Assembly: GCA_024405875.1 (NCBI GenBank)
Contig: JAKSOA010000005.1
Span: forward strand, 1-64,000
Reading direction: 5' to 3'
Length of the DNA stretch: 64,000 nt
Origin: Paludibacteraceae bacterium
GTDB taxonomy: Bacteria; Bacteroidota; Bacteroidia; Bacteroidales; Paludibacteraceae
Shown here piece by piece: positions 1 through 64,000 of the stretch (position 1 is its first letter; each line of letters starts with the position of its first letter). The translations under genes and the position numbers were made by a program. A model generated the notes under the pieces. That model was given only the letters and a program-made list of their open reading frames with translations, was not told the DNA's origin and ran no database searches.

Positions 1-60
1 ATTTTTCGAAATTTTTTTAAGTTCCGCGTTTTCATTTTGCTGTTTGTTAAATTTATATTT

Positions 61-101
61 CACCCCGATGTTACCGAACTTGACATCGGGGTGATTTTTT
101 T
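61..101 (+). terminator. Intrinsic terminator of an upstream gene outside the window
   Basis: A perfect 11-bp stem (arms 61-71 and 83-93) is followed by a run of seven T. It probably ends a plus-strand gene lying before the window. Both arms contain the octamer CATCGGGG or its complement, which is over-represented in this window. Confidence 0.8.
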
Positions 102-144
102 ATATATGAACTGTTAATTTTTTTTAAATATCAATTAAAAAGAG

Positions 145-152
145 TATCTTTG
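145..152 (+). promoter_or_regulatory. Bacteroidota -7 box for the polyene operon
   Basis: TATCTTTG matches the Bacteroidota consensus TAnnTTTG and lies 25 bp before the ketosynthase start. No clear TTTG -33 element is visible in the AT-rich sequence upstream. With the terminator at 61-101 it suggests that the ketosynthase is the first gene of its transcript. Confidence 0.65.
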
Positions 153-177
153 CGGAAAACCATTAGAAACAAAATTT

Positions 178-1395
178 ATGAAGCGAGTTGTTATAACAGG
201 AATGGGCATCTACTCTTGCCTTGGTAACGGCCTTGAGGCGGTGCGTCAATCACTTTATGACGGAAAGTCAGGTATAATCTTTGACCCTGCCCGTAAGGAG
301 ATGGGCTTCCGTTCAGCATTAACATCATATCTGGAGGTTCCAGACCTCAAAAAAGAACTAAGCCGCGCACAGCGTGTATATATGCCTGAGCAGGCGAAAT
401 ATGCGTATGTTGCAACAGCGGAGGCACTGAAAAACGCCGGCATAGATATGGATTACCTTGAAAAGAATGAGGTTGGTCTTATGTACGGCAATGACAGTTC
501 CGCAGAACCTGTTTTCAGAAGCATAACCACAATGCTTGAGAAGAGAGACACTACACTTGTAGGTTCAGGTGGCATATTCCAATCAATGAACTCAACCGTT
601 ACAATGAACCTTGCCTGCATCTTCAAACTCAGAGGCATAAACCTTACAGTATCAGGTGCTTGCGCAAGCGGTTCTCACGCAATAGGTCTTGGAGCGATGC
701 TAATACGCAACGGACTTCAAGATATGGTTGTCTGCGGTGGCGCTCAGGAGGTAAACCCATACGCAGTAGGCAGTTTTGACGGCATAAGCGCATTCTCAAC
801 ACGTGAGAGTGACCCGACAAAGGCATCTCGTCCGTTTGACCGTGACCGTGACGGACTTGTTCCAGGTGGCGGTGCGGCAACAGTGATAATTGAGAGTTAT
901 GAGTCAGCGGTACGCCGTGGCGCACCTATAATTGCAGAGGTTCTTGGTTACGGATTCTCATCAAACGGAGACCACATATCAGTTCCTAATGTTGACGGAC
1001 CAAGCCGTTCACTGCAAATGGCTATAAAAGAGGCTGGAATTGACATTCGTGAAATAGGCTATGTAAACGCCCACGCGACATCAACGCCTGTTGGTGACCG
1101 TAATGAGGCAAAAGCCATATATAATGTATTCGGAGACTACAAAGTTGAGGTTACATCAACCAAATCACAGACAGGTCACGAGATGTGGATGGCAGGTGCG
1201 TCAGAGGTAATCTACTCCACCCTAATGATGAAAAACGGCTTCATAGCCCCTAACATAAACTTTGAGAACCCTGATGAGGATTCTGCCAAACTTAACATTC
1301 CAGCAAAGCGCATTGAAAAGAAGTTTGACACATTCCTCTCTAACTCATTCGGTTTCGGAGGCACAAACAGCACTTTGATTATAAGAAACTTATAA
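178..1395 (+). CDS. Beta-ketoacyl-ACP synthase (FabF-like) of an aryl-polyene-type cluster
   Basis: A condensing enzyme that extends an ACP-bound acyl chain by two carbons with malonyl-ACP. The 405 residues match the usual FabB/FabF length. The catalytic triad is visible: Cys162 in GACASGSHA, His299 in NAHATST and His334 in KSQTGHE. It is less like FabF of primary metabolism than the second copy at 19990. It heads a run of ACP, two hot-dog dehydratases, MMPL exporter, flavoprotein, ketoreductase and LolA-like genes, the gene set of aryl polyene or flexirubin-like clusters. The role in polyene synthesis is inferred from these neighbours; the aryl-starter genes (ammonia lyase, ligase, acyltransferases) are not in the window. 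Confidence 0.85.
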   Translation: MKRVVITGMGIYSCLGNGLEAVRQSLYDGKSGIIFDPARKEMGFRSALTSYLEVPDLKKELSRAQRVYMPEQAKYAYVATAEALKNAGIDMDYLEKNEVGLMYGNDSSAEPVFRSITTMLEKRDTTLVGSGGIFQSMNSTVTMNLACIFKLRGINLTVSGACASGSHAIGLGAMLIRNGLQDMVVCGGAQEVNPYAVGSFDGISAFSTRESDPTKASRPFDRDRDGLVPGGGAATVIIESYESAVRRGAPIIAEVLGYGFSSNGDHISVPNVDGPSRSLQMAIKEAGIDIREIGYVNAHATSTPVGDRNEAKAIYNVFGDYKVEVTSTKSQTGHEMWMAGASEVIYSTLMMKNGFIAPNINFENPDEDSAKLNIPAKRIEKKFDTFLSNSFGFGGTNSTLIIRNL

Positions 1396-1406
1396 TCCTC
1401 CGGGCG

Positions 1407-1438
1407 GTCCGCAGAAGCGGACTTTCAGCCTAAAGGCT
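1407..1438 (+). other. Two consecutive small hairpins between the ketosynthase and ACP genes
   Basis: Arms 407-412/417-422 (offset +1000, GTCCGC-AGAA-GCGGAC) and 427-431/434-438 (AGCCT-AA-AGGCT) form two adjacent hairpins without a T-run. They could mark an RNA processing or stability site that lets the ACP mRNA accumulate separately from the upstream part of the transcript. The function is inference. Confidence 0.45.
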
Positions 1439-1470
1439 TCATATTAATTATTCTATAAAAAATATATATC

Positions 1471-1710
1471 ATGGAAAAAGCAGAATTAATTGAAAAGGTA
1501 AACTCAATCCTTAGTGAGGAATTTGAAGTTGAGACAGATGTAATGACACCTGACGCCAACATTAAGCAAACACTTCAACTTGACAGTTTAAGCATAGTTG
1601 ATATGGTTGCTCTTATTGAGAACGAATTCGGTGTAAAAATCAAACCAGCTGAAGTTTCAGGACTTACTACATTCGGAAAACTTTACGACTATATAGCAGA
1701 GCATATTTAA
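1471..1710 (+). CDS. Acyl carrier protein of the polyene cluster
   Basis: A 79-residue carrier protein whose phosphopantetheine attachment serine is Ser39 in the motif LDSLS. It would carry the growing polyene chain between the ketosynthase, ketoreductase and dehydratases encoded around it. It differs clearly from the housekeeping AcpP at 19730, which has GADSLD. It begins 75 bp after the ketosynthase stop, behind two hairpins. Confidence 0.88.
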   Translation: MEKAELIEKVNSILSEEFEVETDVMTPDANIKQTLQLDSLSIVDMVALIENEFGVKIKPAEVSGLTTFGKLYDYIAEHI

Positions 1711-1719
1711 TAGTTTATT

Positions 1720-2157
1720 ATGACAAAATCAGACGCTCTGTTTGTAGATGAGGGCATCAAGTCCCTTATCCCGCAAAGGAGTCCAATCTTGATGGTTGAC
1801 ACCCTTTATGAGGCGACCACCGATGAAGCCACAGCGGGGCTCACCGTAAAAGAGGGTAATCTGTTTTGTAAAGATGGTAAATTCACAGAGCCGGGACTGA
1901 TTGAACACATAGCGCAATCAGCCTCGGCTTTTGCTGGTTATTCGGCACGTCTTCAAGGCAAACCAGCTCCTGTTGGTTACATCGGGGAAATTAAGAAATT
2001 CCATCTAAACAGACTACCAGATGAGGGCTCCACGCTTTTGACACACATAAAAATTATGGGTGTGGTTGGAAATGTCTCCCTTCTTACCGCTGAAGTCAGC
2101 GTAGATGGAGATATAGTATGCACAACAAACCTAAAAATAGCAATAGAAGAGAAGTAA
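1720..2157 (+). CDS. Hot-dog fold 3-hydroxyacyl-ACP dehydratase (ApeP/FabZ-like)
   Basis: This 145-residue protein has the FabZ-like pattern RSPILMVD near residue 20 and EPGLIEHIAQSASAFAGY near residues 60-80, where the hot-dog helix and an acidic catalytic residue are expected. It probably dehydrates 3-hydroxyacyl-ACP to the trans-2-enoyl form, which is left unreduced so that the chain becomes conjugated. It starts 9 bp after the ACP stop and its stop overlaps the next start (TAATG), so the two dehydratases are translationally coupled. The split of roles between the two hot-dog proteins cannot be told from sequence. Confidence 0.75.
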   Translation: MTKSDALFVDEGIKSLIPQRSPILMVDTLYEATTDEATAGLTVKEGNLFCKDGKFTEPGLIEHIAQSASAFAGYSARLQGKPAPVGYIGEIKKFHLNRLPDEGSTLLTHIKIMGVVGNVSLLTAEVSVDGDIVCTTNLKIAIEEK

Positions 2158-2525
2158 TGCTGACAAACTATTTCACACTGCTTGACCAACAGCCTCAGCA
2201 AGATGGCTCAATTCTGTTCACGGTTAAACTGAACCCTGATTGTGAGGTGTATGAAGGACACTTTCCAGGAAACCCTGTATGCCCCGGTGTCTGCAATCTG
2301 CAAATGCTGAAGGAGTGTATTGAGCATTATACAGGCAAAACTTTGATTATAAGCGATATAAAGCAATGCCGCTATACAGCCGTAATATCACCTCTGACGC
2401 AAAGTATTCTGAACTTCAAGGCAATGATTACTGAAGCGGAGAACGGCTACTCCGTTCAAGGCACGGTATTTGATGAGCGGAACATATACATTGATATCAA
2501 ATTTCAATTAACAATTAATATTTGA
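2157..2525 (+). CDS. Second hot-dog dehydratase (ApeI/FabA-FabZ-like)
   Basis: About 122 residues with the signature YEGHFPGNPVCPGVCNLQM, which matches the catalytic HFPGxPxxPG motif of FabZ and FabA. I chose the ATG at 2157 because it overlaps the previous stop codon as TAATG; a longer reading from 2118 lies fully inside the previous gene. Two small dehydratases side by side are typical of aryl polyene clusters. It probably acts on the same ACP-bound intermediates as the neighbour. Confidence 0.75.
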   Translation: MLTNYFTLLDQQPQQDGSILFTVKLNPDCEVYEGHFPGNPVCPGVCNLQMLKECIEHYTGKTLIISDIKQCRYTAVISPLTQSILNFKAMITEAENGYSVQGTVFDERNIYIDIKFQLTINI

Positions 2526-2532
2526 GGCTTCG

Positions 2533-2558
2533 CATCACCGATTCACCGATTCACCGAC
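2533..2558. repeat. Tandem 8-bp spacer repeat
   Basis: The short gap before the exporter gene consists mainly of three copies of CACCGATT-like units. It is one of about a dozen low-complexity tandem spacers between co-directional genes in this window. Confidence 0.6.
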
Positions 2559-2559
2559 A

Positions 2560-5016
2560 ATGCACACATTCGCACTAAAAATATTCCACTACTTCCAGCA
2601 ACATAAGGCACTATATTACATCTGCCTTATTGGAAGTTTCCTTATATTTATATGGCTTGGATTACAAGTTGAGTATGAGGAAGATATATCAAAACTACTA
2701 CCCTCAAACACAATCGGGGATTCAGAACAACTTGTTTTTGACAATCTTAAGGTAAAAGACAAGATTTTCATTCTCTTTACCGCAGAACAAGACTCCGCCG
2801 CTGGTACAGACCGTCTCATAGAGAGTTGTGACACATTTTGTGAGGGTTTGCAAGAGAATGACAAAGATTCTGTAATAAACAACATACTCTACTCTCTTGA
2901 TGAGACTATGCTGATGGACGGCATAGGTTATATGTTTGAGAACATTCCGTCATTCCTTACAAGTAAGGATTATGAGGCGTTTGACTCACTATTCACACAA
3001 AGCGCCTTAGAGGTGCGTATGGCTGAGAATATGGAATCACTGCAATCAGCCGATGGTGAATACGCCGCCCAACTCATACAGTATGACCCCGCAGGTCTGC
3101 GTTATGTGCTTAAATACAAGGCATCAGAGGCCGCTAACGCATTCGGGGGCAACTACAAAATAATAGACGGGCACTTCTTCACGCCAGACAGCACAGTCTG
3201 CATAGCATTCCTAAGCCCTAACTTCAAGGCGTTTGACTCAAAGACAGGCATTCGTATGACAGAACAGATAGAGGCTCAGGTGGATTCAATAAGTGACTCC
3301 TACCCCGATGTCAAAGTCTTGTTCCACGGAGCGCCTATAACCAGCGTGTTCAACTCACGGCAGATAAAGAAGGACCTTGCAATGACTCTTGGAGTATCAA
3401 TCCTCCTTGTATGCCTGATAATAACACTCTGTTTCAAGAACAAATCAACATTAGTACTACTACTCTGCCCTGTAATATACGGAGCGTTCTTCGCACTTGC
3501 GGCAATGTACCTTATACAAGGCACTATGTCACTTATGGCACTTGGGATAGGCGCCATTGTGCTTGGAGTGGCTCTCAGTTACTGTTTGCACATACTCACG
3601 CACTATAAGTATGTAACAGACCCTGAGATAGTTATAAAAGAGCAGACAAAGCCGGTGATACTTGGCAGCCTGACAACAATAGGAGCCTTTATGGGACTGC
3701 TCTTCACAGAATCAGCCCTGCTGCGTGACTTCGGACTCTTCGCCTCACTTGCAATGGTAGGCACAACCATATTCTGTCTCATATTCCTGCCGCACTTCCT
3801 TAACCCTAATAACAACAAACGCTCCGAAAAGGCTTCCAGTCTGCTTGAGCGCATTAACTCATACCCTCTTGACAAGCACACCTGGCTGGTAGTCATCATA
3901 TTGCTATTCTCCGCCGTCTGCATCTACTTTTCAAAAGATGTCACATTTGATTCAGACCTAAAGAACATTGGGTATCATAACCCCGATGTATTGCGTTCAA
4001 GCCAGATGCTGTCAGAAAAGACCGCAGGAGGCAACTACACAGGCTATTTTGCCGTTACAAGCAGTAATCTTGACTCAGCCCTTATATTTAACAAAGCGTT
4101 GGATGAGAGGCTTGCCGCCATTAAGGATTCAGGTGAGATTAAAGGCTTCGCCTACACATCGGCGCTTCTTATGGACAACAAGACACAACAAGAGCGTATT
4201 GACACTTGGAACCGGTACTGGACAGATGAACGCAAGGCTCAGGTTAAGCGGAACATACTTGCATCGGGGCGGAAAGCGGGATTTGAAGATGATACATTTG
4301 AGCCATTCTTCCAGATGATTGACGCAGAGTATGAGCCATCATCATTATTTGAAGCGGGAATACTGCCAGAAGGGCTTATGAGTAACTGGATTGAATATAC
4401 TGACTCAACATATATGGTATTCACCCCTGTGCAAATAACGCAAGAGAACCGCCGCCACGCAAGTGAGGTGATAGTTGAGACACCGCACACAGTTGTCATA
4501 GACCCGTTCTTCTACACTGAGGATATGGTTCAGATTCTTAACAATGACTTCAATACCGTGCTTATTATCTCAACCATATTTGTTTTCATTGTGCTGGTGG
4601 TATCATTCCGCAGTTTTGTACTTGGCATAATTGCATTTATTCCTATGTTGCTCAGTATGTATATTGTAACAGGCATTATGGGTATGGCTGGGCTACAGTT
4701 CAATCTTATAAACATTATAGTCTCAGCCTTCATCTTTGGTGTAGGTGTTGATTACAGCATTTTTGTTATGGACGGTCTGCTTGCCGGCAAAAAAGGCAAC
4801 ACACAACTGCTCACATACCATAAGACGGCTATATTCCTATCGGCGGTAGTGCTTATTATAAGCATAGCGTCACTTATATTCGCCACACACCCCGCCATAT
4901 CTTCAATAGGTCTGACAACACTTATTGGTATGGTTGCAACACTGCTGATAACATATACACTTGAACCGTGGATATATAGAAAGAGTGAAAAGTTAAAAGT
5001 GAAAAAAGAAAAGTGA
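2560..5016 (+). CDS. MMPL/RND-family exporter of the polyene cluster
   Basis: An 818-residue inner-membrane protein. A transmembrane segment lies near residues 20-38, followed by a large periplasmic loop beginning at EEDISKLLPSN, five more helices near 270-420, a second periplasmic loop and a final block of helices near 665-805 with the conserved GVGVDYSIF. This duplicated topology is that of MMPL transporters, which move lipids to the periplasm using proton flow. Such exporters are regular members of aryl polyene clusters, where they are thought to hand the product to a LolA-like carrier; one is encoded at 7317. Confidence 0.85.
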   Translation: MHTFALKIFHYFQQHKALYYICLIGSFLIFIWLGLQVEYEEDISKLLPSNTIGDSEQLVFDNLKVKDKIFILFTAEQDSAAGTDRLIESCDTFCEGLQENDKDSVINNILYSLDETMLMDGIGYMFENIPSFLTSKDYEAFDSLFTQSALEVRMAENMESLQSADGEYAAQLIQYDPAGLRYVLKYKASEAANAFGGNYKIIDGHFFTPDSTVCIAFLSPNFKAFDSKTGIRMTEQIEAQVDSISDSYPDVKVLFHGAPITSVFNSRQIKKDLAMTLGVSILLVCLIITLCFKNKSTLVLLLCPVIYGAFFALAAMYLIQGTMSLMALGIGAIVLGVALSYCLHILTHYKYVTDPEIVIKEQTKPVILGSLTTIGAFMGLLFTESALLRDFGLFASLAMVGTTIFCLIFLPHFLNPNNNKRSEKASSLLERINSYPLDKHTWLVVIILLFSAVCIYFSKDVTFDSDLKNIGYHNPDVLRSSQMLSEKTAGGNYTGYFAVTSSNLDSALIFNKALDERLAAIKDSGEIKGFAYTSALLMDNKTQQERIDTWNRYWTDERKAQVKRNILASGRKAGFEDDTFEPFFQMIDAEYEPSSLFEAGILPEGLMSNWIEYTDSTYMVFTPVQITQENRRHASEVIVETPHTVVIDPFFYTEDMVQILNNDFNTVLIISTIFVFIVLVVSFRSFVLGIIAFIPMLLSMYIVTGIMGMAGLQFNLINIIVSAFIFGVGVDYSIFVMDGLLAGKKGNTQLLTYHKTAIFLSAVVLIISIASLIFATHPAISSIGLTTLIGMVATLLITYTLEPWIYRKSEKLKVKKEK

Positions 5017-5059
5017 AAAATTAACTTTTATTTTTTCTTTTTTAACTATTAACTATACA

Positions 5060-6499
5060 ATGAAGTACGATATTGCAATAATAGGTGCCGGACTTGGAGG
5101 TCTTGAATGTGGATACATTCTGTCAAAAAACGGAATGAAGGTCTGCATTGTGGAGAAGGAACGGGTACTTGGCGGCTGTTTGCAGACATTCAAACGTGGC
5201 AATGTAACTTTTGACACAGGCTTTCACTATGTGGGGGCGCTTGATGAGGGAGAGAGCCTTAACCGCCTGTTCCACTACTTCAACCTTATGGAACTGCCTT
5301 GGAAACGTCTTGATGATGAGTTTGACACTGTTATAATTGACGGAGAGCGTTACCCTATTATGAGTGGTCACAAGGCATTCTATGATGCTCTTGCTGAGCG
5401 GTTCCCATCTCAAAAAAATAATCTGAGAACCTATATTGACAAACTGAAAGGCGTTGGTGACCATATTTTTGACGCACTTAACCCACGTGAAGATACAGAG
5501 TTCTACTCCACCTCACTGTTTGGTGTGAGTGCAAAAGCCTTTATTGATGAGACAATAACAGACCAGCGTCTTAAAGATGTGCTTTGCGGCACCTCACTTA
5601 AGATGGAACTTACCCCTCAACTGCCACTCTATACCTTTGCACAAATCAATGACTCATTCCTGCGTGGGGCGTACCGTCTTGACGGTGGCGGGGAGTTGAT
5701 TGCGGAGCATCTTGCCGCTGACATTGAGGCAATGGGTGGCGTCATAATGAGAAACAGCACCGTAAAATCAATAAAAGTAAACTCTGATGGTGAGGTCTCA
5801 GGCATCGTGGTAAATGATGATGAGTTGATTGAGAGCAAATGGGTCATAAGCGACACACACCCCGCTCATACGGTCAGCCTCATAGAGGAGACACCCTACC
5901 TGAAAAAAATTTACCGTTCACGCATAAGCCGTCTGGAGAACACCACAGGTGCGTTCACGGCAAACATACGCTTGAAAGAGGGTGCGGTGAAATACCTTAA
6001 CAAGAATCTGTTTGTCTATAGTAACGCAGATATGTGGAGTTATACAGCAGGCACCACAGACCGTTTACTATTAAGTTTCTATTCATCACAGAATGCTCTC
6101 GACTTAATTACCCCGATGGCGTGGAGTGAGGTTGAGCGGTGGGCGGATATGCAACCGGGACACAGAGGTGATGACTATGTGGCTATGAAGGAGCGTAAGA
6201 CGGCTCAGTGCCTTGAAATGGCGGAGCAATGGGTTCCTGGTCTCAAAGACGGCATGGACCGCATTTTCACCAGCACCCCACTCACATATAAAATGTACAC
6301 AAACACAGTGAACGGCAGTTCATACGGCATACGCAAGGATTTTGAGTCCCCGATGACAACAGTACTCACGCCTCGCACACCAATAAAAAATCTGCTTCTC
6401 ACAGGGCAGAATTTAAACCTGCACGGGGTTTTGGGAGTCAGTATGACAGCGTTATTCACGTGTAGGGAAATCATACAAGAATTAACAATTAACAATTAA
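5060..6499 (+). CDS. Phytoene-desaturase/retinol-saturase-like FAD oxidoreductase
   Basis: A 479-residue flavoprotein with an N-terminal dinucleotide-binding motif GAGLGGLECG at residues 9-18 and a CrtI/RetSat-like layout, ending in the conserved stretch LLLTGQNLNLHGVLGVS that closes the FAD site. This family desaturates, saturates or isomerises conjugated chains. In a polyene cluster it may modify double bonds of the polyene; the exact reaction is unknown. It follows the exporter by 43 bp of an A/T spacer. Confidence 0.75.
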   Translation: MKYDIAIIGAGLGGLECGYILSKNGMKVCIVEKERVLGGCLQTFKRGNVTFDTGFHYVGALDEGESLNRLFHYFNLMELPWKRLDDEFDTVIIDGERYPIMSGHKAFYDALAERFPSQKNNLRTYIDKLKGVGDHIFDALNPREDTEFYSTSLFGVSAKAFIDETITDQRLKDVLCGTSLKMELTPQLPLYTFAQINDSFLRGAYRLDGGGELIAEHLAADIEAMGGVIMRNSTVKSIKVNSDGEVSGIVVNDDELIESKWVISDTHPAHTVSLIEETPYLKKIYRSRISRLENTTGAFTANIRLKEGAVKYLNKNLFVYSNADMWSYTAGTTDRLLLSFYSSQNALDLITPMAWSEVERWADMQPGHRGDDYVAMKERKTAQCLEMAEQWVPGLKDGMDRIFTSTPLTYKMYTNTVNGSSYGIRKDFESPMTTVLTPRTPIKNLLLTGQNLNLHGVLGVSMTALFTCREIIQELTINN

Positions 6500-6529
6500 C
6501 AATTAACAATTAACAATTAATAATTAAAA
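6482..6529. repeat. Tandem ATTAACA spacer repeat
   Basis: About six near-identical copies of the 8-bp unit CAATTAAC end at the start codon of the ketoreductase gene. The first copies run through the last codons of the preceding flavoprotein gene, so its C-terminal residues TINN may be repeat-derived. Confidence 0.7.
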
Positions 6530-6530
6530 T

Positions 6531-7262
6531 ATGAAGTACGCACTTGTTACTGGAGGAAGTAGAGGAATAGGCAGAGCCGTTTCTCTTAAATTAGCCTCTA
6601 TGGGCTATTCAGTAGTTATAAATTACGCAGGCAATGACGCCGCCGCAAATGAGACTCTCTCTCTTATTAAAGAGGCTGGCTACCCTGAAGGTGAACTTTT
6701 GAAGTTTGATGTCAGCAACTGTGAGCAAGCCGCCGCCGCAATTGAAGGTTGGCAGGCCGCCCACCCTGATGATTATATTGAGGTGCTTGTGAACAACGCA
6801 GGCATTCGCCGTGATAATCTTATGCTCTGGATGGAGAATGAGGATTGGCTAAAGGTACTGAACACAAACCTTGGCTCTTTTTATAATGTGACACGCCCAC
6901 TTCTCAAAACTATGCTTCTTAAGAAATACGGAAGAATAGTTAATATGGCGTCACTTTCAGGACAGAAAGGTTTGCCAGGTCAGACAAACTACTCCGCAGC
7001 AAAGGGTGGACTTATAGCGGCGACAAAGGCTCTTGCACAGGAAGTTGCAAAAAAGCGTGTAACGGTAAATGCCGTAGCACCAGGTTTTGTCAAGACCGAT
7101 ATGGTAGAGGGGCTTGATGAGAAGGCTCTGTCAGCACAAATTCCCGCCGGACGTTTCGGCACACCGGAAGAGGTTGCGGCGGTTGTAGGTTTCCTTGCAT
7201 CACCAGAGGCTGCATACGTGAATGGAGAAGTAATTGCGGTTAATGGAGCTTTGTATTGTTAA
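6531..7262 (+). CDS. 3-ketoacyl-ACP reductase (FabG-like) of the polyene cluster
   Basis: A 243-residue short-chain dehydrogenase with the cofactor motif TGGSRGIG at residues 7-14, NNAG near 87, the catalytic serine in NMASLSG and the YSAAK tyrosine-lysine pair near residue 154. It reduces 3-ketoacyl-ACP to 3-hydroxyacyl-ACP with NADPH, supplying the two dehydratases upstream. Its 3' end is copied in inverted orientation just downstream (see 7250-7292). Confidence 0.85.
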   Translation: MKYALVTGGSRGIGRAVSLKLASMGYSVVINYAGNDAAANETLSLIKEAGYPEGELLKFDVSNCEQAAAAIEGWQAAHPDDYIEVLVNNAGIRRDNLMLWMENEDWLKVLNTNLGSFYNVTRPLLKTMLLKKYGRIVNMASLSGQKGLPGQTNYSAAKGGLIAATKALAQEVAKKRVTVNAVAPGFVKTDMVEGLDEKALSAQIPAGRFGTPEEVAAVVGFLASPEAAYVNGEVIAVNGALYC

Positions 7263-7292
7263 ATAAGGCGACACCTTATTTAACAATACAAA
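7250..7292. repeat. Perfect 19-bp inverted repeat over the fabG-like stop codon
   Basis: Arms 7250-7268 and 7274-7292 are perfectly complementary around the loop CGACA. The left arm is the end of the ketoreductase gene, including its TAA. No T-run follows, so it is not a standard terminator. It looks like an inverted duplication of the gene end and could lower or stabilise expression of the downstream gene. Confidence 0.8.
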
Positions 7293-7316
7293 AATTAATA
7301 ATTAACAATTAACATT

Positions 7317-7877
7317 ATGAAAAAGGCAATATTATTTATAGCAGCTGTTTTTATTGCTGTTTCAACTTTTGCGGGAGGCAAGAGCATCTCTTGTGATTTT
7401 GAGCAGGTAAAACACCTTAAGATAGTTAAAACACCTGTGGAGTCATCGGGGAAACTATATTATGAGGGTGAGAATATGGCAATGCTCTATTCAAAGCCGG
7501 AAGGTGAGTATTTTAAGATTACCGAGACAACAATATCAATGCTCACAGGCAAAAAGAAAATCAACAGCAAATTGAGTGCCAACGCTCAGTTCAAGCAACT
7601 GAGAGACCTGCTTATACTCAGTATGAAGGGTGACACAGAAGGGCTTGCCAACCTGACCAACGCAAATGTTGAGAAAAAGAGCACACAAAAATATGACGAG
7701 TACCTGTTCACAAGCAAAACCGCTGTTAAGAAGGGTTACAACAAGATAATACTGCGTTACAGTAAAGGCGGCAAGGCTCTGGAGTATATGGAACTGCATC
7801 AACCAAACGGAGATTACACGACCTATACGCTTAAAAATATTAAGACGGGGATTGCTATTCCGGCAGGAACTTTTTAA
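7317..7877 (+). CDS. LolA-like periplasmic carrier
   Basis: A 186-residue protein with a signal peptide (MKKAILFIAAVFIAVSTFAG, cut near residue 20) and the LolA-type fold pattern: short beta strands that include FEQVKHLKIVKTPVESSG, and SKPEGEYFKITET in place of the family's P-x-R pattern. LolA-like proteins shuttle lipids or lipoproteins across the periplasm, and polyene clusters usually carry one. It probably receives the product from the MMPL exporter. It is the last gene of the operon; a promoter for the next gene follows. Confidence 0.7.
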   Translation: MKKAILFIAAVFIAVSTFAGGKSISCDFEQVKHLKIVKTPVESSGKLYYEGENMAMLYSKPEGEYFKITETTISMLTGKKKINSKLSANAQFKQLRDLLILSMKGDTEGLANLTNANVEKKSTQKYDEYLFTSKTAVKKGYNKIILRYSKGGKALEYMELHQPNGDYTTYTLKNIKTGIAIPAGTF

Positions 7878-7888
7878 TGCTATATTTG

Positions 7889-7919
7889 TTTGTTTATAGC
7901 ATAGAAATACCTAACTTTG
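7889..7919 (+). promoter_or_regulatory. Promoter with -33 and -7 elements
   Basis: TTTG at 7889-7892 and TAACTTTG at 7912-7919 are separated by 19 bp, the classical Bacteroidota spacing. It drives the secreted-protein gene that starts at 7939. Confidence 0.75.
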
Positions 7920-7938
7920 TAACTCACACTTAAAAACT

Positions 7939-10440
7939 ATGAACATATCACGCAATAGAGTATTTCTTTGCTTATTGACATTGTTGTCAACCGGACTTCA
8001 CGCTCAGACTTGTGACATAACACAACCAGAGAAGGAGATTTGCAAAGGAGACAACATAACGCTTACTTGCACCACCACCGCTGACACATACGAGTGGAGT
8101 CCGGGTGGCGCTACTACAAAGTCTATAACAATATCTCCAGGCACAACCACGTCATACTCCTGCAAGGCTACCAAGAAGGGTGGTTCAACAGATACTGATA
8201 ATCTTATATCAGCGGGAGACTTTGAGTTTGCCCCGACTGACAAAGTTACGTCAGAGCAGAACAAAATGGGTGACTGGATTAAGTATGAATACACAAACTG
8301 GGACATCTCCGGTAAGGATATAGGTTTCGGCTGCACCACTTCAGCAAGGAATGCGAACAATGTTAAGACAGCCTATTTCGCTCAATGCCCGCCTCAGCAC
8401 GGCTCTTGGCTTATGGTTTGTGACGGAGGTCAGTCATCAGGTACTAAAATTTGGCAGGCAAGGGATTTGAAACTGAAAAAGGGAGTTACATACGAGTTCC
8501 GCTGCTATGCCTCAAACATTGATTTGGAGTATGCCAAACACGGAGTCTCATCTCTTGCAAAAATTAAATTCTGTATTGAGAGTGATGAGGGCAACAAGGA
8601 CATAACTAATTGGGAGTATGTGGGCAACACCGCCGGTGGTGACTTAGGCAAATGGAAACTAATAAGCGGAACATACACCCCGACAAAAGACCTCAATTGG
8701 GCACATATCTCCATTTACAACTCCTGCACTGAGACTGAGGGTAATGACTTTGCCATTGATAACATCTATTTTGGCAACAAAACCTCAACTGAAGATGTGG
8801 TTACCACGGAGTGCGTTACGGTCAAGGTAAAGGATTGCACGGTGGAACCACCTACAGTAACACTTACAGGCACAACAGTCTGTCCTGATAAGCAAGTAAC
8901 TCTTACCCCTGTAATAGGTGGCGGTCCATACTCCGCCATCACCTGGTACAAGAACGGCACCGTACTAACGGGTGAGACATCAGAGACATTAACAATAACC
9001 TCACCATCAACATTCAGTGCGACCGATACGTATAAAATAAAATTAGCGGGAACAGGTGGTGCCGCATCGGCAGAGTCAAGTGCCGATGTCAAGACATACG
9101 AAAATGCAGATGTTTATATAACCGATAAGGTTGAGCGTGGGAAACCTTACAAAAAAAATGGTTTTGACATTCCGGCATCAGAGACAGAGGGGAAAAATCA
9201 GATAAAAAAGAGCAAGCAGATTTCAGAGTGCGCCACAGCATATCTGACACTCAACATCTACGGCAAAGAGACTGTACGTGCCTGCTATGGAGCACCACTT
9301 ACCGTGACAGCGCTTACAAAGGGGGGCTCATACCAATGGAACTATGAAGGGCTTACCACTGAGACCATTACAATCACTCAGGCGGATGCTTTTCTACTTG
9401 AATGTATGGTGACATTTGATGACGGCAACATCTCTATAGATTCAATTACGGTGACAGCCGATGTGCACCCAGGTGTTAATAATCCGAAAACTTTTGAGGA
9501 GTGTGCCGGAGACGGTCCTTATTCAATAAACATAGAACCTAATCCATCGCCGGAAAACTACAAGGAATTTCCTGATAAATATTTCTGGAGTCCTAAATAC
9601 AGATGGGCGAAGAACGGAGAGGATATAGGTGAGACAACAGAGCCGATATTAGATAATGTTTACTTCCCAAAAACAATAGGCGGGAAAGATGAGTATGTTC
9701 TTACAATGACAAACGGACTCTGCTCAGAACCAGGAACTATGATTCTTATATCAAAAGCCTGCCGAAGAGACCCTATAAACCACATTTTAAAAGAGTGTCA
9801 GGTGGAAAAGGGAGAGATAACACTCAAGCCTGATACAGAGGGACTTGAATATCTTTGGAATGATGGTTCCACAAATCCTACATTAAGCGTAGGGATTTCA
9901 ACTCCTGGCATATACCAATTCAAGTGCATTATAAAGACAAGCGACATAGAGGGTACTGACCAGGAAGAGAATTTCACCCTGACCGTCAATCCTGTAAAGT
10001 CACAAGAATTTAGTGACAGAGTCTTGGTTGGGACAGAACTCACAAAGTACGGATTCACATTCAGTGCGGTTGAGACAGCCAGACCAGGAGAGATAGTAAA
10101 GACAAAAAGTGAGAAGACAACACAGGGTTGTGACAGCATAGTTACATTCACACTAACTGTATATGAAATAAGACCAATTGAACCAATGGTATATTTCTCT
10201 CCTAACGGAGACGGAATCAATGACCTCTGGCTCATAAAGAACATTGAGTTTCACCCTACTGCCGTAATACAGATTTTTGACCGCTACCACAAATTACTCT
10301 ACACTTGCACCGCATCAGAGTTCAAGGGTTGGGACGGCAAGTATAACGGCCACGATGTAGTAAGAGATGACTATTGGTTTATTATAAGCGGAGAGAGTCT
10401 TGAGAAGACTATTTCAGGTCACTTTGCGCTAAAAAGATAG
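7939..10440 (+). CDS. Secreted multidomain protein with gliding-type (T9SS type B) C-terminal domain
   Basis: An 833-residue protein with a signal peptide (cleaved near HAQ, residues 21-23), several Ig-like or PKD-like beta-sandwich segments rich in Thr, Gly and Cys, and a C-terminal domain from about residue 748 with [12 protein letters not shown] and a closing FALKR. That last domain is the gliding-motility-associated (CHU_C, type B) sorting signal used by the type IX secretion system to export proteins to the surface. The early part (about residues 90-280) resembles a carbohydrate-binding or adhesive module, but I do not recognise its ligand. Its 3' end overlaps folE by 22 bp, tail to tail. 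Confidence 0.8.
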
Positions 10441-11009
10441 GCAAACGCCTCAGTACGTGCCGTGGAATCTTTGTCAAAGATTCCGCGGCATATTGTTGTA
10501 ATGGTCTTTGCACCCGGTTTCTTTATTCCACGAGCGGTCATACAACTGTGCTCACCCTCTACATAAACGGCGACATCGGCACTACCTGTGGCAAGTGTCA
10601 TAATCTCAGCAATATCGGAGGCAATACGCTCCTGAAGTTGCAGACGGTGGCATACCATCTCAGCAATACGGGCTATCTTGCTAAGTCCTATAACCCTATC
10701 TACCGGCTTATAGACAACACTTACCTTCATATTGTACATAAGTGCTATATGATGCTCACAGAAACTGAATACAGGAATATCACGCACAACAACATAGTTT
10801 CCACATCGTGGCACACACATATCGTCAGCGTCAAAAGTCTTGGCATACTTCTCAGCAATCTGTTCATTTGTGTAGGATATTCCTCTGAACATCTCCTCAC
10901 ACATACGAGCCACACGCTCCGGGGTCTCCCTAAGACCCTCCCTCTCAGGATTCTCCCCAAGCGCAATTAAAAATTCCCGCGTTATCTCTTTAATCCTTTC
11001 TGTATCCAT
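10419..11009 (-). CDS. folE: GTP cyclohydrolase I
   Basis: A 196-residue enzyme that converts GTP to dihydroneopterin triphosphate, the first step toward folate and toward queuosine. The zinc ligands are visible in FCEHH and HSCMTARG, and [11 protein letters not shown] is the conserved active-site helix. Length matches the usual 190-220 residues. It is the last gene of a minus-strand unit queD-queE-folE, 25 bp after queE, so here it probably feeds QueD directly. The C-terminal coding sequence contains a 16-bp hairpin (10458-10490). Confidence 0.93.
10458..10490. repeat. 16-bp hairpin inside the end of folE
   Basis: Arms 10458-10473 and 10475-10490 pair along 16 positions with a single G-T wobble. 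The repeat encodes folE residues around GIFDKDST and lies 18 bp after the stop of the converging gene. It may serve as a transcript end for that gene, although no T-run follows. Confidence 0.6.
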
Positions 11010-11034
11010 ATGACATAATTAACTTTTCACTAAA

Positions 11035-11679
11035 TTAAACTCCCCTTTTTTTCGGTTCCCAGATATACTTATGCAGTTGCAACTGCACTTTAATTTTGCA
11101 AAGTCTCTCTCTCTTCATACGCTCAACCACATCGGCAGGTTTCATAGTTCCGAAAACAGTGCTGAAATAGACTTGCGTGCGTGTATCAAGTTCATATCTC
11201 CGTACAATCTCAATTGCCCTGTCCAAATCCCTGTCTGATGCTATGACAAACTTGTAGGCATCATCTTTTTTGGCAAGTTCCAGATTCAGACGTTCCATTC
11301 TATCCTCCATACCGCTATCTGGAAGTTTATAGTCTATAACAAAATGTACATTATTTCCTATACGGTACAAGTCAATTGGGATAGCCCCGTTTGTCTCTAT
11401 ATGTACCTGATAATCAGCAAGCATAGCAAGCAAACTGATAATATCGGGCTGAAGCAGCGGCTCTCCGCCGGTAAGGGTTACGTGCTCCATTCCACTACGC
11501 CGCACATAGTCAGCAATCTCCGCCGCACTCATCTCATCTCCGTGCTTAGCCTCCCAAGCGTATGAGGTGTCACACCACGCGCAACGCAGATTACAACCTG
11601 CAAAACGTATGAACACTGAGAGCGCCCCAGCCGTAGGTCCCTCACCGTCAATGGAAATAAACTTCTCTATAACCTTCAT
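11035..11679 (-). CDS. queE: 7-carboxy-7-deazaguanine synthase
   Basis: A radical SAM enzyme that turns 6-carboxytetrahydropterin into 7-carboxy-7-deazaguanine in queuosine synthesis. The cluster motif is CNLRCAWC, the CxxxCxxC spacing expected for radical SAM proteins, preceded by the QueE hallmark ISIDGEGPTAG. I place the start at the ATG at 11679, seven bases after the queD stop, because the family begins right before this motif; a longer reading adds 17 residues that overlap queD. Confidence 0.9.
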   Translation of the reverse strand: MKVIEKFISIDGEGPTAGALSVFIRFAGCNLRCAWCDTSYAWEAKHGDEMSAAEIADYVRRSGMEHVTLTGGEPLLQPDIISLLAMLADYQVHIETNGAIPIDLYRIGNNVHFVIDYKLPDSGMEDRMERLNLELAKKDDAYKFVIASDRDLDRAIEIVRRYELDTRTQVYFSTVFGTMKPADVVERMKRERLCKIKVQLQLHKYIWEPKKRGV

Positions 11680-11686
11680 ATCACTG

Positions 11687-12118
11687 TCAACTGTCCACTG
11701 AATAGACGCAACTGTTGTTTGGTGTCTCAAATAGTTCTACTTCACTAACATTCAAGCCTTTGCCCCTAAGCATATTGAAAATGTAACGGCTCAACTCCTC
11801 ACAAGTCGGACGGAAAGGCATCATAACAACATCAAAACCGTTAGGTAGTGACTTAAGTGTGCCTGAGGCACGGCGTCCGTCATCGTTGTCCTCAATAAGT
11901 AGTTTGTGGTCAAAGAATGTCTCCACCTCACGCAGCACATCTTTTATCTTACTGAAATCCTCAACCATACCACGTGAGTGCCCCTCACTCTGTAAATTCT
12001 TACTGCAAATGGTTACAATAAGCTTATATCTGTGACCGTGAATATTAGCACACTTGCCATCATACCCGCTAAGGTAGTGCGCCGCATCAAACTCTATCTT
12101 GTTCTTAATCTTAAACAT
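11687..12118 (-). CDS. queD: 6-carboxytetrahydropterin synthase
   Basis: A 143-residue member of the PTPS/QueD family that converts dihydroneopterin triphosphate to 6-carboxytetrahydropterin. The zinc histidines are visible in FDAAHYL and NIHGHRY, and CEELSRYIF carries the conserved glutamate region near the C-terminus. It is the first gene of the queuosine unit. queC, queF, queA and tgt are not in the window. A leader of about 135 nt with a strong hairpin precedes it. Confidence 0.9.
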   Translation of the reverse strand: MFKIKNKIEFDAAHYLSGYDGKCANIHGHRYKLIVTICSKNLQSEGHSRGMVEDFSKIKDVLREVETFFDHKLLIEDNDDGRRASGTLKSLPNGFDVVMMPFRPTCEELSRYIFNMLRGKGLNVSEVELFETPNNSCVYSVDS

Positions 12119-12257
12119 ATAAGAGACCTATATAAATAACCGACCCAAGAACCGGCATAAGACCGTTTCCTGGGTCTATTAGCCTGGTTTTATTTTATGA
12201 CAGGATGGTCTAAACGAACTGTCAGCCGTAAAAGTGAATATCTTCACAAGTACCGAC
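12119..12257 (-). promoter_or_regulatory. Structured 5' leader of queD-queE-folE
   Basis: Between the minus-strand -7 box (12261-12268) and the queD start lie about 135 nt. They contain a strong imperfect hairpin (12142-12176, outer stem GACCCA/TGGGTC, inner stem of about seven pairs with one mismatch) and, closer to the promoter, a six-pair stem TGACAG/CTGTCA followed by an A-rich tail and GGCTAA. A structured leader before a queuosine operon suggests a metabolite-sensing RNA, but the sequence does not match the compact preQ1-I consensus closely. Confidence 0.4.
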
Positions 12258-12260
12258 GGG

Positions 12261-12268
12261 CAAAGTTA
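12261..12268 (-). promoter_or_regulatory. -7 box of the queuosine operon
   Basis: On the minus strand the sequence reads TAACTTTG, matching TAnnTTTG. Transcription would begin near 12256 and run into the queD leader. Confidence 0.6.
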
Positions 12269-12280
12269 CAAAAAAATAAG

Positions 12281-12288
12281 TATCTTTG
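12281..12288 (+). promoter_or_regulatory. -7 box of gldE, almost leaderless
   Basis: TATCTTTG ends only nine bases before the most likely gldE start codon (ATG at 12298). With the usual distance to the transcription start, the mRNA would have a leader of roughly five nucleotides. The box is divergent from, and 12 bp away from, the queD -7 box. Confidence 0.6.
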
Positions 12289-12297
12289 CACACAATT

Positions 12298-13590
12298 ATG
12301 GTGATAAACATTATTTTACTTGCTATTGTAGTGCTGCTGTTGGCGACATCAGCATTTGTCAGTGCGTCAGAAACCGCCTTCTTCTCATTGGAGCCAAAGG
12401 ATATTGACACACTACAGGAGAGTGACAATGCCACAGATAAAATGATTCTTAAACTAAGGGCAGACTCCCCGCGCCTGCTCTCAACAATACTTATTACAAA
12501 CAATCTTGTGAATGTAGCCATCGTGGTACTGACATCAACGCTTATGGCACGGTTGTTTGACTTTACCGGGAGTCCCATACTATCATTTTTAATTGATACA
12601 GTGTTAATTACGTTTCTCTTGCTTCTGTTTGGAGAGAACCTGCCTAAATTATATGCCAACAGTAATAATATGAAGGTGTGCCGGTTTGCCGCATACCCGC
12701 TTAATGTTTGTGAAGTCTTGCTCTACCCGCTCTGTTGGCTGATGACAAAGCCTCTGTCAAAAATGTCACGCAATGAGAAAAAGCGCCACAACTCACAGCC
12801 AATAACAATGGATGACATAGAGCAGGCGTTTGAAGTCACACAAGAGGATATAAAAGAGGACAAGGAGTTGCTTGAGGGCATAATACACTTCGGAGATATA
12901 AACGCCTCAGCCGCTATGACCCCAAGGGTTGATATGGTGGCAGTTGAGGATACCGCCTCATTTGCTGAGGTTATTAGACTGATAAACAAAACGGAATATT
13001 CCCGTATGCCCGTTTACCACGATAACCTTGATGACATAAAGGGTATTCTCTACATAAAAGACCTGCTCCCACACATAGGAGAGCCTAAATTCCATTGGCA
13101 AAGCGTTATACGCAAGGCTCACTTTGTGCCACAGACCAAACATATCAACATTATTCTTGAGGAGTTCCAAAAGACAAAGACACATATAGCCATCGTGGTT
13201 GATGAATTCGGCGGGACATCGGGGATAATAACAATGGAGGATATTTTGGAAGAGATTGTGGGTGAGATTGACGATGAGTATGATGACGCCGACAAGAATT
13301 ACGCCAAACTTAACGCCAATAACTGGCTGTTTGAGGGCAAGACGCCTCTTGGAGACTTTTTCAAGGTTACTGAGATTGAGAGTGATGAGTTTGATAAAGT
13401 GACAGGCGAGGCTGAGACACTCGGAGGTCTGATGCTTGAACTTCAAGGGGAGATTCCGCCTCAAGAAACAGAGATAGACTACAAGAACTACCGTTTCAAG
13501 ATAGTCTCCGCTGATAAAAGGCGTATAAAAAGCATAAAGTTCACAATTCTTAACCACGATGCCAAAGCATCTGAGAAAAATGAGGAGTAG
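12298..13590 (+). CDS. gldE: GldE, CNNM/CBS/transporter-associated membrane protein
   Basis: About 430 residues: an N-terminal CNNM (DUF21) membrane domain with hydrophobic segments near residues 3-25, 60-80 and 90-115, two CBS domains (MTPRVDMVAVEDTAS and HIAIVVDEFGGTSGIITMEDILEEIVGEIDDE) and a C-terminal CorC-like domain. This is the layout of GldE, which works with GldD in gliding motility and type IX secretion; the adjacent gldD supports the name. I prefer the ATG at 12298 over an in-frame TTG at 12286 because the latter overlaps the promoter box. Confidence 0.85.
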   Translation: MVINIILLAIVVLLLATSAFVSASETAFFSLEPKDIDTLQESDNATDKMILKLRADSPRLLSTILITNNLVNVAIVVLTSTLMARLFDFTGSPILSFLIDTVLITFLLLLFGENLPKLYANSNNMKVCRFAAYPLNVCEVLLYPLCWLMTKPLSKMSRNEKKRHNSQPITMDDIEQAFEVTQEDIKEDKELLEGIIHFGDINASAAMTPRVDMVAVEDTASFAEVIRLINKTEYSRMPVYHDNLDDIKGILYIKDLLPHIGEPKFHWQSVIRKAHFVPQTKHINIILEEFQKTKTHIAIVVDEFGGTSGIITMEDILEEIVGEIDDEYDDADKNYAKLNANNWLFEGKTPLGDFFKVTEIESDEFDKVTGEAETLGGLMLELQGEIPPQETEIDYKNYRFKIVSADKRRIKSIKFTILNHDAKASEKNEE

Positions 13591-14143
13591 CACTCTTTTA
13601 ATATTATTGTCTCTCACACTGATAGTTGCAGGTTGCGCAAATCAGACACCTAAACCTCGTGGTTATTTCCGCATTGCGTTGGCAGAGAAGAGCTATGACA
13701 CAATAAGGATTAATGAGCCTGTGGCTTTTGAATACCCGTCAAACATTGCCAGAGTGGAACGCCACAGAGGGAACGATGAGTTTTTTGACATTGCCTACCC
13801 TGCATATAACGCAAGAATCTATTGTTCATATAAAGACATAGATGGCAATTTCTACACCATATCAGAAGATTCACGTAATTTTGTATATAAACACGCCATC
13901 AAGGCGGACGCCATTTCAGAGCAGCCGTTTGAGAATCCGGACAGAAGAATGTACGGCATTCTATATCAGATAAAGGGAAACACAGCCTCACAAGTGCAAT
14001 TTATATTGACTGACAGCGTAAAGCATTTTCTACGTGGCTCACTCTACTTCAACAACCACCCTAACAAGGATTCACTATCTCCTGTGACTGATTATATAAC
14101 GGAAGATATAGTCAGAATAATGGAGAGTGCAGAGTGGAAATAA
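13559..14143 (+). CDS. gldD: GldD gliding-motility/T9SS lipoprotein
   Basis: A lipoprotein of 187-194 residues with lipobox LIVAGC and the family opening PKPRGYFRIALAEKSYD, then FEYP and a C-terminal YITEDIVRIMESAEW. GldD is needed for gliding and for type IX secretion in Bacteroidota, which fits the two T9SS cargo proteins in this window. The start is uncertain between 13559 and the ATG at 13580; both overlap the end of gldE, so the genes are translationally coupled. Confidence 0.85.
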   Translation: MPKHLRKMRSSTLLILLSLTLIVAGCANQTPKPRGYFRIALAEKSYDTIRINEPVAFEYPSNIARVERHRGNDEFFDIAYPAYNARIYCSYKDIDGNFYTISEDSRNFVYKHAIKADAISEQPFENPDRRMYGILYQIKGNTASQVQFILTDSVKHFLRGSLYFNNHPNKDSLSPVTDYITEDIVRIMESAEWK

Positions 14144-14169
14144 AAAGTTCAAGTTTTTTTTACTTTTTT

Positions 14170-14200
14170 TTTGCTAATATAAAAAAATACTGTACCTTTG
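14170..14200 (+). promoter_or_regulatory. Promoter of the tRNA-Asp/rpmE unit
   Basis: TTTG (14170-14173) and TACCTTTG (14193-14200) are spaced by 19 bp, a textbook Bacteroidota promoter, 30 bp before the tRNA. Confidence 0.8.
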
Positions 14201-14230
14201 CATCGCTTTTGAGAAATAAGAGTCTCAAAT

Positions 14231-14304
14231 GGTGTGGTAGTTCAGCTGGTTAGAATGCCGCCCTGTCACGGCGGAGGTCGTGGGTTCGAGCCCCATCCAC
14301 ACCG
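14231..14304 (+). tRNA. tRNA-Asp (anticodon GTC)
   Basis: The 74-nt cloverleaf has the acceptor stem GGTGTGG/CCACACC, anticodon stem CCGCC/GGCGG with loop CTGTCAC (anticodon 14265-14267), and a T arm GTGGG-TTCGAGC-CCCAT with one wobble pair. The discriminator base is G, as expected for aspartate tRNA. The CCA end is not encoded. rpmE follows 22 bp downstream and probably shares the transcript. Confidence 0.95.
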
Positions 14305-14326
14305 CAAATAAAATTGAACTAAAGAA

Positions 14327-14575
14327 ATGAAACAAGGAATTCACCCAGAAAACTATCGTCCGGTCGTATTTAAAGATATGTCAAACGGCGATATGTTCCT
14401 ATCCCGCTCAACAGCAGCGAGTAAGGAGACCATTGAATTTGAAGGCGAGACATACCCACTTATAAAGTTGGATATCTCAAGTAGTTCTCACCCATTCTAC
14501 ACAGGTAAGTCAACACTTGTTGATACAGCCGGTCGTGTTGATAAATTCAACCAACGTTACAAAAGAAACAAGTAA
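14327..14575 (+). CDS. rpmE2: Ribosomal protein bL31, type B (zinc-independent)
   Basis: An 82-residue large-subunit protein with the bL31 opening [17 protein letters not shown] and the [10 protein letters not shown] motif. It contains no cysteine, so it is the C-minus form that does not need zinc. In many bacteria this form replaces the zinc-binding copy when zinc is short; here it may be the only copy, which the window cannot show. A bidirectional terminator follows. Confidence 0.95.
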
Positions 14576-14598
14576 TAAGTTAAATAGAGCATAAAAAA

Positions 14599-14629
14599 AG
14601 AGTCTTGAAAATTCAAGGCTCTTTTTTTG
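14599..14629. terminator. Bidirectional terminator between rpmE2 and trxA
   Basis: A hairpin with an interrupted stem (AGAG-T-CTTGAA / TTCAAG-G-CTCT) is preceded by an A-run and followed by a T-run, so it can stop transcription from both sides. Confidence 0.85.
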
Positions 14630-14646
14630 TTTTAAAGCGTTACCCT

Positions 14647-14955
14647 TTATAGCAACGCTTTAAGCTTGTCTTCATAAACAGCACGCTGGCTTGCACCCAC
14701 AACCTTGTCAACAAGTTGTCCGTTCTTGAAAAAGAGAACTGTGGGCACATTTCTGATACCATACTCATCTGTAAGGTCAACATTCTCTTCAATATCAATC
14801 TTACCAACAACAGCCCTGCCCTCATAATCAGCCGCTATAGCCTCAATAACAGGACCTACCATTTTGCAAGGGCCACACCAAGTAGCCCAGAAATCAGCAA
14901 CAACCACAGAGTTGTTTGCTAATACCTCCTTAAAATTTTGTTCAGTGAATTCCAT
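14647..14955 (-). CDS. trxA: Thioredoxin
   Basis: A 102-residue cytosolic disulfide reductase. The redox motif WCGPC lies at residues 26-30, and the cis-proline is in RNVPT near residue 70. It starts 91 bp after the dnaE stop on the same strand but has its own promoter at 14990-15022. Confidence 0.95.
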   Translation of the reverse strand: MEFTEQNFKEVLANNSVVVADFWATWCGPCKMVGPVIEAIAADYEGRAVVGKIDIEENVDLTDEYGIRNVPTVLFFKNGQLVDKVVGASQRAVYEDKLKALL

Positions 14956-14989
14956 ATAATACTAATATTAAATTTCTTCTTGCTATCTA

Positions 14990-15022
14990 CAAAAATAGTC
15001 ATATTTCAAATACGCAGCCAAA
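14990..15022 (-). promoter_or_regulatory. Promoter of trxA
   Basis: On the minus strand TTTG (15019-15022) and TATTTTTG (14990-14997) are 21 bp apart. Confidence 0.65.
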
Positions 15023-15046
15023 ATAAAAGTCTCCAAGTTATCAACA

Positions 15047-18000
15047 TTATTTCATAGTTATTGAGAACGTTATTTTAGGCTCGTTTGTTCCAGCGGAAAT
15101 TGGAGAGTCCTCAAGTTGCAAATCATCATCAGATATTGCCGTATCGTGGTCAGCATCATCAGACTTTGACAATGATTGAAGAACATCATACATCTGCTCA
15201 GTAAGCATAATATCTTTCTTGCCACGGAAATTAACAACTGTATGTGTCTCTCTATCAAAGACATTCACATAGAGAGTGGCGGGTATGGCATTGTCTCCGG
15301 AGTCATAGAACATAGAGTCACCCAACGCCTCAATAAGGTCTGTCTGCACGTTATCAAGAGGAATATCCACACTTATTTCCAAATGTGCGGTTTTCTGCAA
15401 ATCCTCAAGCAACTCTATGCGGTCAACTGAGTAAGAGTACTCTTTAGGCTTGCCCGCCGCCTTATCCTCCTTGCGTTGATAACGCTCGGTTATAGTTCCT
15501 GTAACATATACAAACATATTAGGCAGGAACATATTCCTGTATTTCTGAAACATAGGACCACCAAGAATGAATGAGCCTACGCCTGACAAATCCTCAACAC
15601 CCATTGATATATACGGTTTGCCGCTCTGTGACAGTTTCTCTGTTATCTCTGTCACAATGCCTCCGAATGAGAGACGGGTACCCTCAGGGTTATCCTCTAT
15701 AAGTTTTACTCTGTCCTCTAAAATTGATATTGGGCGGACGCTAAGTGAGTTGAGTAAAACCTTGTATTTGTCAAGCGGATGAGCCGATATGTACATTCCA
15801 ACAACATCTCTCTCATTACGCAACTTAAATATGACATCCCACGGTGCCGCCGGCTCTATAAATGGATGCTCAGCCTCAAGCGTGTCACCGAAGAGAGAGA
15901 GTTGCATTACGTTTTTTGATTCCTGAACCTTATTCCCGTAATGCATAAGAACCTCTATCATATTCTGCCCCTTTTTGTTTGTGGCAAAGAACTGTTCACG
16001 CTGCATATCACCCAGATTATCAAATGCTCCGCTATAGACCAACGACTCTATGGCCTTTTTATTGCAAGCCGACAGATTGACACGTTCAAAGAAATCAAAG
16101 ACATCCTTGAATTTACCGTCGCTATCACGTGCCGCTACAATAGCCTCAACAGCCCCTTCGCCAACACCTTTCACGCCACCAAGTCCAAAGCGTATGTCTC
16201 CCTTCTCATTAGGTACAAAGTGCAGGTAACTCTCATTCACATCAGGGCCAAGCACATTTATACCCATAGCCTTGCACTCAGTCATAAACTTTGTTACCTC
16301 AGTTATATCATCCTTGTTACGGGTTAAGTTGGCTGCCATAAGTTCAGCCGGATAATTAGCCTTAAGATAAGCGGTCTGATACGCCACCCACGCATAGCAG
16401 GTTGCGTGTGACTTATTGAATGCGTATGATGCGAACTTCTCCCAATCAGCCCATATCTTCTCAAGTATCTTCTCATCGTGGCCGTTAGCCTTACCGCCGT
16501 TTATGAACTTAGGTTTCAACTCATCAAGCACCTTACGCTGTTTCTTACCCATAGCCTTACGCAAGGTATCAGACTGACCCCTTGTAAAACCTGACAACAG
16601 ACGGCTGAGAAGCATCACCTGCTCTTGATAAACCGTAATTCCGTATGTGTCTTTCAGATATTTCTCCATTACGGGGATATCATAGACTATAGGACTACGT
16701 CCGTGCTTACGGTCAATGAAATCTGGAATATAGTCCATAGGTCCTGGACGGTACAGGGCGTTCATTGCTATGAGGTCTTCAAAAACAGTAGGTTTCAACT
16801 CTCTCAGATATTTCTGCATTCCGGCAGATTCAAATTGGAATGTACCTACCGTCCTACCCTCTCCGTAGAGTTTATATGTGGCAGGGTCATCATTAGGGAT
16901 ATGGTCTATATCAAGGTCAATGTTACGGGTGATTTTTATATTATGAAGCGCCTCCTTTATAATTGACAATGTGCTGAGTCCGAGGAAGTCCATCTTTATA
17001 AGCCCCACAGACTCAACCACGTGTCCGTCATACTCTGTAACAAGCACATCTTGGTTTGTATTCTTATCCTTTACAGTACTTAGAGGTGCGAAGTTGGTAA
17101 GGTCATCAGCCCCGATTATAACACCGCAGGCGTGTATGCCTGTCTGACGTATTGTACCTTCAAGTTGTTCAGCATACCTAAGCATCTGGGCTATGGGAGT
17201 ACCCTCATCTGTGAACCTTGCCTGCTGAAGTTCCGGAACCATCTTCACGCAGTTGCTCACTGTAACGGCAGGTGCCTTGCCTGTTTTGGCGTCTTCGGGG
17301 AACTTTGCCGGAACATAGCCACAAATCTTGTTGACATCAGGGAGAGGGATATTCTGAATGCGCCCTACATCCTTGATACTTGATTTTGTCGCCATTGTAC
17401 CGTATGTTATAATATGAGCCACACGCTCCTTCCCATACTTACGGGTCACGTAATCAAGAACAAGGGCACGTCCGTCATCATCAAAGTCAACATCAATATC
17501 GGGGAGGGATATACGGTCAGGGTTAAGGAAACGCTCAAACAGAAGGTCATATTTCAGAGGGTCAACATCTGTAATTCCAAGACAATAAGCCACCACACTG
17601 CCCGCCGCACTTCCACGTCCCGGACCTACGCTCACTCCCAACTCCTCCCTTGCGGCACGAATGTAATCCATAACTATAAGGAAGTAGCCGGGGAATCCCA
17701 TTGTCTTCATAACGTGCAGTTCAAAGACAATTCTCTCCTTAATTTCATCTGTGAGTTTATTATCATACCGTTTGACGGCACCCTTCCACGCCAATTCAGC
17801 AAGGTAATCAGCCTCAAGCTTTATACGGTAAAGTTTCTCATATCCGCCAAGATTGTCAATCTTCTTCTGAGCCTCCTCTTCTGACAGTATGACATTACCC
17901 TTCTCATCACGTGTGAACTCATTGAACAAATCCTCCTCTGAGATACGCTTTCTATACTCCTCTTCCGTTCCAAAACTCTCAGGAATATCAAACTTAGGCA

Positions 18001-18928
18001 TTATGGGACCAGATTCAATGCTGTAGGACTCAACCTTATCAACTATCTCCTGCGTATTCTCTATAGCCTCAGGAAGGTCTTTGAATATCTCAGCCATCTC
18101 TTCAGGAGATTTAAGCCACTCCTGCTTTGTATAGCGCATTCTGTTCTCATCAATAAGTTTGGCTCCGGTACTGATACAAATCAGACGCTCGTGAGCCTCA
18201 GCGTGTTCCTCAAGCACAAAATGGACATCATTTGAGGCTATGATTTTTATTCCGTTTCGGCGGGCGATGTCAACCAGCACGGGATTGACCTCACATTGGC
18301 GGTCATAGACCTCTGTGTCAGCATTCTCCTTATCGGTCTTATGGCGTTGCAACTCAATGTAATAGTCATCACCAAAAACACTCTTGAACCATTGAGCCGA
18401 CTTCTCAGCCTCATCAACCCTGCCACGCATTATGTAGTATGGCAACTCACCACCAAGACAGGCTGAGCAGACTATCAGCCCCTCTTTATGTTCCTCAAGA
18501 ATGTTCTTGTCTATACGAGGGCGGTCATAAAAACCGTCCACCCAAGCCTTAGTCACTATCTTGCACAGATTCTGGTAACCCTTCTTATTCTTAGCAAGAA
18601 GAATAAGGTGCCACCCGCTTCGGTCTATAGCCACCTCTTTACCACGACTCTCATCATATACCTTATAATTAGGGTCGTGGTCATAGAGCGTACGACGTGC
18701 GCAGTACGCCTCCACACCTATTATGGCTTTAAACTTCTTACCCTCTTCCGCACCCTTGTTGTATTTGTTTACCACATCAGTAAACTCCTTGATACCGAAC
18801 ATATTACCGTGGTCAGTGAGAGCAAGTGACGTCATACCCATAGCAACGGCGTTATCCACAAGGTCCTGAACCTTGGACATTCCGTCAAGGACTGAATAGT
18901 GAGAGTGTACGTGTAGGTGGGTGAACAT
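15047..18928 (-). CDS. dnaE: DNA polymerase III alpha subunit
   Basis: A 1,293-residue replicative polymerase. The N-terminal PHP domain starts HLHVHSHYSVLDG and has TDHGNMFG near residue 40, with metal-ligand-like residues retained. The polymerase core has PDIDVDFDDDGR near residue 475, where the catalytic aspartates lie, and GPGRGSAAGS before it. Then come the fingers (YQEQVMLLSRL), a helix-hairpin-helix region and a C-terminal OB-fold domain near 1060-1150. It lies in a minus-strand group purN-dnaE-trxA. Confidence 0.96.
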   Translation of the reverse strand: MFTHLHVHSHYSVLDGMSKVQDLVDNAVAMGMTSLALTDHGNMFGIKEFTDVVNKYNKGAEEGKKFKAIIGVEAYCARRTLYDHDPNYKVYDESRGKEVAIDRSGWHLILLAKNKKGYQNLCKIVTKAWVDGFYDRPRIDKNILEEHKEGLIVCSACLGGELPYYIMRGRVDEAEKSAQWFKSVFGDDYYIELQRHKTDKENADTEVYDRQCEVNPVLVDIARRNGIKIIASNDVHFVLEEHAEAHERLICISTGAKLIDENRMRYTKQEWLKSPEEMAEIFKDLPEAIENTQEIVDKVESYSIESGPIMPKFDIPESFGTEEEYRKRISEEDLFNEFTRDEKGNVILSEEEAQKKIDNLGGYEKLYRIKLEADYLAELAWKGAVKRYDNKLTDEIKERIVFELHVMKTMGFPGYFLIVMDYIRAAREELGVSVGPGRGSAAGSVVAYCLGITDVDPLKYDLLFERFLNPDRISLPDIDVDFDDDGRALVLDYVTRKYGKERVAHIITYGTMATKSSIKDVGRIQNIPLPDVNKICGYVPAKFPEDAKTGKAPAVTVSNCVKMVPELQQARFTDEGTPIAQMLRYAEQLEGTIRQTGIHACGVIIGADDLTNFAPLSTVKDKNTNQDVLVTEYDGHVVESVGLIKMDFLGLSTLSIIKEALHNIKITRNIDLDIDHIPNDDPATYKLYGEGRTVGTFQFESAGMQKYLRELKPTVFEDLIAMNALYRPGPMDYIPDFIDRKHGRSPIVYDIPVMEKYLKDTYGITVYQEQVMLLSRLLSGFTRGQSDTLRKAMGKKQRKVLDELKPKFINGGKANGHDEKILEKIWADWEKFASYAFNKSHATCYAWVAYQTAYLKANYPAELMAANLTRNKDDITEVTKFMTECKAMGINVLGPDVNESYLHFVPNEKGDIRFGLGGVKGVGEGAVEAIVAARDSDGKFKDVFDFFERVNLSACNKKAIESLVYSGAFDNLGDMQREQFFATNKKGQNMIEVLMHYGNKVQESKNVMQLSLFGDTLEAEHPFIEPAAPWDVIFKLRNERDVVGMYISAHPLDKYKVLLNSLSVRPISILEDRVKLIEDNPEGTRLSFGGIVTEITEKLSQSGKPYISMGVEDLSGVGSFILGGPMFQKYRNMFLPNMFVYVTGTITERYQRKEDKAAGKPKEYSYSVDRIELLEDLQKTAHLEISVDIPLDNVQTDLIEALGDSMFYDSGDNAIPATLYVNVFDRETHTVVNFRGKKDIMLTEQMYDVLQSLSKSDDADHDTAISDDDLQLEDSPISAGTNEPKITFSITMK

Positions 18929-18935
18929 AGTTAAA

Positions 18936-19003
18936 TGAGAGATGAGAAATGAGAAATGAGAAATGAGAAATCTCTCCTTTCTCCTTTATCCTTTCTCCTT
19001 TAA
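18936..19003. repeat. Tandem spacer repeats between purN and dnaE
   Basis: The gap contains four to five copies of GAGAAAT followed by several copies of TCTCCTTT. The two blocks are partly complementary, so the transcript may fold. The TCTCCTTT block also forms the last codons of purN. A similar TCTCCTTT block occurs at 55794-55823. Confidence 0.65.
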
Positions 19004-19555
19004 AATATTGTCTATTATTTTCGGGAACCACTCATATTCAAGTGCGTGCACTTTAGTTGCTACATCGTGCGGTGTGTCTGACGGCAGCACAGGGCACTTG
19101 GCTTGGAATATCGTGGTACCTTGGTCATAGTTCTCATCTATATAGTGGATTGTTATTCCGCTCTCTTTCTCCCCCGATGCCACAACCGCCTCGTGCACAC
19201 GGTCTCCGTACATACCCTTGCCTCCGAATTTAGGAAGCAGCGCAGGGTGAATATTTATTATTTTATGAGGGAACGCCTCAACCATTGACGCAGGGACCTG
19301 AAGAAGAAAACCGGACAACACAACCAAATCAGGGTTCATACTCCTTATCATCTCCGTCACTTTCCCGCTAAGAAACTCATCTTTAGTGAATGATGAGTGC
19401 TCTATACCAAGATTCCCGGCACGTGTAAGCACATAAGCGTCTTTTTTATTTGAGAGAATGGCTGAGATACGCACATCAGCGGAGCCGGCAAAGTATTTTG
19501 CAATATTCTCTGCGTTTGTACCACTCCCCGATGCCAATATAACAATGTTTTTCAT
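18986..19555 (-). CDS. purN: Phosphoribosylglycinamide formyltransferase
   Basis: About 189 residues; it transfers a formyl group from 10-formyl-tetrahydrofolate in the third step of purine synthesis. GSGTNAENI forms the phosphate loop, NIHPALLPKFGGKGMYG carries the catalytic Asn-His, and ESGITIHYIDENYDQG the catalytic Asp region. I use the ATG at 19555, since the 27 residues upstream in frame overlap the promoter and lie outside the family. Its final residues LKEKG are encoded by the repeat spacer. Confidence 0.92.
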   Translation of the reverse strand: MKNIVILASGSGTNAENIAKYFAGSADVRISAILSNKKDAYVLTRAGNLGIEHSSFTKDEFLSGKVTEMIRSMNPDLVVLSGFLLQVPASMVEAFPHKIINIHPALLPKFGGKGMYGDRVHEAVVASGEKESGITIHYIDENYDQGTTIFQAKCPVLPSDTPHDVATKVHALEYEWFPKIIDNILKEKG

Positions 19556-19571
19556 ATTAATTTGTTTTATG

Positions 19572-19579
19572 CAAAAGTA
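19572..19579 (-). promoter_or_regulatory. -7 box of purN
   Basis: The minus strand reads TACTTTTG, matching TAnnTTTG, about 17 bp before the purN start. Confidence 0.55.
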
Positions 19580-19650
19580 ACTAAATTGTAACATAGGGGG
19601 CGGAAAATAGAACCAAAACTTATCAACAAAATGCACTGACTTTTTTGAGT

Positions 19651-19682
19651 TTTGTATTTTTAAAGATTTTTATATATCTTTG
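19651..19682 (+). promoter_or_regulatory. Promoter of acpP-fabF
   Basis: TTTG at 19651-19654 and TATCTTTG at 19675-19682 are spaced by 20 bp. The leader to the acpP start is about 45 nt. Confidence 0.8.
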
Positions 19683-19729
19683 TAGTCGTATAATTTAAAA
19701 TCTGAAGAATAACTTAAATTTTTACAATT

Positions 19730-19972
19730 ATGGCAGAAAAATCTATCGCAGAACAAGTAAAAGCCATCATCGCAGAGAAACTTAGCGTTGATGAGTCAGA
19801 AGTTGTTGAATCAGCAAGCTTTTCAGGTGACCTTGGCGCCGATTCTCTTGACACAGTTGAGATGATTATGGAATTTGAGAAGGTTTTCGGTGTTCATATT
19901 CCTGAAGATGAAGAAGTTAAGATAACAACTGTAGGAGAGGCAATCAAGTTCATAGAGGACGCTAAAAAGTAA
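19730..19972 (+). CDS. acpP: Housekeeping acyl carrier protein
   Basis: An 80-residue acidic protein with the phosphopantetheine serine in GADSLDTVE (Ser39). It carries acyl chains in fatty acid synthesis. It is directly followed by fabF (17 bp), the standard order in bacteria, which separates it from the cluster-specific ACP at 1471. Confidence 0.96.
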
Positions 19973-19989
19973 TCTATTCCTATTCATAA

Positions 19990-21246
19990 ATGAATTTGAA
20001 AAGAGTTGTTGTAACAGGTTTAGGTGCGGTAACACCTGTAGGTAATAATGTTCCTGATTTCTGGAATTCATTACTGAATGGTGTCAGCGGTTCTAAACCT
20101 GTTACTTTATTTGACGTATCAAACCACAAGACACAGTTTGCCTGTGAAGTCAAGGGATTTGACCCTGCCGTGCATTTTGACCGCAAGGAAGCGAGAAAAC
20201 TTGACCGTTTCACACAGTACGGTATTGTGGCTACAAGAGAGGCTATTCTTGATTCCCAACTTAAAACAGAGGAGGAAAATCTTGACAGAATAGGCGTTGT
20301 ATACGGAGTTGGCATAGGAGGTCTTCCTTATTATGAGGAGCAGGTTGCCGAATTCTACAGGAGCGACTTGGTTCCACGCATAAACCCATTCCTTATACCA
20401 AAGATGATAAGCAACATTATTGGCGGGCACATATCAATTGAATATGGTTTCCGCGGTCCTAATTTTGTTTGCTCTTCAGCTTGCGCCTCAAGCAATCACG
20501 CAATTGGTGAGGCCTTTAATCTGATACGCCTAGGAAAAGCCGATGTAATAGTTGCGGGTGGTGCCGAAGCACCCCTCACACCTTGCAGCATTGGCGGATT
20601 CAACTCAATGCACGCTCTTTCCACACGCAATGACTCACCTGAGACAGCGTCACGTCCGTTCTGCAAGAGCCGTGACGGATTTGTGATGGCGGAAGGTGCG
20701 GGATGTCTCATTCTTGAGGAATTGGAGCACGCGCTTAAACGCGGAGCTAAAATCTATGCTGAAGTGGCTGGTGAAGCCGCCACTGCTGACGCTTACCATA
20801 TTACAGCATCTCACCCTGAAGGCTCAGGCGCCATTCTGGTTATGAGGAACGCCATTGAGGATGCAGGTTTGAAACCTGAAGATATTGATTATGTCAATGC
20901 ACACGGCACATCAACACCTGTAGGTGATGTGTCAGAGGTCAAGGCTATACAAGAGGTATTTGGTGAGCACGCATATAAAATGAATATAAGTTCAACAAAA
21001 TCAATGACCGGTCACCTACTTGGTGCCGCTGGTGCGGTAGAGGCTATAGCCACCACACTCGCCATCAAGAATGACATTATCCCACCAACCATCAATTTCA
21101 CAGGTGAGGAGGATGAAAACATTGATTACAAGTTGAATTTCACATTTGGGAAGCCTCAGAAACGCACGGTAAGAGCCGCCCTGTCCAACACATTCGGATT
21201 CGGAGGTCTTAACGCCGCCATAGTTCTGAAGAAGTTCTCAAAATAG
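19990..21246 (+). CDS. fabF: 3-oxoacyl-ACP synthase II
   Basis: A 418-residue condensing enzyme. The nucleophile Cys lies in SSACASSNHAIG and the two histidines in NAHGTSTPVGD and KSMTGHLLGAAG. It elongates acyl-ACP in the fatty acid cycle. It forms an operon with acpP upstream and rnc downstream. Confidence 0.95.
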   Translation: MNLKRVVVTGLGAVTPVGNNVPDFWNSLLNGVSGSKPVTLFDVSNHKTQFACEVKGFDPAVHFDRKEARKLDRFTQYGIVATREAILDSQLKTEEENLDRIGVVYGVGIGGLPYYEEQVAEFYRSDLVPRINPFLIPKMISNIIGGHISIEYGFRGPNFVCSSACASSNHAIGEAFNLIRLGKADVIVAGGAEAPLTPCSIGGFNSMHALSTRNDSPETASRPFCKSRDGFVMAEGAGCLILEELEHALKRGAKIYAEVAGEAATADAYHITASHPEGSGAILVMRNAIEDAGLKPEDIDYVNAHGTSTPVGDVSEVKAIQEVFGEHAYKMNISSTKSMTGHLLGAAGAVEAIATTLAIKNDIIPPTINFTGEEDENIDYKLNFTFGKPQKRTVRAALSNTFGFGGLNAAIVLKKFSK

Positions 21247-21271
21247 ATTGAATACTGTTTTGAAGAAGACA

Positions 21272-22093
21272 ATGATACGCAAAATAAGGTTCTTCTTTTC
21301 CAAGAAAGAGGAACCTTATTTTAGTTTAAAAAAATTGCTGGGGTTCAGCCCTGTTGACATATCCTATTATAAGTTAGCACTCATTCACAAATCAGCGCAC
21401 ATTCAGAATAACGGACACACGCTGAACAATGAGAGGCTGGAGTATTTGGGAGACTCTGTTCTTGGAACTGTTGTGGCAGACATACTCTACAACAAATATC
21501 CGTCAAAGAATGAGGGGGAACTTACAAACATACGTTCACGCATAGTGCAACGTATGTCTCTTGACGCTCTTGCAACGGCAATAGGATTGAACAACCTTAT
21601 AAGAATTGACCGCAAAAGCACCCGGAACTTTGCAAAGGTTCACATAAGCGGGAACGCTTTTGAGGCGTTGATGGGAGCCATCTACCTTGACAGGGGCTAT
21701 GAGAAGAGCAAGCAGTTCATTGAGAAACTCATTAAAGAGGGTTATATAAATCTGGAGCAGACGGCAAAAAAAGACGCCAATTTCAAGTCAAGGCTTATTG
21801 AGTGGGCTCAGAGAGAGAAGGTTACTTTTGAATTTGTAACAGACGGGGAGGATTTCCAGAAGGATAAAAACATTACTGTTTTTCACACCTCAGTCTATTT
21901 ACAAGGAATAAAAGCGGGGGAAGGAAGCGGCTCAAACAAAAAAGAGTCACAACAAGATGCCGCTCATAAAGCATTGAGAGCCTTGAAAGGCAAGAACTTA
22001 AAAGAAAGTATAGAAAAAGCCCGGTTAGAGGCTAATAAAACTGATGAGACAGACGATTCCACACCTGAGCAAACTGATGTTCAACCAAGCTGA
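21272..22093 (+). CDS. rnc: Ribonuclease III
   Basis: About 273 residues. The RNase III signature is NERLEYLGDSVLG, with the second acidic site in FEALMGAIYLDRGY. A double-stranded-RNA-binding domain follows near residues 165-240 with GEGSGSNKKESQQDAAHKAL. It processes ribosomal RNA and structured mRNAs. The ATG at 21272 is preferred over the in-frame TTG at 21248. Its 3' end overlaps the next gene by 50 bp. Confidence 0.93.
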   Translation: MIRKIRFFFSKKEEPYFSLKKLLGFSPVDISYYKLALIHKSAHIQNNGHTLNNERLEYLGDSVLGTVVADILYNKYPSKNEGELTNIRSRIVQRMSLDALATAIGLNNLIRIDRKSTRNFAKVHISGNAFEALMGAIYLDRGYEKSKQFIEKLIKEGYINLEQTAKKDANFKSRLIEWAQREKVTFEFVTDGEDFQKDKNITVFHTSVYLQGIKAGEGSGSNKKESQQDAAHKALRALKGKNLKESIEKARLEANKTDETDDSTPEQTDVQPS

Positions 22094-23858
22094 GAAGTTT
22101 GGTGACAGGAATTTTGTCTTTGACAGGAATGACGCCACATCAGAGTGGGAACCGGTCAGTTGGCGTACATTCGCAATCCACACCAAAATAATAGCGAAAT
22201 CTCTTATCTCAATGGGAGTGAGAGAGGGTGACAGAATAGGAATCTTCTCCTATAATCAATGCCGCCATTTGGAGGCGGACTTTGCGACATACGCACTAAA
22301 AGGTGTAGCAGTGCCTATATACCCCACTTCATCAGCATTTCAAGTAAAGTACATTGTTGAAGACGCAGGCATTGAGACAATATTTGTGGGTGAGCAGGAG
22401 CAGATTGACATAATAGCAAAGGTGGCGGTCTCTTCCAAGAGGTTGAAGAGAATTATTGTATTTGATGACAATGCTGACGCATCAGCACTCAAAGATGCCG
22501 TAAGATTCTCTGACCTGCTTAAAATGTCATCGGGGTCAGCCATTGACGCTGAGTTTGAGCGTAGATTCAAAAAAGAGTCTGAAGATGACCTGCTCAGCAT
22601 AATATACACATCGGGGACTACGGGCAGACCAAAGGGAGTTACATTCCACCAATCAAACTACACTGAGTTCCTGAGAATACACAGGGAGTTCTTCCCTATT
22701 GTTGACAAGAGTGACATTGTGCTCTCATTTCTTCCGCTGACACACATTTTTGAAAAGGCGTGGATATACTACTGCATTGACAGGGGTGCCACCATATATA
22801 TGAACCACCTGCCAAGTGAGATAGAGGAGCATCTGAAAGAGGTTCGTCCTACGGCAATGTGTGCCGTACCACGTTTTTGGGAGAAGATATATGCCGCCAT
22901 TTTCAAAGAGGTTGAAGATGCTAATCATTTCTCTAAAAAATACTTTTTATTTGCAATGAAGATTGGCAGACGCTATAATCTTGACTACAAACGCTTTGGT
23001 CTCCACGCAAAAAAAGATGTAAGTGCATATTACAAGATTTTCGCCCGTCCGCTTTTCAACAAAATAAAAAAACGCATCGGTATTGACCGTGGCAGATTCT
23101 TCCCTTGTGCCGGCGCCAAACTCTCAAATGAGATAAATGAATTTTTCCACGCAATGGGTATAAACCTCGCATACGGATACGGGCTTACTGAATCCACAGC
23201 ATCGGTCAGTTGTTTCCCGTCAAATAACACCGGCTATAAGATTGGCTCGGTAGGGCGTATTATGCCAGGCGTTCAAGTACGCATATCACACGACGGAGAG
23301 ATTCTTCTTAAAGCAAAGACCATAACACGTGGTTACTATAATGACCCCGACGCCAACGCCAGAGCCTTTACAGAAGATGGTTGGTTCCGCACAGGAGACG
23401 CCGGGTTTATTGATATGGCAGACAATATATTCCTTACAGACCGCATAAAGGATATGTTTAAGACGGCTGGCGGTAAGTTTATTGCGCCACAGATGCTTGA
23501 AGGGTTGGTCTGCAATGACCCGATGGTAAGCCAGGCGGTGTCAATAGGCAATGAGCGCAAATATGTATCAATGCTTATTGTGCCCGCATTTGAGGAACTT
23601 GAGAAATGGGCAAAGGAGAAAGGCATAAAGTACAAGACTATTGATGATTTACTATCAGAGCCTGAAGTACAGAAACTCTATAGACAAATCATAGACATGC
23701 GCACGGGCAAACTTGCACGCTATGAGCAAATAAAGAGATTCACACTGCTACCACACGCATTCACAGTGGAGCAAGGTCACCTCACAAGCACAATGAAAAT
23801 CCGCCGCAATGTTATATCAAATCTTTACGCGGAGGTTATTGAGGCGATGTATAATTAA
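22044..23858 (+). CDS. Long-chain acyl-CoA synthetase (AMP-forming)
   Basis: A 604-residue ANL-superfamily enzyme that activates fatty acids to acyl-CoA through an acyl-adenylate. The P-loop motif is YTSGTTGRPKGVTF near residue 190, YGLTES lies near 380, and the hinge region is WFRTGDAGFID near 450. The start within rnc gives an N-terminus (IPHLSKLMFNQAEKFGDR) that matches the family; a start at 22077 is possible. It sits next to an acyl-ACP thioesterase, so the pair may convert acyl-ACP to acyl-CoA through the free acid. Confidence 0.88.
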   Translation: MRQTIPHLSKLMFNQAEKFGDRNFVFDRNDATSEWEPVSWRTFAIHTKIIAKSLISMGVREGDRIGIFSYNQCRHLEADFATYALKGVAVPIYPTSSAFQVKYIVEDAGIETIFVGEQEQIDIIAKVAVSSKRLKRIIVFDDNADASALKDAVRFSDLLKMSSGSAIDAEFERRFKKESEDDLLSIIYTSGTTGRPKGVTFHQSNYTEFLRIHREFFPIVDKSDIVLSFLPLTHIFEKAWIYYCIDRGATIYMNHLPSEIEEHLKEVRPTAMCAVPRFWEKIYAAIFKEVEDANHFSKKYFLFAMKIGRRYNLDYKRFGLHAKKDVSAYYKIFARPLFNKIKKRIGIDRGRFFPCAGAKLSNEINEFFHAMGINLAYGYGLTESTASVSCFPSNNTGYKIGSVGRIMPGVQVRISHDGEILLKAKTITRGYYNDPDANARAFTEDGWFRTGDAGFIDMADNIFLTDRIKDMFKTAGGKFIAPQMLEGLVCNDPMVSQAVSIGNERKYVSMLIVPAFEELEKWAKEKGIKYKTIDDLLSEPEVQKLYRQIIDMRTGKLARYEQIKRFTLLPHAFTVEQGHLTSTMKIRRNVISNLYAEVIEAMYN

Positions 23859-23907
23859 TAATTAATAATTAACAATTAGCAATTAGTAATTAGTAATTAG
23901 TAATTAA
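23857..23907. repeat. Tandem AATTAATA/AATTAGTA spacer repeat
   Basis: Six to seven copies of an 8-bp A/T unit fill the gap between the ligase and thioesterase genes. Confidence 0.6.
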
Positions 23908-23938
23908 TATACGATAAGGGACTGTTACTAGGAACGAT

Positions 23939-24664
23939 ATGAAATTTACAAAGAGTTATAAGATAGGATTTCACCAGACGGACTTGAACTTTAAGTTGAA
24001 GCCTTACGAGTTTATGAACATAGCCCAGGATATTGCTACAGACCACGTGGAGTCCAAGGGGTGCGGACAACTTGACCTACGCAAAGAGGATTTGGCTTGG
24101 ATGCTGATAAAAATGAATACAGAGTTCATACAAATGCCTTGCAATATGCAAGATGTTACTGTACAGACGTGGCATAAGGGGCAGATGGGTCCCATATTCT
24201 ATAGGGATTACACAATGTCTGACACCAATGGCAACCTTCTTATAAAATCCACCTCTATCTGGGCTACTGTAAATGTCAAGACTCGCTCTCTGTCACACCC
24301 AAAATCAATTCTCTCTGATTGTATAATAAATGAGAGTGCAATGACAGACCGCAACATTAAGTTAAGGATTCCGTCGGAGTTATCACTTGTAAAAGAGTGC
24401 GTCCACACTGTAACCTACTCAGACATAGACTGTAACAAGCACGTAAACAACACAAGTTACGTTATTTGGGCTTTGAACGCACTACCATACGACATCGTGG
24501 CGAAACGTGGAGTCAAATCAATAGAGATAAGTTACCTGAACGAGACAAAACCCGACACAGACGTAACAATAAAAATCCTCTCCGCTCAAGACAACAACTA
24601 CTACTTTAAAATGTTTGACGCGGCAGGCAGTCCGCTTGCAATGCTGAGAATTGGAATAAACTGA
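23939..24664 (+). CDS. Acyl-ACP thioesterase (FatA-like)
   Basis: A 241-residue double hot-dog protein that releases fatty acids from ACP. The first hot-dog repeat contains DLRKEDLAWMLIKM and the second DIDCNKHVNNTSYVIWALNALP with the conserved Asn-x-His and Asn residues of bacterial and plant acyl-ACP thioesterases. Length matches the bacterial family. Confidence 0.85.
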   Translation: MKFTKSYKIGFHQTDLNFKLKPYEFMNIAQDIATDHVESKGCGQLDLRKEDLAWMLIKMNTEFIQMPCNMQDVTVQTWHKGQMGPIFYRDYTMSDTNGNLLIKSTSIWATVNVKTRSLSHPKSILSDCIINESAMTDRNIKLRIPSELSLVKECVHTVTYSDIDCNKHVNNTSYVIWALNALPYDIVAKRGVKSIEISYLNETKPDTDVTIKILSAQDNNYYFKMFDAAGSPLAMLRIGIN

Positions 24665-24673
24665 TTATTTTTT

Positions 24674-24704
24674 TTTGCATCTTCTCTCGCTTTTTGTAAC
24701 TTTG
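24674..24704 (+). promoter_or_regulatory. Promoter of valS
   Basis: TTTG (24674-24677) and TAACTTTG (24697-24704) are spaced by 19 bp. This places the mRNA start after 24707 and supports the ATG at 24734 as the valS start. Confidence 0.8.
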
Positions 24705-24733
24705 TAGTTTGTTTGAAAATATATCGAATAAAC

Positions 24734-27361
24734 ATGGAACTTGCATCTAAGTACAGCCCTAATGAGATTGAGGCAAAGTGGTATCAGTATTGGTTGGACA
24801 ACAAACTATTCAGTTCTAAGCCTGATGGCAGAGAGCCTTACACAATAGTTATTCCTCCGCCAAACGTCACTGGTGTGCTTCATATGGGGCATATGCTTAA
24901 CAATACTATTCAGGATATTCTCATCCGCCGCGCCCGTATGATGGGAAAGAACGCTTGCTGGGTGCCTGGCACAGACCACGCCTCCATTGCTACTGAGGCT
25001 AAGGTTGTGGCACGCCTTGCAGAGAAGGGCATTAAGAAAACAGACCTCACACGTGATGAGTTTTTGAAACACGCTTGGGAGTGGAAAGAGGAACACGGTG
25101 GCATTATTTTGCAGCAACTGCGCAAACTTGGTGCCTCCTGTGATTGGGACCGCACCTCTTTCACTATGGATGAGACACGCAGCAAGAGCGTAATAAAGGT
25201 ATTCTGTGACCTATATGACAAAGGGCTTATCTACCGTGGCGTGCGTATGGTCAATTGGGACCCAAAGGCAAAGACCGCACTCTCTGATGAGGAGGTTATA
25301 TATGAGGAGGAGCAGAGCAAACTCTACTACCTCAGATACAAAATTGTAGGAGAAGAGGGCTACGCAATCGTGGCGACAACCCGTCCTGAGACAATTATGG
25401 GAGACACCGCTATGTGTATAAACCCAAAAGACCCCAAGAACCAACACCTGAAGGGCAAAAAGGTTATTGTGCCACTTGTCGGGCGTGAGATTCCTGTAAT
25501 TGAAGATGAATACGTTGATATTGAGTTTGGTACAGGTTGTCTGAAGGTTACTCCCGCCCACGATGTCAATGACTATATGCTTGGAGAGAAGTACAACCTG
25601 CCTACAATTGATATTTTCAACGATGACGGCACCATAAGTGAGGCTGCGGGAATGTATGTGGGTATGGACCGTTTTGACGTACGTAAGCAGATTGAGACTG
25701 ACCTACAGAACGCAGGTCTTATGGAGAAAGTGGAGGCTTACACAAACAAGGTCGGCAAATCTGAGCGTACAAAGGTTGCCATAGAGCCTAAACTCTCAAT
25801 GCAGTGGTTTCTCAAGATGGAACACCTTGCAAAACCCGCTCTTGAGGCAGTAATGACCGATGCTCTTAAATTCTACCCACCCAAATACAAGAGCACATAC
25901 AAGTATTGGATGGAGAACATAAAGGACTGGTGCATAAGCCGCCAACTCTGGTGGGGACACCGTATTCCGGCATACTATCTGCCCGAAGGCGGATTTGTGG
26001 TTGCGGAGACCAAAGAGGAGGCTCTGGCAAAGGCTATTGAGAAAAGCGGCGATAAGAACCTTAAGATTGAAGATTTGCGTCAGGAGGACGACTGCCTTGA
26101 CACCTGGTTCTCAAGTTGGCTGTGGCCTATATCTCTCTTTAACGGCATAAATAATCCGGGCAATGATGAGATTAAATACTACTACCCTACCTGTGACCTT
26201 GTTACAGGACCAGACATTATCTTCTTCTGGGTCGCTCGTATGATTATGGCAGGATATGAGTATATGGGAGAGATGCCTTTCCGCAATGTATATTTCACAG
26301 GAATTGTACGTGACAAGTTAGGCAGAAAGATGTCAAAATCACTTGGCAACTCACCAGACCCGCTGAAACTCATTAAAGATTATGGTGCTGACGGTGTTCG
26401 TATGGGTATGATGCTTTCAGCCCCTGCCGGCAATGACATTCACTTTGACGAGGCTCTATGTGAGCAAGGGCGTAATTTCAATAACAAGATTTGGAACGCC
26501 CTGCGTCTTGTAAAGGGTTGGAAGGTTGAGGAAAAGCCTCAACCACTATCATCAGCCATTGCCGTAAAATGGTTTAACGCCAAACTTAGCGCCACCATTC
26601 TTGAGATTAATGACCAATTCTCAAAATATCGTCTCTCAGAGGCTCTCAAATTGGTTTATCTGCTCTTTTGGGACGAATTCTCATCGTGGTATCTTGAAAT
26701 GATAAAGCCTGCCTACGGAGATTCCATTGACAAGGTAACCTATGACGCCACACTCGGTTTCTTTGAGAAACTATGTCTGCTGCTGCACCCATTTATGCCG
26801 TTCATAAGTGAGGAGGTATGGCAGAGCATCTCTGAACGCAAGCCCGGAGAGAGCATTATGGTGGCATCTTGGCCTAAGGCTGGTGATTTTGAAGAGGCTG
26901 TACTTGACAAGTTTGAGAAAATCAAGGAACTTATTGCCTCAATCCGCACTATAAGATTGCAAAAGAACATAGCACAGAAGGTTGCCATTAAACTTAACAT
27001 TCTTTCAGAGGACCACGATGCCACATACAACAGCATTGTGGAGAAGATGTGCAACCTCTCAGAGATAATCAAGGCAAAGGTTAAAGACCCTACAGCCGCA
27101 TCGTTCCTTGTACGCACCACAGAGTATGAGATTCCTCTGCTTGAGAGCATTGACATAGAGGCGGAGAAGAAGAAGACCCTTGCTGAGATTGAGCGTTTTG
27201 AGGGATTCCTGAAAGGTGTTATGGCAAAACTCTCAAATGAGCGTTTCATAGCCAACGCAAAAGCAGAGATAGTTGAGCGTGAGCGTCAGAAGAGATGTGA
27301 TGCGGAGAGCAAAATAAAATTACTACGGGAGAAACTTAACAAGTTGACAGTGGACAATTGA
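24734..27361 (+). CDS. valS: Valine-tRNA ligase
   Basis: About 875 residues. The class I signature HMGH lies near residue 47 ([18 protein letters not shown]) and KMSKS near 533 ([14 protein letters not shown]). The editing domain, with [12 protein letters not shown], lies between them, and a C-terminal coiled-coil arm closes the protein ([16 protein letters not shown] onward), as in other ValRS. A TTG start at 24713 is possible in frame but lies almost on the transcription start. Confidence 0.96.
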
Positions 27362-27381
27362 CAGTGGACAATTATATCGTG
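27352..27381. repeat. TTGACAGTGGACAA tandem spacer
   Basis: Two copies of TTGACAGTGGACAA follow each other just before and after the valS stop. Related TTGACAGT spacers occur at 43080-43105 and 59552-59582. Confidence 0.65.
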
Positions 27382-27424
27382 GTTAACTTTCAACTTTCCA
27401 TTTTAAATTTTCAATTAACTTATT

Positions 27425-27799
27425 ATGAGTACAAAAGCAAAAGTCTGGTCAATTATTCTAGCCATCATTCTTATTGGCGGTGGTCTGTGGTTCTACATCA
27501 GTTACTACTTTGTGTTTGGTGAAGGCGTAAAGGCAGGAGAGTTAAACTACTGCACATACAAAGGGTATGTTTTCAAAACCTACGAGGGCAAACTTATCCA
27601 GTCAGGGTTCAAGAAGGGCTCTGCCGGCACAATTCAAAGTTATGAGTTCAAGTTCAGCGTTGAGAAGCAAGCCATTGCCGACTCACTTATGCGCTGCTCA
27701 GGCAAGAATGTTGAACTCCACTACAAAGAGTACCTCAACCCAATAGTATGGCGCGGAGTCAGTGAATTTGTTGTTGACAGCATAATCAGCGTGAACTGA
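27425..27799 (+). CDS. Small membrane-anchored protein of unknown function
   Basis: A 124-residue protein with one N-terminal transmembrane segment (about residues 8-30) and a short extracytoplasmic beta-rich domain, including GYVFKTYEGKLIQSGF and VELHYKEYLNP. Similar small proteins are common next to valS in Bacteroidota, but I know no proven function for them. Its end overlaps the converging RhuM gene by 14 bp. Confidence 0.7.
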   Translation: MSTKAKVWSIILAIILIGGGLWFYISYYFVFGEGVKAGELNYCTYKGYVFKTYEGKLIQSGFKKGSAGTIQSYEFKFSVEKQAIADSLMRCSGKNVELHYKEYLNPIVWRGVSEFVVDSIISVN

Positions 27800-28805
27800 C
27801 ATTTTCCCCAAGCAGGTTTCTTAAATGCTTGTCAAAATCAGAATCAATTTGTTGTGTCGGGTTAAATAGTTTGTACTCCTCTTCTGCCTTGCGGTCAGCA
27901 TCTTCACGTGAAATTCTGCCTTTATCTGGTAGTAGTGCATATCTGCGGAATGATAGAAACTCATTAACACTGGCGGCAAACTGTTGCATAGAAAAAGCAT
28001 TCTCACGTTCTATTAAATCCTCTACATAATCAAAGTAACCTGTAACCGCTCTTTCTAATTGGCGTATCTCCTTTTCAGACAAATAGTTTTTAGCAACTTT
28101 TGTATCGGAGAGAAGTATGCGACCATCAGGTGAGTTTTTCCACGTCTGTAATCCCATATTCTCTTTAGTGTGGTCTGCCTTGGTATAAATTATTTCAGGT
28201 GCGGTTTTACCCGTTATAGCATAATGGAAACGGTTTTGCACCATTTGGAAAAACTCCTTTGTTGTAGGTGAATTGCTGTCGTAATCAAAAGAGCACTCTG
28301 CATAGATGTCTGTAATCTGCTGCCATATTCTGCGTTCACTTGCTCGTATTGAGCGGACTCTTTCTAACAGTTCCTTAAAGTAGTCTGTTCCAAATACGGT
28401 CTTGCTTTGTTTCAGACGCTCATCGTCCATAACAAACCCCTTTTTTATGTATTCGTTCAGGACTTGCGTAGCCCACTGGCGGAACTTTGTAGCCTTGGGC
28501 GATGAAATGCGGTAACCAACAGAAATGATTGCATCAAGTGAATAAAAAGATGTTTCGCTAAGTTGTGTCTTCCCCTCAATGGCTCCATGCGGAGTGGTTA
28601 TTTCCATTTTGGAAACAACCACTTCTTTTTGCAATTCACCTTCATCAAATATATTTTTTAGATGCTTACTAATGGCAGGAATGCCAACACCAAACAATTG
28701 TGCAATAGCCTTCTGTGTAGCCCAAATGGTTTCATCCTTAATCACCACCTGTACCCTACCGTCTTCTTCAGGTAGGTTATATAATATGAATTGTATATCT
28801 GTCAT
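27786..28805 (-). CDS. RhuM-family protein
   Basis: About 339 residues with the opening MTDIQFILYNLPEEDGRVQVVIKDETIWATQ, a helix-turn-helix-like segment (QKAIAQLFGVGIPAISKHLKNIF) and YSLDAIISVGYRISSPKATKFRQWAT, the hallmark of the RhuM family found in pathogenicity islands and mobile regions. The biochemical role is not known; phage-antirepressor-like DNA binding is plausible. The promoter at 28837-28844 leaves only about 7 nt before an ATG at 28826 but about 28 nt before the ATG at 28805, so I use the latter. The gene opens the accessory part of the window. Confidence 0.8.
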   Translation of the reverse strand: MTDIQFILYNLPEEDGRVQVVIKDETIWATQKAIAQLFGVGIPAISKHLKNIFDEGELQKEVVVSKMEITTPHGAIEGKTQLSETSFYSLDAIISVGYRISSPKATKFRQWATQVLNEYIKKGFVMDDERLKQSKTVFGTDYFKELLERVRSIRASERRIWQQITDIYAECSFDYDSNSPTTKEFFQMVQNRFHYAITGKTAPEIIYTKADHTKENMGLQTWKNSPDGRILLSDTKVAKNYLSEKEIRQLERAVTGYFDYVEDLIERENAFSMQQFAASVNEFLSFRRYALLPDKGRISREDADRKAEEEYKLFNPTQQIDSDFDKHLRNLLGENVSSR

Positions 28806-28836
28806 TAGTTTTTTTTGCAAATGCATTTAACTCTCA

Positions 28837-28844
28837 CAAATATA
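28837..28844 (-). promoter_or_regulatory. -7 box of the RhuM gene
   Basis: The minus strand reads TATATTTG, matching TAnnTTTG. Confidence 0.6.
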
Positions 28845-28890
28845 CAAAAAATCCTTGATTTCTACAAAAATATTTACGGTCACAACTAAA

Positions 28891-28925
28891 CTCCATCACT
28901 GCCACCGCACCCGTAGTGGCAGGAG
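28891..28925. repeat. Hairpin repeat, copy A
   Basis: CTGCCAC and GTGGCAG form a seven-pair stem around the conserved loop CGCACCCGTA, with outer CTCC/GGAG pairing. A T-rich stretch follows. No plus-strand gene ends here; the nearest plus-strand stop lies 1.1 kb upstream, so it is not an ordinary gene-end terminator. Copies B, C and D are at 37107, 37632 and 39176. Confidence 0.75.
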
Positions 28926-28936
28926 ATTTTTTACGT

Positions 28937-28967
28937 TTTGAAAAACAAAATTTATTTCATAAATTTG
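28937..28967 (+). promoter_or_regulatory. Promoter of the candidate structured RNA and giant amylase gene
   Basis: TTTG (28937-28940) and TAAATTTG (28960-28967) are spaced by exactly 19 bp. It is the only promoter I can see between the RhuM gene and the giant surface protein gene, 353 bp upstream of that gene. Confidence 0.75.
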
Positions 28968-28971
28968 TAGC

Positions 28972-29268
28972 CAATGTCCACGCTGATGCTCAGATGTGAG
29001 CGGTAATGGGTGGGCGTATATAGGGGCGTATGCCCCAAAGACATATTATAAGACGTTTATTAACGTTTTGCTTTTGGCGTATAGAAATCTCGCAAATTTC
29101 AAATCACAGTCAAAGTAAAGCAATAATAGATGTTCAGTGGGTATGTAATTTTGTACTTAAATGTACAACTGCATACAGCGTGGACTTCTATGTTGCTCGT
29201 TTAACTGTGATGGGCAATGCGAGAGCCTCTATACGTGGAACAGCAACAAAGTTGGTCCACGTTTTTTT
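28972..29268 (+). ncRNA. Candidate structured RNA or transcription attenuator, about 295 nt
   Basis: Between a consensus promoter and an intrinsic terminator lie at least four simple hairpins: 28988-29001 (GCTCA-GATG-TGAGC), 29023-29036 (GGGGC-GTAT-GCCCC), 29053-29066 (ACGTT/AACGT) and 29151-29168 (TTGTAC/GTACAA). The terminal hairpin's 3' arm TCCACGT (29256-29262, followed by T7) can pair with a local ACGTGGA at 29233-29239 or, as GTCCACG (29255-29261), with CGTGGAC at 29179-29185. GTTGCT (29192-29197) can also pair with AGCAAC (29242-29247). Such mutually exclusive pairings are the mark of attenuators. No other promoter is visible before the giant gene, so that gene would depend on read-through. 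An 84-codon reading frame (29030-29284) runs across the terminator and has no protein-like features. I do not recognise a known RNA family. Confidence 0.55.
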
Positions 29269-29320
29269 ATGTCCTTGCAGGTAAAATGGAACATGTAGAT
29301 GAATTTTAAATAACAATTAA

Positions 29321-32300
29321 ATGTCAATAGTTATGAAAGAAAAAAGTTTTTACATCAGAATGTTTTTATTATTGGCAGTTTTGCTGATTTCCGCTAATTC
29401 CTTTGCTCAATTGTATGGAATAGAGTTAAACGGAACACCAATAATAGGGGTTGAGAATCCAGAACCATTAGATAAATCATTTCTGGAATTGTCTGTACTT
29501 GATCAACCATTATCAGCAGGAGATGTGGTTAAGTTATTTTGTGTGAATGAGTATGGACGTAGTACTTGGGCAGTTCCTTTAGATGAGGCTAGCGTTTCCG
29601 GAGTGGATTATGTTGATGAACACTCATACATTGTTCGTTCAAGTGGTTGTTACAGTTTTTATATTAAATTGAAGTTTCAAGGTGACCAACTCTATATAGA
29701 TAAAGGCAATTGCAATGTTACTGATATAGAAGATAATAAATACCCGATAGTAAAGATTGGAGAACAATATTGGATGGCAGAGAACCTAAAATGTAGCAAG
29801 TATGACACCCAGTCTGAGGCATACAAGGAGAGAAGATACACTGTTCCTACATCAGAAGATGCCGTTTATACCCCATACTACACTGATGCTTCAGACTGGA
29901 GTAGGTGGAATGAAGACAGTAAAACAAAATATGGTGTAAATCTCACCTATGTTCAGATTGCCAAACTTGGCTACCTCTACAACTGGGCTGCTGCGGTAGG
30001 CGTTGCAGATGGTCAGGGACAGACAACCGCTTTCAGTGGTAACCGTCAGGGTATCTGCCCCAACGGGTGGCACATACCAAGTATGGAAGAATGGCGTACA
30101 ATGCAGACGACAATTCAGGACTTTTACGATAAAGGGATTGAAAACAATGAAGGCATACATATGAAAACAATCCTTGGTTGGTATGATAATGGAGACAACG
30201 ACAATGCCTCCAAATTTTCTGCTTTGCCAGCTGGTTACGCTTTAGGGAGTGATGTGAGCAATGTGGGTATCAACACCCAATATTGGTCATCATTCAATCA
30301 AGAAAGAAACTCCTCATACACACGCTCCTTGGAATACTACGTACCCATTCTGTTCGCTATAAATGAAAATAAGGCTGATGCACTATCTGTGCGTTGTCTA
30401 AGAAACACACCAGCAGAGCCTCAATGTCCTGTCGTTTACCCAACTGAAGGTGCAATCACACTTGTTTTCCGTGCTCCTGCAGAGATGGAATGTACTCCAA
30501 CTATCCAATTTGTAGGTGATGCTTCAGAACATGCATGGTATGTTGGCTACCCTACAAATCCTAGTGCTGAGGCATTGGGAGATGGTTGGTATAGACTTAT
30601 TATCACTAAGGATTATACAACGGGTAAGATTGTTCCAATTCGTATGGACGGAACATCAAGTTGGGATTATCAGGGTAAATACCAACAGGTTGAAGGCCGT
30701 GAGGTGGAATGGTTGAAGATTGCAGATTATGGTGATACACATCAATTGGAGTTTAGTGAGGGTAAAAATGGCGGTGTAGCCTACCTTAATGTTTTTCAGT
30801 GGAATTCAGACCCTTGTGAGCCACCAATACCTGGTGGTGTAGGTACATTCTCAGTTACATTCACAGGTGAGTGCCTACCAAGTGCCGCGGCTGGTGACAA
30901 GGTATTTATTGTAGGTAACTTTGAAGATACTCCTTGGGAGATAGTTCATGAAATGGCACAGGGTACTGGAAATGCTTGGACTTATGTAGACCTCTCTTAT
31001 CCTGCTGATTTCCAATACAAGTTTGTTGTTAAGTACAATAATTCAGATGAAGTGTTGTGGACTCCCGTAGACATTATCCAATTTGATAAGAAGACATACG
31101 ACTTTGAGTTAGAGGGTCCTTGCCCATCAACCCATATAAGAGAGAAATGCAAGGCATCAGACTATCCGCAGGTAACCATAGGCACACAGGTGTGGATGGC
31201 TGAGAACTACCGTTGTAGTAAGTATGACACCCAATCTGAGGCGTACAAGGAGGGGAGATACACTGTTCCTACATCAGAAGATGGAGTCTTTCCGTATTAT
31301 GATGCCGATTCCACTCCATATTATGCTGATGCTTCAGACAGAAGCAAGTGGAATACTGAATATGGTGATTATTCCAGCAATCTCACTGACGCACAGGTAA
31401 AGAAGTTGGGATATCTATACAACTGGGCTGCAGCGGTAGGCGTTGCAGATGGTCAGGAACAGACAACTGCTTTCAGTGGCACCCGTCAGGGTATCTGCCC
31501 CAACGGATGGCATGTTCCGTCAAGAGCGGAGTGGCAAACATTGTATGATTACATATACAGTGTGCAAAAACTCTCGTCAAATGAGGTTGGCAAGTATTTG
31601 AAGACTATCTCTGGCTGGTACAACGGTGGCAACGGCACAGACACGTATGGTTTTGTGGCTTTGCCAGCAGGCTACGCCTATGGAAGTAGCGTGTTCTATG
31701 TTGGCAACGATACTAGTTTTTGGACGGCTACTCCATTTGAGGGCTATGGCTACGCAGCTTACGGTCGTAGCCTCGATTACAGTGGTGACGCCTTAAGTGG
31801 TCACGACTCCGACCACGCTAAGACTTACGGACGGTCTGTGCGTTGCCTTAGAGACACAACAGCAGAAACCAAACGGCCTATAGTGAACCCGACTCCGGGA
31901 ATGGCTACTATTGTTTTCTCAGTGCCTGAGGTTTCTTGTGATTACACTACAATGAATTTCGTTGGAGATGTTCAAGGTTACATTCTGGATGCAGAGGGTC
32001 TTCCTGTAGCTGAATTTGTTGAGGCAGGCTGGTACAAATTGGTACTTCCTCTAACAGAAGGTGGCTCAACACGAGGTAAGATTTGTCCTCAGTCTCTTAC
32101 TGGTAAGAGTCGCTGGGACTATCAGGGTACATACTCTCTTCCAGAGGGTGCTCCTGATTGGATTTCAATCGTTAATGACTACGGTACATCTAACGGACTT
32201 GTCCTTTCAGAGGGTTGTTCAGGTCAAGTGGCATACGTTGATGTTACCGCTTGGCAGACAGATTTCTGTAATATGCCAAATCCTGAGGGAGAAGCTTCTT

Positions 32301-35300
32301 TCACAGTTTCATTTGAGATTCCAAAGACAGCAAATCCATCAGAGGCTATTGTTTATGTTGAAGGTCAGGGCGAAGGTCAGTCTTGGGGCGAACTAGGAGA
32401 ATTGCTTTATGATGACCGTTCAGAGTCTTTCACAGGTGCTTTTGATGTTCCTGCCGGCTGTTTCTACAAATATGTTATCTCTTATAAGGGTGGTAATCGT
32501 ATCTATATGAAAGGTGAAAACCTTCCTATGCCTTATGCTCTTATTGCAGATGATTTTGTTAATGAGTGGGATAACGACCCATGGGTTGAGCCAATATCTG
32601 GTGGCGTAGGCACATTCTCAGTTACATTCACAGGTGAGTGCCTGCCAAGCGCTCAACTTGGAGACAAAGTATTCATTGCCGGTAACTTTGAGGATACTCC
32701 AGATTGGGAGAGAGTATATGAGTTAACACAGGAAGAGGGAACAGATAAATGGGTTATTGTTGACCTAACATATCCTGCTGCATTCCAATTCAAGTTTGTT
32801 GTTAAGTACAATGAATCTGATGAGGAGTTGTGGGTTCCTGCTGATAACATCCAATTTGATGAGATGACATACGACTTTGAGTTAGAGGGTCCTTGCCCAT
32901 CAACCCATATAAGAGAGAAATGCAAGGCGTCAGATTATCCACAGGTAACCATAGGCACACAGGTGTGGATGGCAGAGAACTACCGTTGTAGCAAGTACGA
33001 CACTCAGTCTGAGGCATACAGAGAGGGAAGATACACCATTCCAACATCAGAAGATGATTACGCATACACCCCGCACTACACTGATGCTTCAGATATGAGT
33101 AAATGGAATAGTTTTAATTGGGAATATGGAGTAAGACTCACTTACGCACAAGTAAATAAGTTGGGTTACCTATACAACTGGGCGGCTGCGGCTGGAATTG
33201 CAGATGGTCAGAAACAGACATCTACCTTCACAGGCAACCGACAAGGCATCTGCCCCAACGGGTGGCATGTACCATCAAGGGCGGAGTGGCAAACATTGTA
33301 TGATTACATATACAGTGTGCAAAAACTCTCGTCAAACGAGGTTGGCAAACATCTGAATACCACCTCTGGCTGGTACGATGATGACAGTTCATACAAGCCA
33401 TTGGATACGTATGGTTTTGCGGCTCTGCCGGCAGGCTATGCTTATGGAAGTGAGGTGAGATATGTTGGCCGCAGTGCTTATTTCTGGACGACTACTCCCT
33501 ATGAGAGCAATAGCGACGGTGCTTACGGTCGCGGTCTCAATTACAAATATGACCACATGGACGACAATTACTACGATAAGTGCTACGGTCGTTCAGTGCG
33601 TTGTCTCAGAGACACACCAGCAGAAACTTTGTCTGTAACACCAACTATAAAAGACTTTAGTTACAGTGGAGGACAGTTCACCATTGATATAACCTCTAAC
33701 ACCTCTTGGAGTGTATCTTGTGATAAGAGTTGGGTTGCATTATCAGAAACACAAGGTAGTGGTAATAAAGCGATTACTGCAAACATAGCACCAAACACCA
33801 CTATATCAAACCGCAATGCAACCATTACGGTTACCACGGCAGGTGGTAATACGGCATTTGTTACAGTAAATATGGAGGGCGTAACACCAACACCTAAAGA
33901 TTATTCAGGCGTTATGCTGCAGGGTTTCTATTGGGATTCTTACAATGAGAATTATGCAAAGAAGGCTAACGGAGAATCTTACGGACGTACTAAGTGGGCA
34001 GACCTTAAAAATCAGGCACAGGAGATTGCCCAAACGTTTGATATGATTTGGCTTCCGCCATCAGCCCAGTCTGAGGGCGGTACAGGTTATCATCCAATTC
34101 AGTGGAGTAATCAAACTAGTGAATGGGGGTCAGTAACTCAACTAAAAGAACTTATTTTCACGTTAAAGACCTCAAATCCTGATATGAATGTAATAGCGGA
34201 TATTGTTATCAACCATAAAGGTGGTAATGATTGGATTGATTTAAGAAATGAGAATTTCGGCATGTATGGTAGCTTTACTCTACGTGAAAGCGGACAAACA
34301 AGCAAATATATTTGTAGGGATGATGAGGTATCCAAGCAGGCAGGTTGGACTGCTACGGGTGCAAATGATGCCGGCTATGATGTGCAATGTGAGGCATCTG
34401 GTGGCTACTGCGTGGCACGAGACCTTGACCACTCCAATGAATATTTAAGGAGTGCCATTAAGGCTTACCTTAGTTGGATGAAGAATGAAATAGGCTATGA
34501 CGGCTGGCGTTATGACTACGTAAAAGGTTATCTTGGTAAATACATAAAGGAGTATAACCAAGCCTCTGCCGGAGCATTCTCAGTAGGTGAGTATTGGGAT
34601 GGTAGTTATGATGCCCTTACTAACTGGATAAATGAGACTGGCAAGACATCTAACGCATTTGATTTTAATTTAAAGTACAACGGTTTTAACAATGGCTTGG
34701 CATCGGGTAATTACAGGGCATTAGTTGGAATAGGTGCTGGTGCCGGGCTTATTGGAGACAACACCTATAAGCAATATGCCGTTACATTTGTTGATAACCA
34801 CGATACTTTCCGTGTGAACGACAGCAAGTTTGAAGGAGATTGGACACAGGCTAATGCCTACATTATTGCAATGCCTGGCACACCTTGCGTATTCTATCCT
34901 CACTGGGTAAAATGCAAGGAAGACATTAAGAAAATGATAGCTGTCCGTAAGGCTTGTGGTATTACCAATACATCTTCAGCCTCTTGTTCATCAACAGGTT
35001 CTTACTTTAGAGGTGAGGTTACAGGTAGCAAAGGTAAACTTGTGGTATTCATAGGTTCTCAAGGTACTTGCCCATCAGGGTTCAAACTTGCCTGTTCTGG
35101 TAATGGGTGGGCATACTACACTAATATAGAGGTTGTTATGCCTATCACTGTAAAACTAAAAGCGAGTTCCTTGTCAGAAGATTGGGAGAAAGTTAATTTG
35201 TATCATTGGGGAGACACATCACCCTCATGGCCAGGTATAAAGTTGGAAAATCTGGGTGGTTGGTATTCTTATACAATACAAAGCAAATCTTCTGTTGGTG

Positions 35301-37078
35301 TTATTTGGAACAATACCGGCAGTAAAATTTACAAACAGACCAATGATATAGAGAATATTGCAACATCTACTTGCTATGCCATGAATGAAGAGACAGACCA
35401 CGTTTTTGAAGTGGATTGCCAAACAGGCAGACCTATCGTGGCTCCCAAAAAAGGATATATAACACTTGTGTTCAAAAAACCAGAGTCAACCAAGTGTAAT
35501 CCTATTCTTGAATGGGTGGGTGATAATGTTGAGCCAGTGTGGACCGTTGGTGGAGATGGTAATGTTATGGGCAAATACATTGGAGATGGTTGGTATTCAT
35601 TTGAGCTTCCATATAAGGAAGGTGAATTCTCCGGTCAAATTTTATATGGGAATAAAACTATGCGGGCACCAAATTGGAGTGCCGCATATAATTTGGTGTA
35701 CGCTGAGGGAACACCTACATGGGCAAAACTTGAGGAACGTCAATTTAATTTTACCGGAGGTGAAGACAATACTGTCATTTATGTGACCTGTGGTTCATGG
35801 GATGGAGACTATGACCCCTGTGGAGAAATTGTTAAGGTTAATCTCACTTCTACGGAAGGAGGCTATGCTTATGGTCCGGATTTTTGTGGAAAGGGAATGG
35901 ATGTTACTATTTATGCATACCCAGTAGAAGGTTATGAGTTTGTACAATGGAGTGATGGAAATACGGAAAATCCAAGAACAATCCATGTAGCAGAGAACGT
36001 AAATCTTTCTGCATCATTTGCAAAACTAAAATACACCGTAACATTCCAGGATGAAGATGGAGCCGAGTTACAGAAGAGCGATGTGGAGTACGGCGTTGTT
36101 CCTAAATACAATGGAGCAGTCCCAACTAAGCCATCTACAGCACAATATACATACACATTTGCAGGTTGGGATAAAGACGTTGTTGCGGTAAAGACTGCCG
36201 TTACATATACGGCAACTTATAACAAAGTCATAAATGAATACAATGTGATTTTATCCACTAGTGTCGGTGGTACTGCGAATGGGTCAGGGAAATACAAATA
36301 TGGTTCAAATGCTGTGATAGAGGCAGTTCCAAGTGCAGGTTATGAGTTTGTTCAGTGGAGTGATGACAATACTGAAAATCCAAGAACTTTAGAAGTGCTG
36401 AAAGATGTTTCCTACACAGCAATATTCGGTGTTAAAACATTAACAGTTGAGTTGACTGCTGACAGTGAAAAAGGGAGTGTATATGGTGCGGGAAAATACA
36501 CCTACGGCAAAACGGCTACTGTTTATGCAAAGCCGGCAGCGGGGTATATGTTTGCTTCTTGGAGCGATGGAGTAACAACAAATCCTCGTAATATTGTTGT
36601 GAGCAATGATGTCAGCCTTGAAGCATTATTTGTAAGGGCTTCATATAATATTGAGGTCACGGTAAATGACATGACTATGGGTGTTGCTTTTGGCAGTGGA
36701 ATTTATGATTATGGAGAAGAGGTCTCTTTAGAGGCTATGGCATTTGATGACTATGAATTTGTAAGTTGGAATGACGGCAACAAGGAGAACCCAAGGGTAT
36801 TTAACGCAACAAGAGATTTGAGTTTTGTTGCTAACTTTAGAGATAAAGAACTGACCACAGAGGCTGCTGACTTGGTTAATAGTGAGTGTACTGCATACGC
36901 AAACGGCAATCATATAATTGCTCAAAGCAAATCTGACTGCGAAATTAAAATCTATGATTCTGTCGGACGCATTTTAACAGATTGCGGCACAACTGATTAT
37001 TGTGATTGTTACGCACCCGTCTCTGGCTTGTATTTGGTTGTGTTTGGAGAAGAGTCTGTTAAAGTACAAATCAGATAG
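29321..37078 (+). CDS. Giant surface alpha-amylase with three FISUMP units, BACON, starch-binding and InlB-like repeats
   Basis: A 2,585-residue secreted protein. Approximate order: signal peptide 1-30; FISUMP (Fib_succ_major) 140-361; beta-sandwich 368-503; CBM20-like sandwich 505-601; FISUMP 615-847; sandwiches 851-1090; CBM20-like 1094-1192; FISUMP 1205-1432; BACON 1437-1522; GH13 amylase 1529-1937; CBM26-like starch-binding 1939-2034; sandwich 2037-2167; four or five divergent InlB-type repeats 2172-2507; type A-like T9SS sorting tail 2524-2585. The GH13 catalytic set is complete: DIVINH, GWRYDYVKG (nucleophile Asp1732), GEYWDG (acid Glu1757) and FVDNHD (Asp1828). It probably degrades or anchors to starch at the cell surface after type IX export. 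Units 2 and 3 share long near-identical DNA stretches, which shows recent duplication. Only the leader promoter at 28937 is visible. Confidence 0.85.
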   Translation: MSIVMKEKSFYIRMFLLLAVLLISANSFAQLYGIELNGTPIIGVENPEPLDKSFLELSVLDQPLSAGDVVKLFCVNEYGRSTWAVPLDEASVSGVDYVDEHSYIVRSSGCYSFYIKLKFQGDQLYIDKGNCNVTDIEDNKYPIVKIGEQYWMAENLKCSKYDTQSEAYKERRYTVPTSEDAVYTPYYTDASDWSRWNEDSKTKYGVNLTYVQIAKLGYLYNWAAAVGVADGQGQTTAFSGNRQGICPNGWHIPSMEEWRTMQTTIQDFYDKGIENNEGIHMKTILGWYDNGDNDNASKFSALPAGYALGSDVSNVGINTQYWSSFNQERNSSYTRSLEYYVPILFAINENKADALSVRCLRNTPAEPQCPVVYPTEGAITLVFRAPAEMECTPTIQFVGDASEHAWYVGYPTNPSAEALGDGWYRLIITKDYTTGKIVPIRMDGTSSWDYQGKYQQVEGREVEWLKIADYGDTHQLEFSEGKNGGVAYLNVFQWNSDPCEPPIPGGVGTFSVTFTGECLPSAAAGDKVFIVGNFEDTPWEIVHEMAQGTGNAWTYVDLSYPADFQYKFVVKYNNSDEVLWTPVDIIQFDKKTYDFELEGPCPSTHIREKCKASDYPQVTIGTQVWMAENYRCSKYDTQSEAYKEGRYTVPTSEDGVFPYYDADSTPYYADASDRSKWNTEYGDYSSNLTDAQVKKLGYLYNWAAAVGVADGQEQTTAFSGTRQGICPNGWHVPSRAEWQTLYDYIYSVQKLSSNEVGKYLKTISGWYNGGNGTDTYGFVALPAGYAYGSSVFYVGNDTSFWTATPFEGYGYAAYGRSLDYSGDALSGHDSDHAKTYGRSVRCLRDTTAETKRPIVNPTPGMATIVFSVPEVSCDYTTMNFVGDVQGYILDAEGLPVAEFVEAGWYKLVLPLTEGGSTRGKICPQSLTGKSRWDYQGTYSLPEGAPDWISIVNDYGTSNGLVLSEGCSGQVAYVDVTAWQTDFCNMPNPEGEASFTVSFEIPKTANPSEAIVYVEGQGEGQSWGELGELLYDDRSESFTGAFDVPAGCFYKYVISYKGGNRIYMKGENLPMPYALIADDFVNEWDNDPWVEPISGGVGTFSVTFTGECLPSAQLGDKVFIAGNFEDTPDWERVYELTQEEGTDKWVIVDLTYPAAFQFKFVVKYNESDEELWVPADNIQFDEMTYDFELEGPCPSTHIREKCKASDYPQVTIGTQVWMAENYRCSKYDTQSEAYREGRYTIPTSEDDYAYTPHYTDASDMSKWNSFNWEYGVRLTYAQVNKLGYLYNWAAAAGIADGQKQTSTFTGNRQGICPNGWHVPSRAEWQTLYDYIYSVQKLSSNEVGKHLNTTSGWYDDDSSYKPLDTYGFAALPAGYAYGSEVRYVGRSAYFWTTTPYESNSDGAYGRGLNYKYDHMDDNYYDKCYGRSVRCLRDTPAETLSVTPTIKDFSYSGGQFTIDITSNTSWSVSCDKSWVALSETQGSGNKAITANIAPNTTISNRNATITVTTAGGNTAFVTVNMEGVTPTPKDYSGVMLQGFYWDSYNENYAKKANGESYGRTKWADLKNQAQEIAQTFDMIWLPPSAQSEGGTGYHPIQWSNQTSEWGSVTQLKELIFTLKTSNPDMNVIADIVINHKGGNDWIDLRNENFGMYGSFTLRESGQTSKYICRDDEVSKQAGWTATGANDAGYDVQCEASGGYCVARDLDHSNEYLRSAIKAYLSWMKNEIGYDGWRYDYVKGYLGKYIKEYNQASAGAFSVGEYWDGSYDALTNWINETGKTSNAFDFNLKYNGFNNGLASGNYRALVGIGAGAGLIGDNTYKQYAVTFVDNHDTFRVNDSKFEGDWTQANAYIIAMPGTPCVFYPHWVKCKEDIKKMIAVRKACGITNTSSASCSSTGSYFRGEVTGSKGKLVVFIGSQGTCPSGFKLACSGNGWAYYTNIEVVMPITVKLKASSLSEDWEKVNLYHWGDTSPSWPGIKLENLGGWYSYTIQSKSSVGVIWNNTGSKIYKQTNDIENIATSTCYAMNEETDHVFEVDCQTGRPIVAPKKGYITLVFKKPESTKCNPILEWVGDNVEPVWTVGGDGNVMGKYIGDGWYSFELPYKEGEFSGQILYGNKTMRAPNWSAAYNLVYAEGTPTWAKLEERQFNFTGGEDNTVIYVTCGSWDGDYDPCGEIVKVNLTSTEGGYAYGPDFCGKGMDVTIYAYPVEGYEFVQWSDGNTENPRTIHVAENVNLSASFAKLKYTVTFQDEDGAELQKSDVEYGVVPKYNGAVPTKPSTAQYTYTFAGWDKDVVAVKTAVTYTATYNKVINEYNVILSTSVGGTANGSGKYKYGSNAVIEAVPSAGYEFVQWSDDNTENPRTLEVLKDVSYTAIFGVKTLTVELTADSEKGSVYGAGKYTYGKTATVYAKPAAGYMFASWSDGVTTNPRNIVVSNDVSLEALFVRASYNIEVTVNDMTMGVAFGSGIYDYGEEVSLEAMAFDDYEFVSWNDGNKENPRVFNATRDLSFVANFRDKELTTEAADLVNSECTAYANGNHIIAQSKSDCEIKIYDSVGRILTDCGTTDYCDCYAPVSGLYLVVFGEESVKVQIR

Positions 37079-37106
37079 GTTGCAATTGTTAAATACTTAA
37101 AAATTT

Positions 37107-37137
37107 CCCCTGCCACCACACCCCGTAATGGCAGGGG
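37107..37137. repeat. Hairpin repeat, copy B
   Basis: CCCCTGCCA and TGGCAGGGG form a nine-pair stem around CCACACCCCGTAA, followed by ATTTTTG. Here it lies 28 bp after the giant gene and can act as its terminator. Confidence 0.8.
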
Positions 37138-37217
37138 ATTTTTGTGCTAAAATGATATAAAATCAGTTGTTTTTCTGGAGATAATTCACTATATTTGTAT
37201 AAAATAACCAAATAGAT

Positions 37218-37248
37218 TTTGTTTGTAACTAAATAATAGTTACATTTG
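37218..37248 (+). promoter_or_regulatory. Promoter of the HicB-like gene
   Basis: TTTG (37218-37221) and TACATTTG (37241-37248) are 19 bp apart. The box overlaps the octamer CATCGTGG at 37249-37256, which directly follows it. Confidence 0.7.
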
Positions 37249-37263
37249 CATCGTGGAAGAATT

Positions 37264-37614
37264 ATGAGCACTCTTAGTTATAACGGATTTATAGGAAGTA
37301 TTGAAGTAAGCGAAAAGGATAATTGTCTTTTTGGGGAAGTGCTTGGTTTGCCTAACAATGTAAAAATCACATACGAAGGTGAAACTGTAGCGGAATTAAG
37401 AGAAGATTTTATAGGAGCCGTTGATGATTATTTGGCTGATTGCAGTGCGAGAGGTGTTCTACCTAAAAGGTCTTACAAAGGAGCTTTTAATGTTAGGGTG
37501 TCGCCGGAACTACACGCCAGACTTGATGCATTGGCACAAATGAACGGATTGTCTTTAAACAAATACATTAACAATGCATTGTCTATGACCGCGAGCAATG
37601 CAATGCAGTTTTGA
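37264..37614 (+). CDS. Orphan HicB-family antitoxin-like protein
   Basis: A 116-residue protein with the HicB partial RNase H fold near residues 1-70 (GFIGSIEVSEKDNCLFGEVLGL and YEGETVAELREDFIGAVDDYL) and a C-terminal ribbon-helix-helix segment (FNVRVSPELHARLDALAQMNGLSLNKYINNAL). HicB proteins bind HicA toxins and repress their own promoter. No HicA-like gene lies on either side, so it is either a solitary regulator or a remnant of a pair. The ATG at 37264 is chosen over a TTG inside the promoter box. Confidence 0.8.
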   Translation: MSTLSYNGFIGSIEVSEKDNCLFGEVLGLPNNVKITYEGETVAELREDFIGAVDDYLADCSARGVLPKRSYKGAFNVRVSPELHARLDALAQMNGLSLNKYINNALSMTASNAMQF

Positions 37615-37631
37615 CTTTCAGCATATCATCA

Positions 37632-37664
37632 CCCCCCTGCCATCGCACCTGTAGTGGCAGGTGG
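37632..37664. repeat. Hairpin repeat, copy C
   Basis: CCTGCCA (37636-37642) and TGGCAGG (37655-37661) pair around TCGCACCTGTAG, with partial outer pairing CC/GG. No T-run follows, so it does not look like a working terminator. It follows the HicB-like gene by 18 bp. Confidence 0.75.
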
Positions 37665-37723
37665 ATGTCTATGCAACCAATTTACTTAAAAGTAAATAAA
37701 ATTCACATAAATGTTAATATTTA

Positions 37724-37755
37724 TTTGTTTATTACATTAATATTGGCTATCTTTG
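37724..37755 (+). promoter_or_regulatory. Promoter of the HigB/HigA-like module
   Basis: TTTG (37724-37727) and TATCTTTG (37748-37755) are 20 bp apart, 25 bp before the toxin start. Confidence 0.75.
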
Positions 37756-37780
37756 CAATTGAAAATATTGATAATTTGAG

Positions 37781-38260
37781 ATGTCTAAAACAGTAAAAGT
37801 TAAAACTATAGAGCAAAACGATAATGTTAGTCTGTATTCAATTTGCTTTAATGGAGATGAAGAAAGTGAGTTTGAAAAATTTTTAAGTGAGTTTAGAAAT
37901 AATGCAAAATTAAATGAGGAATACAGACGTATTTTGGTGGCTATTAATCACATTGTGGAGAAAGGGGCATTGGAAAGATTCTTTCGTCCTGAAGGGAAAA
38001 TGAAGGACAATGTTTGTGCATTATCTATTGACACACATAGGTTGAGATTATATTGTTTGAGAATATCAAATCAGATACTGTTTGTAGGTAACGGTGGAGA
38101 GAAAAATAGTCGTACGTATCAAGAGAACGATTTATTAAAGGGTTATGTTATAGATTTGCAAAAATTTGACGAGTTGCTAAAAAAGGCACAGAAGACTGGT
38201 GAAATTTCCATTGAGAAAAACATAATTGTAGGTATAGAAAATAAAATTTTTGAATTATGA
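37781..38260 (+). CDS. HigB/RelE-superfamily (Gp49-like) toxin
   Basis: A 159-residue protein with a RelE-like core: EYRRILVAINHIVEKGALERFFRPEGKMKDNVCALSI, then HRLRLYCLRISNQILFVGNGGEKNSRTYQ, which contains the basic and Tyr residues expected in mRNA interferases. The toxin-first order, and the 4-bp ATGA overlap with a helix-turn-helix gene, fit HigBA-type modules. Compared with classical HigB the protein is long, with an extra C-terminal segment of about 50 residues. Ribosome-dependent mRNA cleavage is inferred from family membership. Confidence 0.75.
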   Translation: MSKTVKVKTIEQNDNVSLYSICFNGDEESEFEKFLSEFRNNAKLNEEYRRILVAINHIVEKGALERFFRPEGKMKDNVCALSIDTHRLRLYCLRISNQILFVGNGGEKNSRTYQENDLLKGYVIDLQKFDELLKKAQKTGEISIEKNIIVGIENKIFEL

Positions 38261-38586
38261 CCACGCATAATGCTTTATTCCAACAATGTTTAGCTGAAAT
38301 TCCGCAGATGCAAAGAGCGGAGTTTGAGTTGTGCCAAAACATAGCGGACAGAATAGATGATATTTTGCATAGAAAACATCTTACTCAACGTGATTTGGCA
38401 AAAATGATAGGCAAAAGAGAGTCAGAGGTTTCCAGATGGATGACAGGTCGTCATAATTTTACAATGAAGACAATTGCATCAATTTCAGTTGCATTAGGGG
38501 AACCGATAATATCTGTTACAAAAGACAGGTACGCAAACTCCTATAGCATTGCTTGTGAAGATGCGTGTCCATATAATAAACAGTAA
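38257..38586 (+). CDS. HigA-like helix-turn-helix antitoxin
   Basis: A 109-residue XRE-family protein with the DNA-binding helix pair LTQRDLAKMIGKRESEVSRWMTGRHNF near residues 46-72. It overlaps the toxin stop by four bases (ATGA). It would neutralise the toxin and repress the module's promoter. Confidence 0.8.
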   Translation: MTTHNALFQQCLAEIPQMQRAEFELCQNIADRIDDILHRKHLTQRDLAKMIGKRESEVSRWMTGRHNFTMKTIASISVALGEPIISVTKDRYANSYSIACEDACPYNKQ

Positions 38587-38597
38587 CTAACGAGAAT

Positions 38598-39170
38598 ATG
38601 AAGATTGTATATTTTCACGGCTTTGCGTCATCGGGGGCAAGCGGAACGGTGGAGACACTGCGTAATGAGTTAAAAGATTGTGAGATTTTGGCTCCTGATA
38701 TTCCTGTGGACCCTGCTGAGGCTTTGCCTTATCTGCGTAAATATTGTGAGGATGTTAAGCCCGATGTCATCATAGGCACATCAATGGGCGGCATGTATGC
38801 CCAGCAGATGTTTGGGTTCAGGAAGATTTTAGTGAATCCCGCTTTCTTTATGACAAGGTACGGCATACTTAAAACAGGTGAGCATCCCTTCCTTAACGGC
38901 AGAAAGGACAGTGCCAAGACATTTAAGATTACCAAAGACATTATACAGCACTACAACCAAATGGAGAGGTTGCAGTTTAAGGGAATCACAGACTTTGATA
39001 GAGAAAACACCTACGGGCTATTTGGCACTAATGACCCCACAGTCCACACCTACGATAAGTTTAAGGAGTATTACCCCAATGCCCAATGGTTTGAGGGTGA
39101 GCATCGCCTGAATGAGAAAGTGCTGCGTAAAGCAGTATTGCCACTACTTAAAAAAATAAAGGAAGCATAG
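38598..39170 (+). CDS. YqiA/YcfP-like alpha/beta-fold esterase
   Basis: A 190-residue hydrolase with YFHGFASSGASGT near the N-terminus (oxyanion region), the nucleophile elbow GTSMGGMYAQQ near residue 60, LFGTNDPTV with the acid, and FEGEHRL with the catalytic His region. Members of this family (UPF0227) have esterase activity on short esters; the natural substrate is unknown. It starts 12 bp after the antitoxin stop, so it may be co-transcribed with the toxin-antitoxin pair. Confidence 0.8.
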   Translation: MKIVYFHGFASSGASGTVETLRNELKDCEILAPDIPVDPAEALPYLRKYCEDVKPDVIIGTSMGGMYAQQMFGFRKILVNPAFFMTRYGILKTGEHPFLNGRKDSAKTFKITKDIIQHYNQMERLQFKGITDFDRENTYGLFGTNDPTVHTYDKFKEYYPNAQWFEGEHRLNEKVLRKAVLPLLKKIKEA

Positions 39171-39175
39171 AATCC

Positions 39176-39205
39176 CCCCTGCCACCGCACCTGTAATGGC
39201 AGGGG
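39176..39205. repeat. Hairpin repeat, copy D
   Basis: CCCCTGCCA (39176-39184) and TGGCAGGGG (39197-39205) form nine pairs around CCGCACCTGTAA. It follows the esterase gene by six bp and lacks a clear T-run. Confidence 0.8.
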
Positions 39206-39218
39206 TTATTAAATAATA

Positions 39219-39365
39219 AACCTATAAATTATAATAAACGACCTCAATTATACTAACAATTTATAAGTTATTGCAATAAGTTTGTAATAATTTATAAGTT
39301 GTTAATAATTTTTGTTCTATTTTTGCAGTGGTTTGCTCCCCTACTCCAAGGTTTTATTAACTTTG
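39219..39365 (+). promoter_or_regulatory. gdhA control region with repeated operator-like sites
   Basis: AATTTATAAGTT occurs as a direct repeat at 39258-39269 and 39289-39300, 31 bp apart (three helical turns), and an inverted near-copy AACCTATAAATT lies at 39219-39230. Two -7-like boxes follow, TATTTTTG at 39318-39325 and TAACTTTG at 39358-39365, the latter with TTTG 22 bp upstream. The repeats look like sites of a dimeric activator or repressor controlling glutamate dehydrogenase. Confidence 0.5.
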
Positions 39366-39456
39366 CAATTCCTAAGAAATGTGAGGTTTTGTGGCATCGT
39401 GGTATAACTATTTGAGATTAAACAATTTATATAACTTTATTAAAATATTTTTAATT

Positions 39457-40794
39457 ATGAACGCTAAAAATGTAGTAGAGAGCCTAAAGAAGAGATTCCC
39501 TAATGAGCCGGAGTATCTTCAGGCAGTACAAGAGGTATTGGAGTCTATTGAGGACGTTTACAACCAACACCCGGAGTTTGAGAAAGCCAATCTTATTGAG
39601 AGACTTTGTATTCCAGACAGAATTTTCACATTCCGTGTATCTTGGGTAGATGACAAAGGCAATGTACAAACAAACATGGCTTACCGTGTTCAACATAATA
39701 TGGCTATCGGCCCTTACAAGGGCGGTATCCGTTTCCACTCATCAGTTAACCCTTCAATCTTGAAGTTCCTTGCTTTTGAGCAGACATTCAAGAACGCTCT
39801 TACAACACTTCCTATGGGTGGTGCTAAGGGTGGTTCAGACTTCTCTCCACGTGGCAAGTCAAGCAATGAGGTTATGCGTTTCTGCCAGGCTTATATGCTT
39901 GAGCTTTGGAAACACATTGGTCCTGACACAGATATACCTGCTGGTGATATAGGTGTAGGCGGCCGTGAGGTTGGTTATATGTTTGGTATGTACCGCAAAC
40001 TTAGCGGTGAGTTTACTGGAACATTTACAGGTAAGGGTCTTGAGTTTGGTGGTTCTCTTATCCGTCCTGAGGCTACAGGTTACGGTAACGTATATTTCCT
40101 TTGCTCAATGCTAAAAACTCGTGGTATTGACATCAAGGGCAAGAAGGTTCTTGTATCTGGTTCAGGTAACGTTGCCACATACACTTGTCAGAAACTGATT
40201 CAACTTGGTGCTATTCCAATGACACTTTCTGACTCTAACGGTTATATCTATGACCCCGATGGTATCACACAAGAGAAACTTGAGTATGTTAAGGATTTGA
40301 AACAAGTACAACGTGGACGTATCCGTGAGTACGCTGAGAAATATCCTACAGCAATCTACCACGAAGGTATGCGTCCTTGGGGTGAGAAGGCTGACATTGT
40401 AATGCCATCTGCAACCCAGAATGAGATTAACGGTGAGGACGCAAAGAAGATTGTCGCTAACGGTGTAATAGCAGTTGCAGAGGGTGCTAATATGCCTTCT
40501 ACTCCTGAGGCTATTGCTACATTCCAACAGGCTAAACTTCTTTACTCTCCAGGTAAGGCTTCTAACGCCGGTGGTGTTGCTACATCAGGTCTTGAGATGA
40601 GCCAAAACTCTGAGCGTCTGAGTTGGAGCGCTGAGGAGGTTGACGCAAAACTTAAGGGCATTATGGCTAACATCCACGAGAATTGTGTTAAGTATGGCAC
40701 AGAGCCAGACGGTTACATTAACTATGTTAAAGGTGCTAACATTGCAGGCTTCATGAAGGTTGCAAAGGCTATGATGGCACAGGGAATAATTTAA
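39457..40794 (+). CDS. gdhA: Glutamate dehydrogenase, hexameric
   Basis: About 445 residues; it forms glutamate from 2-oxoglutarate and ammonium. The substrate region reads GPYKGGIRFHSSVNPSILKF and the catalytic lysine lies in MGGAKGGSDFSP. The nucleotide-binding motif is VSGSGNVATY near residue 233. The ATG at 39457 is used; an in-frame GTG at 39391 adds 22 residues foreign to the family. The gene begins a group with the two flavoprotein subunits and diaminopimelate dehydrogenase, all of which use NADPH or ammonium. Confidence 0.95.
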   Translation: MNAKNVVESLKKRFPNEPEYLQAVQEVLESIEDVYNQHPEFEKANLIERLCIPDRIFTFRVSWVDDKGNVQTNMAYRVQHNMAIGPYKGGIRFHSSVNPSILKFLAFEQTFKNALTTLPMGGAKGGSDFSPRGKSSNEVMRFCQAYMLELWKHIGPDTDIPAGDIGVGGREVGYMFGMYRKLSGEFTGTFTGKGLEFGGSLIRPEATGYGNVYFLCSMLKTRGIDIKGKKVLVSGSGNVATYTCQKLIQLGAIPMTLSDSNGYIYDPDGITQEKLEYVKDLKQVQRGRIREYAEKYPTAIYHEGMRPWGEKADIVMPSATQNEINGEDAKKIVANGVIAVAEGANMPSTPEAIATFQQAKLLYSPGKASNAGGVATSGLEMSQNSERLSWSAEEVDAKLKGIMANIHENCVKYGTEPDGYINYVKGANIAGFMKVAKAMMAQGII

Positions 40795-40797
40795 TAT

Positions 40798-41628
40798 ATG
40801 TATAAGATTATTAATAAAGAGCAGTTCTCTGAGAATGTATTCAGAATTGACGTTGAGGCACCACTTATAGCCAAGGCGCGCAAGGCTGGTCACTTTGTGA
40901 TAATACGTATTGATGAGAACGGAGAGCGCATTCCTCTTACAATTGCAGGAAGCGACCTTGAAAAAGGCACTATCACACTTGTAGTACAAAGAATTGGTGT
41001 CTCTTCAAACAAACTTTGCGCACTTAAAGCGGGCGACTACATTGCTGATGTAGTCGGCCCTCTTGGCAAAGCAACCCATATAGAGAAATTTGGTACTGTT
41101 GTATGTGCTTGCGGTGGTGTAGGCACCGCCCCAATGCTTCCTATTGCAGAGGCTATGAAAAAGGCTGGCAATAAGGTAATTGCAGTACTTGCCGCAAGAA
41201 CTAAAGACCTTGTGATTCTTGAAGACGAGGTAAGAAAAGTGTCAGATGAGGTTATAATTATGACCGACGATGGCTCATACGGTACAAAAGGACTTGTGAC
41301 AAATGGCGTTGAGAGCATAATTAACAGAGAGAAAGTTGACCTTTGCGTTACAATTGGTCCAGCCATTATGATGAAATTTGTCTCACTTCTGACAAAGAAG
41401 TATGAGGTTCCTACAGTTGCGTCACTCAACACAATTATGGTTGACGGAACAGGTATGTGCGGCGCTTGCCGCGTGTCAGTAGGCGGAGAGACAAAGTTTG
41501 TCTGCGTTGACGGACCAGAGTTTGACGCCCATCAGGTTGATTTTGATGGAATGATGTCACGTATGGGTGCATACAGAGAACAGGAACAGGCAGCATTTGC
41601 CAAGTATAAGGAATCTATAAACGGTTAA
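40798..41628 (+). CDS. NfnA/SudB-like FAD/NAD-binding [2Fe-2S] subunit
   Basis: A 276-residue subunit of the ferredoxin-NADP reductase type: an FAD domain at the N-terminus, an NAD domain with CACGGVGTAPMLPIA near residue 105, and the iron-sulfur site DGTGMCGACRVSVGG with a later Cys in FVCVDGPEF. It pairs with the next gene, four bp away, as in the NfnAB transhydrogenase and in sulfide dehydrogenase SudBA. Known NfnAB couples NADH and ferredoxin oxidation to NADP reduction; whether bifurcation happens here cannot be seen. Confidence 0.82.
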   Translation: MYKIINKEQFSENVFRIDVEAPLIAKARKAGHFVIIRIDENGERIPLTIAGSDLEKGTITLVVQRIGVSSNKLCALKAGDYIADVVGPLGKATHIEKFGTVVCACGGVGTAPMLPIAEAMKKAGNKVIAVLAARTKDLVILEDEVRKVSDEVIIMTDDGSYGTKGLVTNGVESIINREKVDLCVTIGPAIMMKFVSLLTKKYEVPTVASLNTIMVDGTGMCGACRVSVGGETKFVCVDGPEFDAHQVDFDGMMSRMGAYREQEQAAFAKYKESING

Positions 41629-41632
41629 TATT

Positions 41633-43084
41633 ATGGAACTTACAGATAGAAATGCTCAGTGGCGTGATGAACTCCGCTACTCTATGTCTAACAAAGAGCG
41701 TACAGAGATTGCCCGTGTAAAGATGAATGAGCTTGACGGTGAATACCGCAGCCATAACTCTGAGGAGGTTAACCAAGGTCTTACAAAAGAGCAGGCTCTT
41801 CTTGAAGCCAAGCGTTGTCTTGACTGCCCTAATCCAGGCTGTATGACAGGTTGCCCTGTAGGCATCAACATACCTTCATTTATTAAGAATATTGAGCGTG
41901 GGGAGTTCCTTAACGCCGCAAAAGTTCTTAAAATGACATCAGCTCTACCTGCTGTCTGCGGACGTGTATGCCCGCAGGAGAAACAGTGTGAGAGCCAATG
42001 TATTCACCTTAAGATGAAGAAACCGGCTGTAGCCATAGGTTATCTTGAGCGTTTTGCCGCTGACTATGAGCGTGAGAGCGGAAACATATCACTACCTGAA
42101 CTTGCCCCTAAGAATGGCATTAAGGTGGCGGTTGTGGGCTCAGGTCCCGCTGGTCTGTCATTTGCTGGTGATATGGCTAAGAAAGGCTACGATGTTACAG
42201 TATTTGAGGCGCTGCACGAGATTGGCGGTGTACTTAAATATGGTATTCCAGAATTCCGTCTGCCTAACTCAATTGTTGATGTTGAGATTAACAACCTTGA
42301 GAAAATGGGCGTTAAGTTTATGAAGGATACAATCGTGGGCAAGACTCTTAGTTTTGATGACATAAAGGCTCAAGGCTTTAAGGGAATGTTTGTGGCATCT
42401 GGTGCCGGGCTTCCTAACTTTATGAACATTGAGGGTGAGAACCTCATAGGCGTAATGTCATCAAATGAGTATCTTACACGTGTAAACCTAATGGGTGCCG
42501 CTAAAGATGAGTTTGACACACCTGTGCTTAAAGGCAAACGTGTGGCTGTAATTGGCGGTGGTAACACCTCTATGGATTCAGTGCGTACAGCAAAACGTCT
42601 TGGCGCTGACCTTGCTATGATTGTATATCGTAGAAGTGAAGATGAGATGCCGGCACGTAAAGAGGAGGTTAAGCACGCTAAAGAAGAGGGCGTTGAATTC
42701 CGCACACTTCACAATCCTATCAAGTATATCGGCGATGAGAAGGGTCGTGTGAAACAAATGTTGCTCCAGAAGATGGAACTTGGTGAGCCTGATGAGAAGG
42801 GTCGCCGCCGTCCTGTTGCAATACCTGGTGCCACAGAACTTGTTGACGTTGACACAGTTATTGTAAGTATAGGTGTCTCTCCAAACCCACTTATACCTCG
42901 TTCAATTGACGGTCTTGAGGTATCACAGAAAGGTACTATTGTTGTTGGTGACAATATGCAGAGTACAATTCCAATGATATTCGCAGGCGGTGATATTGTT
43001 CGTGGTGGTGCTACTGTTATTCTTGCTATGGGTGACGGACGCAAAGCTGCGGCTGAAATGGACTCTTACCTAAAGAATAGTTGA
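41633..43084 (+). CDS. NfnB/GltD-like NADPH-binding flavoprotein
   Basis: A 483-residue protein. The N-terminal [4Fe-4S] region carries CLDCPNPGCMTGCPVGINIP and VCGRVCPQEKQCESQC, followed by an FAD site GSGPAGLSFAGD near residue 169 and an NADPH site GGGNTSMDSVRTAKRLG near 307. It is often labelled glutamate synthase small subunit, but no large subunit is present and the partner upstream is of the NfnA type. With gdhA and ddh beside it, supply of NADPH for amination is the likely role. Confidence 0.82.
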   Translation: MELTDRNAQWRDELRYSMSNKERTEIARVKMNELDGEYRSHNSEEVNQGLTKEQALLEAKRCLDCPNPGCMTGCPVGINIPSFIKNIERGEFLNAAKVLKMTSALPAVCGRVCPQEKQCESQCIHLKMKKPAVAIGYLERFAADYERESGNISLPELAPKNGIKVAVVGSGPAGLSFAGDMAKKGYDVTVFEALHEIGGVLKYGIPEFRLPNSIVDVEINNLEKMGVKFMKDTIVGKTLSFDDIKAQGFKGMFVASGAGLPNFMNIEGENLIGVMSSNEYLTRVNLMGAAKDEFDTPVLKGKRVAVIGGGNTSMDSVRTAKRLGADLAMIVYRRSEDEMPARKEEVKHAKEEGVEFRTLHNPIKYIGDEKGRVKQMLLQKMELGEPDEKGRRRPVAIPGATELVDVDTVIVSIGVSPNPLIPRSIDGLEVSQKGTIVVGDNMQSTIPMIFAGGDIVRGGATVILAMGDGRKAAAEMDSYLKNS

Positions 43085-43105
43085 CAGTGGACAGTTGACA
43101 GTTAA
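43080..43105. repeat. TTGACAGTGGACAG tandem spacer
   Basis: Two to three copies of TTGACAGT-type units overlap the stop of the preceding gene and fill the gap before ddh. One contains an in-frame TTG that should not be taken as the ddh start. Confidence 0.65.
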
Positions 43106-43115
43106 AAAATCTTCT

Positions 43116-44018
43116 ATGAATAGAATTAGAATTGCAATAGTTGGTTACGGTAACATCGGCAAGTTTGCTGTTGAGGCTGCACAAGCGGCTGATGACATTG
43201 AACTTGCAGGTGTTGTGCGCCGTGCAGGTTCAGTCTCAAAGCAAGAGAAGGAACTTGATGGCATCAAGGTTGTCTCTGACATTAATGAATTAGGCAAAAT
43301 TGATGTTGCCGTTATCTGCGGGCCTTCACGCAGTTGCCCCGACATTGCGGAGCCTCTTCTGAGACGTGGAATCTCAACAGTTGACAGCTTTGACATTCAC
43401 ACGCAGGTATGGGATACTCTTATGCGTTTGGATGCGGCGGCCAAGGCAGGCGGCGCGGCGGCTATAATATCCGCTGGCTGGGACCCAGGCTCTGACTCTG
43501 TTATCCGCACCCTACTGCAAGCAATGGCTCCAAAGGGTATTACATACACCAATTTCGGTCCGGGAATGAGTATGGGACACTCTGTAGTGGCTCGCTCTAA
43601 GGAGGGTGTTAAAAACGCTCTTTCAATGACCATTCCTACAGGCACAGGCATTCACCGCCGTATGGTTTATGTGGAACTTGAAAACGACGCCACTCTTGAG
43701 CAGGTTACAGCAGCCATTAAGTCTGATGACTACTTCGCCCACGATGAGACTCACGTCATAGCAGTTGACTCTGTTGACGCTGTAAAGGATATGGGACACG
43801 GCGTATTACTTGAACGCAAAGGCGTATCAGGCAAGACACAGAACCAAAACTTCAGTTTCTCAATGAGCATCAACAACCCTGCCCTAACATCACAAGTACT
43901 TATATCTTGTGCAAGAGCAGTTGTTAAGCAGCAACCCGGAGCCTTCACTCTACCAGAGATTGCTCCAATGGACCTTCTGCCAGGCGACAGAGAGAAACTT
44001 GTGAAGAGCTTGGTGTAA
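43116..44018 (+). CDS. ddh: Meso-diaminopimelate D-dehydrogenase
   Basis: A 300-residue NADP-dependent enzyme that directly aminates tetrahydrodipicolinate to meso-diaminopimelate, the peptidoglycan and lysine precursor. The nucleotide motif is GYGNIGKFAVEAA at residues 10-22, and the substrate region has SAGWDPGSDSVIR and FGPGMSMGHSVVARS, typical of the family. It is one of the shortest routes to lysine and consumes ammonium and NADPH, which suits its position after gdhA and the Nfn-like pair. ATG at 43116 is used. Confidence 0.92.
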   Translation: MNRIRIAIVGYGNIGKFAVEAAQAADDIELAGVVRRAGSVSKQEKELDGIKVVSDINELGKIDVAVICGPSRSCPDIAEPLLRRGISTVDSFDIHTQVWDTLMRLDAAAKAGGAAAIISAGWDPGSDSVIRTLLQAMAPKGITYTNFGPGMSMGHSVVARSKEGVKNALSMTIPTGTGIHRRMVYVELENDATLEQVTAAIKSDDYFAHDETHVIAVDSVDAVKDMGHGVLLERKGVSGKTQNQNFSFSMSINNPALTSQVLISCARAVVKQQPGAFTLPEIAPMDLLPGDREKLVKSLV

Positions 44019-44058
44019 TACCGAACAATAAAGTCTTACAATTTGGGAATAGAACTCT

Positions 44059-44415
44059 GTGAAGAGAACTATATTATCCATATTACTATCAGTAACGCTA
44101 ATCTTTGCTATACATAGCATAGTTAGCGTTACTGAGTATGTGATAGACAATGGTTTAGGCAGATACTCAAATGTAGCGGAATTAGATGCCATAGAGTCTA
44201 TTCCTGTGGCGGATTATGCAATTAGTGCCACAGGTGTAACTGTACCGCCATCTGCATTTACTATTTTACGTAACACAACAGCAGCGTTCATACTTGCTTT
44301 TACATCAGCATTACTGCTATTCTTATTTTATGGCAACTTAGAACTGAGTCTATTAAACTGCATACGTTCTGTGGATAATTGTCACAGGCTGCTTCCATAT
44401 CATGGTTTTGTGTAA
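44059..44415 (+). CDS. Hypothetical small membrane protein (uncertain)
   Basis: A 118-residue reading frame with a GTG start, an N-terminal hydrophobic segment (about residues 4-26) and a second near residues 68-94. I do not recognise a family. No clear promoter box precedes it, and the C-terminal part is polar. It may be real and co-transcribed with ddh, or a chance frame. Confidence 0.4.
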   Translation: MKRTILSILLSVTLIFAIHSIVSVTEYVIDNGLGRYSNVAELDAIESIPVADYAISATGVTVPPSAFTILRNTTAAFILAFTSALLLFLFYGNLELSLLNCIRSVDNCHRLLPYHGFV

Positions 44416-44476
44416 CACCACCCTCCCCGTATCAAGAGAGAGTTTAACACATTTTTAACCACTAAATATATATGTT

Positions 44477-44566
44477 ATGGGAGTTACAATAATAGGAGTA
44501 GTTCTACTGGCACTTTGCATTGTTCCTGTAGTGATTCTCCAAATTAAAAAGAATAAGAAAAAATAA
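44477..44566 (+). CDS. 29-residue single-span membrane peptide
   Basis: A very short frame with one hydrophobic segment (VTIIGVVLLALCIVPVVIL) and a lysine-rich tail, directly followed by a strong terminator. The layout of a tiny hydrophobic peptide with a terminator suggests a real small gene. The function is unknown; similar peptides can be membrane-active toxins or subunits of larger complexes. Confidence 0.5.
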   Translation: MGVTIIGVVLLALCIVPVVILQIKKNKKK

Positions 44567-44593
44567 AAAAGAGGGCAACCTGCCCTCTTTTTT
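44566..44593. terminator. Bidirectional-looking intrinsic terminator
   Basis: GAGGGCA (44571-44577) and TGCCCTC (44581-44587) pair around ACC, with an A-run before and a T-run after. Confidence 0.85.
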
Positions 44594-44627
44594 ACTTAAA
44601 CTGACAGTATTTGGCAGAACGAGTACA

Positions 44628-44635
44628 TATCTTTG
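44628..44635 (+). promoter_or_regulatory. -7 box in the foreign-looking patch
   Basis: TATCTTTG matches TAnnTTTG. A TTTG at 44610-44613 lies only 14 bp upstream, too close for a normal -33 element. The transcript would run into the short frame at 44725. Confidence 0.4.
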
Positions 44636-44724
44636 TAAAAAATACGACAATAGGGAGCCCATTTTCTCCGATGACGTATGCTGTGCAGACGGCTGCATAT
44701 CGGTAGTCAGATTCTTTGAAGGAG

Positions 44725-44859
44725 ATGAACCAAACACCTTACATTATTAGACAAATACAAGCAGAATTTCACCCCATCCAAGACTATATGATTAGAAATG
44801 TCTGCCTACCATACGAACTTCTGGATTTAGTGTATTACAGAAGGGAAAAAGATGAGTAG
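44725..44859 (+). CDS. Short ORF of 44 residues, unknown
   Basis: The product is charged and hydrophilic, with YIIRQIQAEFHPIQDYMIRN at the start and YYRREKDE at the end. A GGAG lies directly before the ATG, too close for good initiation. It might be a small protein or a fragment of a decayed gene. Confidence 0.3.
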   Translation: MNQTPYIIRQIQAEFHPIQDYMIRNVCLPYELLDLVYYRREKDE

Positions 44860-45009
44860 ATTGCGTACTATTCCTATACACACGACACAAACATATCATT
44901 AAAAATTGAGTTTTACTATTGTATTTCACTTTATAGTGAAAATATTTGCTTATTTATCATTTTATATGTATATTTGCTACAAATAAGCAAAGATGCGTTA
45001 TGGGGAGTC
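44860..45009. other. AT-rich stretch with promoter-like box
   Basis: It contains TATATTTG near 44967 and an inverted repeat around CACTTTATAGTG (44929-44940), plus a GCTTATTT/AAATAAGC pair flanking the box (near 44948 and 44980). These may be the promoter and operator of the antitoxin unit that follows. Confidence 0.4.
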
Positions 45010-45117
45010 ATGTCTTCAACAGTAAAAATGAAGATATCAATGGGGAAACCAAACACCAATACAATTTGTATATCATTTCACAAAGCAGAATACCCTATAA
45101 AATACGCATATAAATAA
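45010..45117 (+). CDS. 35-residue ORF just upstream of the Panacea antitoxin
   Basis: The frame starts MSSTVKMKISMGKPN and ends KAEYPIKYAYK, has a GGGGA before the ATG and stops 17 bp before the next start. It is basic (about eight Lys). Its place directly before an antitoxin-type gene makes it a candidate toxin or leader peptide, but a small frame can also occur by chance. Confidence 0.35.
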   Translation: MSSTVKMKISMGKPNTNTICISFHKAEYPIKYAYK

Positions 45118-45121
45118 TCAT

Positions 45122-45128
45122 AGGAGGT
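45122..45128 (+). promoter_or_regulatory. Perfect Shine-Dalgarno before the Panacea gene
   Basis: AGGAGGT lies six bases before the ATG at 45135. Nearly all other genes here lack such a sequence, as usual in Bacteroidota, so it hints that this unit came from another lineage or needs strong initiation. Confidence 0.7.
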
Positions 45129-45134
45129 AGAACA

Positions 45135-46145
45135 ATGAAAACAGAACGATACATAGATATGAAGAGTCCATTGACTGGCGGACGTGTAAAATTAGTAGAG
45201 GACATTGAAGAACAAGAATTCCGCAATGAGAAATTTTCTGTATATGTACGTTATTGCATTTGCGAAGACACAGGAGAGCAATTCACAATAGAGGGACAAG
45301 ATGACCTGGCATTAAACCAGATTTATGGTCAGTATCGTATTAAACACGGAATCCCATTTGCTGATGAAATTGTGTCGATAAGGGAAAGATATGGACTAAA
45401 CTATACTCAAATAAGCAAAATAACAGGGTTTGGCACTAATCAATGGAAACAGTACGAGCAAGGCGTTGTACCATCCGAAAGCAACGGCAAAATGATTGCC
45501 GCAATGAGCAAAAAACAGTGTATATTTGATTTGTTAGAGGCAAGCCGCAGTGAATTTCAAGATTCAGAATATGATAAAATTCACGCAAGAATATCCACTG
45601 CACCAGAGCATCCAAAGTTTAATCCGGAACAACAACTGTTCTATGGGCAAACAAAAAGAGGCTTGTACAATGGATATTCTGAAATGAATGTTGCAAAACT
45701 AAAGGATATGGTTCGGTTTCTTATTCAAAAAGAATGCGGATATGTATGTCCAACAAAATTAAATAAAGAAATGTTTTACGCTGATTTTCTGCATTTTCGC
45801 AAATATGGCAAATCAATTAGCGGATTACACTACAGAGCCATACAATATGGTCCTGTACCAGAACATTTTGATACCATTTATGACAATATAGAGGGGGTTT
45901 CAAAATCAATAATCATAGCAAATGACTGTGAAAGTATCAGACTTCATTATGACAATGAAGACCAACAAATTACAGCACTCACAAAAGAAGAGATAGACAC
46001 CCTGACTGAAATATCCTCAATTCTACAACCTAAACGAACATCAGAAGTAATAGAAATGAGCCATAATGAAACTGCGTGGTCTAACAATGAACAGACACAT
46101 AGTTTCATTCCTTATTCTGAGGCATTTAATCTAAAGGCAATATAA
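45135..46145 (+). CDS. Antitoxin-like protein with YgiT/MqsA-type HTH and Panacea (SocA, DUF4065) domain
   Basis: A 336-residue protein. Residues 1-65 look like a degenerate zinc-finger/MqsA-type front (KSPLTGGRVKLVEDIEEQEF, with few Cys left), residues 78-130 an XRE-like HTH (IRERYGLNYTQISKITGFGTNQWKQYEQG), and residues 185-290 a Panacea/SocA-like domain (MVRFLIQKECGYVCPTKLNKEMFYADF and GLHYRAIQYGPVPEHFDTIYDN). Panacea domains act as antitoxins of varied toxins. No ordinary toxin gene adjoins it, only the short frames upstream, so its partner is unknown. Confidence 0.75.
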   Translation: MKTERYIDMKSPLTGGRVKLVEDIEEQEFRNEKFSVYVRYCICEDTGEQFTIEGQDDLALNQIYGQYRIKHGIPFADEIVSIRERYGLNYTQISKITGFGTNQWKQYEQGVVPSESNGKMIAAMSKKQCIFDLLEASRSEFQDSEYDKIHARISTAPEHPKFNPEQQLFYGQTKRGLYNGYSEMNVAKLKDMVRFLIQKECGYVCPTKLNKEMFYADFLHFRKYGKSISGLHYRAIQYGPVPEHFDTIYDNIEGVSKSIIIANDCESIRLHYDNEDQQITALTKEEIDTLTEISSILQPKRTSEVIEMSHNETAWSNNEQTHSFIPYSEAFNLKAI

Positions 46146-46250
46146 ACATCAAAATTATAAAAGTGACTCAATCTACCTAAAGAATTTTGGGATGTTCTTA
46201 GAAATCACAAAGCATTCAGTCTTTTTATAAATTGATTTATATTTATGACA
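46146..46250. other. Intergenic stretch after the Panacea gene
   Basis: AT-rich sequence with no gene, hairpin or promoter that I can support. It separates the Panacea gene from a remnant on the other strand. Confidence 0.5.
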
Positions 46251-46376
46251 TCAACGTGTAGAAACCTGATTATACGGTGCACGTAAATGTTCCTTAGACC
46301 AAGATTCTATTGTTTTAGTGCTTAGTTTTCCAGCATCGCAAAGTTCATCTATTGCATCCAATGCTTTATTAGAGAA
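46251..46376 (-). pseudogene. Possible 3' remnant of an unknown gene
   Basis: On the minus strand, in the same frame as corA but after its stop, about 41 codons stay open and read like protein: NKALDAIDELCDAGKLSTKT, then IESWSKEHLRAPYNQVSTR and a stop. The composition (amphipathic helix, few rare residues) is protein-like. The start is missing. It may be the tail of a gene lost when the adjoining unit was inserted. I do not recognise the family. Confidence 0.35.
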
Positions 46377-47309
46377 TTAGAACCACTTCTTCTTGATGAA
46401 GAGCCAAGTTGTGACGGCTGTAAGTGCTATTGTGGCAATAACTGTTATACTGAAAGTCCAATTGAATATGGTGGTGCCAACCTCAAGGTTCATCCCAAAG
46501 AAACTTGCTATCAATGTAGGCATCATTAAAACAATTGATATGGTTGTGAGGCGTTTCATAACCATATTCAGGTTGTTTGAGATAACAGAAGCGTAGGCGT
46601 CCATCATTCCAGAGAGAATGTCGCTGTAGATGTTTGTCATCTCAAGCGCCTGCTTTGACTCAATCTCAACGTCCTCAACAAGTTCAGGGTCATACACCTC
46701 TTTTGAGGAACGCAGGTTTTTCAGACGATGGGTTAGGATATCATTTCCACGAAGTGAGGTTGTGAAATATACAAGACACTTTTCAAGTTTAAGAAGTGTC
46801 TGAAGGTCTTCATTCTTAATGGAGTTCTCCAACTCCTTCTCAGCGATACGTGTGCGGTTGTTAACCTGCTTAAGGTATTTCAAAAACCAGATGCTTGATG
46901 AAAGCAGCAGACGGAATACAAAGTTTATATTGTCTGTACGGTGTATGTTCTTGCGTTTTGTGTACTGAATAAAGTCTGGTATCAAATCATTCTTGTGGAA
47001 ACAGACAGAGACAAACACCTCATCTTTGAATATGATACCAAGCGGTACTGTTGTAAAAGGTGCTGTTGTCTCATACTCCTCAGCCTTACACGGAATACGC
47101 ATAAGAATGAAGCACCAGCCGTCCTCAACCTCAATACGCGGACGCTCATCAACGTCTTCAATATCTTCATAGAACGCAGCCGGGACACCAAGTGTCTCTA
47201 TGGCGTAATCTTTATCCTCTTGAGTAGGCTTTGTAATATTAACCCAGCAGTTGGGTTCCCATTTTGGCACGGCAACCAAACCTGTGCCGTTCACTAAAAA
47301 TGTTCTCAT
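46377..47309 (-). CDS. corA: CorA-family magnesium/divalent cation channel
   Basis: A 310-residue protein with an N-terminal cytoplasmic funnel domain, a long helix near residues 150-245 and two C-terminal membrane segments. The first ends in the selectivity motif GMNLEVG (about residue 273), and the protein ends with the basic tail WLFIKKKWF. It imports Mg2+ as a pentamer. The gene has a leader of about 115 nt with a candidate leader peptide and an SD-like GGAGGT nine bases before its start. Confidence 0.93.
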   Translation of the reverse strand: MRTFLVNGTGLVAVPKWEPNCWVNITKPTQEDKDYAIETLGVPAAFYEDIEDVDERPRIEVEDGWCFILMRIPCKAEEYETTAPFTTVPLGIIFKDEVFVSVCFHKNDLIPDFIQYTKRKNIHRTDNINFVFRLLLSSSIWFLKYLKQVNNRTRIAEKELENSIKNEDLQTLLKLEKCLVYFTTSLRGNDILTHRLKNLRSSKEVYDPELVEDVEIESKQALEMTNIYSDILSGMMDAYASVISNNLNMVMKRLTTISIVLMMPTLIASFFGMNLEVGTTIFNWTFSITVIATIALTAVTTWLFIKKKWF

Positions 47310-47424
47310 TGGCTGTGACCTCCAAAAGTTGTGGGTGGAGAGCCTCTGAGTGCCTCACACCCTGATTAAACAGTAAAGTAATCCGGATGATAATCGTCCA
47401 TTATTAGTTATAAATTGGTTTACG
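47310..47424 (-). promoter_or_regulatory. corA leader with alternative RNA pairings
   Basis: After the leader peptide the RNA contains GGGTG, which can pair with CACCC, and CTCCA, which can pair with TGGAG next to the SD-like sequence. CTCCA and CACCC overlap by two bases, so the two pairings exclude each other. One would expose and the other hide the ribosome site. This is inferred from base complementarity only. Confidence 0.4.
47366..47401 (-). CDS. Candidate corA leader peptide MDDYHPDYFTV
   Basis: An 11-codon frame opens about 22 nt after the expected transcription start and ends 56 bp before corA. It begins with two Asp and has a Pro-Asp pair. Acidic and proline-rich starts destabilise ribosomes at low Mg2+ in the mgtA leader of enteric bacteria (MgtL), so a similar sensing role is conceivable. 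No homology is claimed. Confidence 0.4.
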   Translation of the reverse strand: MDDYHPDYFTV

Positions 47425-47428
47425 AGTG

Positions 47429-47436
47429 CAAAAATA
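47429..47436 (-). promoter_or_regulatory. -7 box of corA
   Basis: The minus strand reads TATTTTTG, matching TAnnTTTG. Confidence 0.55.
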
Positions 47437-47499
47437 ACACAAAAAATTATATAATAGCCTTTTTAGTGTAAAAAAATTGACTTTCAAAAGATGATTTTG

Positions 47500-47507
47500 T
47501 AAATTTG
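47500..47507 (+). promoter_or_regulatory. -7 box of the nitroreductase gene
   Basis: TAAATTTG lies 25 bp before the start codon and matches TAnnTTTG. Confidence 0.6.
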
Positions 47508-47531
47508 CGATTGTAATTAAAACTTATTTTT

Positions 47532-48167
47532 ATGAAAAAAATCATCTATTTAGTTTCTGTGACGCTAACAGCGTTTATGTTCAGTGCCTGCACGCAGTCT
47601 GCAACCGAAGAGTCATTTGATGGTGACTCAATCCAGATAGTGACATCAGAAGATTTGGTCATAGAGAACATTATGAGCCGCCGCAGTATCAGGCAGTTTA
47701 CAAATGACACTATTCCAGCCGCACAAATTGAGAAGATTCTGCGTGCCGGGTTCGCCGCCCCTACAGCAATGAACCGCCAGCCATGGGCTATTGAGGTGGT
47801 TAATGATACAACACTGCTCAGACAAATGTCAACAGAACTTCCATACGGACGCCTTGAGACAGCCGCTGTGGCGTTTATAGTGCTTGGTGATATGGAGCGC
47901 ACCATTGATGGTGACGGGCGTGACTTTTGGGTGGTTGACTGCTCCCTTATGGCTGAGAATATGATGCTTGCCGCAAATGCAATGGGCATAGGCAGTTGCT
48001 TTACAGGTGTTTGGCCAGGAACGGACAGGGCTGATATCATTCGTAAGCACCTGAACATTCCCTCAAAATATGAAGTTCTTGGTATGATTCCTATGGGCTA
48101 CCCGGCAGAGAACCCCGATGTCAAAGACAAGTGGCGTGCGGAGGCGGTGCACTACAATGCGTGGTAA
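47532..48167 (+). CDS. Nitroreductase-family lipoprotein
   Basis: A 211-residue protein with a lipoprotein signal (lipobox FSAC, Cys20) followed by an FMN-binding nitroreductase domain: MSRRSIRQFTNDTIP near residue 49, APTAMNRQPWAIEVV near 76, AANAMGIGSCFTGVW near 140 and GMIPMGYPAE near 185. Most nitroreductases are cytosolic; export as a lipoprotein is known in Bacteroidota, but the substrate is unknown. It converges with the superoxide reductase gene over a shared terminator. Confidence 0.85.
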   Translation: MKKIIYLVSVTLTAFMFSACTQSATEESFDGDSIQIVTSEDLVIENIMSRRSIRQFTNDTIPAAQIEKILRAGFAAPTAMNRQPWAIEVVNDTTLLRQMSTELPYGRLETAAVAFIVLGDMERTIDGDGRDFWVVDCSLMAENMMLAANAMGIGSCFTGVWPGTDRADIIRKHLNIPSKYEVLGMIPMGYPAENPDVKDKWRAEAVHYNAW

Positions 48168-48170
48168 AAT

Positions 48171-48206
48171 AAAAATCCTGACCGCATAAACGGTCAGGAT
48201 TTTTTA
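48171..48206. terminator. Bidirectional terminator
   Basis: A 12-bp perfect stem (48173-48184 and 48191-48202) with loop CATAAA is flanked by A- and T-runs. It ends both the nitroreductase and the superoxide reductase transcripts. Confidence 0.9.
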
Positions 48207-48211
48207 TCTCC

Positions 48212-48619
48212 TCAGAAGCAGTTGAACACTCTGAATTTCTCTTTTGAGAGGTCTGTTTTCCAAAGCCCGTGAAGGTTACAGTAGGTGTAAACAGCTTTGG
48301 GTTTATCTGCACAGCCGCAGAACTCCACAATTGGAATGTACGATGAGTCCAGATACCTTATTTTTCCGCCGTGCTCGGTTTCCAAATAGATGAACTCAAT
48401 GTGATGCTCCGGAGTGGACGGGTGAATCTCCCTGCCTATCTCCACCCTGATGTGCCCGTCTGGTGTCTCGGTAACCACAGGCACGTGTTTGGGGTCATCA
48501 CCCGCATTTGGTTTCAACTCCCTCATCTCATCATCACAACATACCATACCAACTCCGCTGTCAACAGTTTTGACAGCAACATTACCACAATGTTCACAAT
48601 AGTAAATCTTCTGTTTCAT
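48212..48619 (-). CDS. dfx: Superoxide reductase (desulfoferrodoxin)
   Basis: A 135-residue two-iron protein. The N-terminal desulforedoxin site has CEHC at residues 8-11 and a CC pair at 27-28. The catalytic SOR site is seen in EIHPSTPEHHIEF and in YCNLHGLWK. It reduces superoxide to peroxide without making oxygen, as in anaerobes. It is divergent from a LysR regulator with operator-like palindromes between the genes. Confidence 0.93.
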   Translation of the reverse strand: MKQKIYYCEHCGNVAVKTVDSGVGMVCCDDEMRELKPNAGDDPKHVPVVTETPDGHIRVEIGREIHPSTPEHHIEFIYLETEHGGKIRYLDSSYIPIVEFCGCADKPKAVYTYCNLHGLWKTDLSKEKFRVFNCF

Positions 48620-48690
48620 AATTAATCAAATTTAATGGTTAACTAACTATTCCCCGATGTGCGCACCATTCGGATTATTGTTTCTGTGAG

Positions 48691-48698
48691 CAAAGGTA
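48691..48698 (-). promoter_or_regulatory. -7 box of the superoxide reductase gene
   Basis: The minus strand reads TACCTTTG, matching TAnnTTTG. The leader is about 65 nt. Confidence 0.55.
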
Positions 48699-48720
48699 TA
48701 GGGGAAAAATCATCTTTAGC

Positions 48721-48767
48721 ATTGATTTTATCAGTATTTTTCAATAGTTACAATTGATAATATCAAT
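48721..48767. promoter_or_regulatory. Two operator-like palindromes for a LysR-type regulator
   Basis: ATTGATA-A-TATCAAT (48753-48767) is a perfect 15-bp palindrome containing the LysR T-N11-A pattern. A weaker copy, ATTGATTTTATCAGT, lies at 48721-48735, exactly 32 bp upstream, about three helical turns. They sit between the divergent lysR and superoxide reductase genes. Confidence 0.6.
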
Positions 48768-48776
48768 AATATCTAT

Positions 48777-48784
48777 TATCTTTG
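48777..48784 (+). promoter_or_regulatory. -7 box of the lysR gene
   Basis: TATCTTTG lies 10 bp after the perfect palindrome, so a bound regulator could touch the polymerase. Confidence 0.65.
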
Positions 48785-48806
48785 TCCTTGTTAATATAGC
48801 AACACT

Positions 48807-49703
48807 ATGGAACTAAGGCAATTAAACTATTTTGTAACCGTGGCTGACACACTGAATTTTTCATCTGCGGCAAAAAAATTATTCATCACACAAGGCACAT
48901 TGTCCCAGCAAATTAAACAATTAGAGAATGAGATAGGTTCCGCCCTTTTCATTCGCACCCCTCATACCGTGACATTGACAGAGGCGGGAGAGGAGTTGTT
49001 ACCGTATGCGCATAATGTGATAGACGCTTCAATAAACTGCAAAAAAAGGATTGAGGACCTTAACAATATGCTTACAGGGACTGTAAACATAGGCGTCACA
49101 AACACCTTCAGCACTCTCCTGACACATTCAATAACTGATTTTACAAAAAAATACCCCAATGTGAAAATCAATGTATTCTACACTAATTCAGTTGTGTTGT
49201 ATGGTATGCTTCAGAAAAGGGAGATTGATTTTATGCTCGCCTACAAGCCGTCTGTTATGTATGCTGACGTTGATTCAGAACGACTCTTCACAAGCGAACT
49301 TGTAGCGGTTATGAACAAGCGTCATCCTTTGGCTAAAAAAGAGATTCTGACATTAGCTGACCTTGAGAAACAACGCATAGTATTACCAAACAGCGGAGTA
49401 CAGGCTCGTAAGGCGTTTGACAAATTCGTAAACATTGACACCACGCACCTGAATGTTTGTATGGAACTGTCAGAACCTAACATAATACTCCATATTCTGC
49501 AAAACTCAAATATGGTTTCCATACTGTCAACGCTTGCAATACACTATAATCCAGACCTGATTGCAATACCAATTGATGGAATAAAGCGTGATTTGGAAGG
49601 CTGTATCCATACTCTCAAGGACAACTATATGAAAAAGTCTGTTCAAACACTGATAGATATGCTCCGGAGCAACGCCGCTCTTGGCAGACTGACCGCCAAC
49701 TGA
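48807..49703 (+). CDS. LysR-family transcriptional regulator
   Basis: A 298-residue regulator with an N-terminal winged HTH (MELRQLNYFVTVADTLNFSSAAKKL, then TQGTLSQQIKQLENEIGSALF) and a periplasmic-binding-protein-like effector domain from about residue 92. The effector domain has Cys residues in HLNVCMELSE and LEGCIHT, but I cannot tell whether they form a redox pair as in OxyR. Its place divergent to superoxide reductase suggests control of that gene and of its own. Confidence 0.88.
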   Translation: MELRQLNYFVTVADTLNFSSAAKKLFITQGTLSQQIKQLENEIGSALFIRTPHTVTLTEAGEELLPYAHNVIDASINCKKRIEDLNNMLTGTVNIGVTNTFSTLLTHSITDFTKKYPNVKINVFYTNSVVLYGMLQKREIDFMLAYKPSVMYADVDSERLFTSELVAVMNKRHPLAKKEILTLADLEKQRIVLPNSGVQARKAFDKFVNIDTTHLNVCMELSEPNIILHILQNSNMVSILSTLAIHYNPDLIAIPIDGIKRDLEGCIHTLKDNYMKKSVQTLIDMLRSNAALGRLTAN

Positions 49704-49745
49704 AAAAGTTATTAACAGAGTTGCCTTTATCAACATAAAAATGAT

Positions 49746-49753
49746 TATATTTG
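49746..49753 (+). promoter_or_regulatory. -7 box of the phosphohexomutase gene
   Basis: TATATTTG matches TAnnTTTG, 67 bp before the start codon. Confidence 0.55.
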
Positions 49754-49820
49754 TGCTCAAAACAAAACACCACACAATTGTGGCATCGGAGTACGACAAA
49801 CAAACAACACAATTAATAAT

Positions 49821-51566
49821 ATGGAAATAAATTTACTAAATGAAGTTAAAGCCAAAGCACAGGTTTGGCTGAATGGTGATTATGATGCCGAGACAAAGGC
49901 AAAGGTTACGGAGATGCTAAACGCCTCTGACTCAACAGAACTTATTGAGAGTTTCTACAAGGATTTGGAGTTTGGCACAGGAGGTCTGCGTGGAATTATG
50001 GGCGTAGGAACAAACCGTATGAACATCTATACAGTTGGAGCCGCCACACAGGGGCTTGCTAACTACCTACGCAAGAATTATGGTAAATGCGCTGACATCA
50101 AGGTTGTTGTAGGCCACGACTGCCGTAATAACAGCCGTCTCTTCGCTGAGACAACCGCCAACATTTTCTCAGCCAACGGTATAAAGGTTTATCTTTTTGA
50201 GAATCTGAGACCTACCCCTGAAATTTCATTCGCGATACGTCATTTAGGCTGTCAGAGCGGTGTAGTTGTAACAGCAAGTCATAATCCAAAAGAGTATAAC
50301 GGATACAAGGCATATTGGGAGGACGGAGCACAGGTAATTCCACCCCACGACACAGGCATCATTGCTGAAGTTAACAAGATTAAAGATATAAAAGACATCA
50401 AGTTCAACGGAAATCCCGCCCTTATTGAGACCATCGGGGAGAATGTTGACAGCGTGTTCCTTGAAAAGATTAAGAACCTGAGTCTCTCTCCGGATGTTGT
50501 AGCACGCCAGAAAGATTTGAAAATTGTCTATACCCCTATTCACGGCACAGGTATAACACTTATTCCACGTGCTCTTAAAATGTTTGGTTTTGAGAATGTT
50601 ATAAATGTAGATGAGCAGAATGTGATAAGCGGAGACTTCCCTACCGTTGTATCACCTAACCCTGAGGAGCCTGCGGCACTAAAACTTGCGGTTGACAAGG
50701 CTCGTGAGACCGACGCTGACATAGTTATGGCTTCTGACCCCGATGCAGACCGTATGGGAATAGCCGTTAAGAATGACAAGGGAGAGTGGATTCTTATGAA
50801 TGGAAACCAGACAGCTCAGATGTTTGTGTACTATCTGATTCGCCGCAACAAGGAACTTGGATTACTTAAAGGCAATGAATACATTGTCAAGACAATTGTC
50901 ACGACTGAGCAGATTGCCGCTATGGCAAACGCATACAAAGTTCCATATTTTGATGTTTACACAGGTTTCAAGTGGATTGCAGCCGTTATGCGTGAGCAAG
51001 AGAACAAAAAACGCTACATAGGTGGAGGTGAGGAGAGTTACGGATTCCTTGTTGAGGACTTTGTCCGTGATAAAGACGCAGTGTCAGCCTGCGTTATGAT
51101 AGCGGAGATTGCCGCTTGGGCAAAGGATAACGGCAAATCATTATATGAACTTATGCAGGACATTTACCTTGAGTTCGGATTCTCAAAGGAGAAGGGAATA
51201 TCAGTTGTAAAGAAGGGTAAGGACGGCGCTGAGGCCATTAAAAAGATGATGGCAGATTTCCGTTCAACACCACCTGTTGAGATTGCGGGCTCAAAGGTTG
51301 TTACTATAAAGGATTACGCATCACTGCGTTGCATAGATGTAATTTCAGGTACCGCCACACAAATGGAGATGCCTGAGACCGCTAACGTTCTTCAATATTT
51401 CACAGAGGACGGCACCAAGATTTCCGTGCGTCCGTCAGGAACAGAACCTAAGATAAAGTTCTACATTGAAGTTCGTCTGCCACTTAACAGCCGTGCTGAA
51501 TATGATGCAGTTAATGCAGCCGCAGATGAGAAAGTTAACGCAGTAAAGCAATCTCTTGGACTTTAA
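49821..51566 (+). CDS. Phosphoglucomutase/phosphomannomutase
   Basis: A 581-residue alpha-D-phosphohexomutase. The phosphoserine lies in [13 protein letters not shown] near residue 153, the metal loop is DPDADRMG near 310, the sugar-binding loop GGGEESYG near 403 and the phosphate-binding loop [12 protein letters not shown] near 535. It interconverts hexose 1- and 6-phosphates. The ilvD start codon follows its stop by one base, so the ilv genes may partly share its transcript. Confidence 0.92.
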
Positions 51567-51567
51567 A

Positions 51568-53394
51568 ATGAAAAACACACTTCGCAGTTCAGTTTGCACG
51601 GAAGGACGCCGAATGGCGGCGGCAAGAGCCCTTTGGGTGGCTAATGGAATGAAACGTGAGCAACTTGGCAAGCCAATCATAGCCGTAGTAAACTCATTCA
51701 CACAGTTTGTACCTGGTCATACGCACCTTCATCAGATAGGTCAGGAGATTAAGGCTGAGATTGAGAAATTAGGCTGCTTTGCCGCAGAGTTCAACACCAT
51801 AGCCATAGATGATGGTATAGCAATGGGCCACGATGGAATGCTCTACTCACTTCCAAGCCGCGACATTATTGCAGACAGTGTTGAGTATATGGTAAACGCC
51901 CACAAGGCTGATGCTATGATTTGCATAAGCAACTGTGACAAGATTACTCCGGGAATGCTTATGGCGGCAATGAGGCTCAACATACCTGCCGTGTTTGTAT
52001 CCGGAGGACCTATGGAGGCTGGCGAGTGGAACGGCAGACACCTTGACCTTATTGACGCAATGGTTATGGGAGCGGACAAGAGTGTCTCAGACAAAGATAT
52101 GGCTGAGGTTGAACTGACCGCCTGCCCTACTTGCGGATGCTGTTCAGGAATGTTCACAGCAAACTCTATGAACTGCCTCAATGAGGTGCTTGGTATGGCG
52201 TTACCTGGAAACGGTACTGTTCTTGCAACTCATACAGGACGCCGCCGTCTTGCACTTGAGGCGGCACGCCAAATAGTCAAGAACGCCTACAAATATTATG
52301 ATGAGGGTGATGAGAGCGTACTGCCACGTTCCATTGTCACACGTGAGTCGGCTCTAAACTCAATGACACTTGACATTGCAATGGGTGGCTCAACAAATAC
52401 AGTGTTACACCTGCTTGCCATTGCCAATGAGGCTGGCGTGAACTTTACAATGGATGACATTGACGCACTTTCACGCAAGACACCTTGCATCTGCAAAGTG
52501 GCTCCTAACACGGCAAAATATCACGTCCAGGATGTAAACCGCGCAGGCGGTATTCTTGGAATACTTGGAGAACTTGCAAAAGGCGGTCTGCTCCACCTTG
52601 ACGCAAAACGTGTTGACGGGCTTACACTTGGTGAGGCTATCAAGGAATATAGTATTACAGGTAATACTGTTTCTGACAAGGCAAAGGAGATTTACACAGC
52701 AGCACCTTGCAGAAAATTCAATATTGTGCTTGGTTCTCAAGATAACAGATACTCTGAGTTTGACACTGACCGTGCCGAGGGCTGTATCCGTGATTTACAG
52801 CACGCCTACACAAAAGACGGAGGTCTTGGCGTACTGAAAGGCAACATTGCCATTGACGGTTGCGTAATAAAGACAGCAGGCGTTGATGAGAGCCTTTGGA
52901 AGTTCAAAGGCAAGGCAGTGGTCTTTAACTCACAGGAAGAGGCCTGTGACGGAATTCTTGGAGGAAAGGTTCACTCAGGAGATTGCGTTGTCATAAACTA
53001 TGAGGGTCCTAAAGGCGGTCCTGGTATGCAGGAGATGCTCTACCCTACATCTTATATAAAATCAATGCACCTTGGCAAAGAGTGCGCCCTCATTACCGAC
53101 GGAAGGTTCTCTGGCGGTACATCGGGGCTTAGCATCGGGCATATATCTCCGGAGGCGGCATCGGGTGGAAACATTGGTCTTATCAAAGACGGAGACATAA
53201 TAGAGATTGACATACCCGCACGTAAAATCAACGCTCTTGTCAGCGATGATGAATTTGCCGCAAGGCGTAAGGCGGAGGAGGCGAAAGGCAAAGAGGCGTT
53301 CAAACCAAAACGTGACCGCATTGTATCAAAGTCATTACAAGCATATGCGTCACTCGTCAGTTCCGCTGACAAGGGTGCAGTAAGATTATTATAA
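51568..53394 (+). CDS. ilvD: Dihydroxy-acid dehydratase
   Basis: About 608 residues; it makes 2-keto acids for valine and isoleucine. Cluster cysteines are seen in [11 protein letters not shown] and [20 protein letters not shown], and the C-terminal end carries [23 protein letters not shown]. The start at 51568 is used; an upstream in-frame TTG lies inside the mutase gene. It begins the run ilvD-ilvB-ilvN-ilvC. Confidence 0.96.
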
Positions 53395-53395
53395 T

Positions 53396-55075
53396 ATGAA
53401 TGGTTCTAAAGCATTGATGGAAGCCCTGCTGAATGAGGGTGTTGATACCATATTCGGATATCCGGGAGGGTCTATAATACCTGTGTTTGACGCATTATAT
53501 GATTACACAGACAAGTTCCACTATGTACTTACCAGACACGAGCAGGGTGCCACACACGCCGCTCAAGGTTATGCACGCATATCGGGGAAACCTGGCGTTT
53601 GCATAGTTACCAGCGGTCCGGGTGCCACAAACACAATAACAGGTATTGCTGACGCTATGCTTGACAGCACCCCACTTATAGTCATTACAGGTCAGGTTAA
53701 CAACACAATGCTTGGTACCGACGCCTTTCAGGAGACCGACCTTATTGGCATAACACTGCCTATTTCCAAATGGAGTTATCAGATAAGAGACCCCAAAGAG
53801 ATTGCATTTGCGGTTGCAAAGGCATTCTACATAGCAAATACAGGCAGACCTGGACCGGTGGTGCTTGACATAACAAAAACCGCTCAGACAGAGAGTGTTG
53901 ACTTTAAGCCTGAGAAATGTGACTTCATACGTAGTTACATACCAAAAAGCACAATTGACACAGAGTCTATAGATAATGCCGCCGCAATTATAAACAGTGC
54001 AAAAAAGCCTATGGCACTTGTAGGTCACGGCGTAACCATCGGTGAGGCTGAGAGTGAGTTGATGGCATTCCTTGATAAGGCAGATATTCCAGCCGCCTGG
54101 ACTATTATGGGCGAGTCTGCAATGCCTACAGATTACAGACTTAACAAGGGCATGGTTGGTATGCACGGAAACATAGCGCCAAATATAAAGACAAATGAAT
54201 GTGATGTGCTTATAGCCATAGGAATGCGTTTTGCAGACCGTGTTACGGGTGATTTGAAGAGATATGCCAAAAATGCCAAAATCATTCATTTAGAGATTGA
54301 CCCTGCTGAAATAAATAAGAATGTTAAGTGTGATGTGGCTCTTTTAGGCAATGTCAAGCAAACTCTGCCTGCGCTGACCGCCAAATTAAATAAGCAGGAG
54401 CACACTCAATGGATTAACTCTTTTGCGGAGTATGAGACAAAAGAGAAAGAGCGTGTAATTGACAAGGAACTGCACCCTACACAATGTGAGTCTCTAAAGA
54501 TGGGTGAGGTTGTGCGTACTGTGTCTGACGCTACAGGAAGTGACGCCATACTTGTTACAGACGTAGGACAAAACCAGATGGCGGCGTTACGCTATTTCAG
54601 ATTTAAGAGCAAACGTAGTGTTGTAACCTCAGGCGGCGCTGGTACTATGGGATTCGGCATACCGGCAGCCATCGGGGCCAAGATTGCCGCACCAAAGAGA
54701 ACTGTATGCCTATTTTGCGGAGACGGCGGTTTCCAGATGACAATGCAGGAACTTGGAACAATAATACAAGAGAAAACAGGTGTTAAGATGATTCTGCTTA
54801 ACAACAACTATTTGGGTATGGTACGTCAGCAGCAGGAGTTGTTTTTTAGCAGAAGATACTCATCCACCCCGATGCTTAATCCTGACTTTTGCGCTGTTGC
54901 AAAGGCGTACGGCATAGCCACAAGCCACGTAACCAAAAGAGAGGAACTAAGCGGTGCCGTAAATGATATGCTACAAGATGACAAACCATATCTGCTTGTC
55001 GTGGAGATAGAAGAAAACGGATTGGTATTACCTATGGTTCCACCAGGAAAAGGCAATGATGATATAATAATATAA
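53396..55075 (+). CDS. ilvB: Acetolactate synthase, large subunit
   Basis: A 559-residue ThDP enzyme. The N-terminal motif GYPGGSIIPVFDALYD and the catalytic Glu in RHEQGATHAAQGYAR are present, and the ThDP/metal motif is GDGGFQMTMQELGTI, ending NNNYLGMVRQQQ. It condenses two pyruvates, or pyruvate with 2-oxobutyrate. One base separates it from ilvD. Confidence 0.96.
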   Translation: MNGSKALMEALLNEGVDTIFGYPGGSIIPVFDALYDYTDKFHYVLTRHEQGATHAAQGYARISGKPGVCIVTSGPGATNTITGIADAMLDSTPLIVITGQVNNTMLGTDAFQETDLIGITLPISKWSYQIRDPKEIAFAVAKAFYIANTGRPGPVVLDITKTAQTESVDFKPEKCDFIRSYIPKSTIDTESIDNAAAIINSAKKPMALVGHGVTIGEAESELMAFLDKADIPAAWTIMGESAMPTDYRLNKGMVGMHGNIAPNIKTNECDVLIAIGMRFADRVTGDLKRYAKNAKIIHLEIDPAEINKNVKCDVALLGNVKQTLPALTAKLNKQEHTQWINSFAEYETKEKERVIDKELHPTQCESLKMGEVVRTVSDATGSDAILVTDVGQNQMAALRYFRFKSKRSVVTSGGAGTMGFGIPAAIGAKIAAPKRTVCLFCGDGGFQMTMQELGTIIQEKTGVKMILLNNNYLGMVRQQQELFFSRRYSSTPMLNPDFCAVAKAYGIATSHVTKREELSGAVNDMLQDDKPYLLVVEIEENGLVLPMVPPGKGNDDIII

Positions 55076-55079
55076 GCAT

Positions 55080-55131
55080 GCGGTTATGCGGTGATGCGGT
55101 TATGCGAATCACCAAATCACCAAATCATCGA
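55080..55131. repeat. Tandem spacer repeats before ilvN
   Basis: Copies of GCGGTTAT/GCGGTGAT are followed by copies of CACCAAAT. This is one of the low-complexity spacers seen between co-directional genes. Confidence 0.6.
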
Positions 55132-55137
55132 TAATTT

Positions 55138-55692
55138 ATGGAAAAAAAACTATACACAGTAACCGTATTTTCAGAGAACGTTCCAGGTCTTCTGAATCAG
55201 ATTACCATTGTATTCACCCGCAGACAGATAAACATTGAGACACTCTCTGTATCACCGTCGGCCATTAAGGGAATACATAAGTTCACTATTACAGCCTACA
55301 CTGATGAGGACACCATCAAGAATGTTGTAAAGCAGATAGATAAGCGAATTGACATTCTTAAAGCCTATTATAACACCGATGATGAACTTATCTATCAGGA
55401 GATTGCGCTCTACAAGATAGAGACAGGCAAGGTGCTTGCAATGGGCGGTATTGAATCCATTATACGCAAGTATGACGCTCGTGTTCTTGAGGTTTTGGAG
55501 AACTGCATAGTGCTTGAGAAGACCGGGCTTTATGAGGAGACTCAGAATATGTTTAATGAACTACAGTCAAGCATCGGGGTACTGCAATTCATACGCAGCG
55601 GCAGAGTCGCTATAACAAAAGATAAAAAAGAGCGCCTCAGCGATATGCTTGCTAAAATTGAGGAACTAAAAGAGTTAAAAGTTAAAAAATAA
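55138..55692 (+). CDS. ilvN: Acetolactate synthase, small (regulatory) subunit
   Basis: A 184-residue protein with an N-terminal ACT domain (TVFSENVPGLLNQITIVFTRRQINIETLSVS, including the Gly-Leu-Leu turn that binds valine) and a C-terminal helical domain. It gives valine feedback control to IlvB. It is longer than the 80-160 residues of some homologues but usual for Bacteroidota. Confidence 0.92.
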   Translation: MEKKLYTVTVFSENVPGLLNQITIVFTRRQINIETLSVSPSAIKGIHKFTITAYTDEDTIKNVVKQIDKRIDILKAYYNTDDELIYQEIALYKIETGKVLAMGGIESIIRKYDARVLEVLENCIVLEKTGLYEETQNMFNELQSSIGVLQFIRSGRVAITKDKKERLSDMLAKIEELKELKVKK

Positions 55693-55743
55693 AAGTTGAA
55701 AATAACTTTCAATTTTCAATTATCAACTTTCAATTATTTTAAC

Positions 55744-55751
55744 TATCTTTG
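55744..55751 (+). promoter_or_regulatory. -7 box of ilvC
   Basis: TATCTTTG lies between ilvN and ilvC, 84 bp before the ilvC start, so ilvC can be transcribed on its own. Confidence 0.6.
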
Positions 55752-55793
55752 CACTACAAAAAAAATCAGAGAATGCAAAGGTCAGGGAATTTT

Positions 55794-55823
55794 TCTCCTT
55801 TCTCCTTTCTCCTTTCTCCTTTA
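55794..55823. repeat. TCTCCTTT tandem repeat in the ilvC leader
   Basis: Four copies of the unit TCTCCTTT (pyrimidine-rich) lie directly before ATTAATATATAATGG at the ilvC start. The same unit occurs at 18968-19003. Confidence 0.65.
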
Positions 55824-55834
55824 ATTAATATATA

Positions 55835-56878
55835 ATGGCACAAATTAATTTTGGCGGTGTAATAGAAAATGTTGTTACCCGTGAGGAGTTTCCTCTTGAG
55901 AAAGCACGTGAAGTGCTTAAAAATGAGACAATTGCCGTAATTGGTTACGGTGTTCAAGGTCCTGGTCAATCACTCAACCTGCGTGATAACGGTTTCAATG
56001 TGATTGTAGGTCAGCGTAAAGGCAAGACTTGGGACAAGGCTGTTGCAGACGGCTGGGTACCTGGCGAGACCCTTTTTGAGATTGAAGAGGCTTGCAAACG
56101 TGCTACCATAATACAATATCTGCTTTCTGATGCCGCACAAATTGAGCAATGGCCTGTAATCAAGCGTAATCTTACACCTGGTAAGGCTCTCTATTTCTCA
56201 CACGGCTTCGGCATCACTTGGAATGACCGCACAGGCATTGTTCCACCAAAAGATGTTGATGTTATTATGATTGCACCTAAGGGTTCCGGCACATCACTGC
56301 GCCGTATGTTCCTGCAAGGTCGTGGTCTTAACTCTTCATACGCAATATGGCAAGACGCTACAGGTAAGGCGTTTGAACGTGTTATAGCACTTGGTATTGG
56401 TGTTGGCTCAGGCTACTTGTTTGAGACAACATTCCTTAAGGAGGCTACATCAGACCTTACAGGTGAGCGTGGCTCACTTATGGGTGCCATACAAGGTTTG
56501 CTTCTCGCACAATACGAGGTTTTGCGTGAGAATGGTCACGAGCCATCTGAAGCATTCAATGAGACAGTTGAGGAACTCACACAATCACTTGGCCCTCTAT
56601 TCGCAGAGAACGGTATGGACTGGATGTACGCTAACTGCTCTACCACCGCTCAGCGTGGTGCTCTTGACTGGATGGGTCCTTTCCACGATGCCATCAAGCC
56701 GGTTATGCAGAAACTATACGCAAGCGTAAAATGTGGTAATGAGGCTCAGATTTCAATTGACTCCAACTCAAAACCAGACTACCGCGCTAACCTTGAGAAA
56801 GAACTTAAGGCACTGCGTGAGAGTGAGATGTGGCAGGCTGGAGCGGTTGTACGTAAACTTCGTCCTGAGAATAATTAA
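55835..56878 (+). CDS. ilvC: Ketol-acid reductoisomerase, class I
   Basis: A 347-residue NADPH-dependent enzyme. The nucleotide site is VIGYGVQGPGQSLNLRDNG near residue 35; APKGSGTSLRRMF follows, and the metal ligands are in DLTGERGSLMGAIQ near 205. It converts acetolactate to dihydroxy-isovalerate for IlvD. Length matches class I enzymes. Confidence 0.96.
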   Translation: MAQINFGGVIENVVTREEFPLEKAREVLKNETIAVIGYGVQGPGQSLNLRDNGFNVIVGQRKGKTWDKAVADGWVPGETLFEIEEACKRATIIQYLLSDAAQIEQWPVIKRNLTPGKALYFSHGFGITWNDRTGIVPPKDVDVIMIAPKGSGTSLRRMFLQGRGLNSSYAIWQDATGKAFERVIALGIGVGSGYLFETTFLKEATSDLTGERGSLMGAIQGLLLAQYEVLRENGHEPSEAFNETVEELTQSLGPLFAENGMDWMYANCSTTAQRGALDWMGPFHDAIKPVMQKLYASVKCGNEAQISIDSNSKPDYRANLEKELKALRESEMWQAGAVVRKLRPENN

Positions 56879-56900
56879 TTGTTAATAAATATTTTGTTGC

Positions 56901-56939
56901 AAACAGGGGTGACATTTTGGTCACCCTGTTTTGTTTTTG
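56901..56939 (+). terminator. ilvC terminator
   Basis: A stem of about 12 pairs with one bulged G (AACAGGGG-TGAC against GTCACCCTGTT) is followed by TTGTTTTTGT. The next gene's -7 box begins right after it. Confidence 0.8.
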
Positions 56940-56947
56940 TATCTTTG
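56940..56947 (+). promoter_or_regulatory. -7 box of the phosphoethanolamine transferase gene
   Basis: TATCTTTG matches TAnnTTTG and overlaps the tail of the ilvC terminator, 22 bp before the start codon. Confidence 0.6.
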
Positions 56948-56969
56948 ACGCATTTATAACTAGATAGAT

Positions 56970-58490
56970 ATGAAACAATTTTTACAAAAGATATACACAG
57001 TGGCAGCCATTCTGAGTGTTCTAAACCTGCTACTCTTTCATATCCCGTTTTACACATACGTACTTGACAACATAAACGCTGACTTTAACGGCTTTATCAT
57101 TTTCTCAAGTCTGGTGGTGATTATGCTGACGGCTAATTTCTTTGCATTCTACCTCTTCTTATATCTGTTCAGAATTGTAGGCAAGGCGATAACAGCCACA
57201 GCATTCATACTTAACTCAGTAACACTCTATTTCATAAACACTTACGATGTCATTATTGATGACTCTATGATGGGCAACGTGTTCAACACCAACTACACTG
57301 AGGCTACAAGTTACGCATCGTGGGCTGCCATAGGATACATAATTTGTATGGGAATAATCCCTGCAATATACATATTCTTCACAAAGGTTGACTACAGCAC
57401 CCTGAAAAGGTTCTTTGCAAACATCGGGGCATCTTTAGGAATTATAATAGTAATTGCTTTCGGCAACGCCCCTAACTGGACTTGGATTGACAAGCACGCA
57501 CCTGTCATTGGCTCACTTCTGCTACCGTGGTCATACACAGTGAATGCGGTAAGGTTTAATATTCAGGACGCAAGAAACCACCGTCAGGAGATTCTTCTCC
57601 CCGATGCCACAATAGCCAACGATGAGAAAGATGTTGTAGTCCTGCTCATCGGGGAGTCATCACGCCGTGACCACTTCTCACTCTATGGTTATAAGAAGGA
57701 GACCAATCCGCTGCTGTCAAAAGTTGAGAATCTGCATTGGTATAATGTGAATGCCTCAGCAACCTATACAATAGCGGGGGTTAAGGCTATTCTTGAAGAC
57801 CGTGAGACCGATGAACTGTATGAGATTCTTCCAAATTACCTTAACCGCAACGGGGTTGACGTTTTATGGCGTACCACTAACTGGGGGGAGCCGCCACTCC
57901 ATATTGAGCAATATGCTGACCTTAAACAGTGTGACGCAGACAGTTGCAAATATGATATGATACTGCTTGACGGCATTAAACAGCACATTGAGAGTTGCGG
58001 GAACAACAAAGTCTTCATTGTCCTTCATTCAAGCACAAGCCACGGTCCATCATATAATCTGAAGTACCCCGCTGAATTTGAGAAATTCACTCCCGTATGC
58101 ACAAGCGTTGAATTATCAAAGTGCTCTAATGAAGAGTTAATTAACGCATACGACAATACCATTTTATATACAGATTACATAATAAACGCCCTTATTGATA
58201 CACTCAAAACGCTGGACGGCTGGCGTAGTACAATGATTTTCATCTCTGACCACGGAGAGTCACTGGGAGAGAGGAATTTATATATGCACGGAGTTCCTAT
58301 CAATTTCGCGCCTAAGGAACAATATGAGATACCTATGATTGTATGGGCGTCAGATTCAACAGAATATGTGAAAAAAGGTATTGAGCCATCTCAACATAAT
58401 GTATTTCACAGCATTCTGTTCCGTTTGGGAGTTGACTCACCAGTATATAATGAGGATATGAATATTTTTTCAAACTATGACGGTGATTAA
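56970..58490 (+). CDS. Phosphoethanolamine transferase (EptA-like)
   Basis: A 506-residue inner-membrane enzyme. Five hydrophobic segments lie in about residues 8-165, followed by a periplasmic sulfatase-fold domain with [17 protein letters not shown] (metal-binding Glu near 226), the probable nucleophile Thr near 265 in [10 protein letters not shown], and [11 protein letters not shown] with further metal ligands near 427. Such enzymes add phosphoethanolamine to lipid A or other surface glycolipids and can lower sensitivity to cationic peptides; the acceptor here is unknown. It stands alone between ilvC and recA. Confidence 0.85.
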
Positions 58491-58501
58491 ACATTTTTAA
58501 C

Positions 58502-58509
58502 TACCTTTG
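58502..58509 (+). promoter_or_regulatory. -7 box of recA
   Basis: TACCTTTG matches TAnnTTTG, 37 bp before recA. I see no LexA-type palindrome around it. Confidence 0.6.
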
Positions 58510-58546
58510 TCAATGTCATAATCAGCAAAATAAAAATTTATATATT

Positions 58547-59554
58547 ATGTCAGAAGAGATTCAAAAACCGGCATCGGAGAAGCTTAAAGCGCTCCAACTT
58601 GCCATTGACAAAATTGAGAAGGACCACGGTAAGGGAACCATTATGAAGATGGGCGATGACCACGTGGTTGATGTTCAAGTAATTCCTACTGGCTCAATAG
58701 GGCTTAACCTTGCCTTGGGCGTAGGCGGGTTCCCTCGCGGCAGGGTAATTGAGATTTATGGACCTGAGTCATCAGGTAAGACAACACTTGCCATTCACGC
58801 AATAGCACAGGCTCAAAAGGCTGGCGGCATTGCGGCTATAATTGATGCGGAACACGCTTTTGACCGTTTCTATGCAGAGAAACTTGGCGTTGATATTGAC
58901 AACCTTTTCATCTCCCAGCCCGACAACGGAGAACAGGCGCTTGAGATTGCAGACCAACTTATACGTTCTTCCGCCATTGACATTATTGTTATTGACTCAG
59001 TGGCTGCCCTTACTCCAAAAGCGGAGATTGAGGGTGATATGGGTGACAACAAGGTAGGTCTTCAGGCAAGACTTATGTCTCAGGCACTCAGAAAACTTAC
59101 AGCCAACATTAGCAAGACAAACACTTGCTGCATATTCATAAACCAACTGCGTGAGAAGATTGGAATTATGTTCGGCAACCCTGAGACCACTACCGGCGGT
59201 AACGCTCTAAAGTATTACGCATCTGTGCGTCTTGACATACGCCGTGTATCAGCCATTAAAGAGGGCGACGAGGTTATTGGAAATCAGACAAGAGTAAAGG
59301 TTGTAAAGAACAAGGTCGCGCCTCCGTTCCGCAAGGCTGAGTTTGACATAATGTTTGGCGAAGGCATTTCACGTGCAGGTGAGATTGTTGACCTTGGCGT
59401 TGAGGCGGGAATTCTGAAAAAGAGTGGTTCATGGTTCAGTTACGGGGAGAGCAAACTTGCACAAGGACGTGACGCAGTCAAGAAACTGCTTCAAGACAAT
59501 CCGGAACTTGCGGAGGAGATTGAGGGCAAAATAATGGAGTTCTATAATAGTTGA
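58547..59554 (+). CDS. recA: Recombinase RecA
   Basis: A 335-residue strand-exchange ATPase. Walker A is GPESSGKTT at residues 72-80, Walker B ends in [11 protein letters not shown], and the loop-2 region has [24 protein letters not shown]. The C-terminus is shorter and less acidic than in enterobacteria. Confidence 0.97.
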
Positions 59555-59582
59555 CAATTGACAGTGGACAGTTGACAGTGAG
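59552..59582. repeat. TTGACAGT-type tandem spacer
   Basis: Copies of TTGACAAT/TTGACAGT/GGACAGT fill the gap between recA and the next gene, starting at the recA stop codon. The same unit appears at 27352 and 43080. Confidence 0.65.
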
Positions 59583-59585
59583 TGT

Positions 59586-60314
59586 ATGAACGAACTGATT
59601 TTTGGCATACGGGCTATTATTGAGGCTATAGAGGCAGGAAAGGAGATTGAGAAAATTCTGCTCAAGAAAGATATGGGCAGTGAACTCTCTAAAGAACTTT
59701 TTGACGCTGTAAAAGGTCATAACATTCCTGTTGTGCGTGTGCCGGTTGAAAAAATCAACCGCATTACAAAAAAGAACCATCAGGGAGCCGTAGCCTTTAT
59801 ATCACCTATTGAGTATCAGCGTATTACTCAAATAATACCTCAGTTATATGAAGATGCTAAAAGTCCGTTCATAGTTATTCTTGACGGGGTTACTGATGTA
59901 AGAAACTTTGGCGCAATAGCCCGTACAGCAGAGTGTGCGGGCGTTGATGCCATCGTGGTAAATCAGACAGAGAGCGCTCCTGTAAATGCCGATGCCATAA
60001 AGACCTCCGCTGGCGCACTACTTAACATTCCCGTCTGCCGTGAACATAACCTTGAGTATATTGTCAACTTTCTAAAGGAGTCAGGAGTAAAGATTATAGC
60101 GGCAAGTGAGAAAGCGGTTCAAAACTACACATCAATATCATACACTGAGCCTATAGCCATTGTTATGGGTGCAGAAGACAAAGGCATATCACCAGAGATT
60201 TTGGCACTCTGTGATGAGACAGTAAGCATTCCTATTCTTGGTAATATAGAGTCACTTAATGTCTCCGTAGCCGCAGGCATTCTGATATATGAGGCAGTAA
60301 AACAAAGAAACTGA
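59586..60314 (+). CDS. rlmB: SpoU/TrmH-family RNA 2'-O-methyltransferase (RlmB-like)
   Basis: A 242-residue protein with an N-terminal L30e-like substrate-binding domain (FGIRAIIEAIEAGKEIEKILLKK) and a knotted SPOUT domain: LDGVTDVRNFGAIARTAEC (motif 1), IVMGAEDKGISPE (motif 2) and IPILGNIESLNVSVAAGILIYEA (motif 3). RlmB methylates a guanosine of 23S rRNA; the exact target here is inferred. Confidence 0.88.
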   Translation: MNELIFGIRAIIEAIEAGKEIEKILLKKDMGSELSKELFDAVKGHNIPVVRVPVEKINRITKKNHQGAVAFISPIEYQRITQIIPQLYEDAKSPFIVILDGVTDVRNFGAIARTAECAGVDAIVVNQTESAPVNADAIKTSAGALLNIPVCREHNLEYIVNFLKESGVKIIAASEKAVQNYTSISYTEPIAIVMGAEDKGISPEILALCDETVSIPILGNIESLNVSVAAGILIYEAVKQRN

Positions 60315-60335
60315 ATTTGCTATAAATAAAAAGAG

Positions 60336-61010
60336 ATGCAAATCTTATATGAAGATAACCATCTGATTGCCGTAAACAAGGCTGTGGGTGAGATTGTTCA
60401 GGGCGATAAGACCGGCGACACCCCGCTTGTAGATACCTTAAAGGCATATCTCAAAGAGAAATACAATAAGCCTGGCAATGTGTTCTGCGGTGTCACCCAC
60501 CGACTGGACCGCCCCGTCAGCGGTGTGGTTGTCTTTGCAAAGACAAGCAAGGCTCTTGAGCGTTTCAACGGTATGCTGCGTGACCATACCATAAAAAAGA
60601 CCTATCACGCCATTGTCAAGAACCCGCCCGCCCAACCTGAAGGCACTCTCTCACACTATCTTGTACGCAATGAGAAGATGAACAAATCTTTTGCATACGA
60701 CGCTCCAAAAGGTGACGCTAAAAAAGCGGTGCTCAGTTACAAAGTGATTGGTCATTCAGACAACTATACACTGCTTGAAGTTGATTTACAGACAGGTCGC
60801 CACCATCAAATCAGGTGTCAACTTGCCGCTATGGGCTGCCCCATCAAAGGTGATTTAAAATATGGATTTCCCCGCTCAAACAAAGACGCCGGCATAAGCC
60901 TGCACGCACATAGCGTTGAGTTCATTCACCCCGTCACCAAACTTCCAATAAAAATCATCGCACCCTACCCGGAAACAGACATCTGGAAACAATTAACAAT
61001 TAGTAATTAG
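60336..61010 (+). CDS. RluA-family RNA pseudouridine synthase
   Basis: A 224-residue enzyme with the catalytic Asp in HRLDRPVSGVVVFAKTSKAL near residue 52 and the C-terminal motif LQTGRHHQIRCQLAAMGCPIKGDLKYG. It lacks an S4 domain, so it is of the small TruC/RluC-like kind. The target RNA is unknown. It follows rlmB by 21 bp; both modify RNA. Confidence 0.9.
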   Translation: MQILYEDNHLIAVNKAVGEIVQGDKTGDTPLVDTLKAYLKEKYNKPGNVFCGVTHRLDRPVSGVVVFAKTSKALERFNGMLRDHTIKKTYHAIVKNPPAQPEGTLSHYLVRNEKMNKSFAYDAPKGDAKKAVLSYKVIGHSDNYTLLEVDLQTGRHHQIRCQLAAMGCPIKGDLKYGFPRSNKDAGISLHAHSVEFIHPVTKLPIKIIAPYPETDIWKQLTISN

Positions 61011-61225
61011 TAATTAATAAATTTCTCATTTCTCCTTTAAGGCTTCGCCTTGAATTTTATATAAACATTAACTTCGCTCGGTATATTTTGAACAAGTTCA
61101 ACTTCTACTCTCGCTTGCAAATGTTTTGTCGTGACTCGGCAGAAAAAAAATATTTTTCTGCTCTCACTACTCCAAAATTTCTCATTTATTTTGTATCTTT
61201 ACAAAATATTTGAACACAACCGCCT
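61011..61225. other. Intergenic region with hairpins
   Basis: The stretch begins with AATTAGTA-type repeats that also cover the last codons of the preceding gene, then AAGGC-TTC-GCCTT near 61040 and a hairpin GCAGAAAAA/TTTTTCTGC near 61138-61161. A -7-like box TATCTTTA (61194-61201, last base off consensus) precedes the pullulanase start by 24 bp. No gene is supported. Confidence 0.5.
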
Positions 61226-63184
61226 ATGGCAAACCTTGACTTTCCTGTACATTTTGACAGTTTTGATGACTACCCTGCCTATAAGGCTGATGACCTTGGC
61301 ATAACATACTCACCTGAAAAAACGGTATTTAAGATTTGGTCACCTGACATTGATGACGCCGTAGTGCGTATTTATGACTCTGGAGATGGTGGCACGGCAA
61401 TTGAGACCAAACAGATGCGTCCGCTTAAGAACGGCATCTGGGAAGCCATAATAAACGGGGATTTGAAGAACAAATTCTACACTTTTCAGGTTAAATTTGA
61501 TGATGAATGGCTTGAGGAGACCGCAGGTGCATACACTAAGGCGGTTGGCATAAACGGAAAGCGTGCCGCAATCATTGACCTTAAAGATACCAACCCCGAT
61601 GGCTGGGCGTATGACAAAAAGCCTGAGTTGAAGAACCTGACAGACATTATTATTTATGAGATTCACGTCCGTGATTTCTCAATGTCACCTAACTCCGGAA
61701 TGACCAACAAGGGCAAATTTCTTGCATTTACAGAAGAGGGGACAGTGAACTCATTCGGGCAGAAGACAGGTATTGACCACCTTAAAGAATTGGGCATCAC
61801 GCATATACACCTTATGCCATCGGCCGATTTCGCATCTATTAATGAGGCTCGCCTTGATGACAACAAGTATAATTGGGGATATGACCCTTTGCATTACAAT
61901 GTACCTGAAGGCAGTTACTCCACAAATCCCGCTGACCCATACTGCCGCATACGTGAGTTCAAGCAGATGGTTCAGGCGCTGCACAAAAACGGCATACGCA
62001 TTATTATGGACGTAGTCTATAACCACACATACACTTGGGAACACTCAGCGTTCAGTATGACCACACCTGGTTACTACTACCGCCATTGGGGCGACGGCAG
62101 TTACTCCAATGCGTCAGGTTGCGGTAATGAGACTGCAAGTGAGCGTGCTATGGTGCGCAAATACATTATAGATTCCTTAAAATATTGGGCTACAGAGTAT
62201 CACGTAGATGGTTTCCGTTTTGACCTAATGGGAATCCACGATACAGAGACAATGAAGTTAATCCGCAAGGAACTTGACCTAATCGACCCGACTCTGTATA
62301 TGTACGGTGAGGGTTGGAGTGCTGGTGACTCCCCTCTTCCCTACGAGCAGCGTGCCGTTAAGCAGCACGTAAACCAAACCGTAGGCATCGGGGTGTTCAG
62401 TGATGATTTGAGAGACGCCCTTAAAGGAAACTGGTCAAACGCAAGAGAGCCTGGCTTTGCAAGCGGACGTCAAGGCTATGATGAGACCATTAAATTCGGC
62501 ACTGTGGCGGCTACTCAGCACTCTCAGATTCACTACGGACTCATTAACTACTCTAATTGCGCCTGGGCTAATGAGCCATATCAGTCAATAAACTATGTCT
62601 CTTGCCACGATGACCTGTGTCTAAATGACAAACTTGTATATTCGGCACCTCAGAACGCATCTCAATTTGAGATTTCAAAGTTTAACGCACTGGCTCAAAC
62701 CATTATAATGACATCGCAGGGCATTCCATTCATATATGGAGGAGAGGAGTTGATGCGCACAAAAAAGGGAGTTCATAACACATACCAATCACCCGACAGC
62801 ATAAACCAAATTGACTGGGATAACAAAAACAAATACAAAAGAGTTTTTGAATACTATAAAGGCATAATTAATCTCAGACGTCAGCACCCTGCTCTGCACC
62901 TTGCCACAACTGAATTAATTCAGAAGCACCTGCACTTCCTCTATCCTAATCAGGCCTGTGTGGTTGCATTCACAATAGATGATAACGCCGGCGGTGATAG
63001 TTGGAACCGTATTATGGTAATACACAACGGAAACAGAAACGCCATTTCAATGGATATTCCGCAGGACAACTGGTGGGTTGTAGGCAACGGAGAGGAAATT
63101 TGCCCTACAGGCATTTTCAAATGGAACAGAAACAACATTTCAGTCCCCGCTTCCAGTACAATGATACTTTGTAAGAAGTTTTAG
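61226..63184 (+). CDS. pulA: Type I pullulanase (GH13_14-like)
   Basis: A 652-residue debranching enzyme that cuts alpha-1,6 bonds in pullulan and branched starch. A CBM48-like front occupies about residues 20-125, followed by the GH13 barrel with the type I signature YNWGYDP (near 214), DVVYNHTY, GFRFDLMG (nucleophile Asp near 335), GEGW (acid Glu) and VSCHDDL. No signal peptide is visible, so it should act in the cytoplasm on imported or stored glucan, complementing the surface amylase at 29321. Confidence 0.93.
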   Translation: MANLDFPVHFDSFDDYPAYKADDLGITYSPEKTVFKIWSPDIDDAVVRIYDSGDGGTAIETKQMRPLKNGIWEAIINGDLKNKFYTFQVKFDDEWLEETAGAYTKAVGINGKRAAIIDLKDTNPDGWAYDKKPELKNLTDIIIYEIHVRDFSMSPNSGMTNKGKFLAFTEEGTVNSFGQKTGIDHLKELGITHIHLMPSADFASINEARLDDNKYNWGYDPLHYNVPEGSYSTNPADPYCRIREFKQMVQALHKNGIRIIMDVVYNHTYTWEHSAFSMTTPGYYYRHWGDGSYSNASGCGNETASERAMVRKYIIDSLKYWATEYHVDGFRFDLMGIHDTETMKLIRKELDLIDPTLYMYGEGWSAGDSPLPYEQRAVKQHVNQTVGIGVFSDDLRDALKGNWSNAREPGFASGRQGYDETIKFGTVAATQHSQIHYGLINYSNCAWANEPYQSINYVSCHDDLCLNDKLVYSAPQNASQFEISKFNALAQTIIMTSQGIPFIYGGEELMRTKKGVHNTYQSPDSINQIDWDNKNKYKRVFEYYKGIINLRRQHPALHLATTELIQKHLHFLYPNQACVVAFTIDDNAGGDSWNRIMVIHNGNRNAISMDIPQDNWWVVGNGEEICPTGIFKWNRNNISVPASSTMILCKKF

Positions 63185-63195
63185 TTTTAAGGAAT

Positions 63196-63975
63196 ATGGA
63201 GAATATAAGAGACATAATAGCGGCTATTGAGGAGATTGCACCTCTGTCACTTCAGGAAGAGTGGGACAACTCAGGCTGGCAGGTAGGTCCTCTGACAAGT
63301 GAGGCTACAGCGGCATTGCTATGTGTTGATGTAACTCCCGCCGTACTTGATGAGGCTATAGAGAAAGGCTGTAATCTCATACTCTCCCACCACCCTCTCC
63401 TGTTTTCGGGCGTTAAAAATATTAACCCCGATGACGTGACATCGGGAATCATAATAAAAGCCATCAGGCACGGCATATCAATATACTCATCACACACTAC
63501 GATGGACCGCTCCGCCTTTGGCGTAAGCGCGAAAATGTGCGAGAAACTAAATCTGAAAAACTGCACTTTTCTTGACAATCCTGGCGGCGATGCCGGTCTT
63601 GGAATGATTGGAGAGTGTGACAGGGAATATTCAGAAGAGGAATTTCTGCAAAAGACAAAAGATGCTTTCGGTTGCAAAAGCATAAGATATTCAGAATTGT
63701 GCGGCAGAAAAGTCAGAAAAGTGGCTCTCTGCGGTGGCAGCGGAGCGTCATTCATTGATGACGCCATAAAACTTGGCGCCGACATTTACGTAACAGCTGA
63801 TGTCAAATACCATAACTATTTCACGGCACTTGGCAAGATGGTGGTGGCGGACATAGGGCACTATGAGAGCGAGCAATTCATAAAAGAGATATTTTTTTAT
63901 ACTATTTCAAAAAAATTCCCTAAATTTGCACTCCTTTATTCAAAAATGGGCTTAAGCCCGGTTAACAGTTTATAA
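63196..63975 (+). CDS. Nif3-like dinuclear metal-centre protein
   Basis: A 259-residue protein of the Nif3/YbgI family. Metal ligands are seen in ILSHHPLLFSG (His pair) near residue 70, HTTMDRS (Asp) near 103, and the C-terminal GHYESEQF. It lacks the PII-like insert of about 100 residues seen in longer homologues. The role is unclear; a GTP cyclohydrolase-type activity has been suggested for the family but is not established. It starts 11 bp after pulA. Confidence 0.88.
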   Translation: MENIRDIIAAIEEIAPLSLQEEWDNSGWQVGPLTSEATAALLCVDVTPAVLDEAIEKGCNLILSHHPLLFSGVKNINPDDVTSGIIIKAIRHGISIYSSHTTMDRSAFGVSAKMCEKLNLKNCTFLDNPGGDAGLGMIGECDREYSEEEFLQKTKDAFGCKSIRYSELCGRKVRKVALCGGSGASFIDDAIKLGADIYVTADVKYHNYFTALGKMVVADIGHYESEQFIKEIFFYTISKKFPKFALLYSKMGLSPVNSL

Positions 63976-63980
63976 TTGAT

Positions 63981-64000
63981 ATGGCAGAAACAAACGAAAC
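63981..64000 (+). CDS. Start of the next gene, cut by the window edge
   Basis: Only MAETNE can be read, six bases after the Nif3-like gene's stop. In related genomes a small zinc-ribbon protein often follows nif3, so this may be its start, but the sequence is too short to decide. Confidence 0.4.

Follow-up and report, generated by a model that had tools for sequence, protein, structure and literature searches.

The DNA analysed here, a 64,000-nt stretch of a Paludibacteraceae genome (the window), carries in front of a large amylase gene what is probably a cis-acting, pseudoknotted transcription-attenuation leader, and this leader would belong to a new multi-copy RNA family of Bacteroidota. 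The leader covers about 295 nt between a Bacteroidota promoter and a terminator in window positions 28937-29320. A sequence-only reading had proposed a promoter with 19-nt spacing, a structured leader and a terminator, and these could all be read directly from the sequence (Table 1). The leader had a minimum free energy of −116, compared to −72.9 ± 4.8 for 200 dinucleotide shuffles (z −8.96), and no shuffle was as low. The hexanucleotide CGTGGA occurs twice in the leader (29179-29184 and 29234-29239). The gap between the U-run and the listed ATG (29321) is 52 nt long (29269-29320) and, as had been stated, holds no promoter of the TAnnTTTG type. A generic promoter scan, which gave 11 promoter-like sites compared to 10.3 in shuffles, had as its sole listing at the leader a sigma-70-type match (28938-28965) overlapping the promoter. 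The terminator was not listed by a generic terminator scan, because the loop limit of that scan was 3-8 nt.

Covariation among homologues had been named as the check on this proposal. Homologues were aligned first as 21 and then as 100 sequences, and pairs were counted on 99 distinct rows. Compensating changes were present, with double changes in 36 of 46 pairs (0 of 500 shuffles was as high) and 703 double-change cells compared to 217 in shuffles. For the whole structure, 95.9% of 4521 cells were paired, and this dropped to 35.6-45.8% when the structure was slid by 1-3 columns. The covariance model R1 was built with Pa, H1, the top of Pb, H2, Mid:Right, the small hairpin and P1, and pair counts for these helices therefore lean towards the model. 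An unbiased covariation scan recovered S1, the kissing loop, Pa, P1 and the top of Pb, and its top two signals, S1 and the kissing loop, both lie outside R1. In addition, pairing inside one sequence was compared with pairing between sequences (own versus cross), a test in which shared ancestry is incompletely removed.

As shown by comparison of the homologues, the leader is predicted to fold as a pseudoknot, with S1 and the kissing loop joining the Pa loop to the H2/S1 region. The apical loop of Pa contains the S1 5′ strand and H1, and the S1 3′ strand and H2 sit downstream of the variable Pb hairpin; since the two regions flank Pb, S1 and the kissing loop tie together distant parts of the leader. 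S1 was the top signal of the unbiased scan (29077-29084 with 29229-29236; z up to 70), had double changes in 6 of 6 pairs and an own-versus-cross z of −33.6, and one of its positions is seen as UA, AU, GC and CG among homologues. The kissing loop was first spotted by eye in the 21 aligned sequences, all of which pair at each of five positions; 99.5% of its cells were paired, with double changes in 5 of 6 pairs. The weaker helices of the fold are P1 and Mid:Right. P1 had 83.9% of cells paired, double changes in 6 of 6 pairs and a scan z of 14-25, and it can be fully formed only in read-through RNA, because its 3′ strand starts with the final T of the U-run and extends past it. Mid:Right (98.2% of cells paired; own versus cross z −7.9) is kept mostly via G-U changes, with 6 of 9 pairs varying on one side only and 3 of 9 on both. 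Overall, 407 G-U cells were found compared to 63 A-C cells, which argues for selection on the sense RNA; this excess comes mainly from Mid:Right, H2, P1 and Pa and is absent in H1 (5 versus 10 A-C) and in the kissing loop (1 versus 3).

Table 1. Coordinates of the leader elements and of the downstream gene in the window.
Feature	Position	Strand	Description
Promoter	28937..28967	+	TTTG (28937-28940), 19 nt, TAAATTTG (28960-28967); direct reading
X0, GTCCACGCTG	28976..28985	+	Near expected 5′ end; alternative partners local GGGTGGGC or X2
P1 5′ strand, GACATA	29040..29045	+	Pairs with 29268-29273, past the U-run
Small hairpin, GCGT/ACGC	29053..29066	+	99.7% of cells paired
Pa hairpin	29058..29128	+	29058-29077 with 29110-29128; covariation, own versus cross z −11.6
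S1 5′ strand	29079..29084	+	Pairs with 29229-29234; pseudoknot with Pa
H1 hairpin	29085..29099	+	Loop 29088-29093 kisses H2 loop 29219-29224
Pb hairpin	29119..29200	+	X1 (29127-29141) with X2; top 29142-29146:29171-29175; apical loop variable
X2, CAGCGTGGAC...	29176..29187	+	Alternative partner of X0, X1 and X4
Mid, GTTGCTCGTTT	29192..29202	+	Pairs with Right, GAACAGCAAC (29238-29247)
H2 hairpin, GGGC/GCCT	29212..29228	+	Covariation; carries kissing loop 29219-29224
S1 3′ strand	29229..29234	+	Covariation; pairing runs to 29236, overlapping the 5′ arm of the local terminator
Local terminator	29234..29268	+	X3 CGTGGA (29234-29239); 3′ arm X4 TCCACG (29256-29261); U-run of seven T (29262-29268)
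P1 3′ strand, TATGTC	29268..29273	+	Covariation; transcribed on read-through only
Gene behind the leader, 2,585 residues	29321..37078	+	Three FISUMP domains, alpha-amylase domain, CBM26, BACON, InlB-B-type repeats

The arms of the terminator take part in competing pairings. X4 can pair with X2 or X3, and X2 has three possible partners, namely X1 (in Pb), X4 (at the base of a long terminator topped by Mid:Right) and X0. The claim that the terminator 3′ arm can pair with either CGTGGA copy was borne out: at least five contiguous pairs were found for X2:X4 in 100 of 100 homologues and for the local X3:X4 in 71 of 100, both counts being made without a shuffle control. GCGTGG in X2 is nearly invariant, and a U-run of at least five T in eight is present in 100 of 100 homologues. 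In the own-versus-cross test (n=92), z was −4.8 for X1:X2, −5.8 for X2:X4 and −7.4 for X3:X4, compared to −0.1 to +2.9 for four negative-control pairs. The X0 region also pairs better with its own X2 (own −16.1, cross −14.9, z −5.7, n=84; controls −0.2 to +0.9), and X0 is missing from some family members. Three mutually exclusive sets of predicted pairs, namely X1:X2, X2:X4 with Mid:Right, and X3:X4, are thereby shown to co-vary, and we infer that such coexisting alternatives amount to a regulated switch. The pairing of Mid with Right had been described as a competitor of the local terminator stem. It does compete with this stem, and it has to be read in addition as the possible upper part of the longer terminator that is built on the first copy of CGTGGA. 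The Pb hairpin (29116-29203, −31.3 kcal/mol) and the long terminator (29176-29261, −32.6 kcal/mol) have nearly equal energies in the window, and when either 29116-29261 or the leader as far as the U-run is folded, the minimum free energy structure has a Pb-like hairpin plus the local terminator, a terminating state.

In other lineages, a site complementary to X4 (GGGARUCUG type) lies 11-43 nt after the core. Pairing of X4 with this downstream site was stronger within than between sequences (own −9.75, cross −7.72, z −9.2, n=86; controls −1.7 to +1.3), which hints at a role after read-through. A universal anti-X4 site after the U-run was rejected: in a stricter count, the 5% cross quantile was undercut by 19 of 100 homologues and the 1% quantile by 7, and the site is weak in the window (−5.4) and in most own-genus copies listed. 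The 55 nt past the core did not fold more strongly than shuffles.

In the mechanism that we propose, Pb would form first during transcription. If the docked fold then holds S1, with X2 still in Pb or paired to X0, neither terminator would form and the polymerase would read on; after read-through, P1 would close across the U-run. Otherwise, X4 would capture X2 or X3 and transcription would stop. Because the same fold precedes unrelated accessory genes, the trigger would be one shared signal, which might be a protein, an ion, a metabolite or the speed of transcription. Nothing in the topology prevents the long terminator from forming together with S1 and the kissing loop, so docking could instead favour the OFF state, and the alternative pairings by themselves do not fix which state is ON. 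The position of P1 past the U-run and the anti-X4 site of other lineages argue that the read-through RNA has a folded function as well, perhaps in translation.

The whole window was searched with Rfam 15 (4227 families), and the only match over the gathering cut-off was a tRNA gene at 14231-14304 (66.8 bits). At E ≤ 5, the region 28800-29400 gave two snoRNA matches, both far below the cut-off, and 18 member loci gave two tRNAs and nothing else. A search of open-access literature, covering abstracts and selected passages, returned no description of the family, nor is the leader family described in the examined parts of PMC6414381, PMC9723704, PMC8632094, PMC11697453, PMC7366714 and PMC13370916. 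By Rfam 15 and the literature searched, the leader represents a new RNA family, in agreement with the earlier statement that no described RNA family of this form was known.

Copies of the leader are widespread. In its own genome, blastn found 4 loci and two short chance matches, and the covariance model gave 12 matches at E ≤ 0.01, 8 of them at E < 1e-20. On the same contig beyond the window, a weaker leader match (L192, G000:C34:68035-68154, E 6e-16) overlaps the start of a called 229-residue ORF. Among related genomes, 64 of 101 had blastn matches (E ≤ 0.1), of which many are short and due to chance. A 24-25-nt pattern was found in at least 118 stretches of species-representative genomes, and the matches listed include Prevotella, Bacteroides, Phocaeicola oris, Hallella mizrahii, Xylanibacter rodentium, Paraprevotella xylaniphila, Paludibacteraceae, Muribaculaceae and others. 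All 118 listed stretches were also covariance-model matches; two of these end at a contig end (L112 and L129) and one with its extracted stretch (L078). R1 matched 35 of 149 Bacteroidales genomes and 3 of 296 genomes in a phylum-wide sample. A shorter form of the leader, of about 185 nt with a small Pb loop, was modelled as R2, which matched 51 of the 149 and 33 of the 296 genomes, including other orders and classes, with up to 17 matches per genome; the own genome is included in these tallies. Among named cultured strains, Paraprevotella xylaniphila had 10 matches, Xylanibacter rodentium 9, and Phocaeicola oris and Hallella mizrahii 2 each. As antisense echoes of true copies were seen down to E 2.8e-7, a small number of the weakest genome matches (E ≤ 1e-6) may be false, and tallies over more than 40 genomes used stricter filters that lose weak matches.

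The leaders are placed in front of genes. Leader and next gene share a strand in 134 of 148 loci with room, at a median gap of 58.5 nt, and the next called ORF is on the opposite strand in 14, compared to 102 of 224 same-strand control gaps, which were counted in both orientations (p 5e-31); ORF calls were crude and MAG contigs incomplete. Upstream genes showed little strand bias (81 of 135). A TAnnTTTG box lies no more than 150 nt ahead of the core in 136 of 153 loci, compared to a mean of 16.3 in shuffles, and its commonest position is about 53-64 nt before the core; in the 70 nt that follow the core, only 2 of 153 loci have one (shuffles 5.7). All of 12 further short forms had the box, and in all of them an ORF of 60 codons or more began on the same strand no further than 400 nt away, a count without strand control. 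Thus, what would be expected of an attenuator leader appears to be present in the sequence, namely a promoter, a leader, a terminator and no second promoter (of the TAnnTTTG type only), as do conserved, mutually exclusive pairings that include the terminator arms.

The genes behind the leaders are diverse: 81 Pfam families occurred among 139 scanned first genes. Among the 25 families listed of these 81, the commonest were LRR_5 (8), PEGA (4), OMP_b-brl_2 (4) and DUF2971 (4). Glycosyltransferases are also among the downstream genes, and PADLOC matches include AbiH (2) and DndC (1). The suggested tie of the family to FISUMP genes was not upheld, and a FISUMP regulon was rejected, as FISUMP was found in only 2 of 139 first genes; two own-genome copies (L188 and L190) were judged FISUMP by eye. 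A common downstream function was rejected likewise, with only a mild excess of signal-peptide-like starts by a home-made rule (62 of 128 versus 191 of 612). In the window, a RhuM-family gene (27786-28826) is divergent from the leader; a general RhuM link was discarded, since RhuM was present in only 2 of 101 scanned upstream neighbours (123 collected), which were mixed and included housekeeping genes. In locus L186, tandem leaders (1238-1424 and 2363-2549) each lie ahead of a paralogous gene, and leader and gene look as if duplicated as one unit, which would agree with a cis role.

For the gene in the window, the assignment as an amylase holds: residues about 1531-1934 match barley alpha-amylase (E 1e-41). 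At E 0.001, Pfam gave the starch-binding CBM26 and a weak amylase C-domain, and no catalytic amylase family in the 2,585-residue protein. The start at ATG 29333 (MKEKSFYIRMFLLLAVL...) is signal-peptide-like by eye, and this ATG, not 29321, may be the true start. Of the idea that this gene is switched by a structured leader, the competing terminator pairings in cis are supported by the comparison, and a special link to the amylase is unsupported. Because the genes behind the leaders mostly share no relationship, the amylase gives no basis for guessing the signal.

The surroundings of similar leaders often differ. Flanks were compared for 234 locus pairs whose cores share at least 75% identity over 150 nt and for which both flanks were available: 218 were alike on neither side, 10 upstream only, 3 downstream only and 3 on both sides. 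Since this comparison was made at the nucleotide level, orthologous genes that have diverged are scored as unlike, and mis-assembly of MAGs may contribute. Similarity falls abruptly, from 0.95 to 0.68, where the core ends, and declines more gradually upstream, where it is 0.7-0.8 back to about the promoter, with an alignment background near 0.6. In the Prevotella loci L061, L133 and L134, the upstream sequence and the leader are kept and the sequence behind differs. These data suggest either an exchange of cargo with the leader staying in place or a homogenisation of leaders. They would also be compatible with a mobile or recombinogenic DNA element, such as a hairpin target or exchange site, that has no RNA function: most pairs with similar cores differ in their flanks, some pairs are alike upstream only, for instance among the three Prevotella loci, and similarity drops at the core end. 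Such an element would not, however, account for G-U above A-C cells overall, for the orientation of promoter and gene or for pseudoknotted covariation, and we find it hardly credible, although cargo exchange may be real alongside an RNA function. A fourth Prevotella locus, L145, also has like upstream sequence and leader, and among the four loci only some pairs differ behind. Separately, the leader of L020 (4780-5028) is 91% identical to the window leader in its 5′ part, with most of its 3′ part unmatched by blastn, and looks mosaic, as if leaders recombine. Several leader copies in two genomes, G138 (C24, C36, C6) and G160 (C15, C13), are at a distance of 127-290 bases from a contig end, as though repeated or variable sequence close by had broken the assembly. 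Spread by plasmids or phages was not supported, as blastn with the window core alone gave no match at E ≤ 1e-3 in either collection; in viral contigs (IMG/VR), three pattern scans gave 4 stretches (L154, L199, L200 and L201), of which only L154 was confirmed by the model.

Three further explanations keep an RNA function and differ in what the RNA would do. It might be a processive antitermination element, in which the nascent folded RNA binds RNA polymerase in cis and enables it to pass internal terminators in long accessory operons; the built-in terminator would simply be the first that it meets. A fixed RNA ahead of differing genes would fit this, as would the longer downstream units (mean 2.9 genes versus 1.9 in controls, n=94 and 143, p 1e-9, on crude ORF calls; p 0.02 in a first version with 12 controls only). 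On the other hand, many first genes are short, and such an element would not need the competing X1/X2/X3/X4 pairs. UpxY was also rejected as a trans factor: two 99% complete genomes with 9 and 7 leader copies (G032 and G078) have one NusG-like match each (E 7.9e-17 and 1.5e-15), below the UpxY cut-off, in a family search that could miss a diverged paralogue. UpxY is thus not required for the leader, which also speaks against processive antitermination, and we regard this explanation as unlikely. Alternatively, read-through might be constant and the fold might control translation or mRNA decay, through P1 and, in some lineages, the anti-X4 site. The double changes in all six P1 pairs across the U-run and the own-versus-cross signal of X4 with its downstream site would favour such a post-transcriptional leader; against it stand the U-run kept in every homologue, the weakness of the anti-X4 site in the window and in most own-genus copies listed, and the shuffle-like folding of the 55 nt past the core, so that we consider it quite unlikely. 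An independent, trans-acting small RNA ending at the terminator, which had been raised as the alternative, would agree with the frequent promoter box and with the U-run present in all 100 homologues. It is weakened because the next gene is so regularly on the same strand, that gene adjoins without a promoter box in the gap, and pairing past the terminator co-varies; we judge it highly improbable.

With the attenuation leader as the preferred reading, we hold only tentatively, and with somewhat more doubt than belief, a wider view: a phylum-wide Bacteroidota switch module with one conserved pseudoknotted sensor, a built-in terminator and a read-through lock, which stays or spreads while the genes behind it are exchanged, such that acquired surface, glycan and phage-defence genes would share one signal. 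Bacteroidota are a dominant phylum of gut and rumen, and to our knowledge few structured cis-regulatory RNA classes have been described in them. The covariation of the leader family is of riboswitch quality. Its gene set, which includes surface LRR proteins, PEGA, outer-membrane barrels, glycosyltransferases, AbiH and DndC, may bear on host contact and phage defence, and through the family it could be tested how accessory genes might be kept silent and switched on jointly.

Among known systems, orphan riboswitch-like attenuators share with the leader the promoter, the complex fold, the exclusive terminator pairings and the occurrence in several copies; T-box leaders are an example of attenuators with these properties. 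In contrast to such attenuators, the present leader precedes mostly unrelated genes and not one pathway, pairs across the U-run and has no Rfam match. A T-box identity, raised by a GUGGAAC resemblance, was rejected, as the T-box-bulge-like GYGGRAC motif is not invariant and Rfam gave no match; no aminoacyl-tRNA synthetase family is among the 25 Pfam families listed (of 81) in first genes. UpxY proteins are NusG paralogues that control the capsule leaders of Bacteroides. Those leaders resemble the present family in being Bacteroidota leaders before surface-polysaccharide genes and, if the proposed switch operates, in antitermination, but the present family has a large conserved fold. In the put RNAs of phage HK022 and in the EAR/LoaP systems, the nascent RNA acts in cis for processive antitermination. 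The present leader would likewise be a cis RNA before long accessory operons, but its core is about 240 nt long, pseudoknotted and has its own terminator. Flavo-1 is an Rfam family, and the present leader matches no Rfam model. Flavobacterium psychrophilum is reported to have structured 5′ regions, like the present Bacteroidota leaders, and Flavo-1 to lie indistinctly sense or antisense (PMC9723704). FopS and GibS are paralogous Bacteroides sRNAs with 12-15 copies and canonical promoters; they share with the present family that they are multi-copy RNAs of Bacteroidaceae, but they are about 65-70 nt long, act in trans on SusC mRNAs, are intergenic, antisense or 3′-derived, and are not leaders (PMC11697453). 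Compared to attenuators and orphan riboswitch-like leaders as a whole, the family would be unusual in its phylum-wide spread, its unrelated gene set and its pairing across the terminator.
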